64,000 bases of DNA from contig NZ_CP010523.2 of the NCBI RefSeq assembly GCF_000828055.2, forward strand, positions 4,216,001 through 4,280,000, in the 5' to 3' direction. Source of the stretch: Klebsiella variicola (lineage in GTDB: Bacteria > Pseudomonadota > Gammaproteobacteria > Enterobacterales > Enterobacteriaceae). Under the pieces are notes generated by a model that did not search any database, had not been told where the DNA came from, and saw only the letters and a list, made by a program, of their open reading frames with translations. The position numbers and the translations under genes are program-made. Of the stretch, positions 1-64,000 are shown one piece after another; the first letter of the stretch is position 1; the number at the start of each line of letters is the position of its first letter.

Positions 1-43
1 GTACGATAAGATCCCGACCTCAGTCTGGAAGTTTATCCGCTAA
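1..43 (+). CDS. hha: Hha, haemolysin expression modulator (3' end only)
   Basis: The window opens inside this gene; only the last 13 codons and the TAA stop are present. The visible tail YDKIPTSVWKFIR matches the conserved C-terminus of Hha, the small H-NS-interacting nucleoid protein that helps silence AT-rich and horizontally acquired genes. The next gene is maa, as in E. coli (tomB-hha-maa). Only the tail is visible, so the assignment rests on this end plus synteny. Confidence 0.85.
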   Translation, partial: YDKIPTSVWKFIR

Positions 44-201
44 TCGACGCGCACAATGTGGTCTGCTGACCGGACGATACGCGTCAGCCGCCGCAGGGTA
101 TCTTTGTGATAGTCATCACATCATTCAGCTAACAGCAACCCTGTAACCGGTTTCTTTTTTATACTGCTACGGCCATCTAAAGTCAGGTATAAGGAAGACC
201 C

Positions 202-768
202 ATGAGTGAAGAAAAACGTAAAATGATCGCCGGTGAGCTCTATTTATCTGGCGACCCAACGCTTCGCGCCGATCGCCTGCGCGCCAGACAGTTGTTACAC
301 CGTTATAATCATTCCTCCCCGGATGCGCAGGAAGAACGTCAGCATATTCTGGCCGAGCTGTTCGGTCGCGCCGGCGATGCGTATATCGAGCCAAGCTTTC
401 GCTGCGACTACGGCTACAATATCTTTCTCGGCAACGCGTTTTACGCCAATTTTGACTGCGTGATGCTGGACGTCTGCCCTATTCATATTGGCGATAACTG
501 CATGCTGGCGCCGGGCGTCCATATTTATACCGCCACCCATCCGCTGGATGCCGAAGCGCGTAACAGCGGCCAGGAATATGGCAAACCAGTGACCATCGGC
601 CACAATGTGTGGATTGGTGGGCGGGCGGTAATCAATCCCGGGGTGATCATTGGTGATAATGCGGTCATTGCGTCCGGTGCAGTCGTCACCAAAGATGTAC
701 CGGCCGGGGCCGTTGTCGGCGGCAACCCGGCGCAGATCATTAAGCGCCTTCCGCTACCAAATCCGTAA
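202..768 (+). CDS. maa: Maltose O-acetyltransferase
   Basis: 188 residues, the usual length. It transfers acetyl from acetyl-CoA to maltose and other sugars in the cytoplasm. An N-terminal Mac helical domain (about residues 1–55) precedes a left-handed beta-helix of hexapeptide repeats (about 60–185). The catalytic histidine of the family is His113 in the ATHPLD motif, and the coenzyme A-binding turn IGHNVWIGG follows. The start is preceded by an AAGGAAG ribosome-binding site. Position between hha and ylaC matches E. coli. The physiological role of the family is poorly defined (detoxification of excess sugar is the usual proposal). Confidence 0.96.
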
Positions 769-904
769 CTGTTATGGTTTTCTGTAACTGATCTGTTACT
801 TTCGCCGTGGAATATTGCAACATAAAATAGCCTTCAGGCTAAGCCTGCCACGCCTGGTCCGCCGGGTGCGCACGGCTGGCTCATTGCAGAATTCGGGGAC
901 CAAG

Positions 905-1375
905 ATGACAGAAATACAACGCCTGCTAACTCATACCATTGACGAACTCAACGTTCAGGAAAAACGCGATAATCGCCCGCGTTTTAGCATCAGTTTTATC
1001 CGCAACCATCCGGGGCTGTTTGTTGCCATGTATGCCGCGTTTCTGGCGACGCTGGTGGTCATGCTGCGCTCTGAAACGCTGGTAGACTCGGTCTGGTTGC
1101 TGGTGGTGCTGTTCATCCTGTTCAACGCCTTTTTCTTCTTTGATGTCTATCCGCGCTATCGTTATGAAGATATCGATGTCCTCGACTTTCGCGTGTGCTA
1201 CAACGGGGAATGGTATAACACCCGCTTTGTTCCCCGGCAGCTGATCGAGCGTATTCTTCAGTCGCCGGATGTCGATAGCGAGCAGAAGGCGCAGCTCAAA
1301 AAGATGGTCGCCACCAAAGGCGAGCTCTCCTTCTACGACGTTTTTACGCTGACCCGCGCCGGTGCTGCACAATAA
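905..1375 (+). CDS. ylaC: YlaC family inner-membrane protein
   Basis: 156 residues from ATG 905, the length of E. coli YlaC; an upstream in-frame start at 815 lengthens the protein with unrelated sequence and was not used. Two adjacent hydrophobic segments (about residues 36–54 and 60–80) suggest a hairpin in the inner membrane, followed by a conserved soluble tail beginning [14 protein letters not shown]. Function is unknown. Its 3' end overlaps the convergent MocR gene by about 30 bases. In E. coli pdeB follows directly; here about 14 kb of accessory genes separate the two. Confidence 0.93.
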
Positions 1376-2801
1376 GACGATTTAGCGTCCGCAGCGCCAG
1401 CGGATAGCGGGAAGCAGAAGTATTACCATATCCCAGCACCAGCCCGCTCCGCCCCCGCTGCGGGTCGAGATAGAAATGACTTAACGCGGCAGGCGCCAGT
1501 TGAAACTGACGCGCCTGCTGCGCAATCGTCTGGTCATCGAACCCTTCCATTGCGACTGTCAAATGGAGCCCCCCTTCCCCGCCAAGGACCTCGCATGGCA
1601 CGGTTATCTCTTGCGCCAGTGCCTCACGCAGCTGTTGTTGGCGCTTGCGGTACAGGCGACGCATGGCCGCCAGATGGCGAGCATAGTGCCCCTTCTCAAT
1701 AAACCTGGCCAGCGCCCGCTGTTCCGTGCGGTGTCCTCCACGCAGCAACGTGCCAATCACATCCTGAACGGCATCCGCCAGCGCAGGCGGCATCACCATG
1801 AAGCCAATACGCAGCGCCGGAAAGAGCGTTTTGCTGAAGGTACCGAGATACACCACCGGGGCATCCGGCACCATCCCCAGCATCGCCGGGATCGGCTCTC
1901 CGCTATGGCGAAACTCGCTGTCGTAGTCATCCTCCACAATCCACGCCCCGTGCAGGCGGGCGTACTCCACCAGCGCCAGACGTCGCGCGGCGCTCATGAC
2001 GCTCCCGAGGGGATACTGATGAGAGGGAGAGGTGAAGATCAGCCGGGGCGGCTCCGCGACGCCGTTGGCAATCCCCATCCCTTCGTCATCGACCGCCATT
2101 CCGCTGACCCGCAGCCCTGCGCGCTGGAAACTGCTCCTGGCCCCCAGGTACCCCGGCTCTTCCACCCACACGCTGTCGCCTGGATCCGTCAACAGCGAAG
2201 CGCATAAGTTCACCCCTTCCAGCGCCCCTTCGGTAATGACAATCTGCCGAATATCGCAACGGATCCCCCGGGAGAGCGCCAGATGACGAGCGATAGCCTC
2301 CCGCAGCAAGGGGTCGCCTGCCGCCTCGCCATAGCCCAGCAGTGCGCTGCCCTCGTCGCGTAAGACGTTATCCATCAGCCGCCGCCACAGCGGCAACGGG
2401 AAATAGTTCACCGCCGGCATGCCAGGGGTAAACAGCAGCGCCGGAGAGTCGCGGCGCATTGCGGCTGGCAGCCCTTGCAGCCGTTCAGGCAGCACGACGG
2501 GCGGCACCTTCACGGGCTCTTCGCGGCAGGCGGCGAGCGGTACCACCTGCGTTCCCTGACGGCTCCGCATCAGGTATCCCTCCAGCGCCAGCTGCTCCAG
2601 GGCAGCATTGACCGTATTTCGCGACAGCTGCAGCCGTCCGGCCATCACCCGCGATCCGGGCAAACGGCAGTTGGCCGCCAGAGTTCCCTGCAGGATGGCA
2701 TGGCGCAATGTGTGGTAAAGGGCCCGCTGCAGGGTTTCATCCGATCGGTGCTGTATCCCCTGCGTCACCAGCGTAAAAAAACCATCGTCCGGTATGTTCA
2801 T
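1344..2801 (-). CDS. MocR-type (GntR/aminotransferase) transcriptional regulator
   Basis: 485 residues from the ATG at 2801, chosen because GAGGAG lies just upstream. The N-terminus (about 15–80) is a GntR winged helix; from about residue 120 there is a fold-type I aminotransferase domain with the PLP-lysine motif GTFSKTLFP and a following ALRIGF. MocR proteins bind PLP or a PLP adduct and regulate a neighbouring, often divergent gene. The neighbour here is a GNAT acetyltransferase starting about 100 bases away, the likely target. It could belong to the PdxR branch, but no pdxST genes are nearby. Ligand unknown. Confidence 0.9.
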
Positions 2802-2901
2802 CTCATCTCCTCGTGGCCCTATAAAAACATACGCCTGTGGCACTTTTTATGGAACCAGTGAGCGCGTACGCTGCCTGAAAAACCCCGCTAAGGAAACCGC
2901 A

Positions 2902-3600
2902 ATGCGTGAATACAATCAGTTTGGACAGGAACTCGGCGCCGCGCTGCCTGACTGGCAACCGCGTCCATGGCCAGCACGGCAGATTTTACAGGGCAGCCGC
3001 TGTCGGCTCGAACCACTGACTCTCGCGCATGCCAGCGATCTGTTTGCTGCTCACCAGCTGGCGCCAGACGTCCGCAGCTGGACGTGGCTGCTGCGTGAAC
3101 CTGAGAGCAACCTTGCAGAATTCAGTGCCTGGGTGGAGCAGGTCGCCACGCTGGCAGACCCGATCCATTTTGCCGTCGTTGACCAGCGGCAAGGGAAAGC
3201 GGTTGGCTCGCTGGCGTTAATGCGCATCGACGCCACCCACGGCGTGGTAGAGGTGGGACATGTGCATTTTTCACCGTTGCTGAGCCGAACGGCTATGGCC
3301 ACCGAAGCGCACTGGCTGTTGATGCAGTATGTGTTTGATACGCTCGGTTATCGTCGCTATGAATGGAAATGTAATAGTCTCAATATGCCGTCGAGCCGGG
3401 CGGCAAGGCGGCTGGGTTTTCAGTACGAAGGACGTTTTCGCCAGGCACTGGTGAGCAAAGGACATAACCGGGATACGGACTGGTTTTCGGTGATAGACGG
3501 CGAATGGCCGCAGCTGGATAACGCCATGCGGCAATGGCTGGCCGCCGACAATTTTACCGCCGACGGCCAGCAGCGCCGCACTCTGGAGAGTTTCCGTTAA
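2902..3600 (+). CDS. GNAT family N-acetyltransferase (RimJ/RimL-like)
   Basis: 232 residues from ATG 2902, preceded by AAGGA; a longer in-frame version would run back into the MocR promoter. The body resembles RimJ/RimL-type GNATs: an early [15 protein letters not shown] segment, a central strand ending VGHVHFSP, and a late [17 protein letters not shown] stretch with the N-x-S/A-SR-AA helix typical of acetyl-CoA binding in this group. The substrate is unknown. It is divergent from the MocR gene and probably controlled by it. Its stop overlaps the stop of the convergent rpmJ2 gene. Confidence 0.88.
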
Positions 3601-3737
3601 CGACGTTTTTTGCGCCCCTGCACCGCTTTAAAGCGGGGGTTGCTCTTACAGATAACGTACAGCCGCCCTTTGCGCTTGACCAGCTGACAATCCGGGTGGC
3701 GCTGTTTGGCGCTGCGTAATGAGTTAACGACCTGCAT
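3597..3737 (-). CDS. rpmJ2: 50S ribosomal protein L36 type B (zinc-independent paralogue)
   Basis: 46 residues, [16 protein letters not shown] at the start, clearly the YkgO/RpmJ2 form of L36. Type B L36 lacks the full four-ligand zinc ribbon of ordinary RpmJ and replaces it when zinc is scarce. The start overlaps the stop of rpmE2 (…ATGATG…): ATG at 3740 would give one extra Met and a 4-base ATGA overlap, ATG at 3737 the standard 46 residues. Both arrangements imply translational coupling with rpmE2 under the same Zur box. Confidence 0.94.
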
Positions 3738-4000
3738 CATGCCTTCCTTTTCGCATCAATAAAGCCGCCGAAGCGCTGACGGAACCGGGCCGCGCTGCCC
3801 TCGCTGGCGAAGGTTTTTTGTTTGCCGGTGTAGTACGGATGCGATTTCGAGGAGACGTCGATCGTTACATACGGAAAAGTTTCGCCGTCGAGTTCAATCA
3901 CGCGATCGGTGCGGATGGTGGAACCGACTTTAAAATACTCATTAACGCTGGTGTCGTGAAACACCACCGTGCGATAGGGGGGATGGATATGGGCTTTCAT
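3737..4000 (-). CDS. rpmE2: 50S ribosomal protein L31 type B (zinc-independent paralogue)
   Basis: 87 residues, typical of YkgM/RpmE2. It contains no cysteine at all, so it cannot hold the zinc of ordinary L31; the type-B hallmark [12 protein letters not shown] is present. In zinc limitation it replaces zinc-loaded L31 on the ribosome and so frees zinc. A GAGG ribosome-binding site precedes the ATG. First gene of a two-gene operon with rpmJ2, with a Zur-box-like palindrome about 16 bases upstream of the start. Confidence 0.96.
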
Positions 4001-4015
4001 GATGACCTCGTCATT

Positions 4016-4032
4016 ATGTTATAACATAACAT
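4016..4032 (-). promoter_or_regulatory. Zur box upstream of rpmE2-rpmJ2
   Basis: ATGTTATAACATAACAT is close to the Zur operator core ATGTTATANTATAACAT. It sits directly upstream of rpmE2, the position expected for repression by zinc-loaded Zur. Seen in the sequence; regulation is inferred from the known control of this gene pair in enteric bacteria. Confidence 0.85.
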
Positions 4033-4088
4033 TTAAGTTACGCCGTTCCACGACAAAGATCAACCATGTTCAAATTAAGGGTAATGGG

Positions 4089-4114
4089 CCTAAGGCGAGT
4101 TTCCCCGCCTTAGG
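4089..4114 (-). terminator. Hairpin after the LacI-family gene
   Basis: CCTAAGGCG and CGCCTTAGG form a 9-bp stem two bases past the regulator's stop. No U-tract follows on the minus strand, so termination is uncertain. Confidence 0.4.
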
Positions 4115-4116
4115 TT

Positions 4117-5187
4117 TCAGGGCGCCAGACGGTGGGCGATGGCGCGTAGCTGTTCCGCGATGGCCTGCAGATCTTTGCCTTGCTCAGTTCTGGCGCCGCT
4201 GGAATGACGTATCACCAGGCGCGCCGGCAGGATGGATGAAGTATGTGGCGCACCGCTGGTGCTGGCGAGGATCCGCCGCACCGCTTCTTTCCCCTGCAGA
4301 TCGAGGTCCAGCGACACCGTACTCAGCGCCGGATAGAAAAAGGAGCTTTCGTAGGTATCGTCATAGCCAATGACGGACTTCTCCCCCGGCACCGCCACCT
4401 GGTGCTGATGGAAGGCGCTGAGCACCCCCAGCGCCATCTGGTCATTACCCACCAGCACGGCGCTGAAATTGGGCGTTTCGCGCAGCATCTGCAGCGCGCC
4501 GGCATAGCCGCTTTGCGCATCCCAGTTGCCGTGCAGAACGGTCACCGGCTTCAGGCCGTAGCCCTCCAGAGTCTCCAGCCAGCTTTTCAGCCGGAGTTTG
4601 GCCGAGACGGAGCTGTCCGGCCCCGCCAGCAGCGCGATCTCCCGATGCCCCATCTCATAAAGATATTTGACGCTGGCCCGGGTGCCATCTGCCGGATTAA
4701 ACGAAACGTTAAACACGGAACTGTAGGGGTCGACATCGAGAAAAAGGCAGACGATATCATCGTTGTCAGCGGCGATTTTCTGCGCCTGCTCGGTCTCCAG
4801 CGGCACGTTGATAATGACTTTATCCACCCGCTGAGATTTCAGTTCATTGATGGAATCCTGGATACTTTGGTTGACGCTCTCATCGATCATCGAAATCAGG
4901 ACCTGGTAACCTTCCAGATTGGCATAGCGTTTTACCGCCGCCGCCACCTGGGAAGGCGCATGCCAGGCCAGCGAAATCGTCACCAGCCCGACCGTCTGGC
5001 TCTCCTTCCCCACCAGCTGCTGCGCCAGCCGGTTTGGCACATAGCGTAAGGCCTCTATTGATTTCTCCACCTTGCGGCGCGTCGCTTCGGATACATTGGC
5101 AGATTTATTGAGTACCCTGGACACGGTCTGGTAAGAGACGCCCGCATGGCGTGCGACGTCTTCCAGAGTAGCGCTTTTAGACTTCAT
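4117..5187 (-). CDS. LacI family regulator of the galactan locus
   Basis: 356 residues from ATG 5187 (AAGGA upstream; longer starts add unrelated residues). The N-terminal helix-turn-helix TLEDVARHAGVSYQTVSRVL and hinge region are followed by a periplasmic-binding-protein-like sensor domain to the end. It is divergent from the LamB-type porin and next to galactan genes, so it most likely represses them and is released by a galactose or galactobiose ligand; in Bacillus the corresponding repressor is GanR. Two inverted copies of a 14-bp motif between it and the porin are candidate operators. Confidence 0.92.
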   Translation of the reverse strand: MKSKSATLEDVARHAGVSYQTVSRVLNKSANVSEATRRKVEKSIEALRYVPNRLAQQLVGKESQTVGLVTISLAWHAPSQVAAAVKRYANLEGYQVLISMIDESVNQSIQDSINELKSQRVDKVIINVPLETEQAQKIAADNDDIVCLFLDVDPYSSVFNVSFNPADGTRASVKYLYEMGHREIALLAGPDSSVSAKLRLKSWLETLEGYGLKPVTVLHGNWDAQSGYAGALQMLRETPNFSAVLVGNDQMALGVLSAFHQHQVAVPGEKSVIGYDDTYESSFFYPALSTVSLDLDLQGKEAVRRILASTSGAPHTSSILPARLVIRHSSGARTEQGKDLQAIAEQLRAIAHRLAP

Positions 5188-5283
5188 GGTCCGGTTCCTT
5201 ATGTTGTTATCCCATGATTGTAACAGGGGCCATTTGAAAAAACGCTCACCGCCACCTTTCATCGCAAAATTACACCACAAAAA

Positions 5284-5297
5284 GTATTACGTTCACA
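5284..5297 (-). promoter_or_regulatory. Candidate LacI-family operator copy 1
   Basis: GTATTACGTTCACA is the exact inverted match of TGTGAACGTAATAC at 5424–5437. The pair brackets the divergent promoter region between regulator and porin, and the core ACGTAATAC recurs upstream of the ABC transporter genes. Binding is inferred. Confidence 0.5.
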
Positions 5298-5308
5298 ACA
5301 TAGTTAAT

Positions 5309-5324
5309 TGTGAATCACCTCACC
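5309..5324 (+). promoter_or_regulatory. Candidate CRP site, regulator/porin intergenic region
   Basis: TGTGA-N6-TCACC matches the CRP consensus TGTGA-N6-TCACA at nine of the ten defined positions. It fits catabolite control of a carbohydrate locus. Confidence 0.6.
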
Positions 5325-5423
5325 CATCACAACAAAAACCAGCATGATTATTTGCACTTAGTCACACAATAATCATATCTCGTTTGCCTGAAGTTACATT
5401 TAGGCATTTTATGACATCAGTTA

Positions 5424-5437
5424 TGTGAACGTAATAC
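5424..5437 (+). promoter_or_regulatory. Candidate LacI-family operator copy 2
   Basis: TGTGAACGTAATAC lies 20 bases before the porin ATG, overlapping a possible -10 element TAATAC, a position suited to repression. It is the exact inverse of copy 1, with centres 140 bp apart. Confidence 0.5.
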
Positions 5438-5457
5438 AAAACAATAAGAGGATAGAG

Positions 5458-6729
5458 ATGAATACGACACTGCGCGCCCTTTCCGCCGCGTTAGCCGCTG
5501 CGCTAATCGCCCCTTCCGCGTTTGCGGCGACCGCCGCAATCCCGAGTATCGATTTCCATGGCTATATGCGCGCCGGGGTTGGGGTCTCCGGCGATGGTAG
5601 TGAAGCGGAATGGCAAAAGAACAAGCTGGGCCGTTTGGGTAATGAATCGGATACCTATGGTGAGCTGGAGCTGGGCTCCGAGGTCTACAAGAAAGATGAC
5701 GTCAGCTTCTATCTCGACAGCATGGTCAGCATGGTCTCCGACGGCTCTAACGATAATGAAACCACGCTGAATGATGATGCACAGTTCGGTTTACGTCAGC
5801 TGAACCTGCAGATCAAAGGGCTGATCCCCGGCGATCCGAATGCGGTGATCTGGGGGGGTAAACGTTACTACCAGCGCCACGATCTGCACATCATCGATAC
5901 CAAATACTGGAACATATCCGGCTCCGGGGCCGGGGTGGAAAACTACACCCTCGGCCCGGGCGCCGTCTCGCTGGCCTGGATCCGCGGCGATGCCAACGAC
6001 GTTGACTATCGCGTCGATGGCGACAGCAACGTCAATATTAACTATATCGATTTACGCTATGCAGGCTGGAAGCCGTGGTCGGGTTCGTGGACCGAATTCG
6101 GCATCGACTACGCCATGCCGAACACCACCAAAAAACAGGACAGCTACGGCGGGCTGTACGATGCCGATAATGGCGTGATGCTGACCGGTGAAATCAGTCA
6201 GGATATGCTGGGCGGCTATAACAAAACCGTGCTGCAGTATGCCAACAAAGGGCTGGCGCAGAACATGGTCTCCCAGGGCGGCGGCTGGTACGATATGTGG
6301 AACTACGTGAACGACGCCACCGGCTATCGCGTGATTAACACCGGCCTGATCCCGATTACCGAAAAGTTCTCCATCAACCACGTCCTGACCTGGGGCTCGG
6401 CGGATGATATTACCGACTACACCGACAAAACGCGGATGCTGTCGCTGGTTGCCCGTGGGCAGTATCAGTTCACCGACTACGTCCGCCTGATTGGCGAAGT
6501 CGGCGGTTTCTATCAGAAAGACAGCTATAACAATGGCACCAGCTACAAACAGGCCGGTGAGAAATATACCATTGCGCTGGGCCTCGCGGACGGGCCGGAC
6601 TTTATGTCACGCCCGGAATTACGCATTTTTGCTTCATACCTGAATGATTCCGAAGATGGTAAACCGTTTGAAGACCAGACGGCGAATAATACCTGGAATT
6701 TCGGCGTGCAGGTTGAGGCCTGGTGGTAA
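5458..6729 (+). CDS. LamB-type carbohydrate porin
   Basis: 423 residues from ATG 5458 (AAGAGG upstream). A signal peptide of about 23 residues ends in AFA; the mature protein opens with IDFHGYMRAGVGVSGDG, the first strand of maltoporin-family trimeric 18-stranded barrels, and ends in Trp, as typical of outer-membrane porins. It would let galacto-oligosaccharides cross the outer membrane. Transcribed away from the LacI-family gene and followed by a strong terminator. Assignment to the LamB family is firm; substrate is inferred from the neighbours. Confidence 0.9.
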   Translation: MNTTLRALSAALAAALIAPSAFAATAAIPSIDFHGYMRAGVGVSGDGSEAEWQKNKLGRLGNESDTYGELELGSEVYKKDDVSFYLDSMVSMVSDGSNDNETTLNDDAQFGLRQLNLQIKGLIPGDPNAVIWGGKRYYQRHDLHIIDTKYWNISGSGAGVENYTLGPGAVSLAWIRGDANDVDYRVDGDSNVNINYIDLRYAGWKPWSGSWTEFGIDYAMPNTTKKQDSYGGLYDADNGVMLTGEISQDMLGGYNKTVLQYANKGLAQNMVSQGGGWYDMWNYVNDATGYRVINTGLIPITEKFSINHVLTWGSADDITDYTDKTRMLSLVARGQYQFTDYVRLIGEVGGFYQKDSYNNGTSYKQAGEKYTIALGLADGPDFMSRPELRIFASYLNDSEDGKPFEDQTANNTWNFGVQVEAWW

Positions 6730-6831
6730 TATCGCGCTGGTAAGACAAATACGTTATTTATATCTCCAACTGTAAGGTCATTAATTACCCTCCGGTAATC
6801 ATTATTGCCACTGCTGTCTTTGTCTTATTTT

Positions 6832-6859
6832 CGGGATAACCTGTTTTCAGGTTATCCCG
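6832..6859. terminator. Terminator between porin and EIIB (convergent)
   Basis: A 12-bp stem (CGGGATAACCTG / CAGGTTATCCCG) followed by TTTTA on the plus strand. It lies between two convergent genes and may stop both transcripts. Confidence 0.85.
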
Positions 6860-6865
6860 TTTTAT

Positions 6866-7183
6866 TTATTTCCGGGTAGCAAAATGCTCATCCAGCAATT
6901 GACGCAACGCATCGGACTGCTTACCGAAAATAGCATGCACCTGCTGACCGAGAATAATGACGCCCAGCGCGCCCTGCTGCTGTAATGCGTCAGTATCCAC
7001 GGCAGCAAGATGACGAACCGTCACCCGCAGACGAGTAATACAGGCATCCACTTGCGTAATATTCGCTTCGCCACCAAAGGCCTGAATCAGCGCCTCGATT
7101 TGCTGTTTTTCCACCTCGCTTAACGGCTGTGCCGGACGTGCAGGAGAGAAATAGTGCAGAAAGGATTTTAAACTCACCATCAT
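6866..7183 (-). CDS. Stand-alone PTS EIIB domain (glucose family)
   Basis: 105 residues (or 104 from the second Met). Residues 24–100 form a Glc-family EIIB domain with the phosphorylated cysteine Cys48 in DACITRLR and the later strand GVIILGQQVHAIFG. No EIIC or EIIA domain is encoded nearby, and the locus transports its sugar by ABC transporter. It follows the beta-galactosidase on the same strand but is separated by an intrinsic terminator. It may be a phosphoryl-carrier partner for another permease or a regulatory EIIB; neither role can be proved here. Confidence 0.88.
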   Translation of the reverse strand: MMVSLKSFLHYFSPARPAQPLSEVEKQQIEALIQAFGGEANITQVDACITRLRVTVRHLAAVDTDALQQQGALGVIILGQQVHAIFGKQSDALRQLLDEHFATRK

Positions 7184-7201
7184 AAACTCCAGGTTTAAGA
7201 T

Positions 7202-7229
7202 AAAAAAAAGCCTGCTCAGCAGAGCAGGC
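7202..7229 (-). terminator. Terminator after beta-galactosidase
   Basis: An 8-bp stem (GCCTGCTC / GAGCAGGC) followed on the minus strand by a run of eight U. It lies between the GH42 gene and the EIIB gene and should sharply reduce EIIB read-through. Confidence 0.88.
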
Positions 7230-7244
7230 GTGGAGAAAAAAGGA

Positions 7245-9302
7245 TTAGGCGTGACGACGAAGAATACGGCAATCCCATGCTGAGAGTGTCAGCGGGTCCG
7301 GCGCCGCCGCGTCGGTCAGGCAATCCCAATACCCCGGCGGCAGAGTCAGAGTATGACTTTGCGCGCTGTAGTTCTGCAGGAAGACAAACGTGCTCTCACC
7401 GTCGGTGCGCGCGGTAGCCACTACGCCGGGCGGTAAATCCGCCGCTATCGCTCGTGGCAGATCCAGCTCCCTGCTCAGGGCAGCAAAGAAATCGCGCTGG
7501 AAGGCTAAATCGTTGCGGGAGGCGACATGCCAGGCTTTACCTTTCCCGAAACCGTTCACCGTCACCGCCGGCCGTCCGGCATAGAAATCATCCCGGTAGG
7601 TGGCCAGCGTCTGAGCGCTCTCGGTATGGATTAGTTCACAGAGATGGCGCACCTGATAGGGCCCCTGCAGACCGCACTGATTCCCGGCAAGCCCCTGCAC
7701 AAGATTAAACTCGCCGTCATTCAGACAGTCGATCTCTTCCGCCCAGATCCCCAGCAGATTGCGCAGCGGGCCCGGGAAGCCGCCGAGATAGCAGAGATCG
7801 GACTCATTGACGATGCCGGTCCAGTAGGTGGTCACCAGGTGGCCGCCGCTGGCGACAAACGCCTCTGCCCGCGCGGCAAAGCCGTCGCGCACCATATATA
7901 ACATCGGGGCAATCACTAACCGGTATGGCGTTAAATCGACATCAGCGTCAATCACATCGACGGCAATACCCTGTTCCCAGAACGGACGGTAGTGTTCGTT
8001 GACCGTCTTCTCATACTCCATACCCAGATTGCGCGGCCCCTGGGCGTCATCAAGCGCCCAGCGGTTTTGCTGGTCGAAGATAATCGCTACTTTCGCCTCG
8101 GTGCGACAACCCCGGACCTCCGGTAGCTTGCTCAGTATCTCGCCGAGCTGGCTGACTTCACGACCAATACGGGTATCAATGTGCCCGACGTGGTCAACCA
8201 CCGCGCCGTGAAATTTCTCAACCGAACCGCGGCTTTTCCGCCACTGGAAATACTGCACCGAGTCGGCGCCATGCGCCACCGCCTGCAGCGAGGAGAGAAT
8301 ATGCATTCCCGGCTTCTTCAGTTTGCTGGTCGGCTGCCAGTTGGTGGCGCCTGGTGTGGATTCCATCAGCACAAACGGTTTGCCGCCCTTCAGGCTGCGC
8401 ATCATGTCGTGATACATCGCGGTATAGCAGGCCAGTGCGGTTTCGTCTTTATCGCGGTGCCACATCGGATAGCTGTCCCACGAGATAAAGTCCAGTGCCT
8501 TTGCCAGTTGCCAGTAGTCGTAATCGTAGAAATACTCCATAAAGTTAGTGGTCACCGGCAGGGAGGCGTTAGCCGCCTTCAGCGGGGCAATTTCATGGCG
8601 GCAGAAATCGGTCACCTGAGCGGTGTTAAAGCGATGCCAGTCAAGATTGAGACCGTGAATTGACACCTCGCCCTGTGGCGCAGGTGATTCAATTTGCGAC
8701 CAGTCGGTATAGGTATGACTCCAGAAGGTGCTCCACCAGGCCTGGTTGAGGTTCTCCAGGGTCTGGTAACGCGCCTTCAGCCAGTCGCGAAAACGGTTCT
8801 GGCAGAGATCGCAATGGCATTCACCGCCATATTCATTGGAAATATGCCAGCCCAGTACCGCCGGGTGTGAAGAATAACGCTCTGCAAGCAGGGTATTGAT
8901 TTTCAGGGTTTTCTCGCGATAGACCGGTGACGACATACAGTGGTTGTGACGGCCGCCGTGCAGGGCCGGCACCCGATCGCGTCCCACCCGCAGAACCTGC
9001 GGATAGCGCTGAGACATCCACGCCGGACGCGCGCCGCTCGGCGTGGCCAGAAAAACATGAATGCCGGCGGCATACAGTTTATCGAGGATAGTATCCAGCC
9101 AGGCGAAATTAAATACCCCTTCGCGTGGCTCCAGTTTCGCCCAGCTAAATATTCCCACCGACATCACATTGCATTTTGCCTGCTGCATCATGGCAATGTC
9201 TTTATCAATAATATCGGGGTCATTCTCCCATTGCTCCGGATTATAATCCGCGCCATGCAGCAGCGTACTAACCTTCGGATGTAAAGGTGCAAATTTATTC
9301 AT
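7245..9302 (-). CDS. ganA: GH42 beta-galactosidase
   Basis: 685 residues, usual for glycoside hydrolase family 42. It has no signal peptide, so it acts in the cytoplasm on imported galacto-oligosaccharides. The acid/base is Glu157 in HISNEYGG and the nucleophile Glu314 in VLMESTPG. Cys122, Cys162, Cys164 and Cys167 match the zinc cluster seen in many GH42 enzymes. An AGGAAG ribosome-binding site precedes the ATG. Last gene of the transporter-galactanase operon before the terminator. The symbol follows the Bacillus gan locus by analogy. Confidence 0.93.
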   Translation of the reverse strand: MNKFAPLHPKVSTLLHGADYNPEQWENDPDIIDKDIAMMQQAKCNVMSVGIFSWAKLEPREGVFNFAWLDTILDKLYAAGIHVFLATPSGARPAWMSQRYPQVLRVGRDRVPALHGGRHNHCMSSPVYREKTLKINTLLAERYSSHPAVLGWHISNEYGGECHCDLCQNRFRDWLKARYQTLENLNQAWWSTFWSHTYTDWSQIESPAPQGEVSIHGLNLDWHRFNTAQVTDFCRHEIAPLKAANASLPVTTNFMEYFYDYDYWQLAKALDFISWDSYPMWHRDKDETALACYTAMYHDMMRSLKGGKPFVLMESTPGATNWQPTSKLKKPGMHILSSLQAVAHGADSVQYFQWRKSRGSVEKFHGAVVDHVGHIDTRIGREVSQLGEILSKLPEVRGCRTEAKVAIIFDQQNRWALDDAQGPRNLGMEYEKTVNEHYRPFWEQGIAVDVIDADVDLTPYRLVIAPMLYMVRDGFAARAEAFVASGGHLVTTYWTGIVNESDLCYLGGFPGPLRNLLGIWAEEIDCLNDGEFNLVQGLAGNQCGLQGPYQVRHLCELIHTESAQTLATYRDDFYAGRPAVTVNGFGKGKAWHVASRNDLAFQRDFFAALSRELDLPRAIAADLPPGVVATARTDGESTFVFLQNYSAQSHTLTLPPGYWDCLTDAAAPDPLTLSAWDCRILRRHA

Positions 9303-9332
9303 AATAAACTTCCTGAAAAAAACGACAAAAAA

Positions 9333-10535
9333 TTAATTAAAAACTTTTACCGACGGCAATACTTTTCCCTGGCAATCAAATAGCGCCTGATTTTCACGTG
9401 CATTCCCTTCTTTCCACTCGTCGTGGATATATTTCATCCCCGCCGGGGTGGCCCAGGTATTTCCCGGCACGGCAATCCACGTGGGCTCCCAGTAAAAAAT
9501 ACCTTTGCCGCGCTGGTCGGGAACATCTATGACGGCCTGCATCAGATCGTGAATATAGTGATATTGCCCCTGCACGGTGGCGGGATAACCCCCGTCCTTT
9601 TCCTCTTTCGCCTGGAAACTATTTTCCGCGTTGTCGCAGTTGGCCAGGGTATAGGCATAGGCCGCCTCGACGACGATAACGTCTTTGTTATAGCGTTTGC
9701 TGATGTCATCCATATTGGCCTTCAGGGCGCTGATCGGCCCGTTCCAGTAGGTGTACATCGACAGACCGATCACGTCATACGGTACATGGCGCTTGTCAAT
9801 CTCATCAAACCACCAGCGGAAGGTATCGTTCTTGGTCCCTTCGGCCAGATGCAGCATGATTTTCACTTGCTCGCCGTGATGCAGGTTCTCCTTCAGGCCA
9901 GCGATAGCCGCGTTCAGCAGCCCGGCCAGCCGGTCGAACTCGCCGCCCCCCTGCCCCCAGCTTTTCCCTTCCGGCCACAGGATGCCGCCGTTGATCTCAT
10001 TGCCGATCTGCACCATGTCCGGCAGGACGCCTGCCTGCTTAAAGCGGGCGATGGTATCGCGGGTATAGTCATGAATCGCCGTTTTCAGCTGCGGATAATC
10101 CATCTTTTCCCAGGCTTTCGGCTTGAACTGCTTGCCGGGATCGGTCCAGAAATCGCTGTAATGAAAATCGAGCAGCAGCTTCATCCCCTGGGCTTTCGCC
10201 CGTTTCGCGAGGGTCAGGGTGGTGGCCAGGTCGTTATTTCCGCCGCCATAGCCCTCACCGCTCGCCGATTGCGGATCCACCCACAGACGGAGGCGAACAT
10301 AGTTGACGCCGTTCTCTTTCAGAATCGCGATCGGATCCTTGCGCTGATTATTCTGGTCGTAGAACGTCGCCCCGTGCTTTTCGGCATCCAGCAGCGTGGA
10401 GATATCCGCGCCTTTGATAAAGTCCGCCGGCATGCCCTGAAACGCGCGGGTTTCAAGCGCGTCCGCGGCCAGAGTAGGGGTGGAGAAACTGCATGCCAGA
10501 CAAACCGCAAGCCATGCGGGGGTGAATCTTTTCAT
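9333..10535 (-). CDS. ganB: Secreted GH53 arabinogalactan endo-beta-1,4-galactanase
   Basis: 400 residues. A signal peptide of about 23 residues ends TLA-AD; the remainder is a GH53 TIM barrel with acid/base Glu180 in QIGNEINGG and nucleophile Glu290 in VVVEAAYAYT. It cuts beta-1,4-galactan side chains of pectin (type I arabinogalactan) to short oligosaccharides in the periplasm or outside. A Cys at residue 15 lies inside the signal peptide but does not form a normal lipobox. Its start is 4 bases past the stop of the permease gene, showing tight operon structure. Confidence 0.93.
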   Translation of the reverse strand: MKRFTPAWLAVCLACSFSTPTLAADALETRAFQGMPADFIKGADISTLLDAEKHGATFYDQNNQRKDPIAILKENGVNYVRLRLWVDPQSASGEGYGGGNNDLATTLTLAKRAKAQGMKLLLDFHYSDFWTDPGKQFKPKAWEKMDYPQLKTAIHDYTRDTIARFKQAGVLPDMVQIGNEINGGILWPEGKSWGQGGGEFDRLAGLLNAAIAGLKENLHHGEQVKIMLHLAEGTKNDTFRWWFDEIDKRHVPYDVIGLSMYTYWNGPISALKANMDDISKRYNKDVIVVEAAYAYTLANCDNAENSFQAKEEKDGGYPATVQGQYHYIHDLMQAVIDVPDQRGKGIFYWEPTWIAVPGNTWATPAGMKYIHDEWKEGNARENQALFDCQGKVLPSVKVFN

Positions 10536-10539
10536 GTGC

Positions 10540-11391
10540 TTATCCTTTAGTACTGCCCGAGGTCAGGCCGGAGACAAAGTATTTTTGTAACGCCAGGTAG
10601 AGAATCGCCACCGGTACGGCAATCAGCACCGCCCCCGCCGCGTAGGTGGTGTAACTGGCACCCATTTTTTGCGCCACCAGGTTATACAGACCGATAGGCA
10701 GCGTGTATTTATCCGGGGTACGCAGGATGGTGCTGGAGAGGATGAAATCGCCCAGCGGACCGGTGAAGGAGAACAGCGCCACCACCGCGAGGATCGGCCT
10801 CGACAACGGCATGATGATCTCGATAAAGATGCGAAAGCTGCTGGCGCCGTCCATGCGAGCGGACTCATCCAGATCTTTGGGGATCGCGTCGAGATACCCC
10901 TTCATCAGCCAGGTATTCATCGGGATCATCCCCCCGACGTAGATCAGCACCAGCGCCAGATGGCTGTTAATCAGGCCAAGCAGTTGCGATAGCACAAAGA
11001 TCGCAATCAGCGCGGAAAACTGCGGGATCATCTGCAGCAGCAGGAACAGCATCAGCCCGTTCTGCCGCCCTTTAAAGCGGAAGCGGGAGAAGGCGTAAGC
11101 GGTAAAGCTGACGCTAATCAGGGTCAGCACCATGGTCAGAAAGCTGATTTTCATCGAGTTCCAGTACCAGGTAAGGTAATTCACATTGCCATTGAACAGA
11201 TCGGCATAGTGCTGGAACGACAGGTTTTCCGGAATGATCGAGGTACTGAGCAGGCTATTGCCGGCGTTCAGCGACGCCCCGACCGTCCAGACCAGCGGAT
11301 AGATGATCACCACCGAGACCAGAATAACCACCAGCCAGGTGAGAGAGAGTCGGATCCACTTTTCGCGTTTAATACTGGGTGATTGAGCCAT
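10540..11391 (-). CDS. ganQ: MalG-type ABC transporter permease (galacto-oligosaccharides)
   Basis: 283 residues from ATG 11391 (AAGGGAAG upstream). Six predicted membrane helices and the EAA-loop signature for the ATPase (DESARMDGASSFRIF, about residue 195) show a MalG-family inner-membrane permease of CUT1 sugar importers. It pairs with the MalF-type permease ending 10 bases upstream and with the binding protein and ATPase of the same locus. Substrate is inferred from the adjoining galactanase and beta-galactosidase. Confidence 0.92.
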   Translation of the reverse strand: MAQSPSIKREKWIRLSLTWLVVILVSVVIIYPLVWTVGASLNAGNSLLSTSIIPENLSFQHYADLFNGNVNYLTWYWNSMKISFLTMVLTLISVSFTAYAFSRFRFKGRQNGLMLFLLLQMIPQFSALIAIFVLSQLLGLINSHLALVLIYVGGMIPMNTWLMKGYLDAIPKDLDESARMDGASSFRIFIEIIMPLSRPILAVVALFSFTGPLGDFILSSTILRTPDKYTLPIGLYNLVAQKMGASYTTYAAGAVLIAVPVAILYLALQKYFVSGLTSGSTKG

Positions 11392-11401
11392 GTTGCTTCC
11401 C

Positions 11402-12709
11402 TTACGCCATGTCGTCATTTTTGAAGGATTTGGTGGCGCGGAACTGCCACAGCGCCAGGCCGACGACAAAGATCGACAGCAGGATCGTGATGGTCGCCGC
11501 GATGGCGTACTGCGACGAGGACATCGTCAGCTTATAGATCCACGACACCAGAATATCCGTCCCACCGGCGTTGGAGCCTGCCACCGCAGGACCGCCGTTG
11601 TTAAACAGATAAATGATGTTGAAGTTATTAAAGTTGAAGGTGTACTGAGTGATGATGATCGGCGCGATCGCGTACAGCACCAGCGGCAGAGTGATGGTGC
11701 GCAGACGGGTAAAGGCGCTGGCGCCGTCCATCGTCGCCGCTTCATACAGATCGTCCGGGATCGCCTGCAGCACGCCGGTGGTCATGGCAAAGACAAACGG
11801 GAAGCCAAGCCAGGTCTGCATCATGATCAGCGCCGTTTTGGTCCAGAACGGGTCGGTCAGCCATGCCTTCGGGCTGATACCGAAGAACGACAGGATCGCG
11901 TTGTTGATGACCCCGAATGAATCGTTGAACATACCGGCAAAGACGAGGATGGTGACAAACCCCGGTACCGCCCACGGCAAAATAAAGATGGTGCGGATCA
12001 GCGGCTTAAAACGCAGATCTTTTTGATTCACCAGAATCGCCAGCAGCACGCCCACCGTACACTGCAGGGTGGTCGCCAGCAGCGTCCACACCACGGTCCA
12101 CTGCAGCACATCCAGGAAGGTGGAGCGCCAGATAGAGAGGGTGAAAATATTGACGAAGTTTTTCAGCCCCACCCAGTCCACCAGCTTCGCCGGCGGCGTG
12201 TGGTACAGGTTGTAGTTGGTGAAGGCGATGGCAAAACCAAACAGAATGGGAAAGATCACCACAAAGACCAGCAGAATAAAGCCTGGGGTGATCATCAGGT
12301 ACGGGAAGCCGTCGCTCAGCAGCATCTGGTACTGCTTACGCACGCTGTTCAGGGCGATCCCCTCATCGCGTTTTTTGCCGTTCAGCCACGCATCCCGCAG
12401 CGAGAGAAAATAGATCAGCACGCCAAAGGCGACGATCAGCACACTGATAATCCCCTCCGCTAACAGGAAGATAGAGTTATCCCGCGGTACCTCTTCACCC
12501 AGGGTATATAACCCCCACAACCCCTCACGCAGGAAATCATAAAAAATCCCCAGAAAGCTGCTGAGCAGCACCAGGAAGACCAGCCCTTTCAGCCACTGGC
12601 GATGATAAAACTGACCGAAACCCGGCACGATTGCCAGCAGCAGGCCGCACCATGCATGGCGCCCGGGCCCGCGTGCGTCGCTAAAATTTTCGCTGGAATG
12701 GATGCTCAC
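11402..12709 (-). CDS. ganP: MalF-type ABC transporter permease (galacto-oligosaccharides)
   Basis: 435 residues, longer than most CUT1 permeases because of extra N-terminal helices (about 20–110) before the usual six-helix core. The ATPase-contact loop reads YEAATMDGASAFTRLRTI near residue 325. It forms the translocation heterodimer with the MalG-type protein. Between it and the binding-protein gene upstream is a 62-base gap with a stable hairpin, like the malE–malF gap where such structures set a higher level of binding protein. Confidence 0.92.
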   Translation of the reverse strand: MSIHSSENFSDARGPGRHAWCGLLLAIVPGFGQFYHRQWLKGLVFLVLLSSFLGIFYDFLREGLWGLYTLGEEVPRDNSIFLLAEGIISVLIVAFGVLIYFLSLRDAWLNGKKRDEGIALNSVRKQYQMLLSDGFPYLMITPGFILLVFVVIFPILFGFAIAFTNYNLYHTPPAKLVDWVGLKNFVNIFTLSIWRSTFLDVLQWTVVWTLLATTLQCTVGVLLAILVNQKDLRFKPLIRTIFILPWAVPGFVTILVFAGMFNDSFGVINNAILSFFGISPKAWLTDPFWTKTALIMMQTWLGFPFVFAMTTGVLQAIPDDLYEAATMDGASAFTRLRTITLPLVLYAIAPIIITQYTFNFNNFNIIYLFNNGGPAVAGSNAGGTDILVSWIYKLTMSSSQYAIAATITILLSIFVVGLALWQFRATKSFKNDDMA

Positions 12710-12728
12710 ACTCGACTCCTTCTACAAA

Positions 12729-12746
12729 CGGGAGGTCCCCCTCCCG
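12729..12746 (-). other. Hairpin between binding-protein and permease genes
   Basis: CGGGAGG and CCTCCCG form a 7-bp GC stem with a 4-base loop and no U-tract. It probably protects the upstream binding-protein message from 3' decay or attenuates read-through to the permeases. Confidence 0.45.
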
Positions 12747-12771
12747 CTCGGTGACTTCACGTGACGGTGAA

Positions 12772-14004
12772 TTACTGATTGCTGGCCTGCATTGCTTCGA
12801 TCTGCATCGTGATCTGTTTCACCGCGTTATCGAGCGCGGCCTGCGGCGCCTGCTTACCGGTGAGGCTCAGTTCAAGCGCGGCGTTGGCCGGCCCCCACAC
12901 TTCCCCCATCTCCGGAATGCCCGGCATCGCCACCGCTCGCGCCGACTGGATGGCGACGGCACTGGCCTTTTGGTCGTTTTTAATCACCGGATCGTCAATC
13001 ATCGCCTTCAGCGGCGGAATTTCGCCGGTGGCGACATAGCGGGCTTTCACATACTGCGGCTGGTTGATGAACTCGATAAACTGTTGCGCCAGCGCTTTGT
13101 CTTTACTCCAGGTCGATACCACATAGCCTTTGACGCCCAGGAAGGAGCTCATCGGCTTGCCGTCCGGCAGGGTCGGCAGGGGCGCCACGCCATAGTTAAT
13201 GCCAGCGGCTTCATACGGCTGGAAGGCCCAGGGGCCGTTGATCACCGCCGCCGCTTTTTTCTCGGTAAACAGGGAATCGATGGCATTCAGCCCGTTATCG
13301 CCGAGGATCCCCGCTGGAAAGACCTTCTCGGCATAGAATTTTTTCAGGAAGGTGACGGCTTCGACGGCGCCGGGGGTATTGAGGCCCACTTGCTGCGGGT
13401 TAAAGCCACCGCTGTCGTTTTTAGCAAAGATATAGCCGCCCATCGGGCCAATCGCCCCCCAGCTGTAATAGATCTGGTCAAACTTGGCGAGCAGGCCGTA
13501 TTTGTTCTGCTCGCGCTGGGTTTTCGAGTAGTCCAGCCAGGCCTGCAGGCTGTCCAGCGGCTTGTCGATCAGGTCCTTGTTGTAGATAAGCACCAGGGTT
13601 TCCACTGCTTTCGGGATCCCGTACAGCGCGTTGTCCATGCGGAAGGCATTGATGGAGGCTGGCGTAAAGGCATCCTGTTTCGCCTGATCGACGCTGAGAG
13701 GCGAGAGTAGTCCCTGAACCACGGCGCCGCCGAGCTGGTCATTCGGGATCACCAGCACGTCCGGCCCAATGCCCGCCGGGCCGTCGAGGCGCAGCTTTTC
13801 CAGCTGCTGGGCATAAGGCATCTCCTGGAGATTGACCTTCACGTTGTACTGCTTCTCAAAATCGCTGACCGCGGTTTTAATACCCGCGGATTTTTTAATG
13901 TCCTCCCAGACGTTGAGCTGCCCGGCGGCGTGCGCCTGCAGGCTGGTGAGTTGCCCCGCCGCCAGGGTGGTAAGGATCAGTGCAGCAAGCATGTTCTTTT
14001 TCAT
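12772..14004 (-). CDS. ganS: Periplasmic sugar-binding protein of ABC importer (MalE-like)
   Basis: 410 residues from ATG 14004 (TGAGGT upstream). A signal peptide of about 26 residues ends AHA. The mature protein is a family 1 solute-binding protein with motifs seen in MalE (QLNVWEDIKKSAG at the start; VINGPWAFQPYEAAGINYGVAPLP; FLGVKGYVVS). It should bind galacto-oligosaccharides in the periplasm and hand them to the two permeases. First gene of the operon running to the GH42 gene; divergent from the ATPase gene. Confidence 0.93.
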   Translation of the reverse strand: MKKNMLAALILTTLAAGQLTSLQAHAAGQLNVWEDIKKSAGIKTAVSDFEKQYNVKVNLQEMPYAQQLEKLRLDGPAGIGPDVLVIPNDQLGGAVVQGLLSPLSVDQAKQDAFTPASINAFRMDNALYGIPKAVETLVLIYNKDLIDKPLDSLQAWLDYSKTQREQNKYGLLAKFDQIYYSWGAIGPMGGYIFAKNDSGGFNPQQVGLNTPGAVEAVTFLKKFYAEKVFPAGILGDNGLNAIDSLFTEKKAAAVINGPWAFQPYEAAGINYGVAPLPTLPDGKPMSSFLGVKGYVVSTWSKDKALAQQFIEFINQPQYVKARYVATGEIPPLKAMIDDPVIKNDQKASAVAIQSARAVAMPGIPEMGEVWGPANAALELSLTGKQAPQAALDNAVKQITMQIEAMQASNQ

Positions 14005-14177
14005 TATCAACCTCATGTGAAGGTATAACAATTTAATGGTTTTTATTGGGCTTATCTCTGCCAGTCAGAAAAATAAATCACTTCAAACTGGCGAGTTATA
14101 TGAGAAAAAGGCTCCAGCTCTCTTTTGTTATACGCTACCCGTAGATCGCAGACAAAACTACCATAAGCTGCCAGTTG

Positions 14178-14193
14178 TGTGATCATCATTACA
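14178..14193 (+). promoter_or_regulatory. Candidate CRP site, transporter control region
   Basis: TGTGA-N6-TTACA resembles the CRP consensus with one mismatch in the second half. It lies in the middle of the divergent region, where it could serve both directions. Confidence 0.6.
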
Positions 14194-14282
14194 GAAATGA
14201 AACGCCGCTGTATGGCGCTAAAACTGCGGAAGTTATAGTCAGGGCATGATTTTACTGCTGTTGAACATCGCCACGCTGATTT

Positions 14283-14296
14283 GTTACACGTAATAC
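14283..14296 (+). promoter_or_regulatory. Candidate LacI-family operator copy 3
   Basis: GTTACACGTAATAC shares ACGTAATAC with the two copies in front of the porin. The shared core in both divergent regions suggests a common regulator; binding is inferred. Confidence 0.45.
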
Positions 14297-14360
14297 AATT
14301 CATGCTACACACAGCGACAAAGCAACGGCAAACAACAGCTACTCACTTCGGGGAATGTGG

Positions 14361-15470
14361 ATGTCCAATATACGACTGAGGAATGTCACCAAAAGGTTCG
14401 GCAGCACGGTGACGCTGCACCAGGTCAATCTCGATATTGAAGATGGCGAGTTTGCCGTTTTCGTCGGTCCTTCCGGCTGTGGAAAATCGACGCTGCTGCG
14501 CATGATTGCCGGTCTGGAAGAGGTCAGCGAGGGTGAAGTGCTGATCGGCGATGAGGTGATGAATGATGTCGTGCCGGCCCGCCGCGGCGTGGCGATGGTC
14601 TTCCAGTCCTATGCGCTCTACCCGCACATGACGGTGGCAGAGAACATGGGCTACGGGTTGAAGGTGAATAAAGTGCCGAAAACGGAGATCCGTCGCCAGG
14701 TGGAAATGGTGGCTAAAACGCTGCAGCTCTCGCACCTGCTGGATCGTAAACCGAAGCAGCTCTCTGGCGGCCAGCGGCAGCGCGTGGCCATTGGCCGGGC
14801 GATCGTGCGTAATCCCCGGGTGTTTATGTTCGATGAGCCGCTCTCTAACCTCGATGCGGAGCTGCGCGTCGATATGCGCCTGCATATTGCCCGTCTGCAC
14901 CAGGAGCTGAAGACCACCATGGTGTATGTCACCCACGATCAGGTAGAGGCGATGACGCTGGCCGATAAAATCGTGGTCATGAACTATGGGAAAGTCGAAC
15001 AAATGGGTTCGCCGATGGCGCTGTATTACAATCCGGTCAACAAATTCGTCGCCGGCTTTATCGGCTCGCCGAAGATGAATTTTTTGCCAGCCATCGTCAG
15101 CGACTGGCAGCCGGAACGCTTAACGGTCACCCTCGCGCAGGACCATCAGTTGGTCCTCAATATCGCTACCCAGCCGCTGAAGCCCGGCGCCGCGGTGACG
15201 CTGGGGATCCGGCCAGAGCATCTCACGCCCGACGTCACTACCGGTACCGTGGTGGAGTTTCAATGTGAAGTAGTGGAGCGTCTGGGTAACAATACCTATC
15301 TGTTCGGCCAGTGCTACGGCCACGATAACGTCAAGGTCCTGCTGCCCGGCGACGTCCATTTCCGCCCGTGGCAGAAAATAAATCTGGCCTTCGATGAGCG
15401 CTTTTGCATGGTATTTGATGAGAATGACCTGCGTATCAGCGCTGATATCCCGGCGCCGGATGCGCACTAG
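14361..15470 (+). CDS. MalK/MsmX-type ABC transporter ATPase
   Basis: 369 residues from ATG 14361; an ATG two codons earlier is also possible, but the later start aligns with MalK (M-S-N-I-R-L-R-N). Walker [10 protein letters not shown], signature LSGGQRQR, Walker [13 protein letters not shown] and switch His in VTHDQ are all present, followed by a C-terminal OB-fold regulatory domain (about 240–369). It powers the MalFG-type permeases encoded across the divergent promoter. A strong terminator lies about 115 bases downstream. Confidence 0.94.
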
Positions 15471-15510
15471 CTAACATATTGCTGTCATCTGCGCCGTGTA
15501 TGCTGCGACT

Positions 15511-15540
15511 GAATGCCGGAATACACCCTGCCCGGCATTC
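15511..15540 (+). repeat. Inverted repeat downstream of the ATPase gene
   Basis: GAATGCCGG and CCGGCATTC form a 9-bp stem with a 12-base loop. It precedes the stronger terminator at 15585 and may stabilise the message end. Confidence 0.5.
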
Positions 15541-15584
15541 ACACCCTCATTTTTATTCTGCTGCATCGGAATCATCCTTCTCTC

Positions 15585-15618
15585 CCGGCATCGCAGCCTC
15601 TCGCGATGCCGGTTTTTT
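15585..15618 (+). terminator. Terminator before pdeB
   Basis: CCGGCATCGC and GCGATGCCGG form a perfect 10-bp stem followed by six T. It isolates the galactan locus from pdeB. Confidence 0.9.
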
Positions 15619-15703
15619 CGCGACCTCAGCTCACTTCTCTCGCTGCGCCTGATTTATCTTTCGCATATACTGATGACACCCGGCGAACGATAAGGACACA
15701 GGT

Positions 15704-17263
15704 ATGAGGACCCGGCATCTGGTGGCGCTGTTTACAGGGGTGCTGATACTGGCCATCATCCTGCCCATCTCACTCAGCATCTGGCAGGCAGCGCGGCAGG
15801 CCAAGCTGCAGTTCTATCGTGAACTGGATGACTATTCCAACCGTATCGTCGTCCGCACGCTGCAGGTTGCCGATCAGGCCAGGGAAGCGCTACGTGAGGC
15901 CGACTCACACACCGCCGCCTCCTGTAGCCCTGAGCACCTGCTCACGCTCCGCCGCATCGCCTACACCCATCGCTACATTCAGGAAGTGCTCTGGCTGCGT
16001 GATTCCGTGCCGCAATGTTCCTCCCTGGAAGACCATAGCGTCGCGGTCACCTTTCCCCCGCCGGACCACATTGCCCCTGACGGCTATCGCACCTGGCTGA
16101 CCTCAATTAACGATCTCGGCCTTAATCACCAGATGACGGCCATGGGCAGTCAACAGCATATGGTGATGATCGATCCCATCTCTTTTATCGATGTGGTTCC
16201 TGCCAGCGAGGAGAAGATCCATACCATGCTGTTTGGTTTGGATCACCTGAAAATGGTGATCAGCAGCCAACCGCTGCCGGATACGGTCTGGCAGCGTATT
16301 AAAGATCCACATGTTAATATGCTGACGCTGGATAACACGGTCTATCGGATCCAGCGCATTCCCGAGCTGGGCTCCGGCATCGTGACCTGGTCGTCGACGC
16401 TGCCGCTGCAGCAGCGTATTCGCCAGCAGCTAATCTTCTGGCTCCCTGTCGGCATCTTCACCAGCCTGCTTGCTACCTGGCTGCTGCTGCGCCTGCTGAG
16501 ACACCTGCGATCACCACGCAACAGTATGCTGGACGCCCTCAACTCCGAAGCGATTCAGGTTTACTATCAGCCGATAATCTCGTTGCAGGATGGGAAAATC
16601 GCCGGGGCCGAGGCCCTGGCCCGCTGGCAGCAACCCGACGGCACCTTTTTATCGCCGGATATTTTTATTCCTCTGGCCGAGCAGACCGGGCTGATTACGC
16701 AGTTGACGGAAGATATCGTCAGGAAAATTTTTACCGATCTCGGTCCCTGGCTGCGGCAGCGGCCGGAAGTGCACATCTCCATCAACCTGTCGGTAGATGA
16801 TCTACGCTCGCCCACCCTACCGACGTTGTTACACGATCAGCTGCAGCACTGGGGGATCGCCGCCGAACAGATCATCCTTGAAATCACCGAGCGCGGATTT
16901 GTCGATCCGGAGACCACCATGCCGGTGATCGCTCACTACCGTCAGGCCGGGCATCGTATCTCGATTGATGACTTTGGCACCGGCTACTCCAGCCTGAGCT
17001 ATCTGCAGAAACTGGACGTCGATACGCTGAAAATCGATAAATCTTTTGTCGATACCCTCGAGTACCGGCCGCTGACGCCGCACATTATTGAAATGGCCAA
17101 GGCGCTCAATCTGGCCACCGTCGCCGAAGGGGTGGAAACCGAAAGCCAGCGCGACTGGCTACGACAGCATGGCGTCCAGTACGCCCAGGGATGGCTGTAC
17201 AGCAAAGCGCTGCCAAAAGAGCAGTTTATTCTGTGGGCGGAAAATAACCTCCATGTGCATTAA
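15704..17263 (+). CDS. pdeB: CSS-motif cyclic-di-GMP phosphodiesterase
   Basis: 519 residues. A membrane helix (about 6–28), a periplasmic CSS-type sensor with conserved cysteines Cys74 and Cys105, a second helix (about 242–262) and a cytoplasmic EAL domain (about 283–515). The catalytic set looks complete: EAL in GAEALARW, DDFGTGYSSLSYL and AEGVETE. It degrades c-di-GMP to pGpG; in this family oxidised (disulfide) sensor cysteines hold activity down and reduction raises it. The ylaB/pdeB assignment follows from the neighbouring core genes (ylaC side and ffs side). AAGGA precedes the ATG. Confidence 0.92.
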   Translation: MRTRHLVALFTGVLILAIILPISLSIWQAARQAKLQFYRELDDYSNRIVVRTLQVADQAREALREADSHTAASCSPEHLLTLRRIAYTHRYIQEVLWLRDSVPQCSSLEDHSVAVTFPPPDHIAPDGYRTWLTSINDLGLNHQMTAMGSQQHMVMIDPISFIDVVPASEEKIHTMLFGLDHLKMVISSQPLPDTVWQRIKDPHVNMLTLDNTVYRIQRIPELGSGIVTWSSTLPLQQRIRQQLIFWLPVGIFTSLLATWLLLRLLRHLRSPRNSMLDALNSEAIQVYYQPIISLQDGKIAGAEALARWQQPDGTFLSPDIFIPLAEQTGLITQLTEDIVRKIFTDLGPWLRQRPEVHISINLSVDDLRSPTLPTLLHDQLQHWGIAAEQIILEITERGFVDPETTMPVIAHYRQAGHRISIDDFGTGYSSLSYLQKLDVDTLKIDKSFVDTLEYRPLTPHIIEMAKALNLATVAEGVETESQRDWLRQHGVQYAQGWLYSKALPKEQFILWAENNLHVH

Positions 17264-17325
17264 GCAACAGGAGCAATAAGCAGAATGCCAGCGGGTGTGG
17301 CCACTTCGCCGCCCGCGCCTGGGCG

Positions 17326-17598
17326 CTACTTCAGATAAGATTTGATCACCTGCATCACCGTCTCCAGATCCGCTTCACGCTGTGTCTCTTCAGGCTCTTT
17401 CACCACATGGTCGGTCAGATGCCCCTGAATAACCTGCAGCATCATACCGTTGACCGCGCCGCGAATCGCCGCCAGCTGCTGTAGCACCTCAGCGCACTCA
17501 TGCTCGCGATTGAGCATTTTCTCTAACGCGGAACTCTGCCCCTGAATTTTTTTCAGTCGGGTCAGTAACATTTTTTTGTGTCGAACTGTATGTGACAT
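17326..17598 (-). CDS. rcnR: Ni/Co-responsive transcriptional repressor
   Basis: 90 residues from ATG 17598, the length of RcnR. It is a CsoR/RcnR-fold four-helix protein; Cys near residue 35 ([19 protein letters not shown]) and the histidines at His3 and in QGHLTDH match the nickel/cobalt ligand set. Without metal it represses the divergent rcnA gene; nickel or cobalt releases it. Two textbook TACT-G6-N-AGTA operators lie between the genes. A longer in-frame start upstream would overlap the promoter and was not used. Confidence 0.95.
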
Positions 17599-17695
17599 TG
17601 CACGATCCACCGTTTCATTCTGTCCGTGATTACCGACCTTCATCATCAGTAACGCCTGCCAGCATAGCATGATCCCTTTTGTCAGCCGCTTTTTC

Positions 17696-17710
17696 TACTG
17701 GGGGGTAGTA
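17696..17710 (+). promoter_or_regulatory. RcnR operator 1
   Basis: TACTGGGGGGTAGTA matches TACT-G6-N-AGTA exactly. Confidence 0.92.
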
Positions 17711-17716
17711 TTTTAC

Positions 17717-17731
17717 TACTGGGGGGGAGTA
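17717..17731 (+). promoter_or_regulatory. RcnR operator 2
   Basis: TACTGGGGGGGAGTA matches TACT-G6-N-AGTA exactly, 21 bp (two helical turns) from operator 1, so tetramers can bind the same DNA face. Confidence 0.92.
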
Positions 17732-17762
17732 GGATAAACGCACTTTTGGCAAGGATCCCGAT

Positions 17763-18590
17763 ATGAACGATTTCACTTCCCTTCTGCAGCAAGGTAATGC
17801 CTGGCTGTTTATTCCCAGCGCGATACTGCTCGGTGCCCTGCACGGCCTTGAACCGGGCCATTCAAAAACCATGATGGCCGCCTTTATCGTGGCGGTACGA
17901 GGAACGTTAAAACAGGCGGTGCTACTGGGGCTGGCGGCGACGGTTTCCCATACGGCAGTGGTCTGGCTGATCGCCATGGCCGGCCTGTGGTTTGGCCGCG
18001 GCTGGAATGCGCAGACCTCTGAACCCTGGTTTCAGCTGATCTCGGGGATAGCGATTGTACTGATTGCCTGCTGGATGCTCTGGCGCACCTGGCGCGAATC
18101 GCAGCCCCACACGCACCATGATCACCACCATGAACATGATCACCACCATGAACATGATCACCACCATGACCATCACCATGCGTCCTCATCCGCCGCGCCG
18201 CTGGTGGCGGAGGAGTGGCAGGACGCGCATCAGCGGGCTCATGCTCAGGAAATCAACCGGCGCTTTGATGGCCGCCAGGTGACGACCGGGCAGATCGTAC
18301 TGTTTGGCCTGACCGGCGGGCTGATCCCCTGTCCGGCGTCCATTACCGTGCTGCTTATCTGTTTACAGCTGAAGAAATTTTCGCTTGGCGCCACGCTGGT
18401 ACTGGGCTTTAGCGTTGGTCTGGCGCTGACGCTGGTGGCTTCCGGGGCTATCGCCGCGCTAAGTCTTAAACAGGCCACCCGCCGCTGGCCCTGGTTTAAT
18501 GATGTCTCGCGCAAGGCGCCCTGGTTCTCAGGTTTACTGATTATCGTGGTGGGGATCTACATGATGGTTCACGGCCTGAGCGGCCTGTAA
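17763..18590 (+). CDS. rcnA: Nickel/cobalt efflux protein
   Basis: 275 residues. An inner-membrane NicO-family exporter with about six helices; the early HGLEPGHSKTMMAAF motif is the family's metal-transport signature. Between helices 3 and 4 (about residues 117–140) is a loop very rich in His, Asp and Glu built from three tandem copies of a six-residue unit, which should bind Ni/Co. Divergent from rcnR and controlled by the two operators upstream. Confidence 0.95.
   Translation: MNDFTSLLQQGNAWLFIPSAILLGALHGLEPGHSKTMMAAFIVAVRGTLKQAVLLGLAATVSHTAVVWLIAMAGLWFGRGWNAQTSEPWFQLISGIAIVLIACWMLWRTWRESQPHTHHDHHHEHDHHHEHDHHHDHHHASSSAAPLVAEEWQDAHQRAHAQEINRRFDGRQVTTGQIVLFGLTGGLIPCPASITVLLICLQLKKFSLGATLVLGFSVGLALTLVASGAIAALSLKQATRRWPWFNDVSRKAPWFSGLLIIVVGIYMMVHGLSGL
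18117..18170 (+). repeat. Three tandem 18-bp repeats in the rcnA His-loop
   Basis: The unit CATGATCACCACCATGAA occurs three times head to tail, identical except for the final base of the third copy. It encodes the His-rich loop and keeps frame, so copy number could vary by slippage between strains. Confidence 0.9.
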
Positions 18591-18597
18591 GCGTCGG

Positions 18598-18626
18598 CTC
18601 GCCCTCTTGCGGATAGAGAGGGCGAG
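18598..18626. terminator. Hairpin between rcnA and yczE-type gene
   Basis: CTCGCCCTCT and AGAGGGCGAG form a 10-bp stem between convergent genes. No strong U-tract is present on either strand. Confidence 0.5.
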
Positions 18627-18634
18627 TCGTTAAT

Positions 18635-19249
18635 TCAGGAGACTATCTCCTGCGGAGTGCTGACCGCTTTGCGGCTGACGGGCTGGCGAAACCACGGCAG
18701 GCACAGCTGGATCAGCGGCCCAATCGACAGCGCGTAAATCACGGTGCCGACGCCAAACTTACCGCCCAGCAGCCAGCCAATCACCAGCACAGTCAACTCG
18801 ATAGCCGTCCGGATGCCACGCAAAGACCAGCCGGTACGAGCGTGCAGGCCAGTCATCAGGCCATCGCGCGGCCCGGGGCCAAAGCCCGCGCCGATATACA
18901 TCCCGGTGGCGATAGCATTCAGCACAATCGCCCCCACCAGCAGCACACTGCGAGCCACCAGCGACTCCAGCGGCGGCAGGACGGCCAGCGTGGCATCCGC
19001 CGCCAGCCCCAGCACGATAACGTTGCTCACCGTGCCGAGCCCCGGCATTTGCCGGATCGGGATCCACAGCAGCAGCACCGCCGCGCCGGTCAGGATAATC
19101 ACCGTACCGAAACTGATACCCAGCTGTTTAGCCACCCCGAGATGGAAAACATCCCACGGATCGGCGCCAAGATTGGCATGCACGAAGAGCGCCGTGGACA
19201 CGCCATAAAGTACCAGGCCGATATATAACTGCAGCAGGCGACGAAGCAT
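18635..19249 (-). CDS. YczE/YitT-like membrane protein
   Basis: 204 residues with about five hydrophobic helices. The opening LYIGLVLYGVSTALFVHANLG and GAGFGPGPRDGLMTGL are characteristic of the YczE/YyaS/YitT membrane family. Genes of this kind are often divergent from a MocR-type regulator, as here (next gene on the plus strand). No substrate is established; the family is suspected to transport a small molecule or influence vitamin B6-related metabolism. Confidence 0.88.
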   Translation of the reverse strand: MLRRLLQLYIGLVLYGVSTALFVHANLGADPWDVFHLGVAKQLGISFGTVIILTGAAVLLLWIPIRQMPGLGTVSNVIVLGLAADATLAVLPPLESLVARSVLLVGAIVLNAIATGMYIGAGFGPGPRDGLMTGLHARTGWSLRGIRTAIELTVLVIGWLLGGKFGVGTVIYALSIGPLIQLCLPWFRQPVSRKAVSTPQEIVS

Positions 19250-19337
19250 ATTTTTTCCTCTACATCATTGCGAATGCCCTTATCATCAGCAAAAATGGAC
19301 TGATAATTAATGGCCAGTTTTGGAAAAGTGGATCGCT

Positions 19338-20765
19338 ATGTCAACCCGACGCTTTGGAACACAATCGCTGGTACGCCTGCTCGGCAACTGGCAGGAGTCC
19401 ACTTCACGCACGCCGCTATGGCGTCAGCTAGCGGAAGCGCTCCGCCTGCTGATCCTCGACGGTCGCCTGACGCTGCAAACGCGCCTGCCAGGCGAGCGCG
19501 AGCTGGCGGCGGCGCTGAACGTCAGCCGGACCACCATCGCCAGCGCGCTCGGCCAGTTACGGGAGGAGGGTTTTCTCTACAGCCGTCAGGGAAGCGGTTC
19601 GCGCATTGTCTTGCCAGAGCGTCCCGCCGACCTGCCGCCGCCCTCAGGCATCCCCTCCTCGCTGAATCTCTCTACCGCCGCCCTCAGCGCCGGACCGGAA
19701 GTCCATCAAGCCTTCCAGCATGCCATGACGCTGCTGCCGCCCTACCTGGGCCAGACCGGCTACGATCAACAAGGGCTGCCGGTACTGCGGGAGGCGATTG
19801 CCCGTCGCTACAGCGAACGCGGTCTGCCGACGCGGCCCGATGAAGTGATGGTGGTCAACGGCGCCCTCAGCGCCTTCGCATTGATCCTCCGCCTGTTTAC
19901 CGGCCCGGGTGACCGGGTGGTCATCGACGCCCCCACCTATCCGATGGCGATTAGCGCCATTCAGGGCGCCTCCTGCCGCCCGGTCGGCGTCGCGCTTCCA
20001 CAGCAGGGATGGGACTGTGATGGACTCGCGGCGACTATTGCGCAGACCGCGCCGCGTCTGGCGTGGCTGATGCCGGATTTTCACAATCCCACCGGGCGCT
20101 GTATGGATGCTCCCACCCGCCAGCGGGTCGCGGATATCGCCGCCAGGACGCGGACGACGCTGGTGATCGACGAGACCATGGTTGATCTGTGGTATAACGC
20201 GCCACCGCCTCCGCCGCTGGCCTGCTTTAATCCCGATGCTGCGGTGATCACTATTGGTTCGGCCGGGAAAAGTTTCTGGGGGGGACTGCGCATCGGCTGG
20301 ATCCGCGCCAGTACGCGAACCATCGCCTCCCTTATTCAGGCTCGCGATTCCCTGGATTTGGGTACGCCTCTGCTGGAGCAACTGGCCTGCAGCTGGCTGC
20401 TGGCCAATGCCGCCACGCTGCTACCGCCGCGGCGGGAAATGCTGAAGGCGCGCCGGGACATGTGCGAAACGTTAATGGCGGAATATTTTCCCCGCTGGCG
20501 CTTTACGCCGCCGGAAGGTGGGCTCTCTTTTTGGGTGGAACTCCCTGACATGCTGGCCACGCTGTTCTCTGCGCGCGCGGAAAGTCAGGGGATCCATATC
20601 GGCACCGGCACGCGCTTTGGTCTTGAGGGAGCCTTTGATCGCTATTTGCGTCTGCCATTTACACTGCCAGACGAAGCATTGCGCCAGGCCTTCTCCACGC
20701 TACAACCGCTGTGGCAAAGCTTTGCAGAACAGAAGGAAAATACGCGTTTGCGGAAAATAATATAA
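19338..20765 (+). CDS. MocR-type regulator, partner of the YczE-like gene
   Basis: 475 residues from ATG 19338; an upstream TTG would add six residues. A GntR winged helix (about 25–100; LPGERELAAALNVSRTT) is followed by a fold-type I aminotransferase domain with PLP lysine in SAGKSFWGGLRIGW and the PDFHNPTG segment that normally contacts PLP. It likely regulates the divergent membrane protein. It is only distantly similar to the MocR protein at 1344–2801, so it is not a recent duplicate. Confidence 0.9.
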   Translation: MSTRRFGTQSLVRLLGNWQESTSRTPLWRQLAEALRLLILDGRLTLQTRLPGERELAAALNVSRTTIASALGQLREEGFLYSRQGSGSRIVLPERPADLPPPSGIPSSLNLSTAALSAGPEVHQAFQHAMTLLPPYLGQTGYDQQGLPVLREAIARRYSERGLPTRPDEVMVVNGALSAFALILRLFTGPGDRVVIDAPTYPMAISAIQGASCRPVGVALPQQGWDCDGLAATIAQTAPRLAWLMPDFHNPTGRCMDAPTRQRVADIAARTRTTLVIDETMVDLWYNAPPPPPLACFNPDAAVITIGSAGKSFWGGLRIGWIRASTRTIASLIQARDSLDLGTPLLEQLACSWLLANAATLLPPRREMLKARRDMCETLMAEYFPRWRFTPPEGGLSFWVELPDMLATLFSARAESQGIHIGTGTRFGLEGAFDRYLRLPFTLPDEALRQAFSTLQPLWQSFAEQKENTRLRKII

Positions 20766-20774
20766 GAAAATATC

Positions 20775-20796
20775 GACGGGCTGGCATCAGCCCGTC
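20775..20796 (+). terminator. Hairpin after the MocR gene
   Basis: GACGGGCTG and CAGCCCGTC form a 9-bp stem just after the stop. No U-tract follows, so efficiency is doubtful. Confidence 0.5.
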
Positions 20797-20899
20797 AAAT
20801 GACCATCATCCATGAGGTATATGAGATGTTTTTATAAAATTGCCTGAGTATCCTGCCCTCTGGTTATGGCATCCCGGTGACAGAAATAAGGCAATTTCA

Positions 20900-21115
20900 T
20901 TAATGCTGGCGCGGAATAGGAAACCCTTTCAGGGAAATAATAAAGCCATCTTCATCTTTTTTAATTTTAGCGCCGGTGTCACACCAGTCGGAGGCAATGC
21001 GAAAGAACTCATCACTACCGATATTCCAGTTCAGGCGCACGTGTTTTACGTATCCTGAGCGCAACATATCGCAGGCTTCGCTATAGTTGCTGGCTGTAGA
21101 GAATTGTTGTTTCAT
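20900..21115 (-). CDS. Small protein of unknown function, second gene of a coupled pair
   Basis: 71 residues. I do not recognise the family. It is a compact soluble sequence (SGYVKHVRLNWNIGSDEFF … GFIISLKGFPIP) with predicted mixed alpha/beta character and one or two cysteines. Its ATG overlaps the stop of the upstream 85-residue gene by four bases (ATGA), so the two are translationally coupled. The upstream partner looks like a ribbon-helix-helix protein, so a toxin–antitoxin-like or regulator–effector pair is possible but not shown. No E. coli K-12 counterpart is known to me at this position. Confidence 0.75.
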   Translation of the reverse strand: MKQQFSTASNYSEACDMLRSGYVKHVRLNWNIGSDEFFRIASDWCDTGAKIKKDEDGFIISLKGFPIPRQH

Positions 21116-21369
21116 TTTTTCTTCTTCAGAAGTTTTCTTAATGCTTTGATTTCTTTAGGGGTTAATGGGGTCGCTTCCTCTTCGGTATGCTGGCTGTCAA
21201 TGTCCTCTTCCGTCACCCCCGCCTCACCTGCTGACTCCTCCAGCTGAAAAGCCAGCTGCAGCAGCTTTTCCGTTGCCGTTCCCAGGTTCTCGTTATTCAC
21301 TTCCGCATAATGACGCAGCTTCTCTTTTAACTCGGCGTCAATTTTTACATTCAAAACCACTGTGGTCAT
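21112..21369 (-). CDS. Putative ribbon-helix-helix small protein, first gene of a coupled pair
   Basis: 85 residues. The N-terminus (TTVVLNVKIDAELKEKL, then a second helix around NLGTATEKLLQLAFQL) has the strand–helix–helix pattern of ribbon-helix-helix DNA-binding proteins such as ParD/RelB antitoxins. The middle is acidic and the C-terminus strongly basic, ending in four lysines. It overlaps the next gene by ATGA. An AT-rich stretch of 300 bases upstream could hold its promoter and operators. Function is not established. Confidence 0.75.
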   Translation of the reverse strand: MTTVVLNVKIDAELKEKLRHYAEVNNENLGTATEKLLQLAFQLEESAGEAGVTEEDIDSQHTEEEATPLTPKEIKALRKLLKKKK

Positions 21370-21669
21370 AGCTACGCTTCCCGTGCAATAAAATCATCAT
21401 AATTAATACACGAAGTTAACATGCTGATCCAGAGATATATTTTATAGCATGGCTCTGGCAACAAATTCCCATCAATAAGATGCCTTTTATTTATGACATG
21501 CAAATGACATTAATATTTCAGTAGCATTTCAGATTTATGACAAGTAAATATTATGGAATAAAAACGGGTTGTTTTAGCAACAAAAAATAATATGTGATCC
21601 GTATCAGATATTAATTATAGCAGGGATAAAGACCGGACAAATACAAGGGAGATATCAGGAGGGCGAAAT
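21370..21669. other. AT-rich gene-free stretch between the small gene pair and ffs
   Basis: 300 bases markedly richer in A/T than the rest of the window, with no credible reading frame. It covers the 3' side of the 4.5S RNA gene and the upstream side of the small gene pair. I see no clear terminator for ffs. Its base composition hints at H-NS-type silencing or foreign origin; that is inference. Confidence 0.6.
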
Positions 21670-21783
21670 GGGTGGGGGCCCTGCCAGCTACATCCCGGCA
21701 CACACGTCGTCTGCTCTGGCTGCTTCCTTCCGGACCTGACCTGGTAAACAGAGTAGCGTTGCGGGAGAACCAACAGAGCCCCC
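21670..21783 (-). ncRNA. ffs: 4.5S RNA of the signal recognition particle
   Basis: 114 bases, the E. coli length. On the minus strand the RNA starts GGGGGCTCTG and ends CCCCCACCC, pairing its ends; the conserved domain IV with GGTCAGG and GGAAGGAAGCAGCC is intact. It binds Ffh to target nascent inner-membrane proteins. The bacterial RNA may first be made as a slightly longer precursor. Location next to atl/ybaY/tesB agrees with E. coli. Confidence 0.97.
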
Positions 21784-22016
21784 ATTGAGAGCGTTAGTTA
21801 CCCAACGCGCTGGCGCATTATCCCTGCTGACCTGGTGAATTGCAAGCTCACCCCGATCGCCTGCTGGTTTATTGCACAATACGCCAATAAAACCAACAAC
21901 TCACGGCCAGGCTGTGAGATTGGGAGCGCGCGCTCAGCACATTGCCGGGTTATCCACCATACTTAGCCCTCTTGCGTCACCTTTAATCATCAGCACCTTG
22001 TCTCGACGGTAATCGA

Positions 22017-22424
22017 ATGACTGACTCATCACCACAGACCATCACTCTGCCTTTACCCGCTATTGAAGGGATGACCATCGCCTTTCATGGCGTGAACTAT
22101 CTGCGCCCGGAAAAAATGCTCGACTTCGCGACCATCAGCCAGACCCCCGTGCGGGCGGTCACGCCGCTGGCGCTGCTCTATTCCACCGTCGGCGTGCTGC
22201 GCCAGGTGGAACTGCGCAAACTGCCCGTCTACATCAGCGGCCGGGTGGTGTACCCCATTTCGTCGCTGACCATGCCAGGCCTGCGCGCGAAACTGATCAT
22301 TAACGCCACTTCGCAGCGGTTGAAATTTCTCGAGAGCCTCATCGCCAGTTCACCGTCTGACAATGTCCATGGCATGCAGATCCTCGGCCTGGCCCTAACC
22401 TTCACTGTCGAACAACCCGCCTGA
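22017..22424 (+). CDS. Conserved-looking protein of unknown function
   Basis: 135 residues. I do not recognise it. Codon use is GC3-rich like neighbouring real genes, and no convincing frame overlaps it. There is no signal peptide or clear membrane helix; a hydrophobic stretch lies around AVTPLALLYSTVGVL. The ATG has only a weak ribosome-binding site (GACGG), so a nearby alternative start is possible. It lies between ffs and atl, where E. coli K-12 has no gene. Confidence 0.6.
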   Translation: MTDSSPQTITLPLPAIEGMTIAFHGVNYLRPEKMLDFATISQTPVRAVTPLALLYSTVGVLRQVELRKLPVYISGRVVYPISSLTMPGLRAKLIINATSQRLKFLESLIASSPSDNVHGMQILGLALTFTVEQPA

Positions 22425-22492
22425 ACCGAGGCAGGCTGTACAGCCTGCGCCTCAGCGCTTATGCTGGCGTTTTCCGGTTAACAGGGCTGAAC

Positions 22493-22804
22493 ATGGATCC
22501 GCACGACACATTCCCCCAACGCGTCTGGCATATCGTGGCGTCGATACCGGAAGGCTATGTCGCCACCTACGGCGATGTCGCCCGCCTGGCCGGTTCACCG
22601 CGCGCCGCGCGCCAGGTAGGTGGCGTACTGAAGCGCCTGCCGGAAGGGTCAACCCTGCCCTGGCATCGGGTGGTCAATCGCCATGGCGATATCTCCCTCA
22701 CCGGGCCCGATCTTCAGCGACAGCGCCAGGCGTTGCTGGCCGAAGGGGTTCAGGTCTCCGGCAGCGGCCATATCGATCTCCAGCATTATCGCTGGGTTTA
22801 CTGA
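22493..22804 (+). CDS. atl: Alkyltransferase-like DNA repair protein
   Basis: 103 residues. It resembles the C-terminal domain of O6-methylguanine-DNA methyltransferase, but the reactive cysteine of the PCHRV motif is replaced by Trp57 (PWHRVV), the hallmark of ATL proteins. Such proteins bind O6-alkylguanine, flip the base and flag the lesion for nucleotide excision repair without removing the alkyl group. The DNA-recognition helix (around ARLAGSPRAARQVGG) is present. YbaZ of E. coli is the counterpart, at the same place. Confidence 0.95.
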   Translation: MDPHDTFPQRVWHIVASIPEGYVATYGDVARLAGSPRAARQVGGVLKRLPEGSTLPWHRVVNRHGDISLTGPDLQRQRQALLAEGVQVSGSGHIDLQHYRWVY

Positions 22805-22808
22805 AGAC

Positions 22809-22833
22809 AAAAAAAAGCCCCCGTCAGGGGGCT
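22809..22833 (-). terminator. Terminator after ybaY
   Basis: On the minus strand AGCCCCC-TGAC-GGGGGCT is followed by eight U. It lies between the convergent atl and ybaY genes. Confidence 0.88.
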
Positions 22834-22841
22834 CGGCGAGC

Positions 22842-23333
22842 TTATTGCGCAACGGGGACGGCGGTCTGCGTGACCGGAACCAGCGTCAGGTCGGCATGCG
22901 TCCCACCCTGGTTTATCACCGTCTGCACGGTATCGGTAATGAACATTAGCTGGCCGTTCACCGCGATCGCGGCACTCAGCAGAATACGGGCGTTCGGCTG
23001 AATGTCTGCCGGATTGTAAGGCAGGGCAAAGTTAAATGGCGCCTGTTTGCCTTCGGTACGCACCGCTTTTTGCGACAACACGCGGGCTGGCGCATCTGCC
23101 AGAGAAGCATCCGACAGGGTCACCGTCAGTACCGCATCCGGCGGTAAAGCGATTCTCTGGCGGATATTAATCGTCCCCGTAACGCTCGGCTGCTGCTGTG
23201 CCACGCTCAGCGTCGCGATGCCATAAGGGTCGGGCGCGGCTGCCTGAGTCGAAGAACTGGTAGAGTGGTGATTAGCACAGGCGGTTAGCGTCGCGGCGAC
23301 GGCTAAGGCACTAAACATATAGGCAAATTTCAT
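22842..23333 (-). CDS. ybaY: YbaY family lipoprotein
   Basis: 163 residues. A lipoprotein signal peptide ends in LTAC with lipidated Cys19. The remainder resembles the YbaY/YscW lipoprotein domain (INIRQRIALPPDAVLTVTLSDASLADAPA). Its role is unclear; E. coli YbaY is an envelope lipoprotein. Between atl and tesB, as in E. coli, with a good terminator downstream. Confidence 0.92.
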   Translation of the reverse strand: MKFAYMFSALAVAATLTACANHHSTSSSTQAAAPDPYGIATLSVAQQQPSVTGTINIRQRIALPPDAVLTVTLSDASLADAPARVLSQKAVRTEGKQAPFNFALPYNPADIQPNARILLSAAIAVNGQLMFITDTVQTVINQGGTHADLTLVPVTQTAVPVAQ

Positions 23334-23554
23334 GATGTTCTCCTTATCATCCCTTAATACCCAGGAGGATGTTCCGCCGCTTCGCCGGCAGGAACTTTCG
23401 TGTCGTCAATAAGTGTGGCACAGATCTCAGATTTGTTCCTGTTGCCCCCTCGTTATTCAGATTATTACACCCATCGGACCACTTGCGATTCCAGGTTATA
23501 CTTTGCCACATCACGCGCACCGCGCTGCGCCGCTATCATTAATTGAGGATAAGT

Positions 23555-24418
23555 ATGAGTCAGGCACTCTCTAACCTGCTGGCATTATTAGATCTGGAAA
23601 AAATTGAGGAAGGGTTATTCCGCGGACAGAGCGAAGACCTGGGATTGCGCCAGGTTTTTGGCGGCCAGGTGGTGGGCCAGGCGCTGTATGCGGCAAAAGA
23701 GACCGTGCCCGTTGAACGTCTGGTACATTCGTTTCACAGCTACTTTCTGCGCCCCGGCGACAGCCAGAAACCGATCGTCTACGATGTGGAAGTACTGCGC
23801 GACGGCAACAGCTTTAGCGCCCGGCGAGTGGCCGCCATTCAGAACGGGAAGCCAATCTTCTATATGACCGCCTCATTCCAGGCGCCAGAGCACGGCTATG
23901 AGCATCAGAAAGCGATGCCGCCGGCCCCCTCTCCTGACGGCCTGCACTCGGAAACCGATATCGCCCGCAAGCTGGCACACCTTCTGCCGCCGCAGGTAAA
24001 AGATAAATTCCTCTGTGATAAACCGCTGGAGATCCGCCCGGTCGAATTTCATAACCCGATGAAAGGCCATATTGCTGAACCGGTGCGCCAGGTGTGGCTG
24101 CGCGCCAATGGCGCTGTTCCCGACGATCTGCGCATTCATCAATATCTGCTGGGCTATGCCTCGGACTTTAATTTCCTGCCGGTGGCGCTGCAGCCGCACG
24201 GCGTCGGCTTCCTTGAGCCTGGCATGCAGGTCGCCACTATCGACCACTCAATGTGGTTCCACCGGCCGTTTAATATCAATGAATGGCTGTTATACAGCGT
24301 TGAAAGCACCTCGGCCTCCAGCGCCCGTGGCTTCGTCCGCGGCGAGTTCTACACTCAGGATGGAACGCTGGTGGCTTCAACGGTCCAGGAAGGGGTGATG
24401 CGTAACCGCAACGCATAA
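23555..24418 (+). CDS. tesB: Acyl-CoA thioesterase II
   Basis: 287 residues from ATG 23555 (TGAGGAT upstream). A double-hotdog thioesterase with broad acyl-CoA range, hydrolysing medium and long acyl-CoA to free acid. The second hotdog contains TIDHSMWFH, including the catalytic Asp, and the conserved [23 protein letters not shown] near the end. Convergent with amtB across a bidirectional terminator. Confidence 0.97.
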
Positions 24419-24423
24419 AAAAA

Positions 24424-24446
24424 GCCTCCCTGACGGGAGGCTTTTT
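24424..24446. terminator. Bidirectional terminator between tesB and amtB
   Basis: GCCTCCC-TGAC-GGGAGGC with A-runs before and T-runs after, so it can terminate both convergent transcripts. Confidence 0.92.
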
Positions 24447-24469
24447 GCTACAGGGAGAAGGGTTTTCTA

Positions 24470-25756
24470 TCAGGCGTTGTAGGCGTTTTCGCCATGGCTG
24501 TTGACGTCCAGTCCTTCGCGCTCCTGCTCTTCTGGTACGCGCAGCCCCACGGTCATGTCCGCCACTTTGTAGCCAATGAAAGCGACAACGCCCGACCAGA
24601 CGATGGTAATCGCGATACTCTCGAGTTGCACCAGCAGCTGATGGCCCATGGTGACGCCTTCTGCATAACCCACGCCGCCCAGAGAGGTGGCCGCGAAGAT
24701 ACCGGTCAGGATACAGCCGACGATGCCGCAGACGCCGTGGACGCCGAAGACGTCGCAAGGGTCATCAACCCGCAGCCAGCGTTTCAGCGCCGTTACGCCC
24801 CAGATGCCCGCCAGACCAGATGCGATACCCACAATCAACGCCCCACCGACACCGATATACCCACAGGCTGGTGTGACGCCAACCAGACCGGCAATCGCCC
24901 CGGAGCAGGCGCCCAGCAGTGAAGGTTTGCCGCGCAGAGCCCATTCACCAAAGGTCCACGCCAGGATGGCAGCCGCTGTGGCGACGACGGTGTTGACGAA
25001 AGCCAGTGCGGCAATTTCGTTCGCTGCGCTGGCGGAGCCGGCGTTGAAGCCGAACCAGCCCACGTAGAGGATGGCGGTTCCGGTGAACACCATCGGCAGA
25101 TTGTGCGGTTTGAACGCTTCTTTGCCGAAGCCCACACGTTTGCCCATCATGTACGCCCCCACCAGCCCGGCAACCGCGGCGTTGATGTGTACAACGGTGC
25201 CGCCCGCGAAGTCCAGCGCGCCGTGGGTCGCCAGCAGACCGCCGCCCCAGACCATGTGCGCAATCGGAACATAAGAGAGCGTCATCCACACCACCACGAA
25301 AATCAGCACGGCGGAGAAACGAATACGCTCAGCCAGCGCCCCCACGATCAGCCCGACGGTGATACAGGCGAACGAGCCCTGGAAGGCCACGTGGATGTAC
25401 TGATAGAAGGTGCCCATCAGCGCTTTCAGTTCAATATTTTTCAGCATCACCCAGTCAAAGCTACCGAAGAAGCTGCCGCCGGTGCCGAAGGCCAGGGTAT
25501 AGCCATAAATCACCCACAGTACGCAGACCAGGCCAAAGGTCACAATCACCTGAGTCAGCATGGAAAGGACGTTTTTGCCGCGGATCAGGCCGCCGTAAAA
25601 CAGCGCGATCCCCGGGATGGTCATAAACAGAACCAGCGCGGTGCAAATCATCATAAACGCGTTATCGGCTTTGTCCGCCACTGCGGGCGCGGCCATTGCC
25701 AGTCCCGGAAGAAGGGCTAATGCCCCCAGACCCGATTTCATTGTTGCCATTTTCAT
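24470..25756 (-). CDS. amtB: Ammonium channel AmtB
   Basis: 428 residues from ATG 25756. A cleaved signal peptide (to AMAAPA) and 11 membrane helices form the ammonia-conducting trimer subunit. The FHVAF/AFQGSF region and twin pore histidines (YIPIAHMVWGG, FGVHGVCG) match the family; the C-terminal tail RVPEEQEREGLDVNSHGENAYNA-type ending is the GlnK-binding region. Second gene of glnK-amtB, induced in nitrogen limitation. Start chosen by alignment with E. coli AmtB. Confidence 0.97.
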   Translation of the reverse strand: MKMATMKSGLGALALLPGLAMAAPAVADKADNAFMMICTALVLFMTIPGIALFYGGLIRGKNVLSMLTQVIVTFGLVCVLWVIYGYTLAFGTGGSFFGSFDWVMLKNIELKALMGTFYQYIHVAFQGSFACITVGLIVGALAERIRFSAVLIFVVVWMTLSYVPIAHMVWGGGLLATHGALDFAGGTVVHINAAVAGLVGAYMMGKRVGFGKEAFKPHNLPMVFTGTAILYVGWFGFNAGSASAANEIAALAFVNTVVATAAAILAWTFGEWALRGKPSLLGACSGAIAGLVGVTPACGYIGVGGALIVGIASGLAGIWGVTALKRWLRVDDPCDVFGVHGVCGIVGCILTGIFAATSLGGVGYAEGVTMGHQLLVQLESIAITIVWSGVVAFIGYKVADMTVGLRVPEEQEREGLDVNSHGENAYNA

Positions 25757-25789
25757 TGTTTCGTTCCCCATCACTGTGTGGTCTGGAAA

Positions 25790-26128
25790 TTACAGTGCCG
25801 CTTCGTCAGCTTCGCCGGTACGGATGCGAATGACGCGCTGCAATTCAGCGACAAAAATTTTGCCGTCGCCAATTTTTCCGGTGTAAGCCGCTTTGCTGAT
25901 CACATCGATGACTTCATCCAGCTGATCGTCGGCAATCGCCACATCAATCTTCACTTTTGGCAGAAAGTTGACGCTATACTCGGCGCCGCGGTAGAGCTCC
26001 GCATGACCTTTCTGACGGCCAAAGCCCTTGACTTCAGTGACCGTCAGGCCCTGAATGCCGATGGAAGACAAGGCTTCACGCACGTCTTCCAGTTTGAATG
26101 GTTTGATTACCACGGTAACCAGCTTCAT
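25790..26128 (-). CDS. glnK: PII signal protein GlnK
   Basis: 112 residues. The T-loop tyrosine that GlnD uridylylates is Tyr51 (ELYRGAEYSVNFLP). GlnK binds 2-oxoglutarate and ATP/ADP, and plugs AmtB when nitrogen is ample; in Klebsiella it also relieves NifL inhibition of NifA. Transcribed with amtB from a sigma-54 promoter about 60 bases upstream, with an NtrC site behind it. Confidence 0.97.
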   Translation of the reverse strand: MKLVTVVIKPFKLEDVREALSSIGIQGLTVTEVKGFGRQKGHAELYRGAEYSVNFLPKVKIDVAIADDQLDEVIDVISKAAYTGKIGDGKIFVAELQRVIRIRTGEADEAAL

Positions 26129-26183
26129 AAGTCCCCTCCAGGCAGTATTCGGTAATGGCCGCAGCTAACACGATGGATATAAA

Positions 26184-26198
26184 GCAAGGGCTATGCCA
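26184..26198 (-). promoter_or_regulatory. Sigma-54 promoter of glnK-amtB
   Basis: On the minus strand TGGCATAGCCCTTGC fits the -24/-12 consensus TGGCAC-N5-TTGC with one mismatch. The start of glnK is about 56 bases downstream. Confidence 0.88.
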
Positions 26199-26204
26199 GA
26201 AATG

Positions 26205-26225
26205 AAAAAAGGCCGCAGAGCGGCC
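26205..26225 (-). terminator. Terminator after mdlB, just upstream of the glnK promoter
   Basis: GGCCGC-TCT-GCGGCC followed by six U on the minus strand. It sits between the NtrC site and the sigma-54 promoter, shielding glnK from mdlAB read-through. Confidence 0.85.
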
Positions 26226-26292
26226 CTTTGATGGTAAAAAACAGGGGACAGGTCAGACAATTGCCTGCTGAAACGCGTTTGCAGCGCAAAAA

Positions 26293-26309
26293 TGCACCAC
26301 AACAGTGCA
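26293..26309 (-). promoter_or_regulatory. NtrC binding site upstream of glnK
   Basis: TGCACCACAACAGTGCA has the TGCAC-N7-GTGCA palindrome of NtrC enhancers, centred about 110 bases from the -12 element. A half-site TGCACC follows at 26325. Confidence 0.85.
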
Positions 26310-26371
26310 TTTAATGTAACGTTTTTGCACCACGGCAGGCCACGCTTTGTTCGCTGCCTGCTGGTGGTGCA

Positions 26372-28150
26372 TCAGGCGCTGAGCGACTCTTCCCGGGCGC
26401 TGGCCGCCAGCTCTTCGCCAGCCAGCTGCAGCTGATACATCTGCCAGTAACGCCCCTTCGCCGCCAGCAGCTGCTGATGGGTGCCCCGCTCGACAGCCTG
26501 ACCGCGATGCAGCACCAGGATGGTATCGGCCTCAACGATGGTTGACAGTCGATGGGCGATAACCACGAGGGTGGTATGCTGGCGGACTTTCGCCAGCGCC
26601 TGCTGGATCGCCTGCTCGGTGCCGGAGTCGATGTTTGCCGTCGCCTCATCCAGAATCAATACCTGCGGGGTCTCCACCAGCACGCGCGCCAGCGCCAACA
26701 GCTGTTTCTGCCCAACGGAGAGGTTATTGCCCTGCTCGCCCAGCTGAGTGTACAGGCCATCGCTCATGCTGCGCGCCACCTCCGCCAGTTGCACCGCCTC
26801 CAGCGCTTCCCAGACCTGCGTCTCACTGATATCCCGACCCAGCGCGACGTTGGCGTAGAAGGTATCCGCCAGCACCACCGGATCCTGTTGCACCATCGCG
26901 ATGCCCCGACGCAACGCGCTGTGGCTGAGGGAAGCAAGCGGCCGGCCATCGATGCGGATCTCCCCGTGGGTTAACGGGTAATAGCCCATCATCAGACTCG
27001 CGAGAGTACTCTTCCCGCTGCCGGTATGCCCGACCAGCGCCACGAAGCTGCGGGAGGGAATATCCAGACTGATATCCTGCAGGACCAGTCGATCCCCCCG
27101 GTAGGCAAAGGAGAGATGGTCAATTTCCACCCGGCCGCTGCTCAGCGGCGCGTCATCCGAGCCCCACGCCTGGCGCGGGCGATCCATCAGCTCAAAAACG
27201 CGTTCGCCGGCGACCACCGCCTGCTGCAGCATCGACTGCTGGGTGGTCAGCTCAATAAGCGGCTCGTTAAGGCGTCCGAGATAGCTGATAAACGCGTACA
27301 GGACCCCGACCTCGATCGTGCCCACCGCGCTAAAGCCAAACAGCATCAGCAGCCCGCACAGCACCAGCGAGGAAAAAAGGCTCAGCAGCGGGCGCAGCAG
27401 AAAACCGTCGAGGCGCAACGTCTGCATCCGCGCCAGATAGTGGGCATAGCTGGCCTCGCGCATCCGTTCGCCAAAGCGCGCCTGCTGGCGGAACTGCTGG
27501 ATCACCCCCATGCCGTTGATCACTTCGTTGAAACCATCGTTGATATCAGCAAGCCAGGCGCGCACCCGGCGCACGATCGGCGTGCTATAGCGCTGATAGA
27601 TGATCATCACGATCAGCACCGCCGGGAAGATCGCGATCGCCACCAGCGCCATCCGCCAGTCGAGGCTAAACATCGCCACCAGCATCGCGCCGATCAGCGC
27701 CGCGCTGCGCAGCACCGTCGCCACCACCGTCACGTACAGATCGCGAATGACTTCCGTATCGTTGGTCACCCGCGAGATAAGCTGCCCAACCGGCTGGGTA
27801 TCAAACTCGCTGAGCGGCTGATGCAGGGCGGCATCCATTACATCGCTACGCAACTGCTGGACGACGCCGACCGCGGCGCGGTTAAACAGCAGCGACTGGT
27901 TATAGTGCAGTAATGCCGCCAGCAGCTGCAGGCCGATATAGGCTACCGCCAGGCCTGCCACCAGCTTCAGCGGGAGCGTATGCTTCGCCACCATATTATC
28001 GATGAAATAGCTGATGAGCAGCGGGCCGCTCACTTCCGCCGCCGCCGCGATCCACATCATCCCCACCGCAATGGCCAGCGGCTTACGCCAGGGAGAACCA
28101 TAGGCCAGCAGGCGTTTAAGCGTCGGCCAGAGTTCGGTAAAGCTACGCAT
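26372..28150 (-). CDS. mdlB: ABC exporter half-transporter MdlB
   Basis: 592 residues from ATG 28150. An N-terminal six-helix exporter domain (about 20–310) is fused to an ATPase (about 335–575) with Walker [10 protein letters not shown], signature LSVGQKQL and Walker [13 protein letters not shown]. It overlaps the end of mdlA by 8 bases and almost certainly pairs with it. Substrate is unknown; the multidrug-like name is historical. A much longer in-frame start lies inside mdlA and was rejected. Confidence 0.95.
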
Positions 28151-29915
28151 CCAGGGCCTCCTCTTGCGCCTGCGGAACCTCGTCAAGCGCGGCTTCCAGC
28201 TGCTGGTAACGATACATGTCGCGGTACCAGCCTGGCTGCACGGCCAGCGCCTCATGGCGGCCACGCTGGGCAATATGCCCATGCTGTAACACCAGAATTT
28301 CACTGGCCTCGGTCAGCGCCGACAGCCGGTGGGCGCTGATAATCACCGTCCGCCCCTCCCCCCACTGGCGCAGGTTGTGCAGGATCTGGTGCTCCGTACG
28401 GCCATCTACCGCCGACAAAGCATCATCAAGGATCAAAATTTCAGCCTCCAGCAGCAGAGCGCGGGCAATCGAGATGCGTTGTTTCTGGCCGCCGGAGAGC
28501 ATCACGCCGCGCTCGCCCACCTCGGTATCGTACCCCTGGGGCAGGCGCAGAATGTCGTCATGCACGCTGGCCAGCCGTGCCACGCGTTCAATCTGCGCTG
28601 GTGTCGCATCCGGTTTGCCCAGCGCGATATTATTGGCGACGGTGTCAGAGAATAAAAATGGCGTCTGATTGACCACCGCCAGCCGGGCGCGCCAGCTGTC
28701 GAGCTGCAGACGCGGCAGCGGCAGATCGTGAAAGCGGATCTCGCCGCTGGTGACGTCAAAATGACGTTGCAGCAGCGCCAGAATGGTACTTTTACCGGCG
28801 CCCGTCGGCCCGCAGATACCCAGCATTTGCCCCGGCTGGAGGGTAAAATTAACCTGCTCCAGCGAAGGTTTACTCGCCTGCGGATAGATGAAGTTGCGGA
28901 TGGCAACCTGCAGGACACCGCGGCCTGCAGGCACTGCTTCAGTACCGTCGTCCACCGCTGGCGCCTCTTCGAGCATCGTGCGGATACGGCCATAGGCCGC
29001 GCTACCGCGCTCAACAATGTTAAACATCCACGCCAGCGCCAGCATCGGCCAGATCATCAGGCCAAGATACATCACAAAGCTGGTCAGCTGGCCCAGCGTC
29101 AGGCTGCCGTGGATCACCATCCAGCTGCCGCCGCCGATAGCCAGCAGGTTAGCGGCCCCAATGGCGATATAGATGGTGGGGTCGAAACGCGCGTCAATGC
29201 GTGCCACGCGCATATTTTTCGCGCCGGTATCGGCGGCATCGGCGGCAAACTGCGCCGACTGGCGATCCTCCAGCCCAAAAGCCTTAATCATGCGGATGCT
29301 GGTCAGGCTCTCCTGTGTGCGATCGTTAAGGCTGGAAAAGGCCGCCTGGGCCACGCGAAAACGTTCGTGAAGCGCATCGCCGTTGCGTTTGATCGCCAGC
29401 GCCATCAGCGGCATCGGCAACAGCGCCAGCAGGGTGAGCTGCCAGCTAATCTGCGTCGACATCACAATCAATACCGCACAGCCCATCACCATCGAATCCA
29501 CCAGGGTTAACACCCCTTCACCGGCGGCAAATACCACCCGGTCAACATCGTTGGTGGCGCGGGCGATCAGATCGCCAGTGCGATGGCGCAAATAGAATGC
29601 CGGATGCTGACGGCTCAGTTGCCGGTAAAAATCTTCCCGCAGTTCGACCGCCAGCTGGTAAGAGGCGCCGAACAGCAGCACGCGCCAGACATAGCGCAGC
29701 AGGTAAACCATTACCGCGACCAGCACCAGCGCGCCGATCCACATCCACACCTTCTCTGCGGTGTAATGTTGTTGCGTCACGCCGTCCACCACAATGCCCA
29801 CCACCTTCGGCGGAATAAGCTGCAGGACGGCAATAATGGCCAGCAGGGCAATCGCGCCAAGATAGCGGCGCCACTCCCGGCGGAAGTACCAGCTGAGTTG
29901 AGCAAATAATCGCAA
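28143..29915 (-). CDS. mdlA: ABC exporter half-transporter MdlA
   Basis: 590 residues, the E. coli length. Six membrane helices followed by an ATPase domain with Walker [10 protein letters not shown], signature LSGGQKQR and Walker [13 protein letters not shown]. The catalytic glutamate after Walker B is Asp here (DDALS), unlike the Glu in MdlB (DEATA), suggesting one degenerate and one consensus ATP site in the heterodimer. First gene of mdlAB, following decR. Confidence 0.95.
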
Positions 29916-29957
29916 GCAGTAAAATCCTGATTTGTAATGGGTTACGGCGCAATACCG

Positions 29958-30416
29958 TTATTCGACAGGCAAGGCGGTGGTATATTTTATCTGTTCCATG
30001 GCAAAACTCGAAGTGACATCCGACAGCCCCGGCACGCTGTTCACTAAACGTTTATAAAAATCGTCATAGCGTTTCATATCGGCCACCTGCACCCGCAGCA
30101 GGTAATCATACTCTCCTGCCATCCGCCAGAAGCCGAGCACCTCCGCCATCTGCGTCACTTCGCTCACAAAATGGCCATACCAGTCGCTGCTGTGATGCTG
30201 AGTCTTGATCAGGACAAACGCCGTCAGGCCCAGCCCCACCTTTTCGGCATCCAGTAAGGCGACGCGCCCGCGCAAAATACCTTCATCTTCGAGCCTTTTC
30301 AGGCGCTTCCAGCAGGGCGTGGTGGTCAGATTAACGGCATCGGCCAGCGCCTGCAAAGAGAGGGTGCAATCTTCCTGCAGCAGCGCCAGCAGCTTACGGT
30401 CAATTTTATCTAGCAT
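29958..30416 (-). CDS. decR: Lrp/AsnC family cysteine-responsive regulator
   Basis: 152 residues, nearly identical in pattern to E. coli DecR (YbaO). An N-terminal winged helix (about 1–60; [23 protein letters not shown]) and a RAM ligand-binding domain follow. In E. coli it activates cysteine detoxification genes when cysteine is high. Here it is divergent from a PLP cysteine-metabolising enzyme, an arrangement known in Pantoea as ccdR–ccdA, so that gene is the probable target. Confidence 0.95.
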
Positions 30417-30428
30417 AGGGCATCCGAA

Positions 30429-30443
30429 GAGAAAATTTTGCTC
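30429..30443. promoter_or_regulatory. Candidate DecR operator
   Basis: GAGAAAATTTTGCTC is an almost perfect palindrome in the 115-base region between decR and the desulfhydrase gene. Lrp-type regulators bind such AT-centred palindromes. Inferred only. Confidence 0.4.
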
Positions 30444-30531
30444 TCATAATGGTAATCCAAAGGCTAAATGGCAACAATTTTTCCTGCGCTTTCCGCTAAG
30501 CTAGGCACAAAATGACAAACAGGAAATCACG

Positions 30532-31584
30532 ATGAATAGCGCCTGGGTTAAACATGCCATTAGCGAAATCAACGCCGACTATCAGCGCTCCGCCGACACG
30601 CACCTGATCCGTCTGGCGCTGCCCGCGTTTCCGGGCATCCACCTGTATCTGAAAGATGAAAGCACCCACCCTACCGGCAGCCTTAAACATCGCCTGGCGA
30701 GGTCGCTGTTTCTCTATGGCCTGTGCAACGGCTGGATCAAAGAAGGTACGCCGATTATTGAATCCTCCTCGGGTTCAACCGCCGTTTCGGAGGCCTACTT
30801 CGCCCGCCTGCTGGGGCTGCCGTTTATCGCCGTGATGCCTTCCTGCACCGCCAAACGTAAGATCGAACAGATCGAGTTTTACGGCGGACGCTGCCATTTT
30901 GTGCAGAGCGCCTGCGAAATCTACGATGCTTCCGAAACGCTGGCCCGCGAGCTGAACGGCCATTATATGGATCAATTCACCTTTGCCGAGCGGGCCACCG
31001 ACTGGCGCGGCAATAACAATATCGCCGACAGTATTTTCCGTCAGATGAGCCATGAACCGCACCCGCAGCCGTCATGGATCGTCATGAGCGCCGGCACCGG
31101 CGGCACCTCGGCAACCATTGGCCGCTATATTCGCAGCCAGGGCCATGAGACGCAGCTGATGGTCGTTGATCCGCAGAATTCGGTCTTCCTCGAATACTGG
31201 CAGACCCGCGACGCCACCCTGCGCAGCCCGGTCGGCAGCAAAATTGAAGGCATCGGCCGCCCACGCGTCGAACCGTCATTTATTCCCGACGTCGTCGACG
31301 AGATGCTGCGCGTACCGGATGCGGCGAGCGTGGCCACCGCCCTGTGGCTGGAAACACAGCTTGGGCGCAAGGTCGGCGCTTCTACCGGCACCAATATGTG
31401 GGGCGTATTGCAGCTGGCCGCGCGGATGCGCGAGGAAGGGCGAACGGGTTCCATCGTCACGCTGTTGTGCGACAGCGGTGAGCGCTACCTGGAAACCTAT
31501 TACAACCCGCAGTGGGTGGCCGCCAATATCGGCGATATCGCGCCCAGGCAGGCGGAGATCGCCGCGCTGGTCGGCAGGCGATAA
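30532..31584 (+). CDS. ccdA: PLP-dependent cysteine desulfhydrase candidate (cysteine synthase fold)
   Basis: 350 residues. It has the fold-type II PLP architecture of cysteine synthase: PLP lysine Lys52 in HPTGSLKHR, the substrate loop [11 protein letters not shown] and the phosphate loop [12 protein letters not shown]. Divergent from decR, as CcdA of Pantoea is from CcdR; that enzyme degrades excess cysteine to pyruvate, ammonia and sulfide. Family placement is clear; the desulfhydrase activity and symbol are inferred from context. E. coli K-12 has no gene here. Confidence 0.8.
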
Positions 31585-31611
31585 AAAAAGCCAGATAGAA
31601 AACTATCTGGC
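31583..31611 (-). terminator. Terminator after cof
   Basis: GCCAGATAG-TTTT-CTATCTGGC with seven U on the minus strand. It lies between the convergent ccdA-type and cof genes. Confidence 0.88.
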
Positions 31612-31628
31612 TTGCCGGAAGGGTCTCT

Positions 31629-32447
31629 CTATTCGGGGGAATAAGGAAGATCAGGATTATCCAGCCAATGCGTTAAAAAGTGGGAGACCGCCTGATGCCG
31701 GCAGTCTCCGATAACCTGAAGATGCGGCAGCTCGGCTTTCAGCTGCGGCATCGCGTTGCCCATGATAAAACCCCGCCCAACGCTGCCCAGCATCTCGCGG
31801 TCATTCATCGCATCGCCAAACGCCATGCACTCCTGCAGGGTGAAGCCTAAGTGCTGGCTGAGCACCGCCAGCGCCGCACCTTTATTACACCCGACCGGCA
31901 GCACTTCCAGACAGTCCATCGCCGAGAAGCAGAGAAACGCGCGATCGCCCAGCGTCTCATTCAGTTGGATCCGCAGGCGGCGGAGATCGTCATGATCGCC
32001 GCAAAAACAGATCTTGGTGACATGCTGCGCCGACATGCGTTTCGGATCGCACAGTTGATAGTGAAAGCCGCTGAAGACATGCGCTTGCAACAATTCAGGC
32101 CTTGCCTGACCGGTGAACCAGCCGCCATCGTTAAACACATGCATGCTGGCCTGAGTATCCCATTTGCTGTGCAGCACCGCTTCCGCCGCCTCGGGAGCGA
32201 GATCCTGGCGATAAAGCTCCTCCCCTTCCAGCGAATGGATGCGCGTCCCGTTGCCGGTGATCAGAAATGCGTCCAGGGAAAATTCGCCAATCACATGGTG
32301 CATCTCCAGCACATGGCGACCGGTAGCGAACGTCAGGGTGATATTACGTTCCCGCAGCCGTTTCAGCGCGGTGAGCGTTTGCTCGCCGAGACGATGGTCC
32401 GGCATCAGCAGGGTGCCGTCCATATCAAATGCGGCCAGTTTTGCCAT
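31629..32447 (-). CDS. cof: HAD phosphatase Cof (HMP-PP hydrolase)
   Basis: 272 residues from ATG 32447, equal to E. coli Cof; longer starts add unrelated residues. A type IIB HAD hydrolase: motif I DMDGTL (nucleophile Asp8), motif II ATGR, and the late [10 protein letters not shown]. It hydrolyses HMP-pyrophosphate, PLP and similar phosphates in the cytoplasm, linked to thiamin-pathway toxicity resistance. Divergent from ybaE. Confidence 0.94.
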
Positions 32448-32574
32448 GGTGTATTCCCCGATGTGTGATGGGCTTCGCTTGTGTTGCAGTATCACCTGGG
32501 ATATACGGAAGTAATAGTGAATAGATATTATTAATTGTTCCGGGTTTACAGCGGCCCGGTGGATGACGGCCCCC

Positions 32575-34275
32575 ATGCGACTCTTACACCGTTTAAATCA
32601 ATACCAGCGATTGTGGCAACCCTCAGCCGGGGCGCCGCAGCAGGTGACCGTCGGCGAACTGGCGGAGCGCTGTTTTTGTAGCGAACGCCACGTCCGCACT
32701 CTGCTGCGTCAGGCGCAGGAGGCGGGGTGGCTAAGCTGGCAGGCCAGCTCCGGGCGCGGCAAACGCGGACAGCTCTCATTTCACAAAACCCCGGAAAGTC
32801 TGCGCAACGAGATGATGGAGCAGGCGCTGAACAACGGTCAGCAGCAAAACGCGCTGGAGCTGGCGCAGCTGGCCCCGGTGGAGCTGAAAGCCCTGCTCCA
32901 TCCCTTCCTCGGCGGTCAGTGGCAAAACAATACTCCGACGCTGCGTATTCCTTACTATCGCCCACTGGAGCCGCTGCGTCCTGGCTTTCTCCCCGGACGC
33001 GCCGAGCAGCATCTGGCCGGGCAGATCTATGCCGGGCTGACGCGCTTCGATGAAGGCGACAATATGCCGATCGGCGATCTGGCGCATCACTGGCAGGTCT
33101 CACCGGACGGCCTGCGCTGGCATTTTTACATTCGCTCCACGCTGTACTGGCACAATGGCGATGCGGTGCAAACCGCACAGCTACGGCAGCGGTTACGGTT
33201 GCTGCTTGAGCTGCCCGCCTTACGGACCCTCTTCGCCAGCATCAGCCGTATCGATGTCACTCACGCCCAGTGTCTCACCATCACGCTGCATCGTCCTGAC
33301 TACTGGCTGCCGTTCCGCCTGGCCAGCTACTGCAGCGTGCTGGCGCATCCCGACGATCCGGCCATCGGCTGCGGGCCATTCCGCCTGAAGCGGTTTAGTC
33401 CGGAACTCGTCCGCCTGGAGAACCATCCCCGGTACCACCTGCAGCATCCGCTGATCCAGGCGGTGGAATACTGGATCACTCCTCAGCTCTTTGACCGCGA
33501 TCTCGGCACCAGTTGCCGCCACCCGGTGCAGATCACCATCGGCGATCGCGAAGAGCTCCACAATCTGCGCCAGGTCAGCAACCGTATCAGCCTTGGCTTC
33601 TGCTATCTGACCCTGCGCCACAGCCCGCGTCTTAGTAAAACGCAGGCCCAGCGGCTGGTGTCGATAATCCATCACTCGTCGCTGCTGGAAACGCTGCCGC
33701 TGGAGGAGGATCTGATTACGCCAAGCCATGAGGTGCTGCCGGGATGGTCCATCCCGCAGGGACCGGAAAACAACGCGGTGCCGCTGCCGGCCAGGCTCAC
33801 TCTGCTCTATCATCTGCCGGTCGAGCTTCATGCGATGGCCGAGCAACTGAGGCAACGGCTGGCTCTGCTGGGCTGCGAACTGACGATCATTTTTCATGAC
33901 GCCAAAAACTGGGAAGGCTGTCAGCATCTGGGGCAGGCCGACCTGATGATGGGCGACCGACTGATCGGCGAAGCGCCGGAGTACGCCCTGGAGCAGTGGC
34001 TGCGCTGCGATATGCTGTGGCCTAATTTGCTGACCGGGGCGCAATATGCCCATCTGCAGGCGACATTAGACGCCGTGCAGTCTCAGCCCGACGCCCGCAG
34101 CCGCAACGATGCGCTGCGCAACGTCTTCAACAGTCTGATGGAAGACGCCATCATGACGCCGTTGTTTAAGTATAACTATCGGATCAGCGCGCCGCCGGGG
34201 GTCAATGGCCTGCGCCTCAACGCCCGGGGCTGGTTTGACTTCGCCAGCGCCTGGCTGCCGGCCTCGTTGACGTGA
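32575..34275 (+). CDS. ybaE: SgrR-like protein YbaE: DNA-binding plus solute-binding domain
   Basis: 566 residues from the Met that aligns with E. coli YbaE ([15 protein letters not shown]). Residues 1–115 form an SgrR-type winged helix; from about 150 on there is a periplasmic-binding-protein-like domain (family 5), here used in the cytoplasm as no signal peptide exists. It resembles SgrR, which activates sgrS on sugar-phosphate stress. Ligand and targets of YbaE are not established. Divergent from cof and upstream of queC. Confidence 0.93.
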
Positions 34276-34341
34276 GAGAGCTGGTCGCCGCGCGCGTCTG
34301 GCGCTACCATAGCGCCTTTACTCATTTAGTCAGGAATTGCC

Positions 34342-35043
34342 ATGAAACGCGCCGTAGTTGTCTTCAGCGGAGGACAAGATTCAACCACCTGTCTGGTGCA
34401 GGCTCTGCAACAGTATGATGAAGTGCATTGCGTCACTTTTGATTATGGCCAACGCCACCGCGCGGAAATCGACGTTGCGCGCGAACTCGCCCTGAAACTG
34501 GGCGCCGTCGCGCATAAAGTGCTGGACGTCACTCTGCTCAACGAACTGGCAGTCAGCAGCCTGACCCGCGATAACATTCCGGTACCGGACTATCAGCCTG
34601 ATGCCGAAGGCATTCCCAACACCTTTGTCCCCGGGCGCAATATTCTGTTTTTAACCCTGACGGCAATCTACGCCTATCAGGTGAAAGCCGAAGCCATCAT
34701 CACCGGCGTGTGCGAGACCGACTTCTCCGGCTACCCGGACTGTCGCGATGAGTTTGTCAAAGCGCTGCACCACGCCGTCAGCCTTGGGATGGCGAAAGAT
34801 ATTCGCTTTGAGACGCCGCTGATGTGGCTGAATAAAGCCGAGACCTGGGCGCTTGCCGACTTCTGGGGTCAGCTGGATCTGGTGCGCCAGGAAACCCTCA
34901 CCTGCTACAACGGCATTAAGGGCGATGGCTGCGGCCAGTGCGCCGCCTGTAACCTGCGCGCAAACGGACTCAACCAGTATCTGGGGGACAAGGTTGGCGT
35001 AATGGCGGTGATGAAGCAAAAAACCGGGCTGGCACAGGCATAG
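34342..35043 (+). CDS. queC: 7-cyano-7-deazaguanine (preQ0) synthase
   Basis: 233 residues. An ATP-dependent N-type PP-loop enzyme ([13 protein letters not shown] at the N-terminus) that converts carboxydeazaguanine to preQ0 in queuosine biosynthesis. The zinc site CxxxxxxxxCxxCxxC is visible near residue 190 ([16 protein letters not shown]). Downstream lies a REP-like pair before the convergent fadM. Confidence 0.97.
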
Positions 35044-35067
35044 CCTCCGGGGCGCGATTTACCGGAG
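35044..35067. repeat. REP-like imperfect inverted repeat 1
   Basis: CTCCGG and CCGGAG bracket a short spacer just after the queC stop. Probably half of a REP pair with the element at 35082. Confidence 0.45.
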
Positions 35068-35081
35068 CTTTGACTCAAATT

Positions 35082-35114
35082 CCCCGGTAGCGCGACGCTT
35101 ACCGGGGCTACGGG
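35082..35114. repeat. REP element
   Basis: CCCCGGTAGCG … GCTTACCGGGG forms a bulged GC stem followed by CTACGGG, the usual make-up of enterobacterial REP sequences. Located between convergent queC and fadM. Confidence 0.7.
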
Positions 35115-35154
35115 TTCATCACCTGCCGTGGGCCCGTCACTCGCACGTCGGTTG

Positions 35155-35556
35155 TTAGCGCAAGTTCATCTGGTCAAGTTTCTCACGCAACTCCCCTTCC
35201 AGTGGCAGCGCCTTCTGGGTCTTCAAATCGATACAGACGAAGGTAATCAGCGCATCGGCCACCACTTCGCCATTGGGGTTGAGGGTGACCACCTGACTAA
35301 GGGTGCCGCTTTTGCCGTTGAGTTGCTCCAGTTTGCTGCTCACTGTCAGCACATCGCCCAGCACCGCCGGACGACGGTAGTTAATATTGATATTCACCAC
35401 CACGAAGGCGATGTTTTTCTCCATCATCCACTGAAACGCGGGGCTGTTTTCCAGGCCGTCCCAGCGGGCTTCCTCAAGGAACTCCAGGTAACGTGCGTTG
35501 TTCACATGCTGGTAGACGTCCAGATGATAGCCGCGAACTTTAATTTGTGTCTGCAT
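35155..35556 (-). CDS. fadM: Long-chain acyl-CoA thioesterase
   Basis: 133 residues, a single hotdog domain of the 4-hydroxybenzoyl-CoA thioesterase/YbgC type. The catalytic-loop sequence RGYHLDVYQHVNNARYLEF with its Asp is at the N-terminus. FadM of E. coli hydrolyses 3,5-tetradecadienoyl-CoA and other products that would block beta-oxidation. Convergent with queC. Confidence 0.95.
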   Translation of the reverse strand: MQTQIKVRGYHLDVYQHVNNARYLEFLEEARWDGLENSPAFQWMMEKNIAFVVVNININYRRPAVLGDVLTVSSKLEQLNGKSGTLSQVVTLNPNGEVVADALITFVCIDLKTQKALPLEGELREKLDQMNLR

Positions 35557-35667
35557 AGCACTAATGCCTTTCTGTTATTGTTGTTTATGAGGTAAGAGGT
35601 CACACCACTTGATGCAACCTCTTTATCCTGGCAAAAAATCACCGCTGTGCAAGGTCTGGCATAAAAT

Positions 35668-36036
35668 TTACAGCGTCAGATGGGCTAAATTGCGCTCCAC
35701 CAGCGCGCTCCCCATTCCCGGGACCTGCTTCAGATCATCGAGGGTTTTGAACGGCCCGTACTCTTCGCGGTAGCTGACAATGGCCTGGGCTTTTTTCAAC
35801 CCTACGCCATTCAACGCCTGCGCCAGCTGTTCGGCGCTGGCGTGGTTAATGCTGACTTTTGTCGCCCCGTTGTCGGTGTCGCCGGGCACCGCTTCCGCCT
35901 TCGCCGAAGCGGTCGCCTGCACATTTTCTTTATTCACTACCGCTTTACCGCTGGCGGGTGCCGCCTGCGCCCCCTGTACCCCTACCGCGAAAACCAGAAC
36001 GCCCGCGGCCATCAGTGTTTTTATTCCATATTTCAT
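35668..36036 (-). CDS. ybaV: ComEA-like helix-hairpin-helix protein YbaV
   Basis: 122 residues. A signal peptide (about 25 residues, ending QGAQA-AP) targets it to the periplasm. The C-terminal half has two helix-hairpin-helix motifs (SINHASAEQLAQALNGVG; LKQVPGMGSALVERN), the non-specific DNA-binding fold of ComEA. A role in periplasmic DNA binding or uptake is plausible but unproven. Followed downstream by fadM, preceded by ppiD. Confidence 0.92.
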   Translation of the reverse strand: MKYGIKTLMAAGVLVFAVGVQGAQAAPASGKAVVNKENVQATASAKAEAVPGDTDNGATKVSINHASAEQLAQALNGVGLKKAQAIVSYREEYGPFKTLDDLKQVPGMGSALVERNLAHLTL

Positions 36037-36119
36037 GCTGATATCTCCTTGTGTGTAGACAGCAAGGTTACGATAGCGTCAGTGCGGATGGCCGACAAAA
36101 GGCAAATCACAGAAATGGA

Positions 36120-36141
36120 AAGGGCCGCGAAAGCGGCCCTT
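36120..36141 (-). terminator. Terminator after ppiD
   Basis: AGGGCCGC-TTTC-GCGGCCCT followed by a U-rich stretch on the minus strand, 45 bases past the ppiD stop. Confidence 0.7.
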
Positions 36142-36184
36142 GAGGATTACATCATGTTGCTCATTTTTGCGAAACGACGCGAAA

Positions 36185-38059
36185 TTACTGCTGCTGGTCG
36201 ATGCTGTCACCCAGCTTAATTTTCGCCGCCTTGCGCAGGTTGCTCATCAGCGCTTCGAAAGCGATTTGGGCATTGTTCTGGGTAATCCCCTGAACCATGG
36301 CCTTCTTCTGCTCTTCCGGCATGTTGCCTGCTTTCACTTCATCCAGCGCCACCAGCACCACATCGCCTTGCATATTGCTGCCAACGCCGTAGACCGGTTT
36401 GCCCTGCTGCGGCAGCGGCAGAGTGAATGCCAGCTGGCTCAGCGGATCCTGGCCGGTACGAGAAAGCGTCTGCGGCGCGCCAAAGCTCAGGCCAGCCGCC
36501 TTCATCGCTTCATCGCCTTTGCCGTCTTTCAGCGCCGCCAGCAGCTTGTCGGCGTCCAGTTTCGCCTGCTGTTCCGCTTTATTGTGCTTAACGATATCGC
36601 TAACCTGCGCCTTCACTTCAGCCAGCGGCTTCACCGCCTCGGCTTTGTGCTCGCTGATGCGCAGAACAAATGCGCGATCGCCGTCAACGGTAATGATGTC
36701 GGAGTTGCTGCCCGGCGCGCCGTTCTCACCCACCAGACCGCCGTTGAAGATAGCGTCAGCGACCGGTTTAAAGTTCAGCTCTTCCGGCAGGTTATCGCGG
36801 CCAAACCAGCCGGTTTCCACCACTTTCAGTCCGGCGACCTGCGCCGCGCCCGCCAACGACTCATTATCGTTGCTGGCCGCATCGCTCACCTTCTGCTGCA
36901 GCGCGTAGTAAGCATCCAGCGCTTTTTCCTGCTTCACTTTCGCCGCAATGTCATTACGCACGTCAGCCAGCGGCTTCACCTGCGCCGGCTGGACGTCGTC
37001 CAGACGGGCCACCAGGAAGCCAACCGAGGATTTGATCACGCCAGACAGCTGGCCTTTCTCTTTCAGCCCGGCATCTTTCAGCTCTGGCACCGTAGAGGCC
37101 TCTTCCATCCACCCCATATCGCCGCCGTTGCGGGCAGAGATAATATCGGTCGATTTTTCTTTCGCCAGCGTGGCGAAATCTGCCCCTTTTTGCAGCTCGG
37201 CCAGCACCGCTTTCGCATCGGCTTCCGTTTTGGTCTGAATCACGCTGTAGCGGTTGCGCTGCGGCTGAGTGAACTGATCCTTATGCTGGTCGTACCATGA
37301 CTGAATCTCTTCGTCAGAGGCGCTCTCCTGCATGCTGGCGGCATCCATTTTGATATAGCTGACGCGGAACTGCTCCGGCGCCATAAAACGGGCCTGATTC
37401 TGCTGCCAGAAAGCGTTGATTTCCTCATCGCTGGCCGTCTGTTTTGCCGCCAGGGCATTCACGTTGATGGTCGCTTCGCGGACGACACGCTGCTGAGACA
37501 CCAGCGCCGCCAGCTGATCGGACTCACCCGGCAGCATGAAGTCGGTACCCGCAATGGCGTTAATCAGTTGCTGTGTGGTCAGCTGGTTACGCAGCGCCTG
37601 AGCGTACTGATCGGTGGTCATCCCCATCTGGGCGACAATACCACTGAAACGCTGGTTGTCGAACTTACCGTTCGTCTGGAAAGCCTGGGTCTGGAAGATC
37701 GCCTGCTTCACCTGCTCATCGCTGATGCTGAGGCCCAGCTCGCGGGCATACTGATCCAGAAGCGATTCATCGATCAGGCGGTTCAGCACCTGCTGGCGCA
37801 TGGTTTTCATGTAGTTTTCGTTCGCCGCCAGCTCGGAGAACTGCTCGCCAAGCTGCTGCTGCATACGGTTACGTTCGCTGGCGACGGCATTTTCAAACTG
37901 CCCACGGCCAATCTCCTGGCCATTCACTTTTGCGGCATAGTTTTTGCCACCGCCAATCAGGTAACCACTCACCCCGGTCAAAATGAACGAGACGATAATG
38001 ATACCGAAAATAATCTTGAGCACGACGCTGTTGGCGGCCGTGCGTAGGTTGTCCATCAT
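36185..38059 (-). CDS. ppiD: Periplasmic folding chaperone PpiD
   Basis: 624 residues from ATG 38059 (MMDN…, as in E. coli). A single N-terminal anchor (about 13–34) tethers it to the inner membrane next to SecYEG; most of the chain is periplasmic. SurA-like chaperone segments flank a parvulin domain (about 265–355; GADFATLAKEKSTD … GGDMGW). The parvulin domain of PpiD is generally inactive as an isomerase. Long reverse-strand frames here are shadows. Confidence 0.96.
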   Translation of the reverse strand: MMDNLRTAANSVVLKIIFGIIIVSFILTGVSGYLIGGGKNYAAKVNGQEIGRGQFENAVASERNRMQQQLGEQFSELAANENYMKTMRQQVLNRLIDESLLDQYARELGLSISDEQVKQAIFQTQAFQTNGKFDNQRFSGIVAQMGMTTDQYAQALRNQLTTQQLINAIAGTDFMLPGESDQLAALVSQQRVVREATINVNALAAKQTASDEEINAFWQQNQARFMAPEQFRVSYIKMDAASMQESASDEEIQSWYDQHKDQFTQPQRNRYSVIQTKTEADAKAVLAELQKGADFATLAKEKSTDIISARNGGDMGWMEEASTVPELKDAGLKEKGQLSGVIKSSVGFLVARLDDVQPAQVKPLADVRNDIAAKVKQEKALDAYYALQQKVSDAASNDNESLAGAAQVAGLKVVETGWFGRDNLPEELNFKPVADAIFNGGLVGENGAPGSNSDIITVDGDRAFVLRISEHKAEAVKPLAEVKAQVSDIVKHNKAEQQAKLDADKLLAALKDGKGDEAMKAAGLSFGAPQTLSRTGQDPLSQLAFTLPLPQQGKPVYGVGSNMQGDVVLVALDEVKAGNMPEEQKKAMVQGITQNNAQIAFEALMSNLRKAAKIKLGDSIDQQQ

Positions 38060-38211
38060 GGTGTAACAACGCTCCGCTGTAGATGACTTTAGCTCGCGCA
38101 GCATAGCACGTGATGGCCGCCGCGCGTGAGGACGTATTTTGACAAGAAAACAGGGTGATTGTCAGCCCACAAGTGGCGATAAACACACATAAAGTGGTCT
38201 GAAAAGGCAAT

Positions 38212-38237
38212 AAAAAAGGCACATCTCACGATGCGCC
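38212..38237 (-). terminator. Terminator after hupB
   Basis: GGCGCATC-GTGA-GATGTGCC followed by six U on the minus strand, about 36 bases after the hupB stop. Confidence 0.85.
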
Positions 38238-38273
38238 CTTGTACTTCGTCACATTCCCTGACGGGAAAGCCGA

Positions 38274-38546
38274 TCAGTTCACCGCGTCTTTCAGCGCTTT
38301 ACCAGCACGGAAGCCCGGCACTTTTGCGGCAGCGATAGTAATTTCTTTACCTGTTTGTGGGTTGCGACCAGTACGGGCGGCACGTTCTTTAACAGCAAAG
38401 GTACCAAAACCTACCAGCGCAACGTCATCCCCAGCCTGCAGAGATTCAGTAACAGAAGCGATTAAAGCATCTAACGCACGTCCAGCTGCAGCTTTAGAAA
38501 TGTCCGCACCCGCAGCAATTTTGTCAATCAGTTGAGATTTATTCAC
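38274..38546 (-). CDS. hupB: DNA-binding protein HU-beta
   Basis: 90 residues. A histone-like nucleoid protein that works as HU-alpha/beta dimers. The N-terminus [27 protein letters not shown] and the DNA-gripping arm [10 protein letters not shown] (with the intercalating proline) are standard. Lies between lon and ppiD, as in E. coli. Confidence 0.98.
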
Positions 38547-38686
38547 TGTTCTCTTCCTCTCTTTATAATTTATATCGCACCTGAGTCCTTCATAGTGCGA
38601 CCGCGCAGCAGTTATATCAGGACTGTCATGCCCTTACAACAGCAGTTGTCGATGACCCCCCTGCCAGCGATCTAAGTTAGCTACAC

Positions 38687-38723
38687 AAAAAAAGGCTGGC
38701 AAGTCCGAAATGACTTACCAGCC
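38687..38723 (-). terminator. Terminator after lon
   Basis: GGCTGGTAAGTC and GACTTGCCAGCC form a long stem with one mismatch, followed by seven U on the minus strand. Confidence 0.9.
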
Positions 38724-38755
38724 CTATTTTTATTAGCGCAATTTGCGCAGAATCA

Positions 38756-41110
38756 CTATTTCGCGGTCACAACCTGCATGCCGAACGGTTCGTTCTGCAG
38801 CGCAAGTGTCAGAACTTCCTCGATTCGTTTCACCGGATGGATATCCAAATCGGCGATAACGTTATCTGGAATTTCTTCAAGGTCGCGTTTGTTCTCATCA
38901 GGAATCAGAACAGTCTTAATGCCGCCGCGATGCGCCGCCAGCAGTTTTTCCTTCAGACCGCCGATCGGCAGCACCTGACCACGCAGAGTGATTTCACCGG
39001 TCATCGCCACATCAGCGCGTACCGGGTTACCGGTCAGGCAGGAGACCAGCGCCGTGCACATGGCGATACCCGCGCTAGGACCATCCTTCGGCGTCGCCCC
39101 TTCCGGAACGTGGACGTGAATATCACGCTTCTCGTAGAAGTCGGCGTTAATGCCCAGTTTGTCCGCCCGCGAACGCACCACGGTCAGCGCAGCCTGAATC
39201 GATTCCTGCATGACCTCACCCAGCGAACCGGTGTAGGTCAGCTTGCCTTTGCCTGGTACGCAGGCGGTTTCGATGGTCAGCAGATCGCCCCCCACCTCCG
39301 TCCACGCCAGACCGGTCACCTGACCGACGCGGTTCTCGCTATCGGCACGGCCATAGTCAAAGCGCTGTACGCCGAGATAATCATGCAGATTCTCACCGTT
39401 AATCTCGATGTGTTTCAGCGACTTATCCAGCAGCAGCTGTTTAACGGCTTTACGGCACAGCTTGGAGATTTCACGCTCCAGGCTACGAACCCCCGCTTCA
39501 CGCGTGTAGTAACGAATAATGCCGATAATGGCGCTATCGTCGACGGTCAGCTCGCCTTTCTTCAGCGCGTTACGTTCGATCTGCTTCGGCAGCAGGTGAC
39601 GCTTGGCGATGTTCAGCTTTTCATCTTCGGTGTAACCGGAGAGGCGAATCACTTCCATACGATCCAGCAGCGGCGCCGGAATGTTCATGGAGTTAGACGT
39701 CGCCACGAACATCACATCGCTGAGATCGTAATCCACTTCCAGATAGTGGTCGTTAAAGGCCACGTTCTGTTCCGGATCCAGCACCTCAAGCAACGCAGAA
39801 GCCGGGTCGCCGCGCATGTCGGAAGACATTTTGTCGATCTCATCCAGCAGGAACAGCGGGTTTTTCACCCCCACTTTCGCCATTTTCTGGATCAGTTTGC
39901 CCGGCATCGAGCCAATATAGGTCCGACGATGACCGCGAATTTCCGCTTCATCGCGCACGCCACCTAACGCCATACGTACGTATTTACGTCCGGTCGCTTT
40001 GGCGATGGATTGACCTAACGAGGTTTTACCTACCCCCGGCGGTCCCACCAGACAGAGGATTGGCCCCTTGATTTTGTTCACCCGGCTCTGCACCGCGAGA
40101 TATTCAAGGATGCGATCCTTCACGCGCTCCAGGCCATAGTGATCGGTATCAAGGATCTCCTGGGCCTGGCGCAGGTCTTTTTTGACCTTACTGCGCGCGT
40201 TCCACGGCACCTGCACCATCCAGTCGATGTAGCCACGCACGACGGTCGCTTCCGCCGACATCGGCGACATCATCTTCAGTTTCTGCAGTTCCGCTTCGGT
40301 TTTTTCTTTCGCCTCTTTCGGCATTTTCGCCGCGTCGATCTTACGCTTCAGCGCTTCGTTTTCGTCCGGGGCGTCGTCCATCTCGCCGAGTTCTTTCTGA
40401 ATCGCTTTCATTTGCTCGTTCAGATAGTACTCGCGCTGGGATTTCTCCATCTGCTTTTTGACGCGGTTGCGAATACGCTTCTCAACCTGCAGCAGATCGA
40501 TTTCCGATTCCATCATCGCCATCAGATATTCCAGACGTTCGTTGACGTCGGACATCTCAAGCACAGACTGCTTGTCAGCCAGCTTCAGCGGCATGTGCGC
40601 CGCGATGGTATCCGCCAGGCGCGCCGGATCGTCGATGCTGTTCAGCGACGTCAGCACTTCCGGTGGGATCTTTTTGTTCAGCTTGATATAGCCTTCAAAC
40701 TGGCTGATAGCGGTGCGAACCAGCACTTCCTGCTCGCGTTCGTCAATCGCCGGCGAGTCGAGATACTCCGCTTTCGCCGAGAAATGTTCGCCATTATCAG
40801 ACAGCGCAGAAATACGTGCACGCTGCAGCCCTTCGACCAGCACCTTCACGGTGCCGTCCGGCAGCTTCAGCATCTGCAAAATAGACGCCACGGTTCCAAC
40901 GGTGAAAAGATCGTTTACACCCGGCTCATCCGTCGACGCTTCTTTCTGCGCAACCAGCATGATTTTTTTATCATGGTCCATGGCCGCTTCGAGGCAACGA
41001 ATAGATTTTTCCCGCCCTACGAACAGGGGTATGACCATGTGCGGATAAACCACCACATCGCGCAATGGCAATACGGGGATTTCAATGCGTTCAGAACGCT
41101 CAGGATTCAT
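38756..41110 (-). CDS. lon: ATP-dependent protease Lon
   Basis: 784 residues from ATG 41110, the E. coli length. An N-terminal substrate-binding region, an AAA+ module with Walker [10 protein letters not shown] (about residue 356) and a C-terminal serine–lysine protease with [11 protein letters not shown] (catalytic Ser near 679) and Lys near 722. It degrades misfolded proteins and regulators such as SulA and RcsA (capsule control, relevant in Klebsiella). A sigma-32 promoter lies upstream. Confidence 0.98.
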
Positions 41111-41191
41111 AGAGCTCTCTCTTAGTTTAAAGTCCGCCAGGTAGCCGACGACGCCATACTCCACTGCATCGTCGTTAATATGTAATCCAGT

Positions 41192-41220
41192 ATATGGGGA
41201 TGTATTCCACACATTCAACG
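41192..41220 (-). promoter_or_regulatory. Heat-shock (sigma-32) promoter of lon
   Basis: On the minus strand CGTTGAATG is followed 14 bases later by CCCCATAT, the sigma-32 pattern and closely like E. coli lon. Confidence 0.85.
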
Positions 41221-41239
41221 GCGGGAATGCAGGAAAAAT

Positions 41240-41267
41240 AAAAGGGGAGATAAAATCCCCCCTTTTT
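41240..41267. terminator. Terminator between clpX and lon
   Basis: An AAAAGGGG…CCCCTTTT type hairpin with U-rich ends on both strands, placed after clpX. It separates lon from clpPX. Confidence 0.75.
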
Positions 41268-41293
41268 GTTAACTGCTTGAGTGAAATGGTTAA

Positions 41294-42568
41294 TTATTCA
41301 CCAGATGCCTGTTGGGCTTCCGGTTTGCCGTAGATCAGCAGCGGTTTGCTCTGACCTTCGATAACCGACTCATCAATGACCACTTTCTCGACATCATCCA
41401 TCGAAGGCAGGTCATACATGGTATCCAGCAGCGCCGCTTCCACAATCGAGCGCAGACCGCGGGCGCCGGTTTTACGCGCCATCGCTTTCTTGGCGATGGC
41501 GTCCAGCGCTTCGTCGCGGAATTCAAGCTCTGCGCCCTCAAGGCTAAACAGCGCCTGATACTGCTTGGTCAGGGCATTTTTCGGCTCTTTCAGGATCTGG
41601 ATCAGGGCTTCTTCGCTCAGCTCATTCAGGGTCGCCACCACCGGCAGACGGCCAATGAATTCCGGGATCAGACCAAACTTGATCAGATCTTCCGGCTCGA
41701 CCTGGGCCAGCAGCTCGCCCTCGCTCGCTTTGTCGGACTTCGCTTTTACCGTCGCGCCAAAACCAATGCCGGAGCCGGTTTCAACACGGTGGGAAATCAC
41801 TTTGTCCAGGCCGGCGAACGCGCCGCCGCAGATAAACAGGATCTTGGAGGTATCAACCTGCAGGAACTCTTGCTGCGGATGTTTACGCCCGCCCTGCGGT
41901 GGAACGGCGGCGACGGTGCCTTCGATAAGCTTCAGCAACGCCTGCTGTACGCCTTCGCCGGAGACGTCGCGGGTAATCGACGGGTTATCGGATTTACGCG
42001 AAATTTTGTCGATTTCGTCGATATAAACGATGCCGCGCTGCGCTTTCTGCACATCGTAGTCGCACTTCTGCAGCAGTTTCTGAATGATATTTTCGACGTC
42101 CTCACCCACATAACCCGCTTCGGTCAGGGTGGTGGCGTCTGCCATGGTAAACGGCACATCCAGCAGGCGCGCCAGCGTTTCCGCCAACAGCGTTTTACCG
42201 GAACCGGTCGGCCCGATCAGCAGAATGTTACTTTTACCCAGCTCTACGCCATTGCTGGTATCGCCATTGCGCAGACGTTTGTAGTGGTTGTATACCGCGA
42301 CCGCCAACACTTTCTTCGCCTGTTCCTGACCGATGACATAGTCATCAAGGTGGTGGCGAATCTCGTGCGGCGTCGGCAATGCGCTGCGCTCGCGGTGCGG
42401 CGCAACTTCTTTAATCTCTTCGCGAATGATGTCGTTACATAAATCAACGCATTCGTCGCAGATATACACGGATGGCCCGGCGATCAGCTTACGCACTTCA
42501 TGCTGGCTTTTGCCGCAAAAAGAGCAATACAACAATTTGCCCGATCCATCTTTGCGTTTATCTGTCAT
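41294..42568 (-). CDS. clpX: ClpX, ATP-dependent unfoldase of ClpXP
   Basis: 424 residues from ATG 42568, the E. coli length. An N-terminal zinc-binding domain with two CxxC pairs (CSFC and CDEC, about residues 15–40) recruits substrates and adaptors. The AAA+ core has Walker A GPTGSGKT and Walker [11 protein letters not shown], and the IGFG loop (SGIGFGATV) docks on ClpP. It unfolds ssrA-tagged and other substrates. Downstream of clpP. Confidence 0.98.
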
Positions 42569-42818
42569 GAGTCCAAACCTCTTTTTAAGTTCTTTGTGCC
42601 GCACACGACGACGCAAATGCCATTCTCAGGCGCAAGCCGCCATATAGCGTTGTGCCGCCCTTCATTAGTATATACACAAAATCCTTCGCGCTACATCGAG
42701 GCGGTGGCAAAGCCTCCGGCCGCAAGCCTGCCCGGCAAGCGTCCGAAAAAATGCCAACCACCCGAAAAATCGCGGCGAGAAGGATGAAGCGTAAAGCGGC
42801 ACCCTTGCGCCTCGGGCA

Positions 42819-43442
42819 TCAATTACGATGGGTCAAAATAGAGTCGACCAGCCCGTACTCCACGGCTTCCGCAGCGGAGAGGAAGCGGTCACGCTCGGTG
42901 TCACGCTCAATCTGCTCAAGAGACTGGCCGGTATGATGCGCCATCAGCTCATTCATGCGTCCTTTCACCTTCAGGATTTCACGGGCGTGGATCTCAATAT
43001 CCGTCGCCTGTCCCTGATAGCCGCCCAGCGGCTGGTGGATCATCACGCGGGAGTTCGGCAGGCAGAAGCGCTTGCCTTTCGCCCCGGCGGTCAGCAGAAA
43101 CGCGCCCATAGAAGCGGCCTGCCCCATACAAATGGTGCTGACATCCGGCTTGATGAACTGCATGGTGTCATAAATCGACATCCCGGCGGTGATCACCCCG
43201 CCCGGAGAGTTAATGTACAGGTAAATGTCTTTTTCCGGGTTTTCCGCTTCCAGAAACAGCATCTGCGCCACGATCAGGTTTGCCATGTGGTCTTCGACCT
43301 GGCCGGTCAGAAAAATGACGCGTTCCTTAAGCAGACGGGAGTAGATATCAAAAGAACGTTCACCGCGTGAGGTCTGTTCAATGACCATCGGCACCAGGGC
43401 CATATGGGGTGCAAAGTTGTCTCGTTCGCCACTGTATGACAT
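42819..43442 (-). CDS. clpP: ClpP, proteolytic subunit of ClpXP/ClpAP
   Basis: 207 residues. A serine protease forming a double heptamer; the catalytic serine is in GQAASMGAF, the histidine in [10 protein letters not shown], and Asp follows near residue 185. The first 14 residues are a propeptide in E. coli. clpX lies 250 bases downstream with no obvious gene between. A sigma-32 promoter precedes it. Confidence 0.98.
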
Positions 43443-43585
43443 TTCCGTCTCCTGGAGTAATTTTAAAATACCTGCTGCACTGATTGTAACCTTACGGACG
43501 GATTATCAGCCACAGTTTCTATCCGCTGAACGCGTCACCGCCTCTTCAACACGCGTGCGATAGCGGATGCAGTTGCCTCCCCCGG

Positions 43586-43614
43586 TAATGGGGATGGTGT
43601 TGCCATATTTCAAG
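43586..43614 (-). promoter_or_regulatory. Heat-shock (sigma-32) promoter of clpP
   Basis: On the minus strand CTTGAA is followed 15 bases later by CCCCATTA, fitting the sigma-32 consensus. Confidence 0.75.
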
Positions 43615-43686
43615 CATAACAAGCTTTTGCTGTAACGCTATCATGGTAAATGCGTTTTAGCACCGTGCCTGAGGCTATCATTATCT

Positions 43687-43721
43687 TAAAAAAAAAACCC
43701 GCCGCCTTTCGGCAACGGGTT
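43687..43721 (-). terminator. Terminator after tig
   Basis: AACCCGTTGCC-GAAA-GGCGGCGGGTT with one mismatch, then about ten U on the minus strand. Confidence 0.92.
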
Positions 43722-43752
43722 TTTGCTCGAACCTTAAACAATCGCGGCGAAA

Positions 43753-45396
<1,644 letters not shown>

Positions 45397-45714
45397 CTAG
45401 GCGATACTCCCCGCACCGCGGCAAGGCGGCGAGGCGAAAACCGTATCCTGTAATGCTTCCCACTCTTTTATCGTGTAGGTGTGCAGCGCCAGGGCATGCA
45501 CCGTATTCGACAGCTCCTCGGTTAGCGTGCCGTAGATCATACGGTGGCGATTGAGGAAACGCTCGCCAGTGAAGCGATCGCTCACTAACACCACTTTAAA
45601 ATGACTTTCAGAGCCCGCTGGGACGTTGTGACGATAACTTTCATCCACGACTTCGAGATACATCGGGTCGAACGCTGCTCTAAGTTTTGCTTCGATCTGT
45701 TCACGTATCATCAT
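45397..45714 (-). CDS. bolA: BolA family regulator
   Basis: 105 residues from the MMIREQ start at 45714, as in E. coli. A class II KH-like fold with the conserved [20 protein letters not shown] segment. BolA influences cell shape, biofilm and stress response, and can bind [2Fe-2S] with monothiol glutaredoxin Grx4. A longer in-frame start overlaps the promoter region and was not used. Confidence 0.97.
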
Positions 45715-46016
45715 GAATTTTCTCCTCCGACAACGCTGAGATGCCGCCACTCCATTTAAATGTTAGCCGCTTTTACCGCTTCCATTAGGAGAAAACAACA
45801 AAAAATTAGCATTGTTCTGATATTTTCATTCAAAAGTATCACGTTTACTGGCTCTGGTCGCCAGATCCGCCGGGGAAAGAGCGATTAACCATGGCGGGAC
45901 GCTCAGAAAACCGCCAGGGCGATGGATTTACACGCGTTGCCACTTCCCCTTGCCGTTGGCAATGCTATGATGGCGGTAATTTTCCTTATAACAACACCAT
46001 GCGTTGAGACCTGAAC
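45715..46016. other. Divergent bolA–yajG region
   Basis: 302 bases without a gene, with an AT-rich centre. It must carry the bolA and yajG promoters; I cannot assign individual elements with confidence. Confidence 0.5.
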
Positions 46017-46595
46017 ATGCTTAAGAAGATCCTTTTCCCGTTGGTCGCCATGTTTATGCTGGCAGGATGCGCCACGCCGCCGACCACCATTGAAGTATCG
46101 CCGAAAATCACGCTGCCGCAGCAGGATCCGAGCCTGATGGGCGTGACCGTCAGCATCAACGGCGCCGATCAGCGTCCGGACCAGGCGCTGGCGAAAGTCA
46201 CGCGCGACAATCAGCAGGTCACCCTCACCGCCTCGCGCGATCTGCGCTTCCTGCTGCAGGAAGTGCTGGAGAAACAGATGACCGCTCGCGGCTACATGAT
46301 TGGCCCGAACGGTGCGGTCGATCTGCAGATTATTGTCAATAAACTCTACGCTGACGTCTCCCAGGGCAACGTGCGCTACAACATCGCCACGAAAGCCGAT
46401 ATCGCCATCATCGCCACCGCGGCAAACGGCACGAAGATGACCAAAAACTACCGCGCCAGCTATTCCGTTGAAGGCGCCTTCCAGGCCTCGAACAAGAACA
46501 TCGCTGATGCCGTCAACAGCGTCCTGACCGATACCATCGCCGATATGGCGCAGGACACCAGCATCCACGATTTCATCAAGCAAAACGCGCGTTAA
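46017..46595 (+). CDS. yajG: YajG lipoprotein
   Basis: 192 residues. A lipoprotein signal ends LAGC with lipidated Cys18. The body matches YajG (QDPSLMGVTVSINGADQRPDQALAKV). It is an envelope lipoprotein of unknown function, located just upstream of ampG as in E. coli, where it is linked with that gene. Confidence 0.95.
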   Translation: MLKKILFPLVAMFMLAGCATPPTTIEVSPKITLPQQDPSLMGVTVSINGADQRPDQALAKVTRDNQQVTLTASRDLRFLLQEVLEKQMTARGYMIGPNGAVDLQIIVNKLYADVSQGNVRYNIATKADIAIIATAANGTKMTKNYRASYSVEGAFQASNKNIADAVNSVLTDTIADMAQDTSIHDFIKQNAR

Positions 46596-46601
46596 TGCCA
46601 C

Positions 46602-46629
46602 CACGAACCCGGCCGCGGCCGGGTTCGTG
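46602..46629 (+). terminator. Hairpin between yajG and ampG
   Basis: A near-perfect 28-base palindrome (CACGAACCCGG … CCGGGTTCGTG) ending 9 bases before the ampG start. It has only a short U-tract, so it may attenuate rather than stop transcription into ampG. Confidence 0.6.
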
Positions 46630-46638
46630 CTTTATGCT

Positions 46639-48114
46639 ATGTCCAGTCACTACTTACGCATTTTTCAACAGCCGAAATCAGCGATTTTGCTGATCCTCGG
46701 TTTCGCCTCAGGCCTGCCGCTGGCCCTCACCTCCGGTACCCTGCAGGCCTGGATGACAGTGGAAAATATCGATCTGAAAACGATCGGTTTTTTCTCACTC
46801 GTCGGCCAGGCCTATGTCTTTAAATTTCTCTGGTCCCCGCTAATGGACCGCTATACGCCGCCGTTTCTTGGACGTCGTCGCGGTTGGCTGCTGACTACCC
46901 AGGTCCTGCTCCTGCTGGCTATCGCGGCGATGGGCTTTCTTGAGCCTGTCTCCCAGCTCCGCTGGATGGCGGCGCTGGCGGTAGTGATCGCCTTCTGCTC
47001 GGCGTCACAGGATATTGTGTTCGACGCCTGGAAAACCGACGTTCTGCCAGCGGAAGAGCGCGGCGCTGGCGCCGCGATCAGCGTGCTGGGTTATCGCCTC
47101 GGGATGCTGGTATCCGGGGGGCTGGCACTGTGGCTTGCCGACCGCTATCTCGGCTGGCAGGGGATGTACTGGCTGATGGCGGCGCTGCTGGTGCCGTGCA
47201 TCATCGCCACACTGCTGGCGCCCGAGCCGAGCGACGTTATCCCGGTTCCCAGATCGCTGGAGCAGGCGGTCGCCGAACCGCTGCGCGATTTTTTCGGTCG
47301 CAATAACGCCTGGCTGATTCTGCTGCTCATCGTCCTTTATAAGCTGGGCGATGCGTTTGCCATGAGCCTGACCACCACCTTCCTGATCCGCGGCGTCGGT
47401 TTTGACGCCGGCGAAGTGGGGATGGTGAACAAAACCTTAGGCCTGTTTGCCACCATTCTCGGCGCCCTGTACGGCGGGGTCCTGATGCAGCGGCTGACGC
47501 TGTTTCGGGCGCTGCTGATCTTCGGTGTGCTGCAGGGGGTCTCCAACGCTGGCTACTGGCTGCTGTCGATTACCGATAAGCACCTCTATTCCATGGCAAC
47601 CGCCGTGTTCTTTGAAAACCTGTGCGGGGGAATGGGGACGGCGGCGTTTGTCGCGCTGCTGATGACGCTGTGCAATAAATCATTCTCCGCTACCCAGTTC
47701 GCGCTGCTCTCTGCGCTGTCCGCGGTCGGCCGCGTGTACGTTGGGCCAATCGCCGGCTGGTTTGTCGAGGCCCACGGCTGGTCGACGTTCTATCTCTTCT
47801 CGGTCGTCGCGGCGGTGCCGGGGATTGCCCTGCTGCTGCTGTGCCGGCAAACGCTTGAGCATACCCAACGCACAGCAAGCTTTATGCCGCGAAGCGAATA
47901 CCCGCAAGCCTATGCGCTGGCGTTAAGGATCCTGGCGCTGGGCTGCCTGCTGCTGGCGGTATGGCTGGTACTGCTGATCATGAACGCCCTGGATTACACC
48001 GCCTTCTCTTTCCTGTCCGGTCTGCTGGAGGTTGCGGCGCTGACTGCGGTGGGCGGTATTTTGTTCGGCGGTCTGCTCGACTACCTGGCGCTGCGTAAAA
48101 CTCGCCTGATTTAA
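46639..48114 (+). CDS. ampG: Muropeptide permease AmpG
   Basis: 491 residues from ATG 46639, as in E. coli (MSS-YLRIFQQP). An inner-membrane MFS-type importer with about 14 helices carrying GlcNAc-anhydroMurNAc-peptides from the periplasm for cell-wall recycling; it is needed for AmpC beta-lactamase induction in species with AmpR. An upstream ATG four codons earlier lies closer to the hairpin and was not used. Confidence 0.97.
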   Translation: MSSHYLRIFQQPKSAILLILGFASGLPLALTSGTLQAWMTVENIDLKTIGFFSLVGQAYVFKFLWSPLMDRYTPPFLGRRRGWLLTTQVLLLLAIAAMGFLEPVSQLRWMAALAVVIAFCSASQDIVFDAWKTDVLPAEERGAGAAISVLGYRLGMLVSGGLALWLADRYLGWQGMYWLMAALLVPCIIATLLAPEPSDVIPVPRSLEQAVAEPLRDFFGRNNAWLILLLIVLYKLGDAFAMSLTTTFLIRGVGFDAGEVGMVNKTLGLFATILGALYGGVLMQRLTLFRALLIFGVLQGVSNAGYWLLSITDKHLYSMATAVFFENLCGGMGTAAFVALLMTLCNKSFSATQFALLSALSAVGRVYVGPIAGWFVEAHGWSTFYLFSVVAAVPGIALLLLCRQTLEHTQRTASFMPRSEYPQAYALALRILALGCLLLAVWLVLLIMNALDYTAFSFLSGLLEVAALTAVGGILFGGLLDYLALRKTRLI

Positions 48115-48593
48115 GGAAGCTGCATCATTATTAGCCGTTGTAATTACGAAACGTAATTATAACGGCTTATTAACGCTTTTATATTGCCCGCCGCGCTATT
48201 TGTTGTTTTGTGCGTTTTTGATTTCTGGAAATTATTGACAGTTTTCATTCGATTCTTTAAATAATTTAACCGATTCAGCTACGGCGATTTTATTTTAGGT
48301 TTTCACAATGTCTTTTATTTGATAATTAAATGTTAAACAATTGTTCTAATTTTTGGGTGGTTATGCCCATTCACCGCTAAGCACTCCTTTTCTTATCCCT
48401 TTCGTTATCAATCCCACGAAAATCAGGCTTTGCAAGCGATTACGTAACACTACGTAACATATGTGACAAACCAAGCAGAAGCCGCTAACACAGAACTGAC
48501 AGAGATCCAATCATGTTTACAGTAATGCAACCTTACCGTAAAATGCCCGTACACTTTAAACGCCACCAGATCCCGTGGAATTGAGGTCGTTCA
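48115..48593. other. ampG–cyoA intergenic region
   Basis: 479 bases without a gene. It starts with the ampG hairpin (48133–48167) and continues as an AT-rich stretch leading to cyoA. It should hold the cyo promoter, which in E. coli is repressed by ArcA and Fnr; I cannot place the sites exactly. Confidence 0.6.
48133..48167 (+). terminator. Long hairpin after ampG
   Basis: AGCCGTTGTAATTAC and GTAATTATAACGGCT form a 15-bp stem with one mismatch and a 5-base loop, followed by an A/T-rich tail. Probable terminator. Confidence 0.65.
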
Positions 48594-52149
<3,556 letters not shown>

Positions 52150-52150
<1 letters not shown>

Positions 52151-52479
52151 TGAGTCATTCTACCGATCATAGCGGCGCTTCTCACGGCAGCGTGAAGAGC
52201 TACATGACAGGATTTATCCTGTCCATCATCCTGACGGTCATTCCGTTCGCCATGGTGATGAGTGGCTCCGCCTCGCATGCGGTTATCCTTGGCACCATTC
52301 TGGTGACCGCTGTGGTGCAGATCGTGGTACACCTCGTGTACTTCCTGCATATGAACAGCAAGTCCGATGAAGGCTGGAACCTGACCGCATTTATCTTCAC
52401 CGTAATCATCATTGCGATCGTGGTTGTCGGCTCCATCTGGATTATGTGGAACCTGAACTACAACATGATGATGCACTAA
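52150..52479 (+). CDS. cyoD: Cytochrome bo3 ubiquinol oxidase subunit IV
   Basis: 109 residues from ATG 52150. Three membrane helices with the typical [15 protein letters not shown] segment. It supports assembly of the CuB centre in subunit I. The in-frame upstream start lies inside cyoC. Confidence 0.97.
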
Positions 52480-52490
52480 GAGCGGCGAGT

Positions 52491-53378
52491 ATGTTTAAGC
52501 AATACCTGCAAGTAACGAAACCAGGCATTATTTTTGGCAACCTGATCTCCGTGATCGGCGGTTTCCTGTTGGCCTCCAAAGGCCACATCGACTATCCGCT
52601 GTTCGTCTGGACGCTCCTTGGAGTATCCCTGGTGGTCGCCTCGGGTTGTGTATTCAACAACTACATCGACCGGGACATCGATCGTAAGATGGAACGGACG
52701 AAAAACCGGGTGCTGGTCAAAGGGCTGATCTCGCCAGAAGCTTCGCTGGTGTACGCCACCTTGCTGGGTATTGCTGGCTTCATGCTGCTGTGGTTCGGCG
52801 CAAATCCGCTGGCCTGCTGGCTGGGGGTGATGGGGTTCGTGGTTTATGTCGGCGTCTACAGCCTGTACATGAAACGCCACTCCGTCTATGGCACGCTGAT
52901 TGGCTCACTCTCCGGCGCCGCGCCGCCGGTGATTGGCTACTGCGCGGTCACCGGTGATTTCGACAGCGGTGCGGCGATCCTGCTGGCTATCTTTAGCCTG
53001 TGGCAAATGCCTCACTCCTACGCCATCGCGATTTTCCGCTTTAAGGATTATCAGGCGGCGAACATTCCGGTGCTGCCGGTGGTGAAAGGCATTTCGGTCG
53101 CCAAAAACCATATTACGCTGTACATCGTTGCCTTTGCCGTGGCGACCCTGATGCTCTCGCTGGGCGGCTACGCCGGGTATAAATACCTGGTCGTGGCGGC
53201 AGCGGTCAGCGTCTGGTGGCTGGGCATGGCGCTGCGTGGCTATAAAGTGGCCGATGACAAAGTCTGGGCGCGTAAGCTGTTCGTCTTTTCCATCGTCGCC
53301 ATCACCGCGCTGTCCGTGATGATGTCCGTTGACTTTATGGTGCCGGATTCACATAGCCTGCTGGCTTACGTGAGATAA
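52491..53378 (+). CDS. cyoE: Protohaem IX farnesyltransferase (haem O synthase)
   Basis: 295 residues from ATG 52491. A UbiA-type membrane prenyltransferase with the two aspartate-rich motifs ([18 protein letters not shown] and [11 protein letters not shown] region). It makes the haem O needed by subunit I. Last gene of the operon, followed by a strong terminator. Confidence 0.97.
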
Positions 53379-53401
53379 TCTCCCACTCCAGTGCGATATA
53401 A

Positions 53402-53425
53402 AGCCCCGTTTTTACGGGGCTTTTT
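53402..53425 (+). terminator. Terminator of the cyo operon
   Basis: AGCCCCG-TTTTTA-CGGGGCT followed by five T. Confidence 0.93.
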
Positions 53426-53531
53426 CTTTTCTGCTTCCTCACCGCTTTCTTTCTCATTTCATACTCCCCTCCCCTCTTCCGGCCGTTTACGCTGCTCTCC
53501 TGCCAAAAAATGAGGAAAAAATGAGCTAATA

Positions 53532-53556
53532 CACAGCGGACCTGACTCGCGCTGTG
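53532..53556. promoter_or_regulatory. Inverted repeat upstream of the double-glycine peptide gene
   Basis: CACAGCG and CGCTGTG are separated by 11 bases, about 70 bases before the gene's ATG, and a smaller GCAC…GTGC repeat follows. The spacing suits a dimeric regulator's operator or an RNA hairpin in the leader. Unproven. Confidence 0.35.
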
Positions 53557-53628
53557 CACGACAGCAGTGCTACCTTTTGCACCGGGTTTACCCACCCATT
53601 TGGAAAATCATTACTACAAGGAATTGCA

Positions 53629-53961
53629 ATGAAAGAGTTAACACTAAACGAAATGGAGTACATCTCCGGTGGCTTTAACCTGTTCGGCGCGGCCAGCGGC
53701 TTCGCCAGCTTTGTTGCCAACTCGGGCGTCGGCTTCACCTCTTTTGTTCTCACCTCCGGCAGCGCGTTTGCCTCCTTCGTCGGCGACAGCGCGATGGCGT
53801 TTGGTTCCTTCCTGACCGGGCAGTCAAACTGGGAAACCTTTGTGACCACTGGTAGCGAAAACTGGGGAAACTTTGTCCTCACCGCTGGCAAAAACTGGAA
53901 CATCTTCGTAGATAACGCCGCCAGCAACTGGAACAGCTTCCTGAACAACGCGTCGGCGTAA
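53629..53961 (+). CDS. Microcin-like peptide with double-glycine leader and 11-residue repeats
   Basis: 110 residues from ATG 53629, with AAGGA seven bases upstream. Residues 1–15 (MKELTLNEMEYISGG) match the colicin V-type double-glycine leader, cut by C39-peptidase ABC exporters after GG. The mature 95 residues consist of tandem units of the form [F/W]-x2-F-[V/L]-x6, with the first aromatic at 25, 36, 47, 58, 68, 79, 90 and 101: four units open with Phe, then four with Trp, with one residue missing at the switch. Residues 16–19 (FNLF) look like a shortened ninth unit. It has no Cys, Pro, Arg or Tyr and a net charge near -3, unlike cationic or disulfide-bonded microcins. No exporter or immunity gene is adjacent. 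Function unknown: bacteriocin, or a secreted assembling protein. Confidence 0.8.
   Translation: MKELTLNEMEYISGGFNLFGAASGFASFVANSGVGFTSFVLTSGSAFASFVGDSAMAFGSFLTGQSNWETFVTTGSENWGNFVLTAGKNWNIFVDNAASNWNSFLNNASA
53703..53958 (+). repeat. Protein-level tandem repeat block in the microcin-like gene
   Basis: Eight degenerate units of 33 bases (one of 30) encode the [F/W]-x2-F-[V/L] repeats. Codons differ between units, so the duplication is old and the protein pattern has been kept by selection. Confidence 0.75.
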
Positions 53962-53974
53962 GCAACATCTTTGA

Positions 53975-53994
53975 GGGCAGCGCATCGGCTGCCC
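53975..53994. terminator. Hairpin after the microcin-like gene
   Basis: GGGCAGC and GCTGCCC with a 6-base loop lie between the peptide gene and the convergent IclR gene. The plus-strand tail TGTTTA is only moderately U-rich. Confidence 0.6.
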
Positions 53995-53997
53995 TGT

Positions 53998-54756
53998 TTA
54001 GCTCACCAGCATCGCCTGCGCGCTGTAGAGCAGATCGAGATGGTCGTGACATAACGCTTCCAGCGATGTGCGCGATTGATGGCTGGTCAGACTCAGCGCG
54101 CCCCACCAGGTTCCTTCCCTGTCAGTTAACGGCACCGCCAGCACCAGCATGCCAATCTCAAACTCCTGTTCAATGGTGGCATAACCCTGGCGCCGCACCT
54201 GGGCGATTTTCTCCATCAGCAACGCGACGTCGGTCACCGTATAGGGCGTGCGTTGTTCCCGGGTAATACGCTGCAGAACCGCCTCGCACTCAGCTTCCGG
54301 CAGCGAAGCCAGCCATAACCGTCCCCCGGCGGTACAGAAGATGGGTACCCGCTCCCCAAGCCGAACCGACGTGGAGTTAAATGGCGTATGCCGGCTGCGG
54401 GCGATATAGACCAGCTCATCTTCATCCACCACCCCTACCGAGGCGTGCTCCTCGGTCCGGCTGGCGATGTATTCGACAATTGGCCGCACCATGCGGGGAA
54501 ACTGCGCCGAATCGACGTAGGCCTGACCAAGCCGCAGCGTCTTCGGGGTAAGCCAGTAATAACGCCCATCGGTTTGCAGATAGCGCTCATGCAGCAACGT
54601 CAACAGAAAACGCCGCGCGGCGCTTTGCGTCAGGCCGCTCATTTTCGCCGCCTGGGCGACGGTGAGTTTTGGGCAGGTTTTGGAAAAAAGCTGGATTAAC
54701 GCCAGCCCTTTTTGTAAACCGACGATCAGATCGCGTGGATGAATGGTGTTTTGCAT
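53998..54756 (-). CDS. IclR family regulator (PcaR/PobR-like)
   Basis: 252 residues. An N-terminal winged helix (about 10–75; LTVAQAAKMSGLTQSAARRFLLTL) and a C-terminal IclR effector domain (about 90–245; GVVDEDELVYIARS and FCTAGGRLWLASL). The layout resembles PcaR/PcaU/PobR, which respond to aromatic or hydroaromatic acids. It is divergent from the shikimate dehydrogenase-like operon and very likely controls it; the gap carries a palindrome plus direct repeat of the kind bound by PcaU. Confidence 0.9.
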   Translation of the reverse strand: MQNTIHPRDLIVGLQKGLALIQLFSKTCPKLTVAQAAKMSGLTQSAARRFLLTLLHERYLQTDGRYYWLTPKTLRLGQAYVDSAQFPRMVRPIVEYIASRTEEHASVGVVDEDELVYIARSRHTPFNSTSVRLGERVPIFCTAGGRLWLASLPEAECEAVLQRITREQRTPYTVTDVALLMEKIAQVRRQGYATIEQEFEIGMLVLAVPLTDREGTWWGALSLTSHQSRTSLEALCHDHLDLLYSAQAMLVS

Positions 54757-54792
54757 ATTCGCTCACATTTTTGCAACATCATTATCGATTTC

Positions 54793-54819
54793 CTGCGATT
54801 ATCGCAGCGATCGTGCGAT
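54793..54819. promoter_or_regulatory. Candidate IclR-family operator (palindrome plus direct repeat)
   Basis: CTGCGATTATCGCAG is a palindrome at 54793–54807 and TGCGATT recurs 20 bp after its first occurrence. PcaU-type sites combine a palindrome with an additional direct repeat in just this way. Located between the IclR gene and its divergent operon. Confidence 0.55.
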
Positions 54820-54908
54820 TAACAACCGACATGTCCGAATTCTGCGTTGTCGCTCCCAGCTTCCACTGAAATACTTTCACAACATTCATTTAACAAATGA
54901 GGTTTGAA

Positions 54909-55730
54909 ATGGTCAGTGGAACTACCCAGGTTGTTGCCGTGATTGGTCATCCGATCGCCCAGGTCAAATCACCGGATAACTTCAACCGCTACTTTGCTGA
55001 ACAGCACATGGACAGCGTCATGATCCCGGTGGATATCGCCCCGGACGCGGTAGTCGACTACCTCAACGCTCTGCGTGGCTGGCAGAACATGACCGGCGTG
55101 CTGGTGACGGTGCCGCATAAGCAGCGCGCCGCCGCGCTGGTCGACGAGCTCACCCCCCGCGCCCGCCGACTCAACGCCATCAATGTGATCCGCAAATTGG
55201 CGGATGGCCGTTTGCAGGGCGATATGCTGGACGGCGTCGGCTTTCAGCTCGCCGCCGAGGCGCAGGGTTTTCAGCCGGCAGGTAAGCAGGCGCTGCTCTC
55301 CGGCTGCGGCGGCGTCGGCAGCGCCATCGCCTGGGGACTGTGCGAGGCGGGGATCCGTCAGCTGGCCCTGCACGATCAAAACCCGACCACCCGGCAACGC
55401 CTGCATGACCTTCTGGCTGAGGCCTTCCCGGCGGTACAACTGAGCGCGCTGCCGGACACCCTTCACGGCGTCGATCTATTGGTTAATGGCTCGCCGGCCG
55501 GCATGGCCGGATTTGATGAGCTGCCCCTGCCGCAGGCGCTGCTGGATACGCTCGACAGCGCCACCCACGTGGCTGATGTTGTCACCGCCCCGGTGATGAC
55601 GCCGTTGCTCACTTTCGCCGCCGCCCGCGGCTGCCGGGTGCAGACCGGGCCGGAAATGGCGCTGGCGCAGATGACGCTGATGGGCCAGTTTATCGGCGCC
55701 ATCCCGCCGGCGCAGGGAGCGGCAGCATGA
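54909..55730 (+). CDS. Shikimate dehydrogenase-like oxidoreductase (AroE family)
   Basis: 273 residues from ATG 54909 (TGAGGT upstream; the ATG at 54897 overlaps that site). An N-terminal substrate domain with the catalytic lysine Lys71 in VPHK and Asp108 in GDMLDGVGF, and a Rossmann domain with GCGGVGSA (132–139). The usual Ser-x-Ser that grips the shikimate carboxylate is altered: the region reads QVKSP. Together with the gene context this suggests a catabolic rather than biosynthetic enzyme with shifted substrate. First gene of the operon; its end overlaps the next gene (ATGA). Confidence 0.88.
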   Translation: MVSGTTQVVAVIGHPIAQVKSPDNFNRYFAEQHMDSVMIPVDIAPDAVVDYLNALRGWQNMTGVLVTVPHKQRAAALVDELTPRARRLNAINVIRKLADGRLQGDMLDGVGFQLAAEAQGFQPAGKQALLSGCGGVGSAIAWGLCEAGIRQLALHDQNPTTRQRLHDLLAEAFPAVQLSALPDTLHGVDLLVNGSPAGMAGFDELPLPQALLDTLDSATHVADVVTAPVMTPLLTFAAARGCRVQTGPEMALAQMTLMGQFIGAIPPAQGAAA

Positions 55731-57403
55731 AGAGCTGGGATGTGATCGTCATCGGCAGCGGCGCCGCTGGCTTTGCCGCCGCGGTCACCGCCAGCTGCAA
55801 AGGGCTGTCGGTGCTGATGCTGGAGAAAGCCGGCCAGTTCGGCGGCACCTCGGCTATCTCCGGTGGCGCCGTGTGGCTGCACGATACCGATCAGGCGCGT
55901 GCGGCGGGTAAAAGCGGCAGCGCCGAGGCGATGAAAACCTACCTGCGGACCATTATCGGCGAGAGCCAGTACCGTGAAGATCTCGCCGAAGCGTTTGTTA
56001 GCGCCGGGCGTGAGGCGCTGGCCTTTCTCGAGCGCGAGGGGGCGGTGAAATATAGCCTGCGCCCGCTCTCCCCTGATTACTATCCGGATGAATCCGGCGC
56101 GGTCGACGTCGGTCGTGCGCTGGAGGTGGTGGAGTATGACGGTCGTGAACTGGGGGACGCGTTTCGCGACCTGCGTTCACCGCCGCCGGGGATGTTGCTG
56201 TTTGGCGGGATGATGGTCAACCGCGTCGACATTCAACATTTTCTCGACATGCGGCGCTCGCTACGCTCCCTGGCCCATTGCACCCGGCTACTGCTGCGCT
56301 ACGCCCGCGACCGGGTGAAGTACCCTCGCGGCACCCGCCTGGCGATGGGCAATGCGCTGATAGCCCGCATGGCGACAACGGCGCTGCGTAAAGGCATGAA
56401 CCTGCGGCTGAATGTCAATGTTCTGGCGCTGTGCGAAGCGCAAGGCGCGGTCCGCGGGGTGGAGATTGAGTATCAGGGGCAAAGAGAGACGCTGCACGCC
56501 CGCCGCGGGGTGGTGCTGGCCGCAGGCGGCTTTGCCGCGGGCGCGCTGGCGGCGCGCTATCGGCCACATACCCGCGAACACTTCACCATGTCGCCGCCGG
56601 CCAACGATGGCGCCGCGCTGCATCTCGCGGCGGCGCTTAACGCTCGCGAGGGAGCCGATCAGGCCTCCAACTTTTTCTGGGCGCCAGTATCGGTGCTGAC
56701 CCGGGCCGACGGCAGCGAGGAGCGCTTCCCCCATCTGGTAACCGACCGGGCCAAACCGGGCGTGATTGCCGTCAATCAGCGGGCGGTACGCTTCGTCAAC
56801 GAGTCTAACTCCTATCACCATTTCGCCAGCGCGATGCAGCGCGCTACGGAAAATGCCCCCTGTTTTTTACTCTGCGACGCCCAGGCGATGAAGCGTTATG
56901 GCCTCGGGCTGGCACGCCCGGCGCCGGTCAATAATGACGCCCTGGTCGCCGCTGGCTATCTGTACAAAGCCGACACCCTGGAGACGCTGGCGCAACAGCT
57001 TGGTCTGGATGCCCAAACCCTGAGCGAGACGGTAGCCCGCTACAACCGCGACGCTGCGCAGGGCGTGGATCGGGAATTTGCTAAAGGCGGCAACAGCTAT
57101 AACCGGGCGATGGGCGATCCGGGTCATCAGCCTGACGCCTGTAACGCCCCCCTGCTCAGCGCGCCGTTCTATGCCATCAAACTCTATACCGGCGATCTGG
57201 GAACGTCGCGGGGCCTGGTCACCACCGCCGATGCACAGGTCGTCAACGTGGAAGGAAAACCCATCGCGGGGCTGTACGCGGTGGGAAATGACATGGATTC
57301 GCTGATGGCCGGCACCTACCCGGGTCCCGGCATCACCCTCGGCCCGGGGCTGACGTTTGGCTACCTCGCCGCCTGCCATCTGGCACAACACTCCCCCCAC
57401 TAA
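55727..57403 (+). CDS. FAD-dependent oxidoreductase A (FAD_binding_2/ketosteroid dehydrogenase-like)
   Basis: 558 residues. The N-terminal dinucleotide site GSGAAGFAAA (from residue 10) and LEKAGQFGGTSAISGG, and a C-terminal YPGPGITLGPGLTFGY, are typical of fumarate reductase/3-ketosteroid-1-dehydrogenase flavoproteins that desaturate or reduce a ring or chain. No signal peptide, so cytoplasmic. The start overlaps the previous gene by four bases. It is a paralogue of the flavoprotein at 57748. The likely substrate is a cyclic acid, inferred only from the cluster. Confidence 0.88.
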   Translation: MKSWDVIVIGSGAAGFAAAVTASCKGLSVLMLEKAGQFGGTSAISGGAVWLHDTDQARAAGKSGSAEAMKTYLRTIIGESQYREDLAEAFVSAGREALAFLEREGAVKYSLRPLSPDYYPDESGAVDVGRALEVVEYDGRELGDAFRDLRSPPPGMLLFGGMMVNRVDIQHFLDMRRSLRSLAHCTRLLLRYARDRVKYPRGTRLAMGNALIARMATTALRKGMNLRLNVNVLALCEAQGAVRGVEIEYQGQRETLHARRGVVLAAGGFAAGALAARYRPHTREHFTMSPPANDGAALHLAAALNAREGADQASNFFWAPVSVLTRADGSEERFPHLVTDRAKPGVIAVNQRAVRFVNESNSYHHFASAMQRATENAPCFLLCDAQAMKRYGLGLARPAPVNNDALVAAGYLYKADTLETLAQQLGLDAQTLSETVARYNRDAAQGVDREFAKGGNSYNRAMGDPGHQPDACNAPLLSAPFYAIKLYTGDLGTSRGLVTTADAQVVNVEGKPIAGLYAVGNDMDSLMAGTYPGPGITLGPGLTFGYLAACHLAQHSPH

Positions 57404-57416
57404 TCAGGAAAACATC

Positions 57417-57737
57417 ATGATCTACGAAAAACGCACGTACACCATCAATCCGTTGAAAATGGCCGACTGGCTGGCGCTGTACCAAAGCGATGCCCTGGCG
57501 GTGCAGACCGACCATCTCGGCAAACTGATCGGTTTCTTTTTTACCGAGATCGGCGTGGTCAATCAGGTGGTGCACATCTGGGCTTATGAAAGCCTGGACG
57601 ATCGCCTGGTGCGCCGCGCGCGAATGGCCCAGGACGAACGCTGGCAGACCTTTTCGCGGAAAAATCGCGAACTGGCCGCCGTTGAACGCCTGGAGTCGGT
57701 GCTGATGCGCCCCACCGCTTTTTCACCATTGCAGTAA
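57417..57737 (+). CDS. NIPSNAP family protein
   Basis: 106 residues from ATG 57417 (CAGGAA upstream). A ferredoxin-like alpha/beta-barrel of the NIPSNAP type: MIYEKRTYTINP at the start and VVHIWAYESLDDRLVRRARM in the middle match the family. NIPSNAP proteins often sit in catabolic clusters, but no general activity is established. It lies between the two flavoprotein genes with gaps of about 10 bases, so all three are probably made together. Confidence 0.85.
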   Translation: MIYEKRTYTINPLKMADWLALYQSDALAVQTDHLGKLIGFFFTEIGVVNQVVHIWAYESLDDRLVRRARMAQDERWQTFSRKNRELAAVERLESVLMRPTAFSPLQ

Positions 57738-57747
57738 GGAGTCCATC

Positions 57748-59439
57748 ATGAGCAGGCCTGTGAAGGTGGATGTGCTGGTGGTCGGCTCCGGCGCGGCGGG
57801 ACTCTCTGCCGCGGTCACCGCGGCCATGCACGGCGCCAGCGTCATGGTGGCGGAGAAAGCGTCAGTACTCGGCGGGACCAGCGCCTGGTCCGGCGGCTGG
57901 CTGTGGATCCCCCGCAACCCGCTGGCGCGGGCGGAGGGCATCGACGAAGCGGCTGACGCCCCGCTGACCTATCTGCAGCATGAGATGGGGGGCGAAGCCG
58001 CCGACGTTCGCCTGCAGACCTTCCTGCGCCACGGGCCGGAGATGGTGGATTTTTTTCATCACAGGACGGCAGTGCAGTTTCTCTCAGGCAGTGCCATGCC
58101 GGACTTTCACGCGTCGCCGGGTGCGGCGAGCGGTGGGCGGTCGGTCACCGCTCAGCCCTACGATGGCCGTCAGCTCGGCGACTGGCTCCACCGACTGCGT
58201 CCGCCGCTGGAGACCATCAGCCTTGCCGGGATGGGCATCGCCGGCGGCGCGGATATGGCGCATTTTTTCAATGCCACCCGCTCGCCGCGCTCCGCGCTGT
58301 ATGCCGTCCGCCGCCTGCTGCGCCACGGCTGGCAGCGGCTGCGCGCCGGACGAGGGCAGCATCTGGTCAATGGCAATGCGCTGGTCGCCCGTCTGCTGCG
58401 ATCCGCCCTCGACGCCGGAGTGCGCTTTCAGCTCAATGCCCCGGTGGTCCGGCTGCTGCAGGGTCCGCAGGGTGTGTCCGGCGCGGTGCTGCGCAGCGAC
58501 AGCGGGGAAATTCACGTCGAAGCAGGGGCCGTGGTGCTGGCCTGCGGCGGTTTTCCCCACGATCGGCAGCGGCTGGCGCAGGTGGTGCCCCACGCGGCGG
58601 AGGGTTACGGCCATTTTTCCGCCGCACCGCCGGACAATCAGGGCGAGGGGATCAGGCTTGGCGAATCCGTCGGCGGCCAGTTCGACACCCGCCTGCGCCA
58701 CCCGCTGGCCTGGGCGCCGGTGTCCCGCGTCACCCTGGCCAGCGGTCAGCAGCTGATGTTTCCCCACCTGGTGGAACGCGCCAAGCCTGGGGTGATCGCT
58801 GTCCTGCCCAGCGGCAAACGCTTTGTTAACGAGGCCGACTCTTATCATGATTTTATCGCCGCCCTGCTGGCGGCCACCCCCGCGGGCGACACACCGCAGG
58901 CCTGGCTGCTGGCCGATCGTCGCGCGCTGCGTCGCTACGGTCTGGGTCATGCCAGACCGTTCCCGTTCACCCCCACCGCCTGGCTGCGTACCGGTTACCT
59001 GCTGCGGGGAAACACGCTGGGGGAGCTGGCGAAGCAGTGCGCCATCGACGCCAATGCGCTGGCGGAAACCGTTGAACGCTTTAACCACTTCGCCAGCACT
59101 GGCGAAGACGTCGATTTTCACCGCGGGGCATCAGCCTATAACCGCGCTCAGGGTGACCATCAGGTGACGCTCGGACCGCTGCGCGAAGGGCCGTTCTACG
59201 CGGTGCGCATTCTGCCCGGCTCGCTGGGCACCTTCAGCGGACTGCAAACCGACGAACACGCCCAGGTGCTGGATGGACAGCAGCAGCCGATACCGGGCCT
59301 GTTCGCCATCGGCAACGACATGTCGAGCGTGATGCGCGGCTATTACCCCAGCGGAGGGATAACCCTCGGACCCGCCATGACCTTCGGCTATCTGGTGGGC
59401 AAAAATCTGGCGGCAAACGTAATAAAAACAAAGCAATAA
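57748..59439 (+). CDS. FAD-dependent oxidoreductase B (paralogue of A)
   Basis: 563 residues. The same design as A: VVGSGAAGLSAAV (from residue 12), GGTSAWSGGW, and C-terminal YYPSGGITLGPAMTFGY. The proteins are clearly paralogous but well diverged, so the duplication is old. They may act one after the other on the same ring, or as partners. Soluble, no signal peptide. Confidence 0.88.
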   Translation: MSRPVKVDVLVVGSGAAGLSAAVTAAMHGASVMVAEKASVLGGTSAWSGGWLWIPRNPLARAEGIDEAADAPLTYLQHEMGGEAADVRLQTFLRHGPEMVDFFHHRTAVQFLSGSAMPDFHASPGAASGGRSVTAQPYDGRQLGDWLHRLRPPLETISLAGMGIAGGADMAHFFNATRSPRSALYAVRRLLRHGWQRLRAGRGQHLVNGNALVARLLRSALDAGVRFQLNAPVVRLLQGPQGVSGAVLRSDSGEIHVEAGAVVLACGGFPHDRQRLAQVVPHAAEGYGHFSAAPPDNQGEGIRLGESVGGQFDTRLRHPLAWAPVSRVTLASGQQLMFPHLVERAKPGVIAVLPSGKRFVNEADSYHDFIAALLAATPAGDTPQAWLLADRRALRRYGLGHARPFPFTPTAWLRTGYLLRGNTLGELAKQCAIDANALAETVERFNHFASTGEDVDFHRGASAYNRAQGDHQVTLGPLREGPFYAVRILPGSLGTFSGLQTDEHAQVLDGQQQPIPGLFAIGNDMSSVMRGYYPSGGITLGPAMTFGYLVGKNLAANVIKTKQ

Positions 59440-59498
59440 ACGACCAGGGACGGCAATACCCATAACTATCTTCACCTGCAACTGTACCGGAGCCCTTT

Positions 59499-60317
59499 AT
59501 GAACATGCGTACCCTATCGCTCGCCGCGCTGACCCTGCTCGATGTCCCTCCCCCCGAACAGGTGCGGATAGCGGCCAGAACCGGTTTTACCCACGTTGGT
59601 CTGCGGCTGCTCCCCGCCACACCGGCCGACCCGGACTACGACATGCTGGGCGATACCCCCGCCGTCCGCGCGACGCTGTCTGCGCTGATGGAAACCGGCA
59701 TCCGCGTCTCAGACGTGGAGATCGTCCGCCTGACCCCCGGGTTTACCCTCGACGATCGGCTGCAGCGGTTTATGGAGACTGCGGCGCGTCTTGGCGCCGG
59801 ACAGGTGTTAGTCGCCGGCAATGATGACAACCTTCAGCGCAGCGCCGACAACCTGGCTATCCTCGCCGCGGCCGGTCGCCCCTATGGGCTGACCATGAAC
59901 CTTGAGCCGATGCCCTGGACCCAACTGCGCACTATCGCCGATGCGCAGGCGATGATCGCCGCCAGCGGGCGGGAGGATATCGGCATCCTGGTGGACGCCC
60001 TTCATTTCTGGCGCGCGGGAGAATCGCTCGCCGCCCTCTCCAGCCTGCCCGCGCATCATCTCAACTATATGCAGCTCTGCGATGGCGCGGCGCAGAGGCC
60101 GGAGAGCGAACAGGAACTCATCCGCCAGGCCCGCTCGGCGCGCAACGTGCCAGGGGAAGGCGGTCTGGATCTGCACGGTCTAATGTCGGCCCTGCCGGCA
60201 ACGCTGCCGGTCTCCCTCGAAGTGCCGCTCGACGGCGAGCAGGGCGCCTTGCCGCCGCTCCAGCGGGCGCAATTACTGTTCAATGCCGCGCAGCCCTACC
60301 TGCGCTCCTGCGCATAA
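59499..60317 (+). CDS. TIM-barrel sugar isomerase/dehydratase (AP-endonuclease-2 superfamily)
   Basis: 272 residues. A xylose isomerase-like TIM barrel with a plausible metal set: Glu136 (MNLEP), Asp166 and His169 (VDALHFW), Gln192 and Glu241 (SLEVP). The same fold and similar ligands occur in 3-dehydroshikimate dehydratases of the QuiC/AsbF type, which turn 3-dehydroshikimate into protocatechuate. Given the shikimate dehydrogenase-like and aromatic-acid transporter genes beside it, that activity is a fair guess. A sugar isomerase or epimerase remains possible. Confidence 0.82.
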   Translation: MNMRTLSLAALTLLDVPPPEQVRIAARTGFTHVGLRLLPATPADPDYDMLGDTPAVRATLSALMETGIRVSDVEIVRLTPGFTLDDRLQRFMETAARLGAGQVLVAGNDDNLQRSADNLAILAAAGRPYGLTMNLEPMPWTQLRTIADAQAMIAASGREDIGILVDALHFWRAGESLAALSSLPAHHLNYMQLCDGAAQRPESEQELIRQARSARNVPGEGGLDLHGLMSALPATLPVSLEVPLDGEQGALPPLQRAQLLFNAAQPYLRSCA

Positions 60318-60327
60318 GGAATACGCT

Positions 60328-61692
60328 ATGACACAGACTCAACGCCTGGATGTCAGAGAGTTAATAAACCGTAACCCGCTGAGCCGCTTTCAAAAGCAGA
60401 TCATTTTTCTCGGTTTTTGCGTTATCGCTCTCGATGGTTTTGATATCGCGATCATGGGGTTTATCGCCCCGACGCTAAAGCTGGAATGGGGGGTAAGCAA
60501 CCACCAGCTAGGCCTGGTGATCAGCGCCGCGCTGATCGGCCTCGCGCTGGGCGCGATTTTCTCTGGCCCGCTCGCCGACTGGCTGGGGCGCAAGAAAATC
60601 ATTATCAATAGCGTCTTTTTCTTCGGCTTCTGGACCATCGCCACCGCCTTCTCGCACAACATTGAACAGATGATGTTTTTCCGCTTTATGACCGGCCTGG
60701 GGTTGGGCGCCGCGATGCCGAACATCGGGACGCTGGTGTCGGAGTACGCCCCGGAACGCCAGCGTTCATTTATTATTACCGTCATCTTTTGCGGCTTCAC
60801 CTTCGGCGCGGCGGCAGGAGGATTCTCAGCATCGTGGCTGATCCCGCAGTTTGGCTGGCACTCGCTGATGGCGCTCGGCGGCATTCTGCCGCTGCTGTTT
60901 GCCCCGCTGCTTATCTGGCTGCTGCCGGAGTCGGTTCGTTTTCTGGTGATCAAACAAGCGCCAGCGGCGCGCATTCGCGCCATTCTTAACCGTCTCTATC
61001 CCGGACAAATCAGCGACAACGTGACGTTTACCCTGCCGGCGCAGCCGGCGGCCGGCAACGCGATGCGCATTGTGCTCTCCCGCCAGTACGGCTTCGGCTC
61101 ACTGATGCTATGGCTGGTCTACTTTATGGGGCTGTTCCTGGTCTATATCCTCGGTAGCTGGCTGCCAACGCTGGTTAAAGCGGTGGGAATGACCGTTAGC
61201 CAGGCGGCCATCATGACAGCGATCTACCAGGCGGGCGGCACCCTCGGCTCGCTGTTTGCCGGCTGGCTGATGGACAGGATCAACCCTCATCGCGCGCTGG
61301 GGATGATCTACGCCGTTGGCGGCCTGTTCACCATGGCGATGGGCTACGCCGCGGGCAGCTTTGCCTTGCTCTGTATGCTGGCGTTTATCAGCGGCGCCTG
61401 TCTGAACGGCGCGAATACCGGTATGAACGCCCTCTCCGCCCGCTACTATCCTACGCAGGCGCGGGCGACGGGATCCAGCTGGATGCATGGCGTCGGGCGC
61501 ATCGGCGCCATTCTCAGCGCCTTTGCCGGTGCCGAGATGATGGCGCTCAACCTGCCCTTTGAAAGCGTCTTTTTGATCCTCGGTATCCCGGCAGCCCTCA
61601 CCGTCGCAGGTCTGGCGGCGAAAGGCATCTTTGCGGCCGGTAATCCTCCCGCCGCTTCACCTTCCCCCGCGTCTGTGCGCGGAGCGTCATAG
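60328..61692 (+). CDS. MFS transporter, aromatic acid:H+ symporter family
   Basis: 454 residues from ATG 60328 (AAGGA upstream). Twelve membrane helices; DGFDIAIMGFIAP in helix 1 and the loop 2–3 motif GPLADWLGRKK are typical of AAHS carriers such as PcaK and MhpT. It should import an aromatic or hydroaromatic acid for the enzymes upstream. Last gene of the operon, 10 bases after the TIM-barrel gene. Confidence 0.9.
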   Translation: MTQTQRLDVRELINRNPLSRFQKQIIFLGFCVIALDGFDIAIMGFIAPTLKLEWGVSNHQLGLVISAALIGLALGAIFSGPLADWLGRKKIIINSVFFFGFWTIATAFSHNIEQMMFFRFMTGLGLGAAMPNIGTLVSEYAPERQRSFIITVIFCGFTFGAAAGGFSASWLIPQFGWHSLMALGGILPLLFAPLLIWLLPESVRFLVIKQAPAARIRAILNRLYPGQISDNVTFTLPAQPAAGNAMRIVLSRQYGFGSLMLWLVYFMGLFLVYILGSWLPTLVKAVGMTVSQAAIMTAIYQAGGTLGSLFAGWLMDRINPHRALGMIYAVGGLFTMAMGYAAGSFALLCMLAFISGACLNGANTGMNALSARYYPTQARATGSSWMHGVGRIGAILSAFAGAEMMALNLPFESVFLILGIPAALTVAGLAAKGIFAAGNPPAASPSPASVRGAS

Positions 61693-61705
61693 CGGCATCG
61701 GCTCC

Positions 61706-61731
61706 CCGGTGCAATCTGCGGATTGCACCGG
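61706..61731 (+). terminator. Hairpin after the MFS gene
   Basis: CCGGTGCAAT and ATTGCACCGG form a 10-bp stem with a 6-base loop. No U-tract follows directly; termination is probable but not certain. Confidence 0.55.
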
Positions 61732-61883
61732 CTCAGCGGCTAAAAAGAAAATTTATTTCATATTTGGTCGGAACGAAAAACACCCGCAAGAATCTGCTCT
61801 GCTCCGGGAGGCGATAAGCCCTCGCTCATCTTTTCAACGCAGCCCAAAAGAAACTTTCGCTAATTCGATCCCCCTCGCATATA

Positions 61884-61899
61884 TGGAAAATAAATTCCA
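61884..61899. promoter_or_regulatory. IclR-type operator candidate
   Basis: TGGAAAATAAATTCCA is nearly the IclR consensus TGGAAAT-N-ATTTCCA. It may tie the Gfo/Idh/MocA gene to IclR-family control. Confidence 0.5.
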
Positions 61900-62021
61900 C
61901 AACACAATTGAAACAGAACAAACATTTCCTTAAGTTAAGGTCAGTCTATCCGGATGCGCGTTGCCGCAGGCGTCGGCATTGAGCGCCTCAGAGTGCGAAT
62001 GATTTCAAAAAGGAGAGCACC

Positions 62022-63200
62022 ATGTTAAACGGCCTGAAACCCTTATCCCGCTCCCTGCGTTGGGGCATGGTCGGCGGCGGGGGAACCAGTCAAATCGGCT
62101 ACAGCCACCGCTGTGCGGCGCTGCGTGACAATGTTTATACCCTGCTGGCCGGCGCGCTTGACGTCGATGCCGAGCGCGGACGCGCGTTCGGCGAGCAACT
62201 GGGCATCGCGCCGGAGCGCTGCTACGCCGACTACCAGACCCTGTTTCGTGAAGAGACGCAGCGCCCTGACGGCATCGAGGTCGTCTCGGTCACCACCCCG
62301 AACAATACCCATTTCGCCATCACCAAAGCGGCGCTGGAAGCGGGCCTCCACGTCATCTGTGAAAAGCCCCTCTGCTTTAGCGCCGAAGAAGCACGCGAGC
62401 TGGTGGACCTGAGCAAAAAACAGAACAAAATCGTCGGCGTCACCTACGGCTATGCCGGCTATCAGATGATCCAGCAGGCGCGGCAGATGATTGCCGATGG
62501 ACTGCTCGGCGAGATCCGCATCGTCAATATGCAGTTCGCCCACGGCTTTCATAACCAGGCCGTCGAGCTGCAGGCTGAATCCACCCGCTGGCGCGTGACG
62601 CCGAAGTTTGCCGGGCCCAGCTATGTGTTGGGCGATCTGGCCACCCATCCGCTGTTTGTCGCCGAAACCATGGCGCCGCAGCTCAATATCAAACGGCTGA
62701 TGTGCTCCCGCCAGAGCTTTGTCCCCTCCCGCGCGCCGCTGGAAGATAACGCCTTTGTCCTGATGGAATATGACAACGGCGCGGTTGGCTCGATGTGGAC
62801 CAGCGCGGTCAACAGCGGCGCCATGCACTCGCAAAAAGTGCGTATCGTCGGCGAAAAAGCGAGTATCGAATGGTGGGATGAGCATCCTAACCAGCTCAGC
62901 TATGAGGTGCAGGGCGAGCCGGCGCGGATTCTGGAGCGCGGGATGCCCTACCTGTCGCCGAACGCGCTGGCGGATGACCGCATCGGCGGCGGCCATCCGG
63001 AAGGGCTATTCGAAGCCTGGGCCAACCTCTATCGCCGCTATGCGCAGGCGATTGACGCCACGGACCGTGACGATCGCGCTTTCCTGCAAGACTTCTGGTA
63101 TCCGGACGTTGAAGCCGGGCTGCACGGCGTCTATTGGGTCGAACAGTGCGTCAAATCGGCTGACGCTGGCAGCCAGTGGGTTGACTTTACTTTACCTTAA
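62022..63200 (+). CDS. Gfo/Idh/MocA family oxidoreductase
   Basis: 392 residues. An N-terminal NAD(P)-binding fold beginning WGMVGGGGTSQIGYSHRCA and the family motif CEKPLCFSAEEA, then an alpha/beta C-terminal domain. It probably oxidises or reduces a sugar, cyclitol or related ring. A GGAG site precedes the ATG. It has its own upstream region with an IclR-type palindrome and a terminator after it, so it is a separate unit next to the hydroaromatic operon. Substrate unknown. Confidence 0.9.
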   Translation: MLNGLKPLSRSLRWGMVGGGGTSQIGYSHRCAALRDNVYTLLAGALDVDAERGRAFGEQLGIAPERCYADYQTLFREETQRPDGIEVVSVTTPNNTHFAITKAALEAGLHVICEKPLCFSAEEARELVDLSKKQNKIVGVTYGYAGYQMIQQARQMIADGLLGEIRIVNMQFAHGFHNQAVELQAESTRWRVTPKFAGPSYVLGDLATHPLFVAETMAPQLNIKRLMCSRQSFVPSRAPLEDNAFVLMEYDNGAVGSMWTSAVNSGAMHSQKVRIVGEKASIEWWDEHPNQLSYEVQGEPARILERGMPYLSPNALADDRIGGGHPEGLFEAWANLYRRYAQAIDATDRDDRAFLQDFWYPDVEAGLHGVYWVEQCVKSADAGSQWVDFTLP

Positions 63201-63212
63201 TTTTTCCCCTCG

Positions 63213-63248
63213 CCAGTGGAGTCCCCCTCCACTGGTTTATTGATTTTT
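63213..63248 (+). terminator. Terminator after the Gfo/Idh/MocA gene
   Basis: CCAGTGGAG and CTCCACTGG with a 5-base loop, followed by a T-rich tail. It closes the accessory block before yajR. Confidence 0.88.
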
Positions 63249-63358
63249 ACCAACTTGTCTCATCGCGCAACAGCCCCGTAATATCTGTTAAACAAACATT
63301 TATTTACGCTTCTTACCCCCGCCGCTACACTAGGCGCAGTTTTTATATTGAGGTGGTA

Positions 63359-64000
63359 ATGAACGATAACAAAATGACGCCAGGGGAACTGCGCGCGACC
63401 TGGGGTTTGGGGACGGTATTCTCCCTGCGCATGCTTGGCATGTTTATGGTCCTGCCGGTTCTGACCACGTATGGCATGGCGTTGCAGGGCGCCAGTGAAG
63501 CGCTGATTGGCCTGGCGATCGGTATCTACGGCCTGGCGCAGGCGATTTTCCAAATCCCCTTCGGACTGTTATCTGACCGTATTGGCCGTAAGCCGCTGAT
63601 CGTCGGCGGCCTGCTCATCTTTGTACTCGGCAGCGTCATCGCCGCGCTCACCGACTCTATCTGGGGCATCATTCTTGGTCGCGCCCTGCAGGGCTCCGGC
63701 GCTATCGCCGCCGCGGTCATGGCTTTGCTGTCCGATCTCACTCGCGAACAGAACCGCACCAAAGCGATGGCCTTTATCGGCGTCAGCTTTGGCGTCACCT
63801 TCGCCATCGCCATGGTGCTGGGGCCGATTGTCACCCACCAGCTGGGTCTGCACGCCCTGTTCTGGATGATCGCCATTCTGGCGACCATCGGCATCCTGCT
63901 CACCCTGTGGGTGGTGCCCAACAGCCATAACCACGTGCTCAACCGCGAATCCGGGATGGTGAAGGGCTGCTTTAGCAAAGTACTGGTGGAACCACGCCTG
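63359..64000 (+). CDS. yajR: MFS transporter YajR (5' part)
   Basis: The first 214 residues; the window ends inside the gene. The start MNDNKMTPGELRATWGLGTVFSLRM matches E. coli YajR from its first residue, with GAGGT upstream. Six or so helices of the N-terminal half are present, including the motif A loop GLLSDRIGRKP. YajR is a proton-driven drug-type efflux protein with an extra C-terminal YAM domain in E. coli; that end is outside the window. In E. coli it follows cyoE directly. Confidence 0.95.
   Translation, partial: MNDNKMTPGELRATWGLGTVFSLRMLGMFMVLPVLTTYGMALQGASEALIGLAIGIYGLAQAIFQIPFGLLSDRIGRKPLIVGGLLIFVLGSVIAALTDSIWGIILGRALQGSGAIAAAVMALLSDLTREQNRTKAMAFIGVSFGVTFAIAMVLGPIVTHQLGLHALFWMIAILATIGILLTLWVVPNSHNHVLNRESGMVKGCFSKVLVEPRL

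Follow-up and report, generated by a model that had tools for sequence, protein, structure and literature searches.

Results

A small double-glycine precursor gene downstream of cyoE

The window, i.e., the whole 64,000-nucleotide stretch of Klebsiella variicola contig NZ_CP010523.2 that was analysed, carries directly after cyoE a forward-strand open reading frame (ORF) of 110 codons, whose product begins with a double-glycine leader and continues as a repeat rich in aromatic residues. We refer to this product as the hairpin protein, after the fold predicted for it below, and to its gene as the hairpin gene. The features of the locus are the following (positions within the window).

53402..53424, + strand: inverted repeat followed by a T run after cyoE, likely terminator (by sequence)
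53568..53576, + strand: likely extended -10 promoter element TGcTACCTT (upstream alignment)
53618..53622, + strand: likely ribosome-binding site AAGGA (by sequence)
53629..53961, + strand: precursor ORF of the hairpin protein, 110 aa (translation, orthologues, dN/dS)
53629..53673, + strand: double-glycine leader MKELTLNEMEYISGG, with cleavage expected after GG
53674..53958, + strand: mature part, 95 residues with eight [F/W]-x2-F-[V/L] units (repeat count against shuffles)
53680..53814, + strand: predicted helix 1 (Phe helix), mature residues 3-47 (AlphaFold2, hendecad layout)
53815..53829, + strand: predicted turn TGQSN, mature residues 48-52, within the 10-residue unit (AlphaFold2)
53830..53955, + strand: predicted helix 2 (Trp helix), mature residues 53-94 (AlphaFold2, hendecad layout)

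Translation and residue counts confirm the outline that a previous, sequence-only reading had given of this gene, that is, the ORF, the double-glycine leader, the 95-residue mature part, its 18 aromatic residues (14 Phe and 4 Trp) and its lack of Cys, Pro, Arg and Tyr; His is absent from the mature part as well. The few charged residues are two Asp, two Glu and one Lys (net charge -3), and the mature protein has a mass of 9.92 kDa and a pI of 4.05. The eight [F/W]-x2-F-[V/L] units, starting at mature residues 10, 21, 32, 43, 53, 64, 75 and 86, were also recovered as described, and 100,000 shuffles of the mature residues never reached this number (mean 0.68 units, maximum 6). The period of 11 residues that had been claimed for these units holds for six of the seven spacings (11, 11, 11, 10, 11, 11, 11) and breaks at the short unit, which is the switch from Phe-start to Trp-start units; the last unit also ends after 10 residues. 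An antisense ORF at 53526-53948 was rejected as a mere reflection of the coding-strand frame; several orthologues have stops in it.

The hairpin gene probably has its own promoter and forms its own transcript, because a terminator-like, GC-rich inverted repeat follows cyoE and the TGnTA element, about 60 bases 5' of the ATG, is conserved in all 14 upstream regions that were aligned. Its position directly after cyoE recurs in 10 of 13 stretches compared on the cyo side (all those where cyoE was found); the exceptions are two stretches without a cyoE match (L017 and L026) and one (L024) that carries a second cargo family, described further below. The gene on the 3' side varies, being iclR in some loci and yajR in others. 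When ORFs of at least 35 aa in positions 53001-55200 of the window were compared with nine loci, no conserved immunity-like ORF was found beside the hairpin gene; the only ORFs common to all nine were cyoE, the hairpin gene and iclR, and three short ORFs in the gap between iclR and aroE were present in five of the nine, the loci with yajR next door lacking them.

Distribution and selection

With the window protein as query, the hairpin gene was recovered from 12 of 60 relatives, 11 of 20 species genomes within the same genus and 5 of 392 genomes sampled across the family, and a profile search across the order recovered it from 3 of 394 genomes. A profile search of a second genus, g168, matched 6 of 40 genomes; the match in G800 (E-value 1e-8) reads as the second cargo family, leaving the hairpin gene in 5 of 40. 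Carriers identified by name are K. pneumoniae ATCC 13883, K. pneumoniae strain 176, K. aerogenes NCTC10006 and Silvania confinis. The sequence-only reading would have been refuted by a lack of homologues with the same leader and repeat, and it stands on this point, as such homologues exist. The orthologues keep the frame, with dN/dS ratios of 0.03-0.29 in 11 of 12 chosen orthologue pairs (the twelfth pair was saturated). Judged from these ratios, the frame is coding and evolves slowly under constraint, i.e., under purifying selection. Protein identity among congeners is 59-88%, with the leader and the aromatic ladder strongly conserved among the orthologues.

A plasmid or mobile origin was considered and rejected, the plasmid set having yielded just two records, a 5.4-Mb one from K. 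pneumoniae and a 770-kb one from K. aerogenes that carries cyoABCDE. As a side observation, CP125156.1 (L019), a 5.4-Mb record with cyo genes filed as a plasmid, looks like a mislabelled chromosome.

A predicted two-helix hairpin

The hendecad ladder is strictly kept: across 17 orthologues, all 68 units in the first half of the mature part have Phe at position a and all 68 in the second half have Trp there, Phe occupies position d in 132 of 136 units, position e is mostly Val, and position h is small (Ser, Ala or Gly), with Gln in 12 cells. AlphaFold2, run on the mature protein with 13 sequences, predicted two long helices (pLDDT 97.2, pTM 0.77) joined by a turn that coincides with the switch from Phe to Trp. 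The single-sequence run on the precursor gave helices at residues 6-62 and 68-109 with the turn unchanged, although this prediction was weak (best pLDDT 71.3, pTM 0.49; three of five models at 34-41), and long helices are in general easily over-predicted. A fold-back at the turn would bring together residues whose numbers sum to about 99-100. The a and d residues of the two halves form eight pairs (F10/F89, F13/W86, F21/F78, F24/W75, F32/F67, F35/W64, F43/F56 and F46/W53) that all sum to 99 and are centred on the predicted turn, and this arithmetic, which draws on the sequence only, agrees with the hairpin model. That the mature protein is an antiparallel two-helix hairpin is thus, in our assessment, highly probable, and the a and d residues would then presumably face each other as eight layers of aromatics, F/F and F/W. 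The two forms that the sequence-only reading had envisaged, a single helix with one aromatic face or a stacked solenoid, are not what AlphaFold2 returns for this protein.

The two predicted helices differ in character. Helix 1 is hydrophobic all round (GRAVY 1.14) and helix 2 has a polar outer side (GRAVY -0.32). The highest 19-residue hydropathy window is 1.34, below the usual cut-off of 1.6 for a membrane span, and a membrane-spanning helix was rejected on this ground. One continuous 11/3 helix was also rejected, the hydrophobic moment at 98.2 degrees being 0.11 against a shuffle mean of 0.10 (best of four angles); at 100 degrees the moment reaches 0.23, close to the highest shuffle value (0.245). 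Structure matches in the PDB are generic helical hairpins (e.g., ATP synthase c subunits), none of them strong, and no PDB sequence matched at E 0.1 (best E 0.2). For a helical hairpin, the lack of a strong PDB match carries little information, and we do not claim a new fold.

A single C39 exporter next to groEL

The window genome contains a single Peptidase_C39 match, located beside groEL and 796 kb from the hairpin gene on the same contig (hairpin gene at 4,269,629, exporter at 5,065,712). Its operon runs from a fimbrial chaperone, an usher and adhesin-like genes through three copies of a Gly-zipper cargo gene and an HlyD adaptor to the exporter (709 residues), followed by a YjeJ-like protein (PF15922), a small lipoprotein and groEL. 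The Cys, His and Asp of the C39 motif are present in the exporter, as judged by eye. The leaders of the three Gly-zipper copies (MKELSIMEMGYVSGA, MKELSIMEMDYVSGA and MKELSMVEMDCVSGA) are nearly identical to that of the hairpin protein. The copies themselves are near-identical, 129 residues long, and lie before the exporter at L021:4936-6231 (= C1:5,062,935-5,064,230). In another genome (G001, L062), the HlyD adaptor falls into two pieces that overlap in different reading frames, and it may be broken there.

We searched the DNA of 20 genomes of the genus, with a reversed control, for the leader pattern M-K-x-L-x3-E-M-x2-[IV]-S-G-[GA]. The pattern had 26 matches in 14 of the 20 genomes against none in the control; since it was derived from these leaders, finding them is by construction, and only its absence elsewhere is informative. 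All 26 matches open ORFs of 100-129 aa, i.e., 10 hairpin genes, 3 members of the second cargo family and 13 Gly-zipper genes, and exactly four of them belong to the window genome, namely its hairpin gene plus its three Gly-zipper copies. In G002, the hairpin gene departs from the pattern at a single residue. Six genomes have no match to the pattern, and none of them has the groEL-linked exporter subtype; they have either no C39 protein (G005, G017) or only ones of 30-41% identity (G004, G014, G016, G018). Three further genomes (G008, G009, G011) have a related exporter, 68-69% identical and located elsewhere, and each has one leader match, which is the local Gly-zipper peptide, with the hairpin gene absent. 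The second cargo family (GAGI[IL]xxPCAL...GIWSNFV.AAT.WG) has the same leader as the hairpin protein; the distance to the hairpin gene is at most about 14 kb in G001, G003 and G007 and about 20 kb in G797; G800 has the second cargo without the hairpin gene. The loci of these second cargoes are L013 (G001), L014 (G007), L139 (G003), L097 (G797) and L096 (G800).

The cargoes of this exporter appear to evolve at different rates. Compared with three congeners, the Gly-zipper cargo is 30-38% identical, and it is undetected at E 1e-4 in the others, whereas the exporters among those congeners are 79-83% identical. That is, the Gly-zipper cargo changes fast and the exporter does not, so the former looks like a variable weapon and the hairpin protein like a constant part. 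This difference in tempo, with the hairpin protein at 59-88%, would also fit a two-protein, contact-dependent weapon akin to Cdz of Caulobacter crescentus, in which the constant hairpin protein and the variable Gly-zipper protein leave by the same exporter and are assembled on the surface of the producer. The available text of PMC5380434 provides the precedent, describing CdzC/CdzD as two small Gly-zipper proteins of type I export that form surface aggregates, kill by contact and are countered by the immunity protein CdzI. The likeness lies in small hydrophobic type I cargo with several cargoes per exporter; however, according to the same text, the cdz genes adjoin both exporter and immunity gene, and both products are Gly-zipper proteins, while the hairpin protein is not one and is encoded far from the other cargo. 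A CdzI-like gene was not identified in our case, and the exporter with Gly-zipper cargo occurs without the hairpin gene in G801, G008, G009 and G011. We consider a Cdz-like weapon quite unlikely.

The hairpin gene and the exporter subtype mostly occur together

The exporter subtype was set by a gap in identity (79-88% vs. 71% for the next best), with identities compared for the strongest C39 places, namely the 35 at E<1e-31 among the 60 relatives and the 25 at E<1e-32 in g168, where the weakest subtype member scored about 3e-35. Among the 60 relatives, 12 have both the hairpin gene and the exporter subtype and 48 have neither (Fisher 7e-13, kinship ignored). The 40 genomes of g168 comprise four with both, one with the hairpin gene only (G346), two with the exporter only (G800, G801) and 33 with neither (Fisher 0.00078, kinship again ignored), and the 392 family genomes comprise four with both, one with the hairpin gene only (G346 again), two with the exporter only (G088, G184) and 385 with neither (Fisher 8e-8, likewise ignoring kinship). 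A few genomes belong to more than one of these samples, and kinship among the genomes means that the counts should not be read as independent trials. The pairing extends to Silvania (G430), which has the hairpin gene and an exporter of 80% identity. G801, for its part, has the exporter subtype with two Gly-zipper copies (L111) and no hairpin gene.

A case of apparent decay is provided by G012 (L071), where a DDE transposase ORF splits the adaptor gene, no Gly-zipper cargo turned up next to that gene, and the hairpin protein is down to 39% identity with most of its aromatic ladder lost. The clear exception to the pairing is G346, with an intact hairpin gene and no C39 protein (L015/L028). An intact copy without any C39 exporter is what one might expect if the gene were non-secreted or decaying, i.e., if the leader-like start were historical and the protein acted inside the cell or not at all. 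We regard this as very improbable, because the leader and the ladder are conserved, the gene is under purifying selection, and its pairing with the exporter subtype is close.

Across the 15 genomes with both genes (105 pairs; the decayed G012 and Silvania left out), hairpin and exporter identities are uncorrelated (Spearman 0.01), and therefore the pairing does not look like plain co-inheritance. Further, the window genome has its closest exporter counterpart in G786 of g168 (88%) and its closest hairpin counterpart in K. pneumoniae (88%). Together, these results suggest that exporter alleles move or recombine separately from the hairpin gene, and that the two are kept together despite this would point to need rather than shared descent. 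Hence, the data argue for need as the explanation of the pairing, with the relatedness of the genomes and G346 counting against it.

Discussion

Relation to microcins and other double-glycine proteins

The earlier proposal had two parts, a double-glycine-leader precursor of a secreted protein and, possibly, an undescribed microcin, and these fared differently. The former is supported by homologues that keep leader and repeat and by the C39 exporter in the genome. The latter keeps its leader and exporter and is otherwise weakened. The other option named there, a secreted assembling protein, would be compatible with all the observations. Specifically, the hairpin protein resembles class II microcins (microcin V/colicin V) in having a double-glycine leader of 15 residues (within the 15-18 of that class), a C39 exporter with HlyD adaptor in the genome, and a mature part below 10 kDa; the hydrophobic residues of MKELTLNEMEYISGG at -4 (I), -7 (M) and -12 (L) also follow the rule for class II microcin leaders stated in the available text of PMC11494933. 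In contrast to these microcins, the gene lies away from the exporter, has no immunity-like neighbour and is conserved in a core-like manner with slow, constrained evolution, and the mature sequence and predicted fold differ. The glycine content of the mature part, 11.6%, is just under the range of 12-26% given for class II microcins in the same text, which also reports candidates with 8-10%.

Membership in a known bacteriocin family did not emerge from profile searches either: no Pfam or NCBIfam model exceeded its curated cut-off. Pfam gave no family at E 10, microcin V (PF17508) included, and the top NCBIfam match, to lactobin A/cerein 7B class IIb (TIGR03949), reached 15.8 bits against a cut-off of 21.5 and covered residues 2-23 only, i.e., the leader resembles that family and the mature part has no match. 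PADLOC also returned no match for the hairpin protein. In the literature searched, the hairpin gene is undescribed, with the proviso that it may figure among the microcin hits listed for PMC9746304 and PMC11494933. In the available text of PMC9746304, Cole et al. report that cinful gave microcin hits in nearly 100% of the assemblies of K. pneumoniae, K. quasipneumoniae, K. variicola and K. aerogenes; these hits might include the hairpin gene or the Gly-zipper peptide. Of 180 strains of the K. pneumoniae complex surveyed in PMC10269471, 59 had bacteriocin genes, and the hairpin gene is absent among the bacteriocins listed in the available text. The protein thus looks conserved and undescribed.

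Given this mixed resemblance, it is rather doubtful that the hairpin protein is a class II microcin-like bacteriocin, whose Phe helix would insert into the inner membrane of competitors and whose immunity would come from a distant gene, perhaps the one that encodes the YjeJ-like protein in the exporter operon, or be unneeded. Such a bacteriocin would agree with the leader, the exporter and adaptor, the mature mass of 9.9 kDa, the fully hydrophobic helix 1 and, if they include this gene, the Klebsiella microcin hits mentioned above; however, it is at odds with the lack of a conserved adjacent immunity-like ORF, the distance of the exporter, the constraint on the gene (dN/dS), the failure of any Pfam or NCBIfam microcin model to match, and the hydropathy maximum below the membrane-span value.

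Double-glycine proteins with a job other than killing have a precedent in EbfG1-4 of Synechococcus elongatus, which are likewise small cargo of a C39 transporter (PteB) and, according to the available text of PMC4997328 and PMC9981879, form amyloid in the biofilm matrix. EbfG is amyloid, whereas the Klebsiella hairpin protein is predicted to be helical. We know of no sequence relation between the EbfG proteins and the hairpin protein.

A model of export in trans and surface action

The best reading of the class is a double-glycine protein that is exported in trans and acts at the surface, and not a textbook microcin. The explanation that accounts best for the data as a whole, to which we assign a probability of about 0.5 (averaged over its surer and its more speculative steps), is that of a trans-exported double-glycine protein that forms a two-helix hairpin and has a surface role. 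Under this model, the genome's one C39-peptidase ABC exporter, groEL-linked and 796 kb away, would, together with its HlyD-type adaptor, recognise the precursor, expressed from its own gene after cyoE, by the leader MKEL..xEMxx[I/V]SG[G/A]. The exporter would cut the precursor after Gly15 and push the product out, presumably with the participation of TolC. Export in trans by this exporter with cleavage after Gly15 is very likely, given the leader, the co-occurrence and the lack of any other C39 exporter. The 95-residue product would then fold in antiparallel fashion, the four Phe-start hendecads forming helix 1 and the four Trp-start hendecads helix 2.

Outside the cell, the hairpin protein would act at the surface and not as a lone diffusible killer. 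With helix 1 hydrophobic all round and the outside of helix 2 polar, it would be expected to rest against a membrane or against further copies of itself. Its likeliest role may be that of a constant surface or matrix component, co-secreted with the rapidly changing Gly-zipper protein that uses this exporter too. This role is a guess that we hold at somewhat less than even odds, and it draws on the absent immunity-like neighbour, the slow evolution of the gene and the neighbours of the exporter, whose operon follows fimbrial chaperone/usher genes. A bolder extension, which we offer as speculative and unlikely to hold in full, is that in Klebsiella and its relatives one chromosomal type I exporter serves a scattered secretome through one leader, comprising a variable, toxin-like Gly-zipper cargo encoded beside the exporter and the fimbrial genes and constant cargoes encoded elsewhere, chiefly the hairpin protein with its eight-layer Phe/Trp ladder. 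The constant hairpin protein would then be the common scaffold or delivery subunit for the variable Gly-zipper cargo. Such a two-part surface system, without an immunity gene beside its constant part, would be new.

If the surface model is correct, searches for double-glycine proteins that are limited to exporter neighbourhoods miss distant, conserved cargoes, even in species as well studied as K. pneumoniae. The hairpin protein also offers a clean test of one exporter handling several cargoes, and its strict division into a Phe helix and a Trp helix is an unusual natural hendecad design, open to structural study. A role in killing, gluing or protecting would show whether the type I "microcin" exporters of gut bacteria have non-antibiotic work, as has been shown for cyanobacteria in the available text of PMC4997328 and PMC9981879.

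Finally, E. coli gives an indication of what may remain of such an operon. No DNA match to the hairpin gene was found in 5,426 E. coli genomes, and the exporter gene had no E. coli match over 80% of its length. The corresponding region of E. coli K-12 reads groL-yjeI-yjeJ-epmB, with the exporter absent there, and yjeJ (L164:9366-10235) is the only piece of the Klebsiella exporter operon annotated in K-12. The yjeJ gene of E. coli K-12 is perhaps a relic of such an exporter operon.
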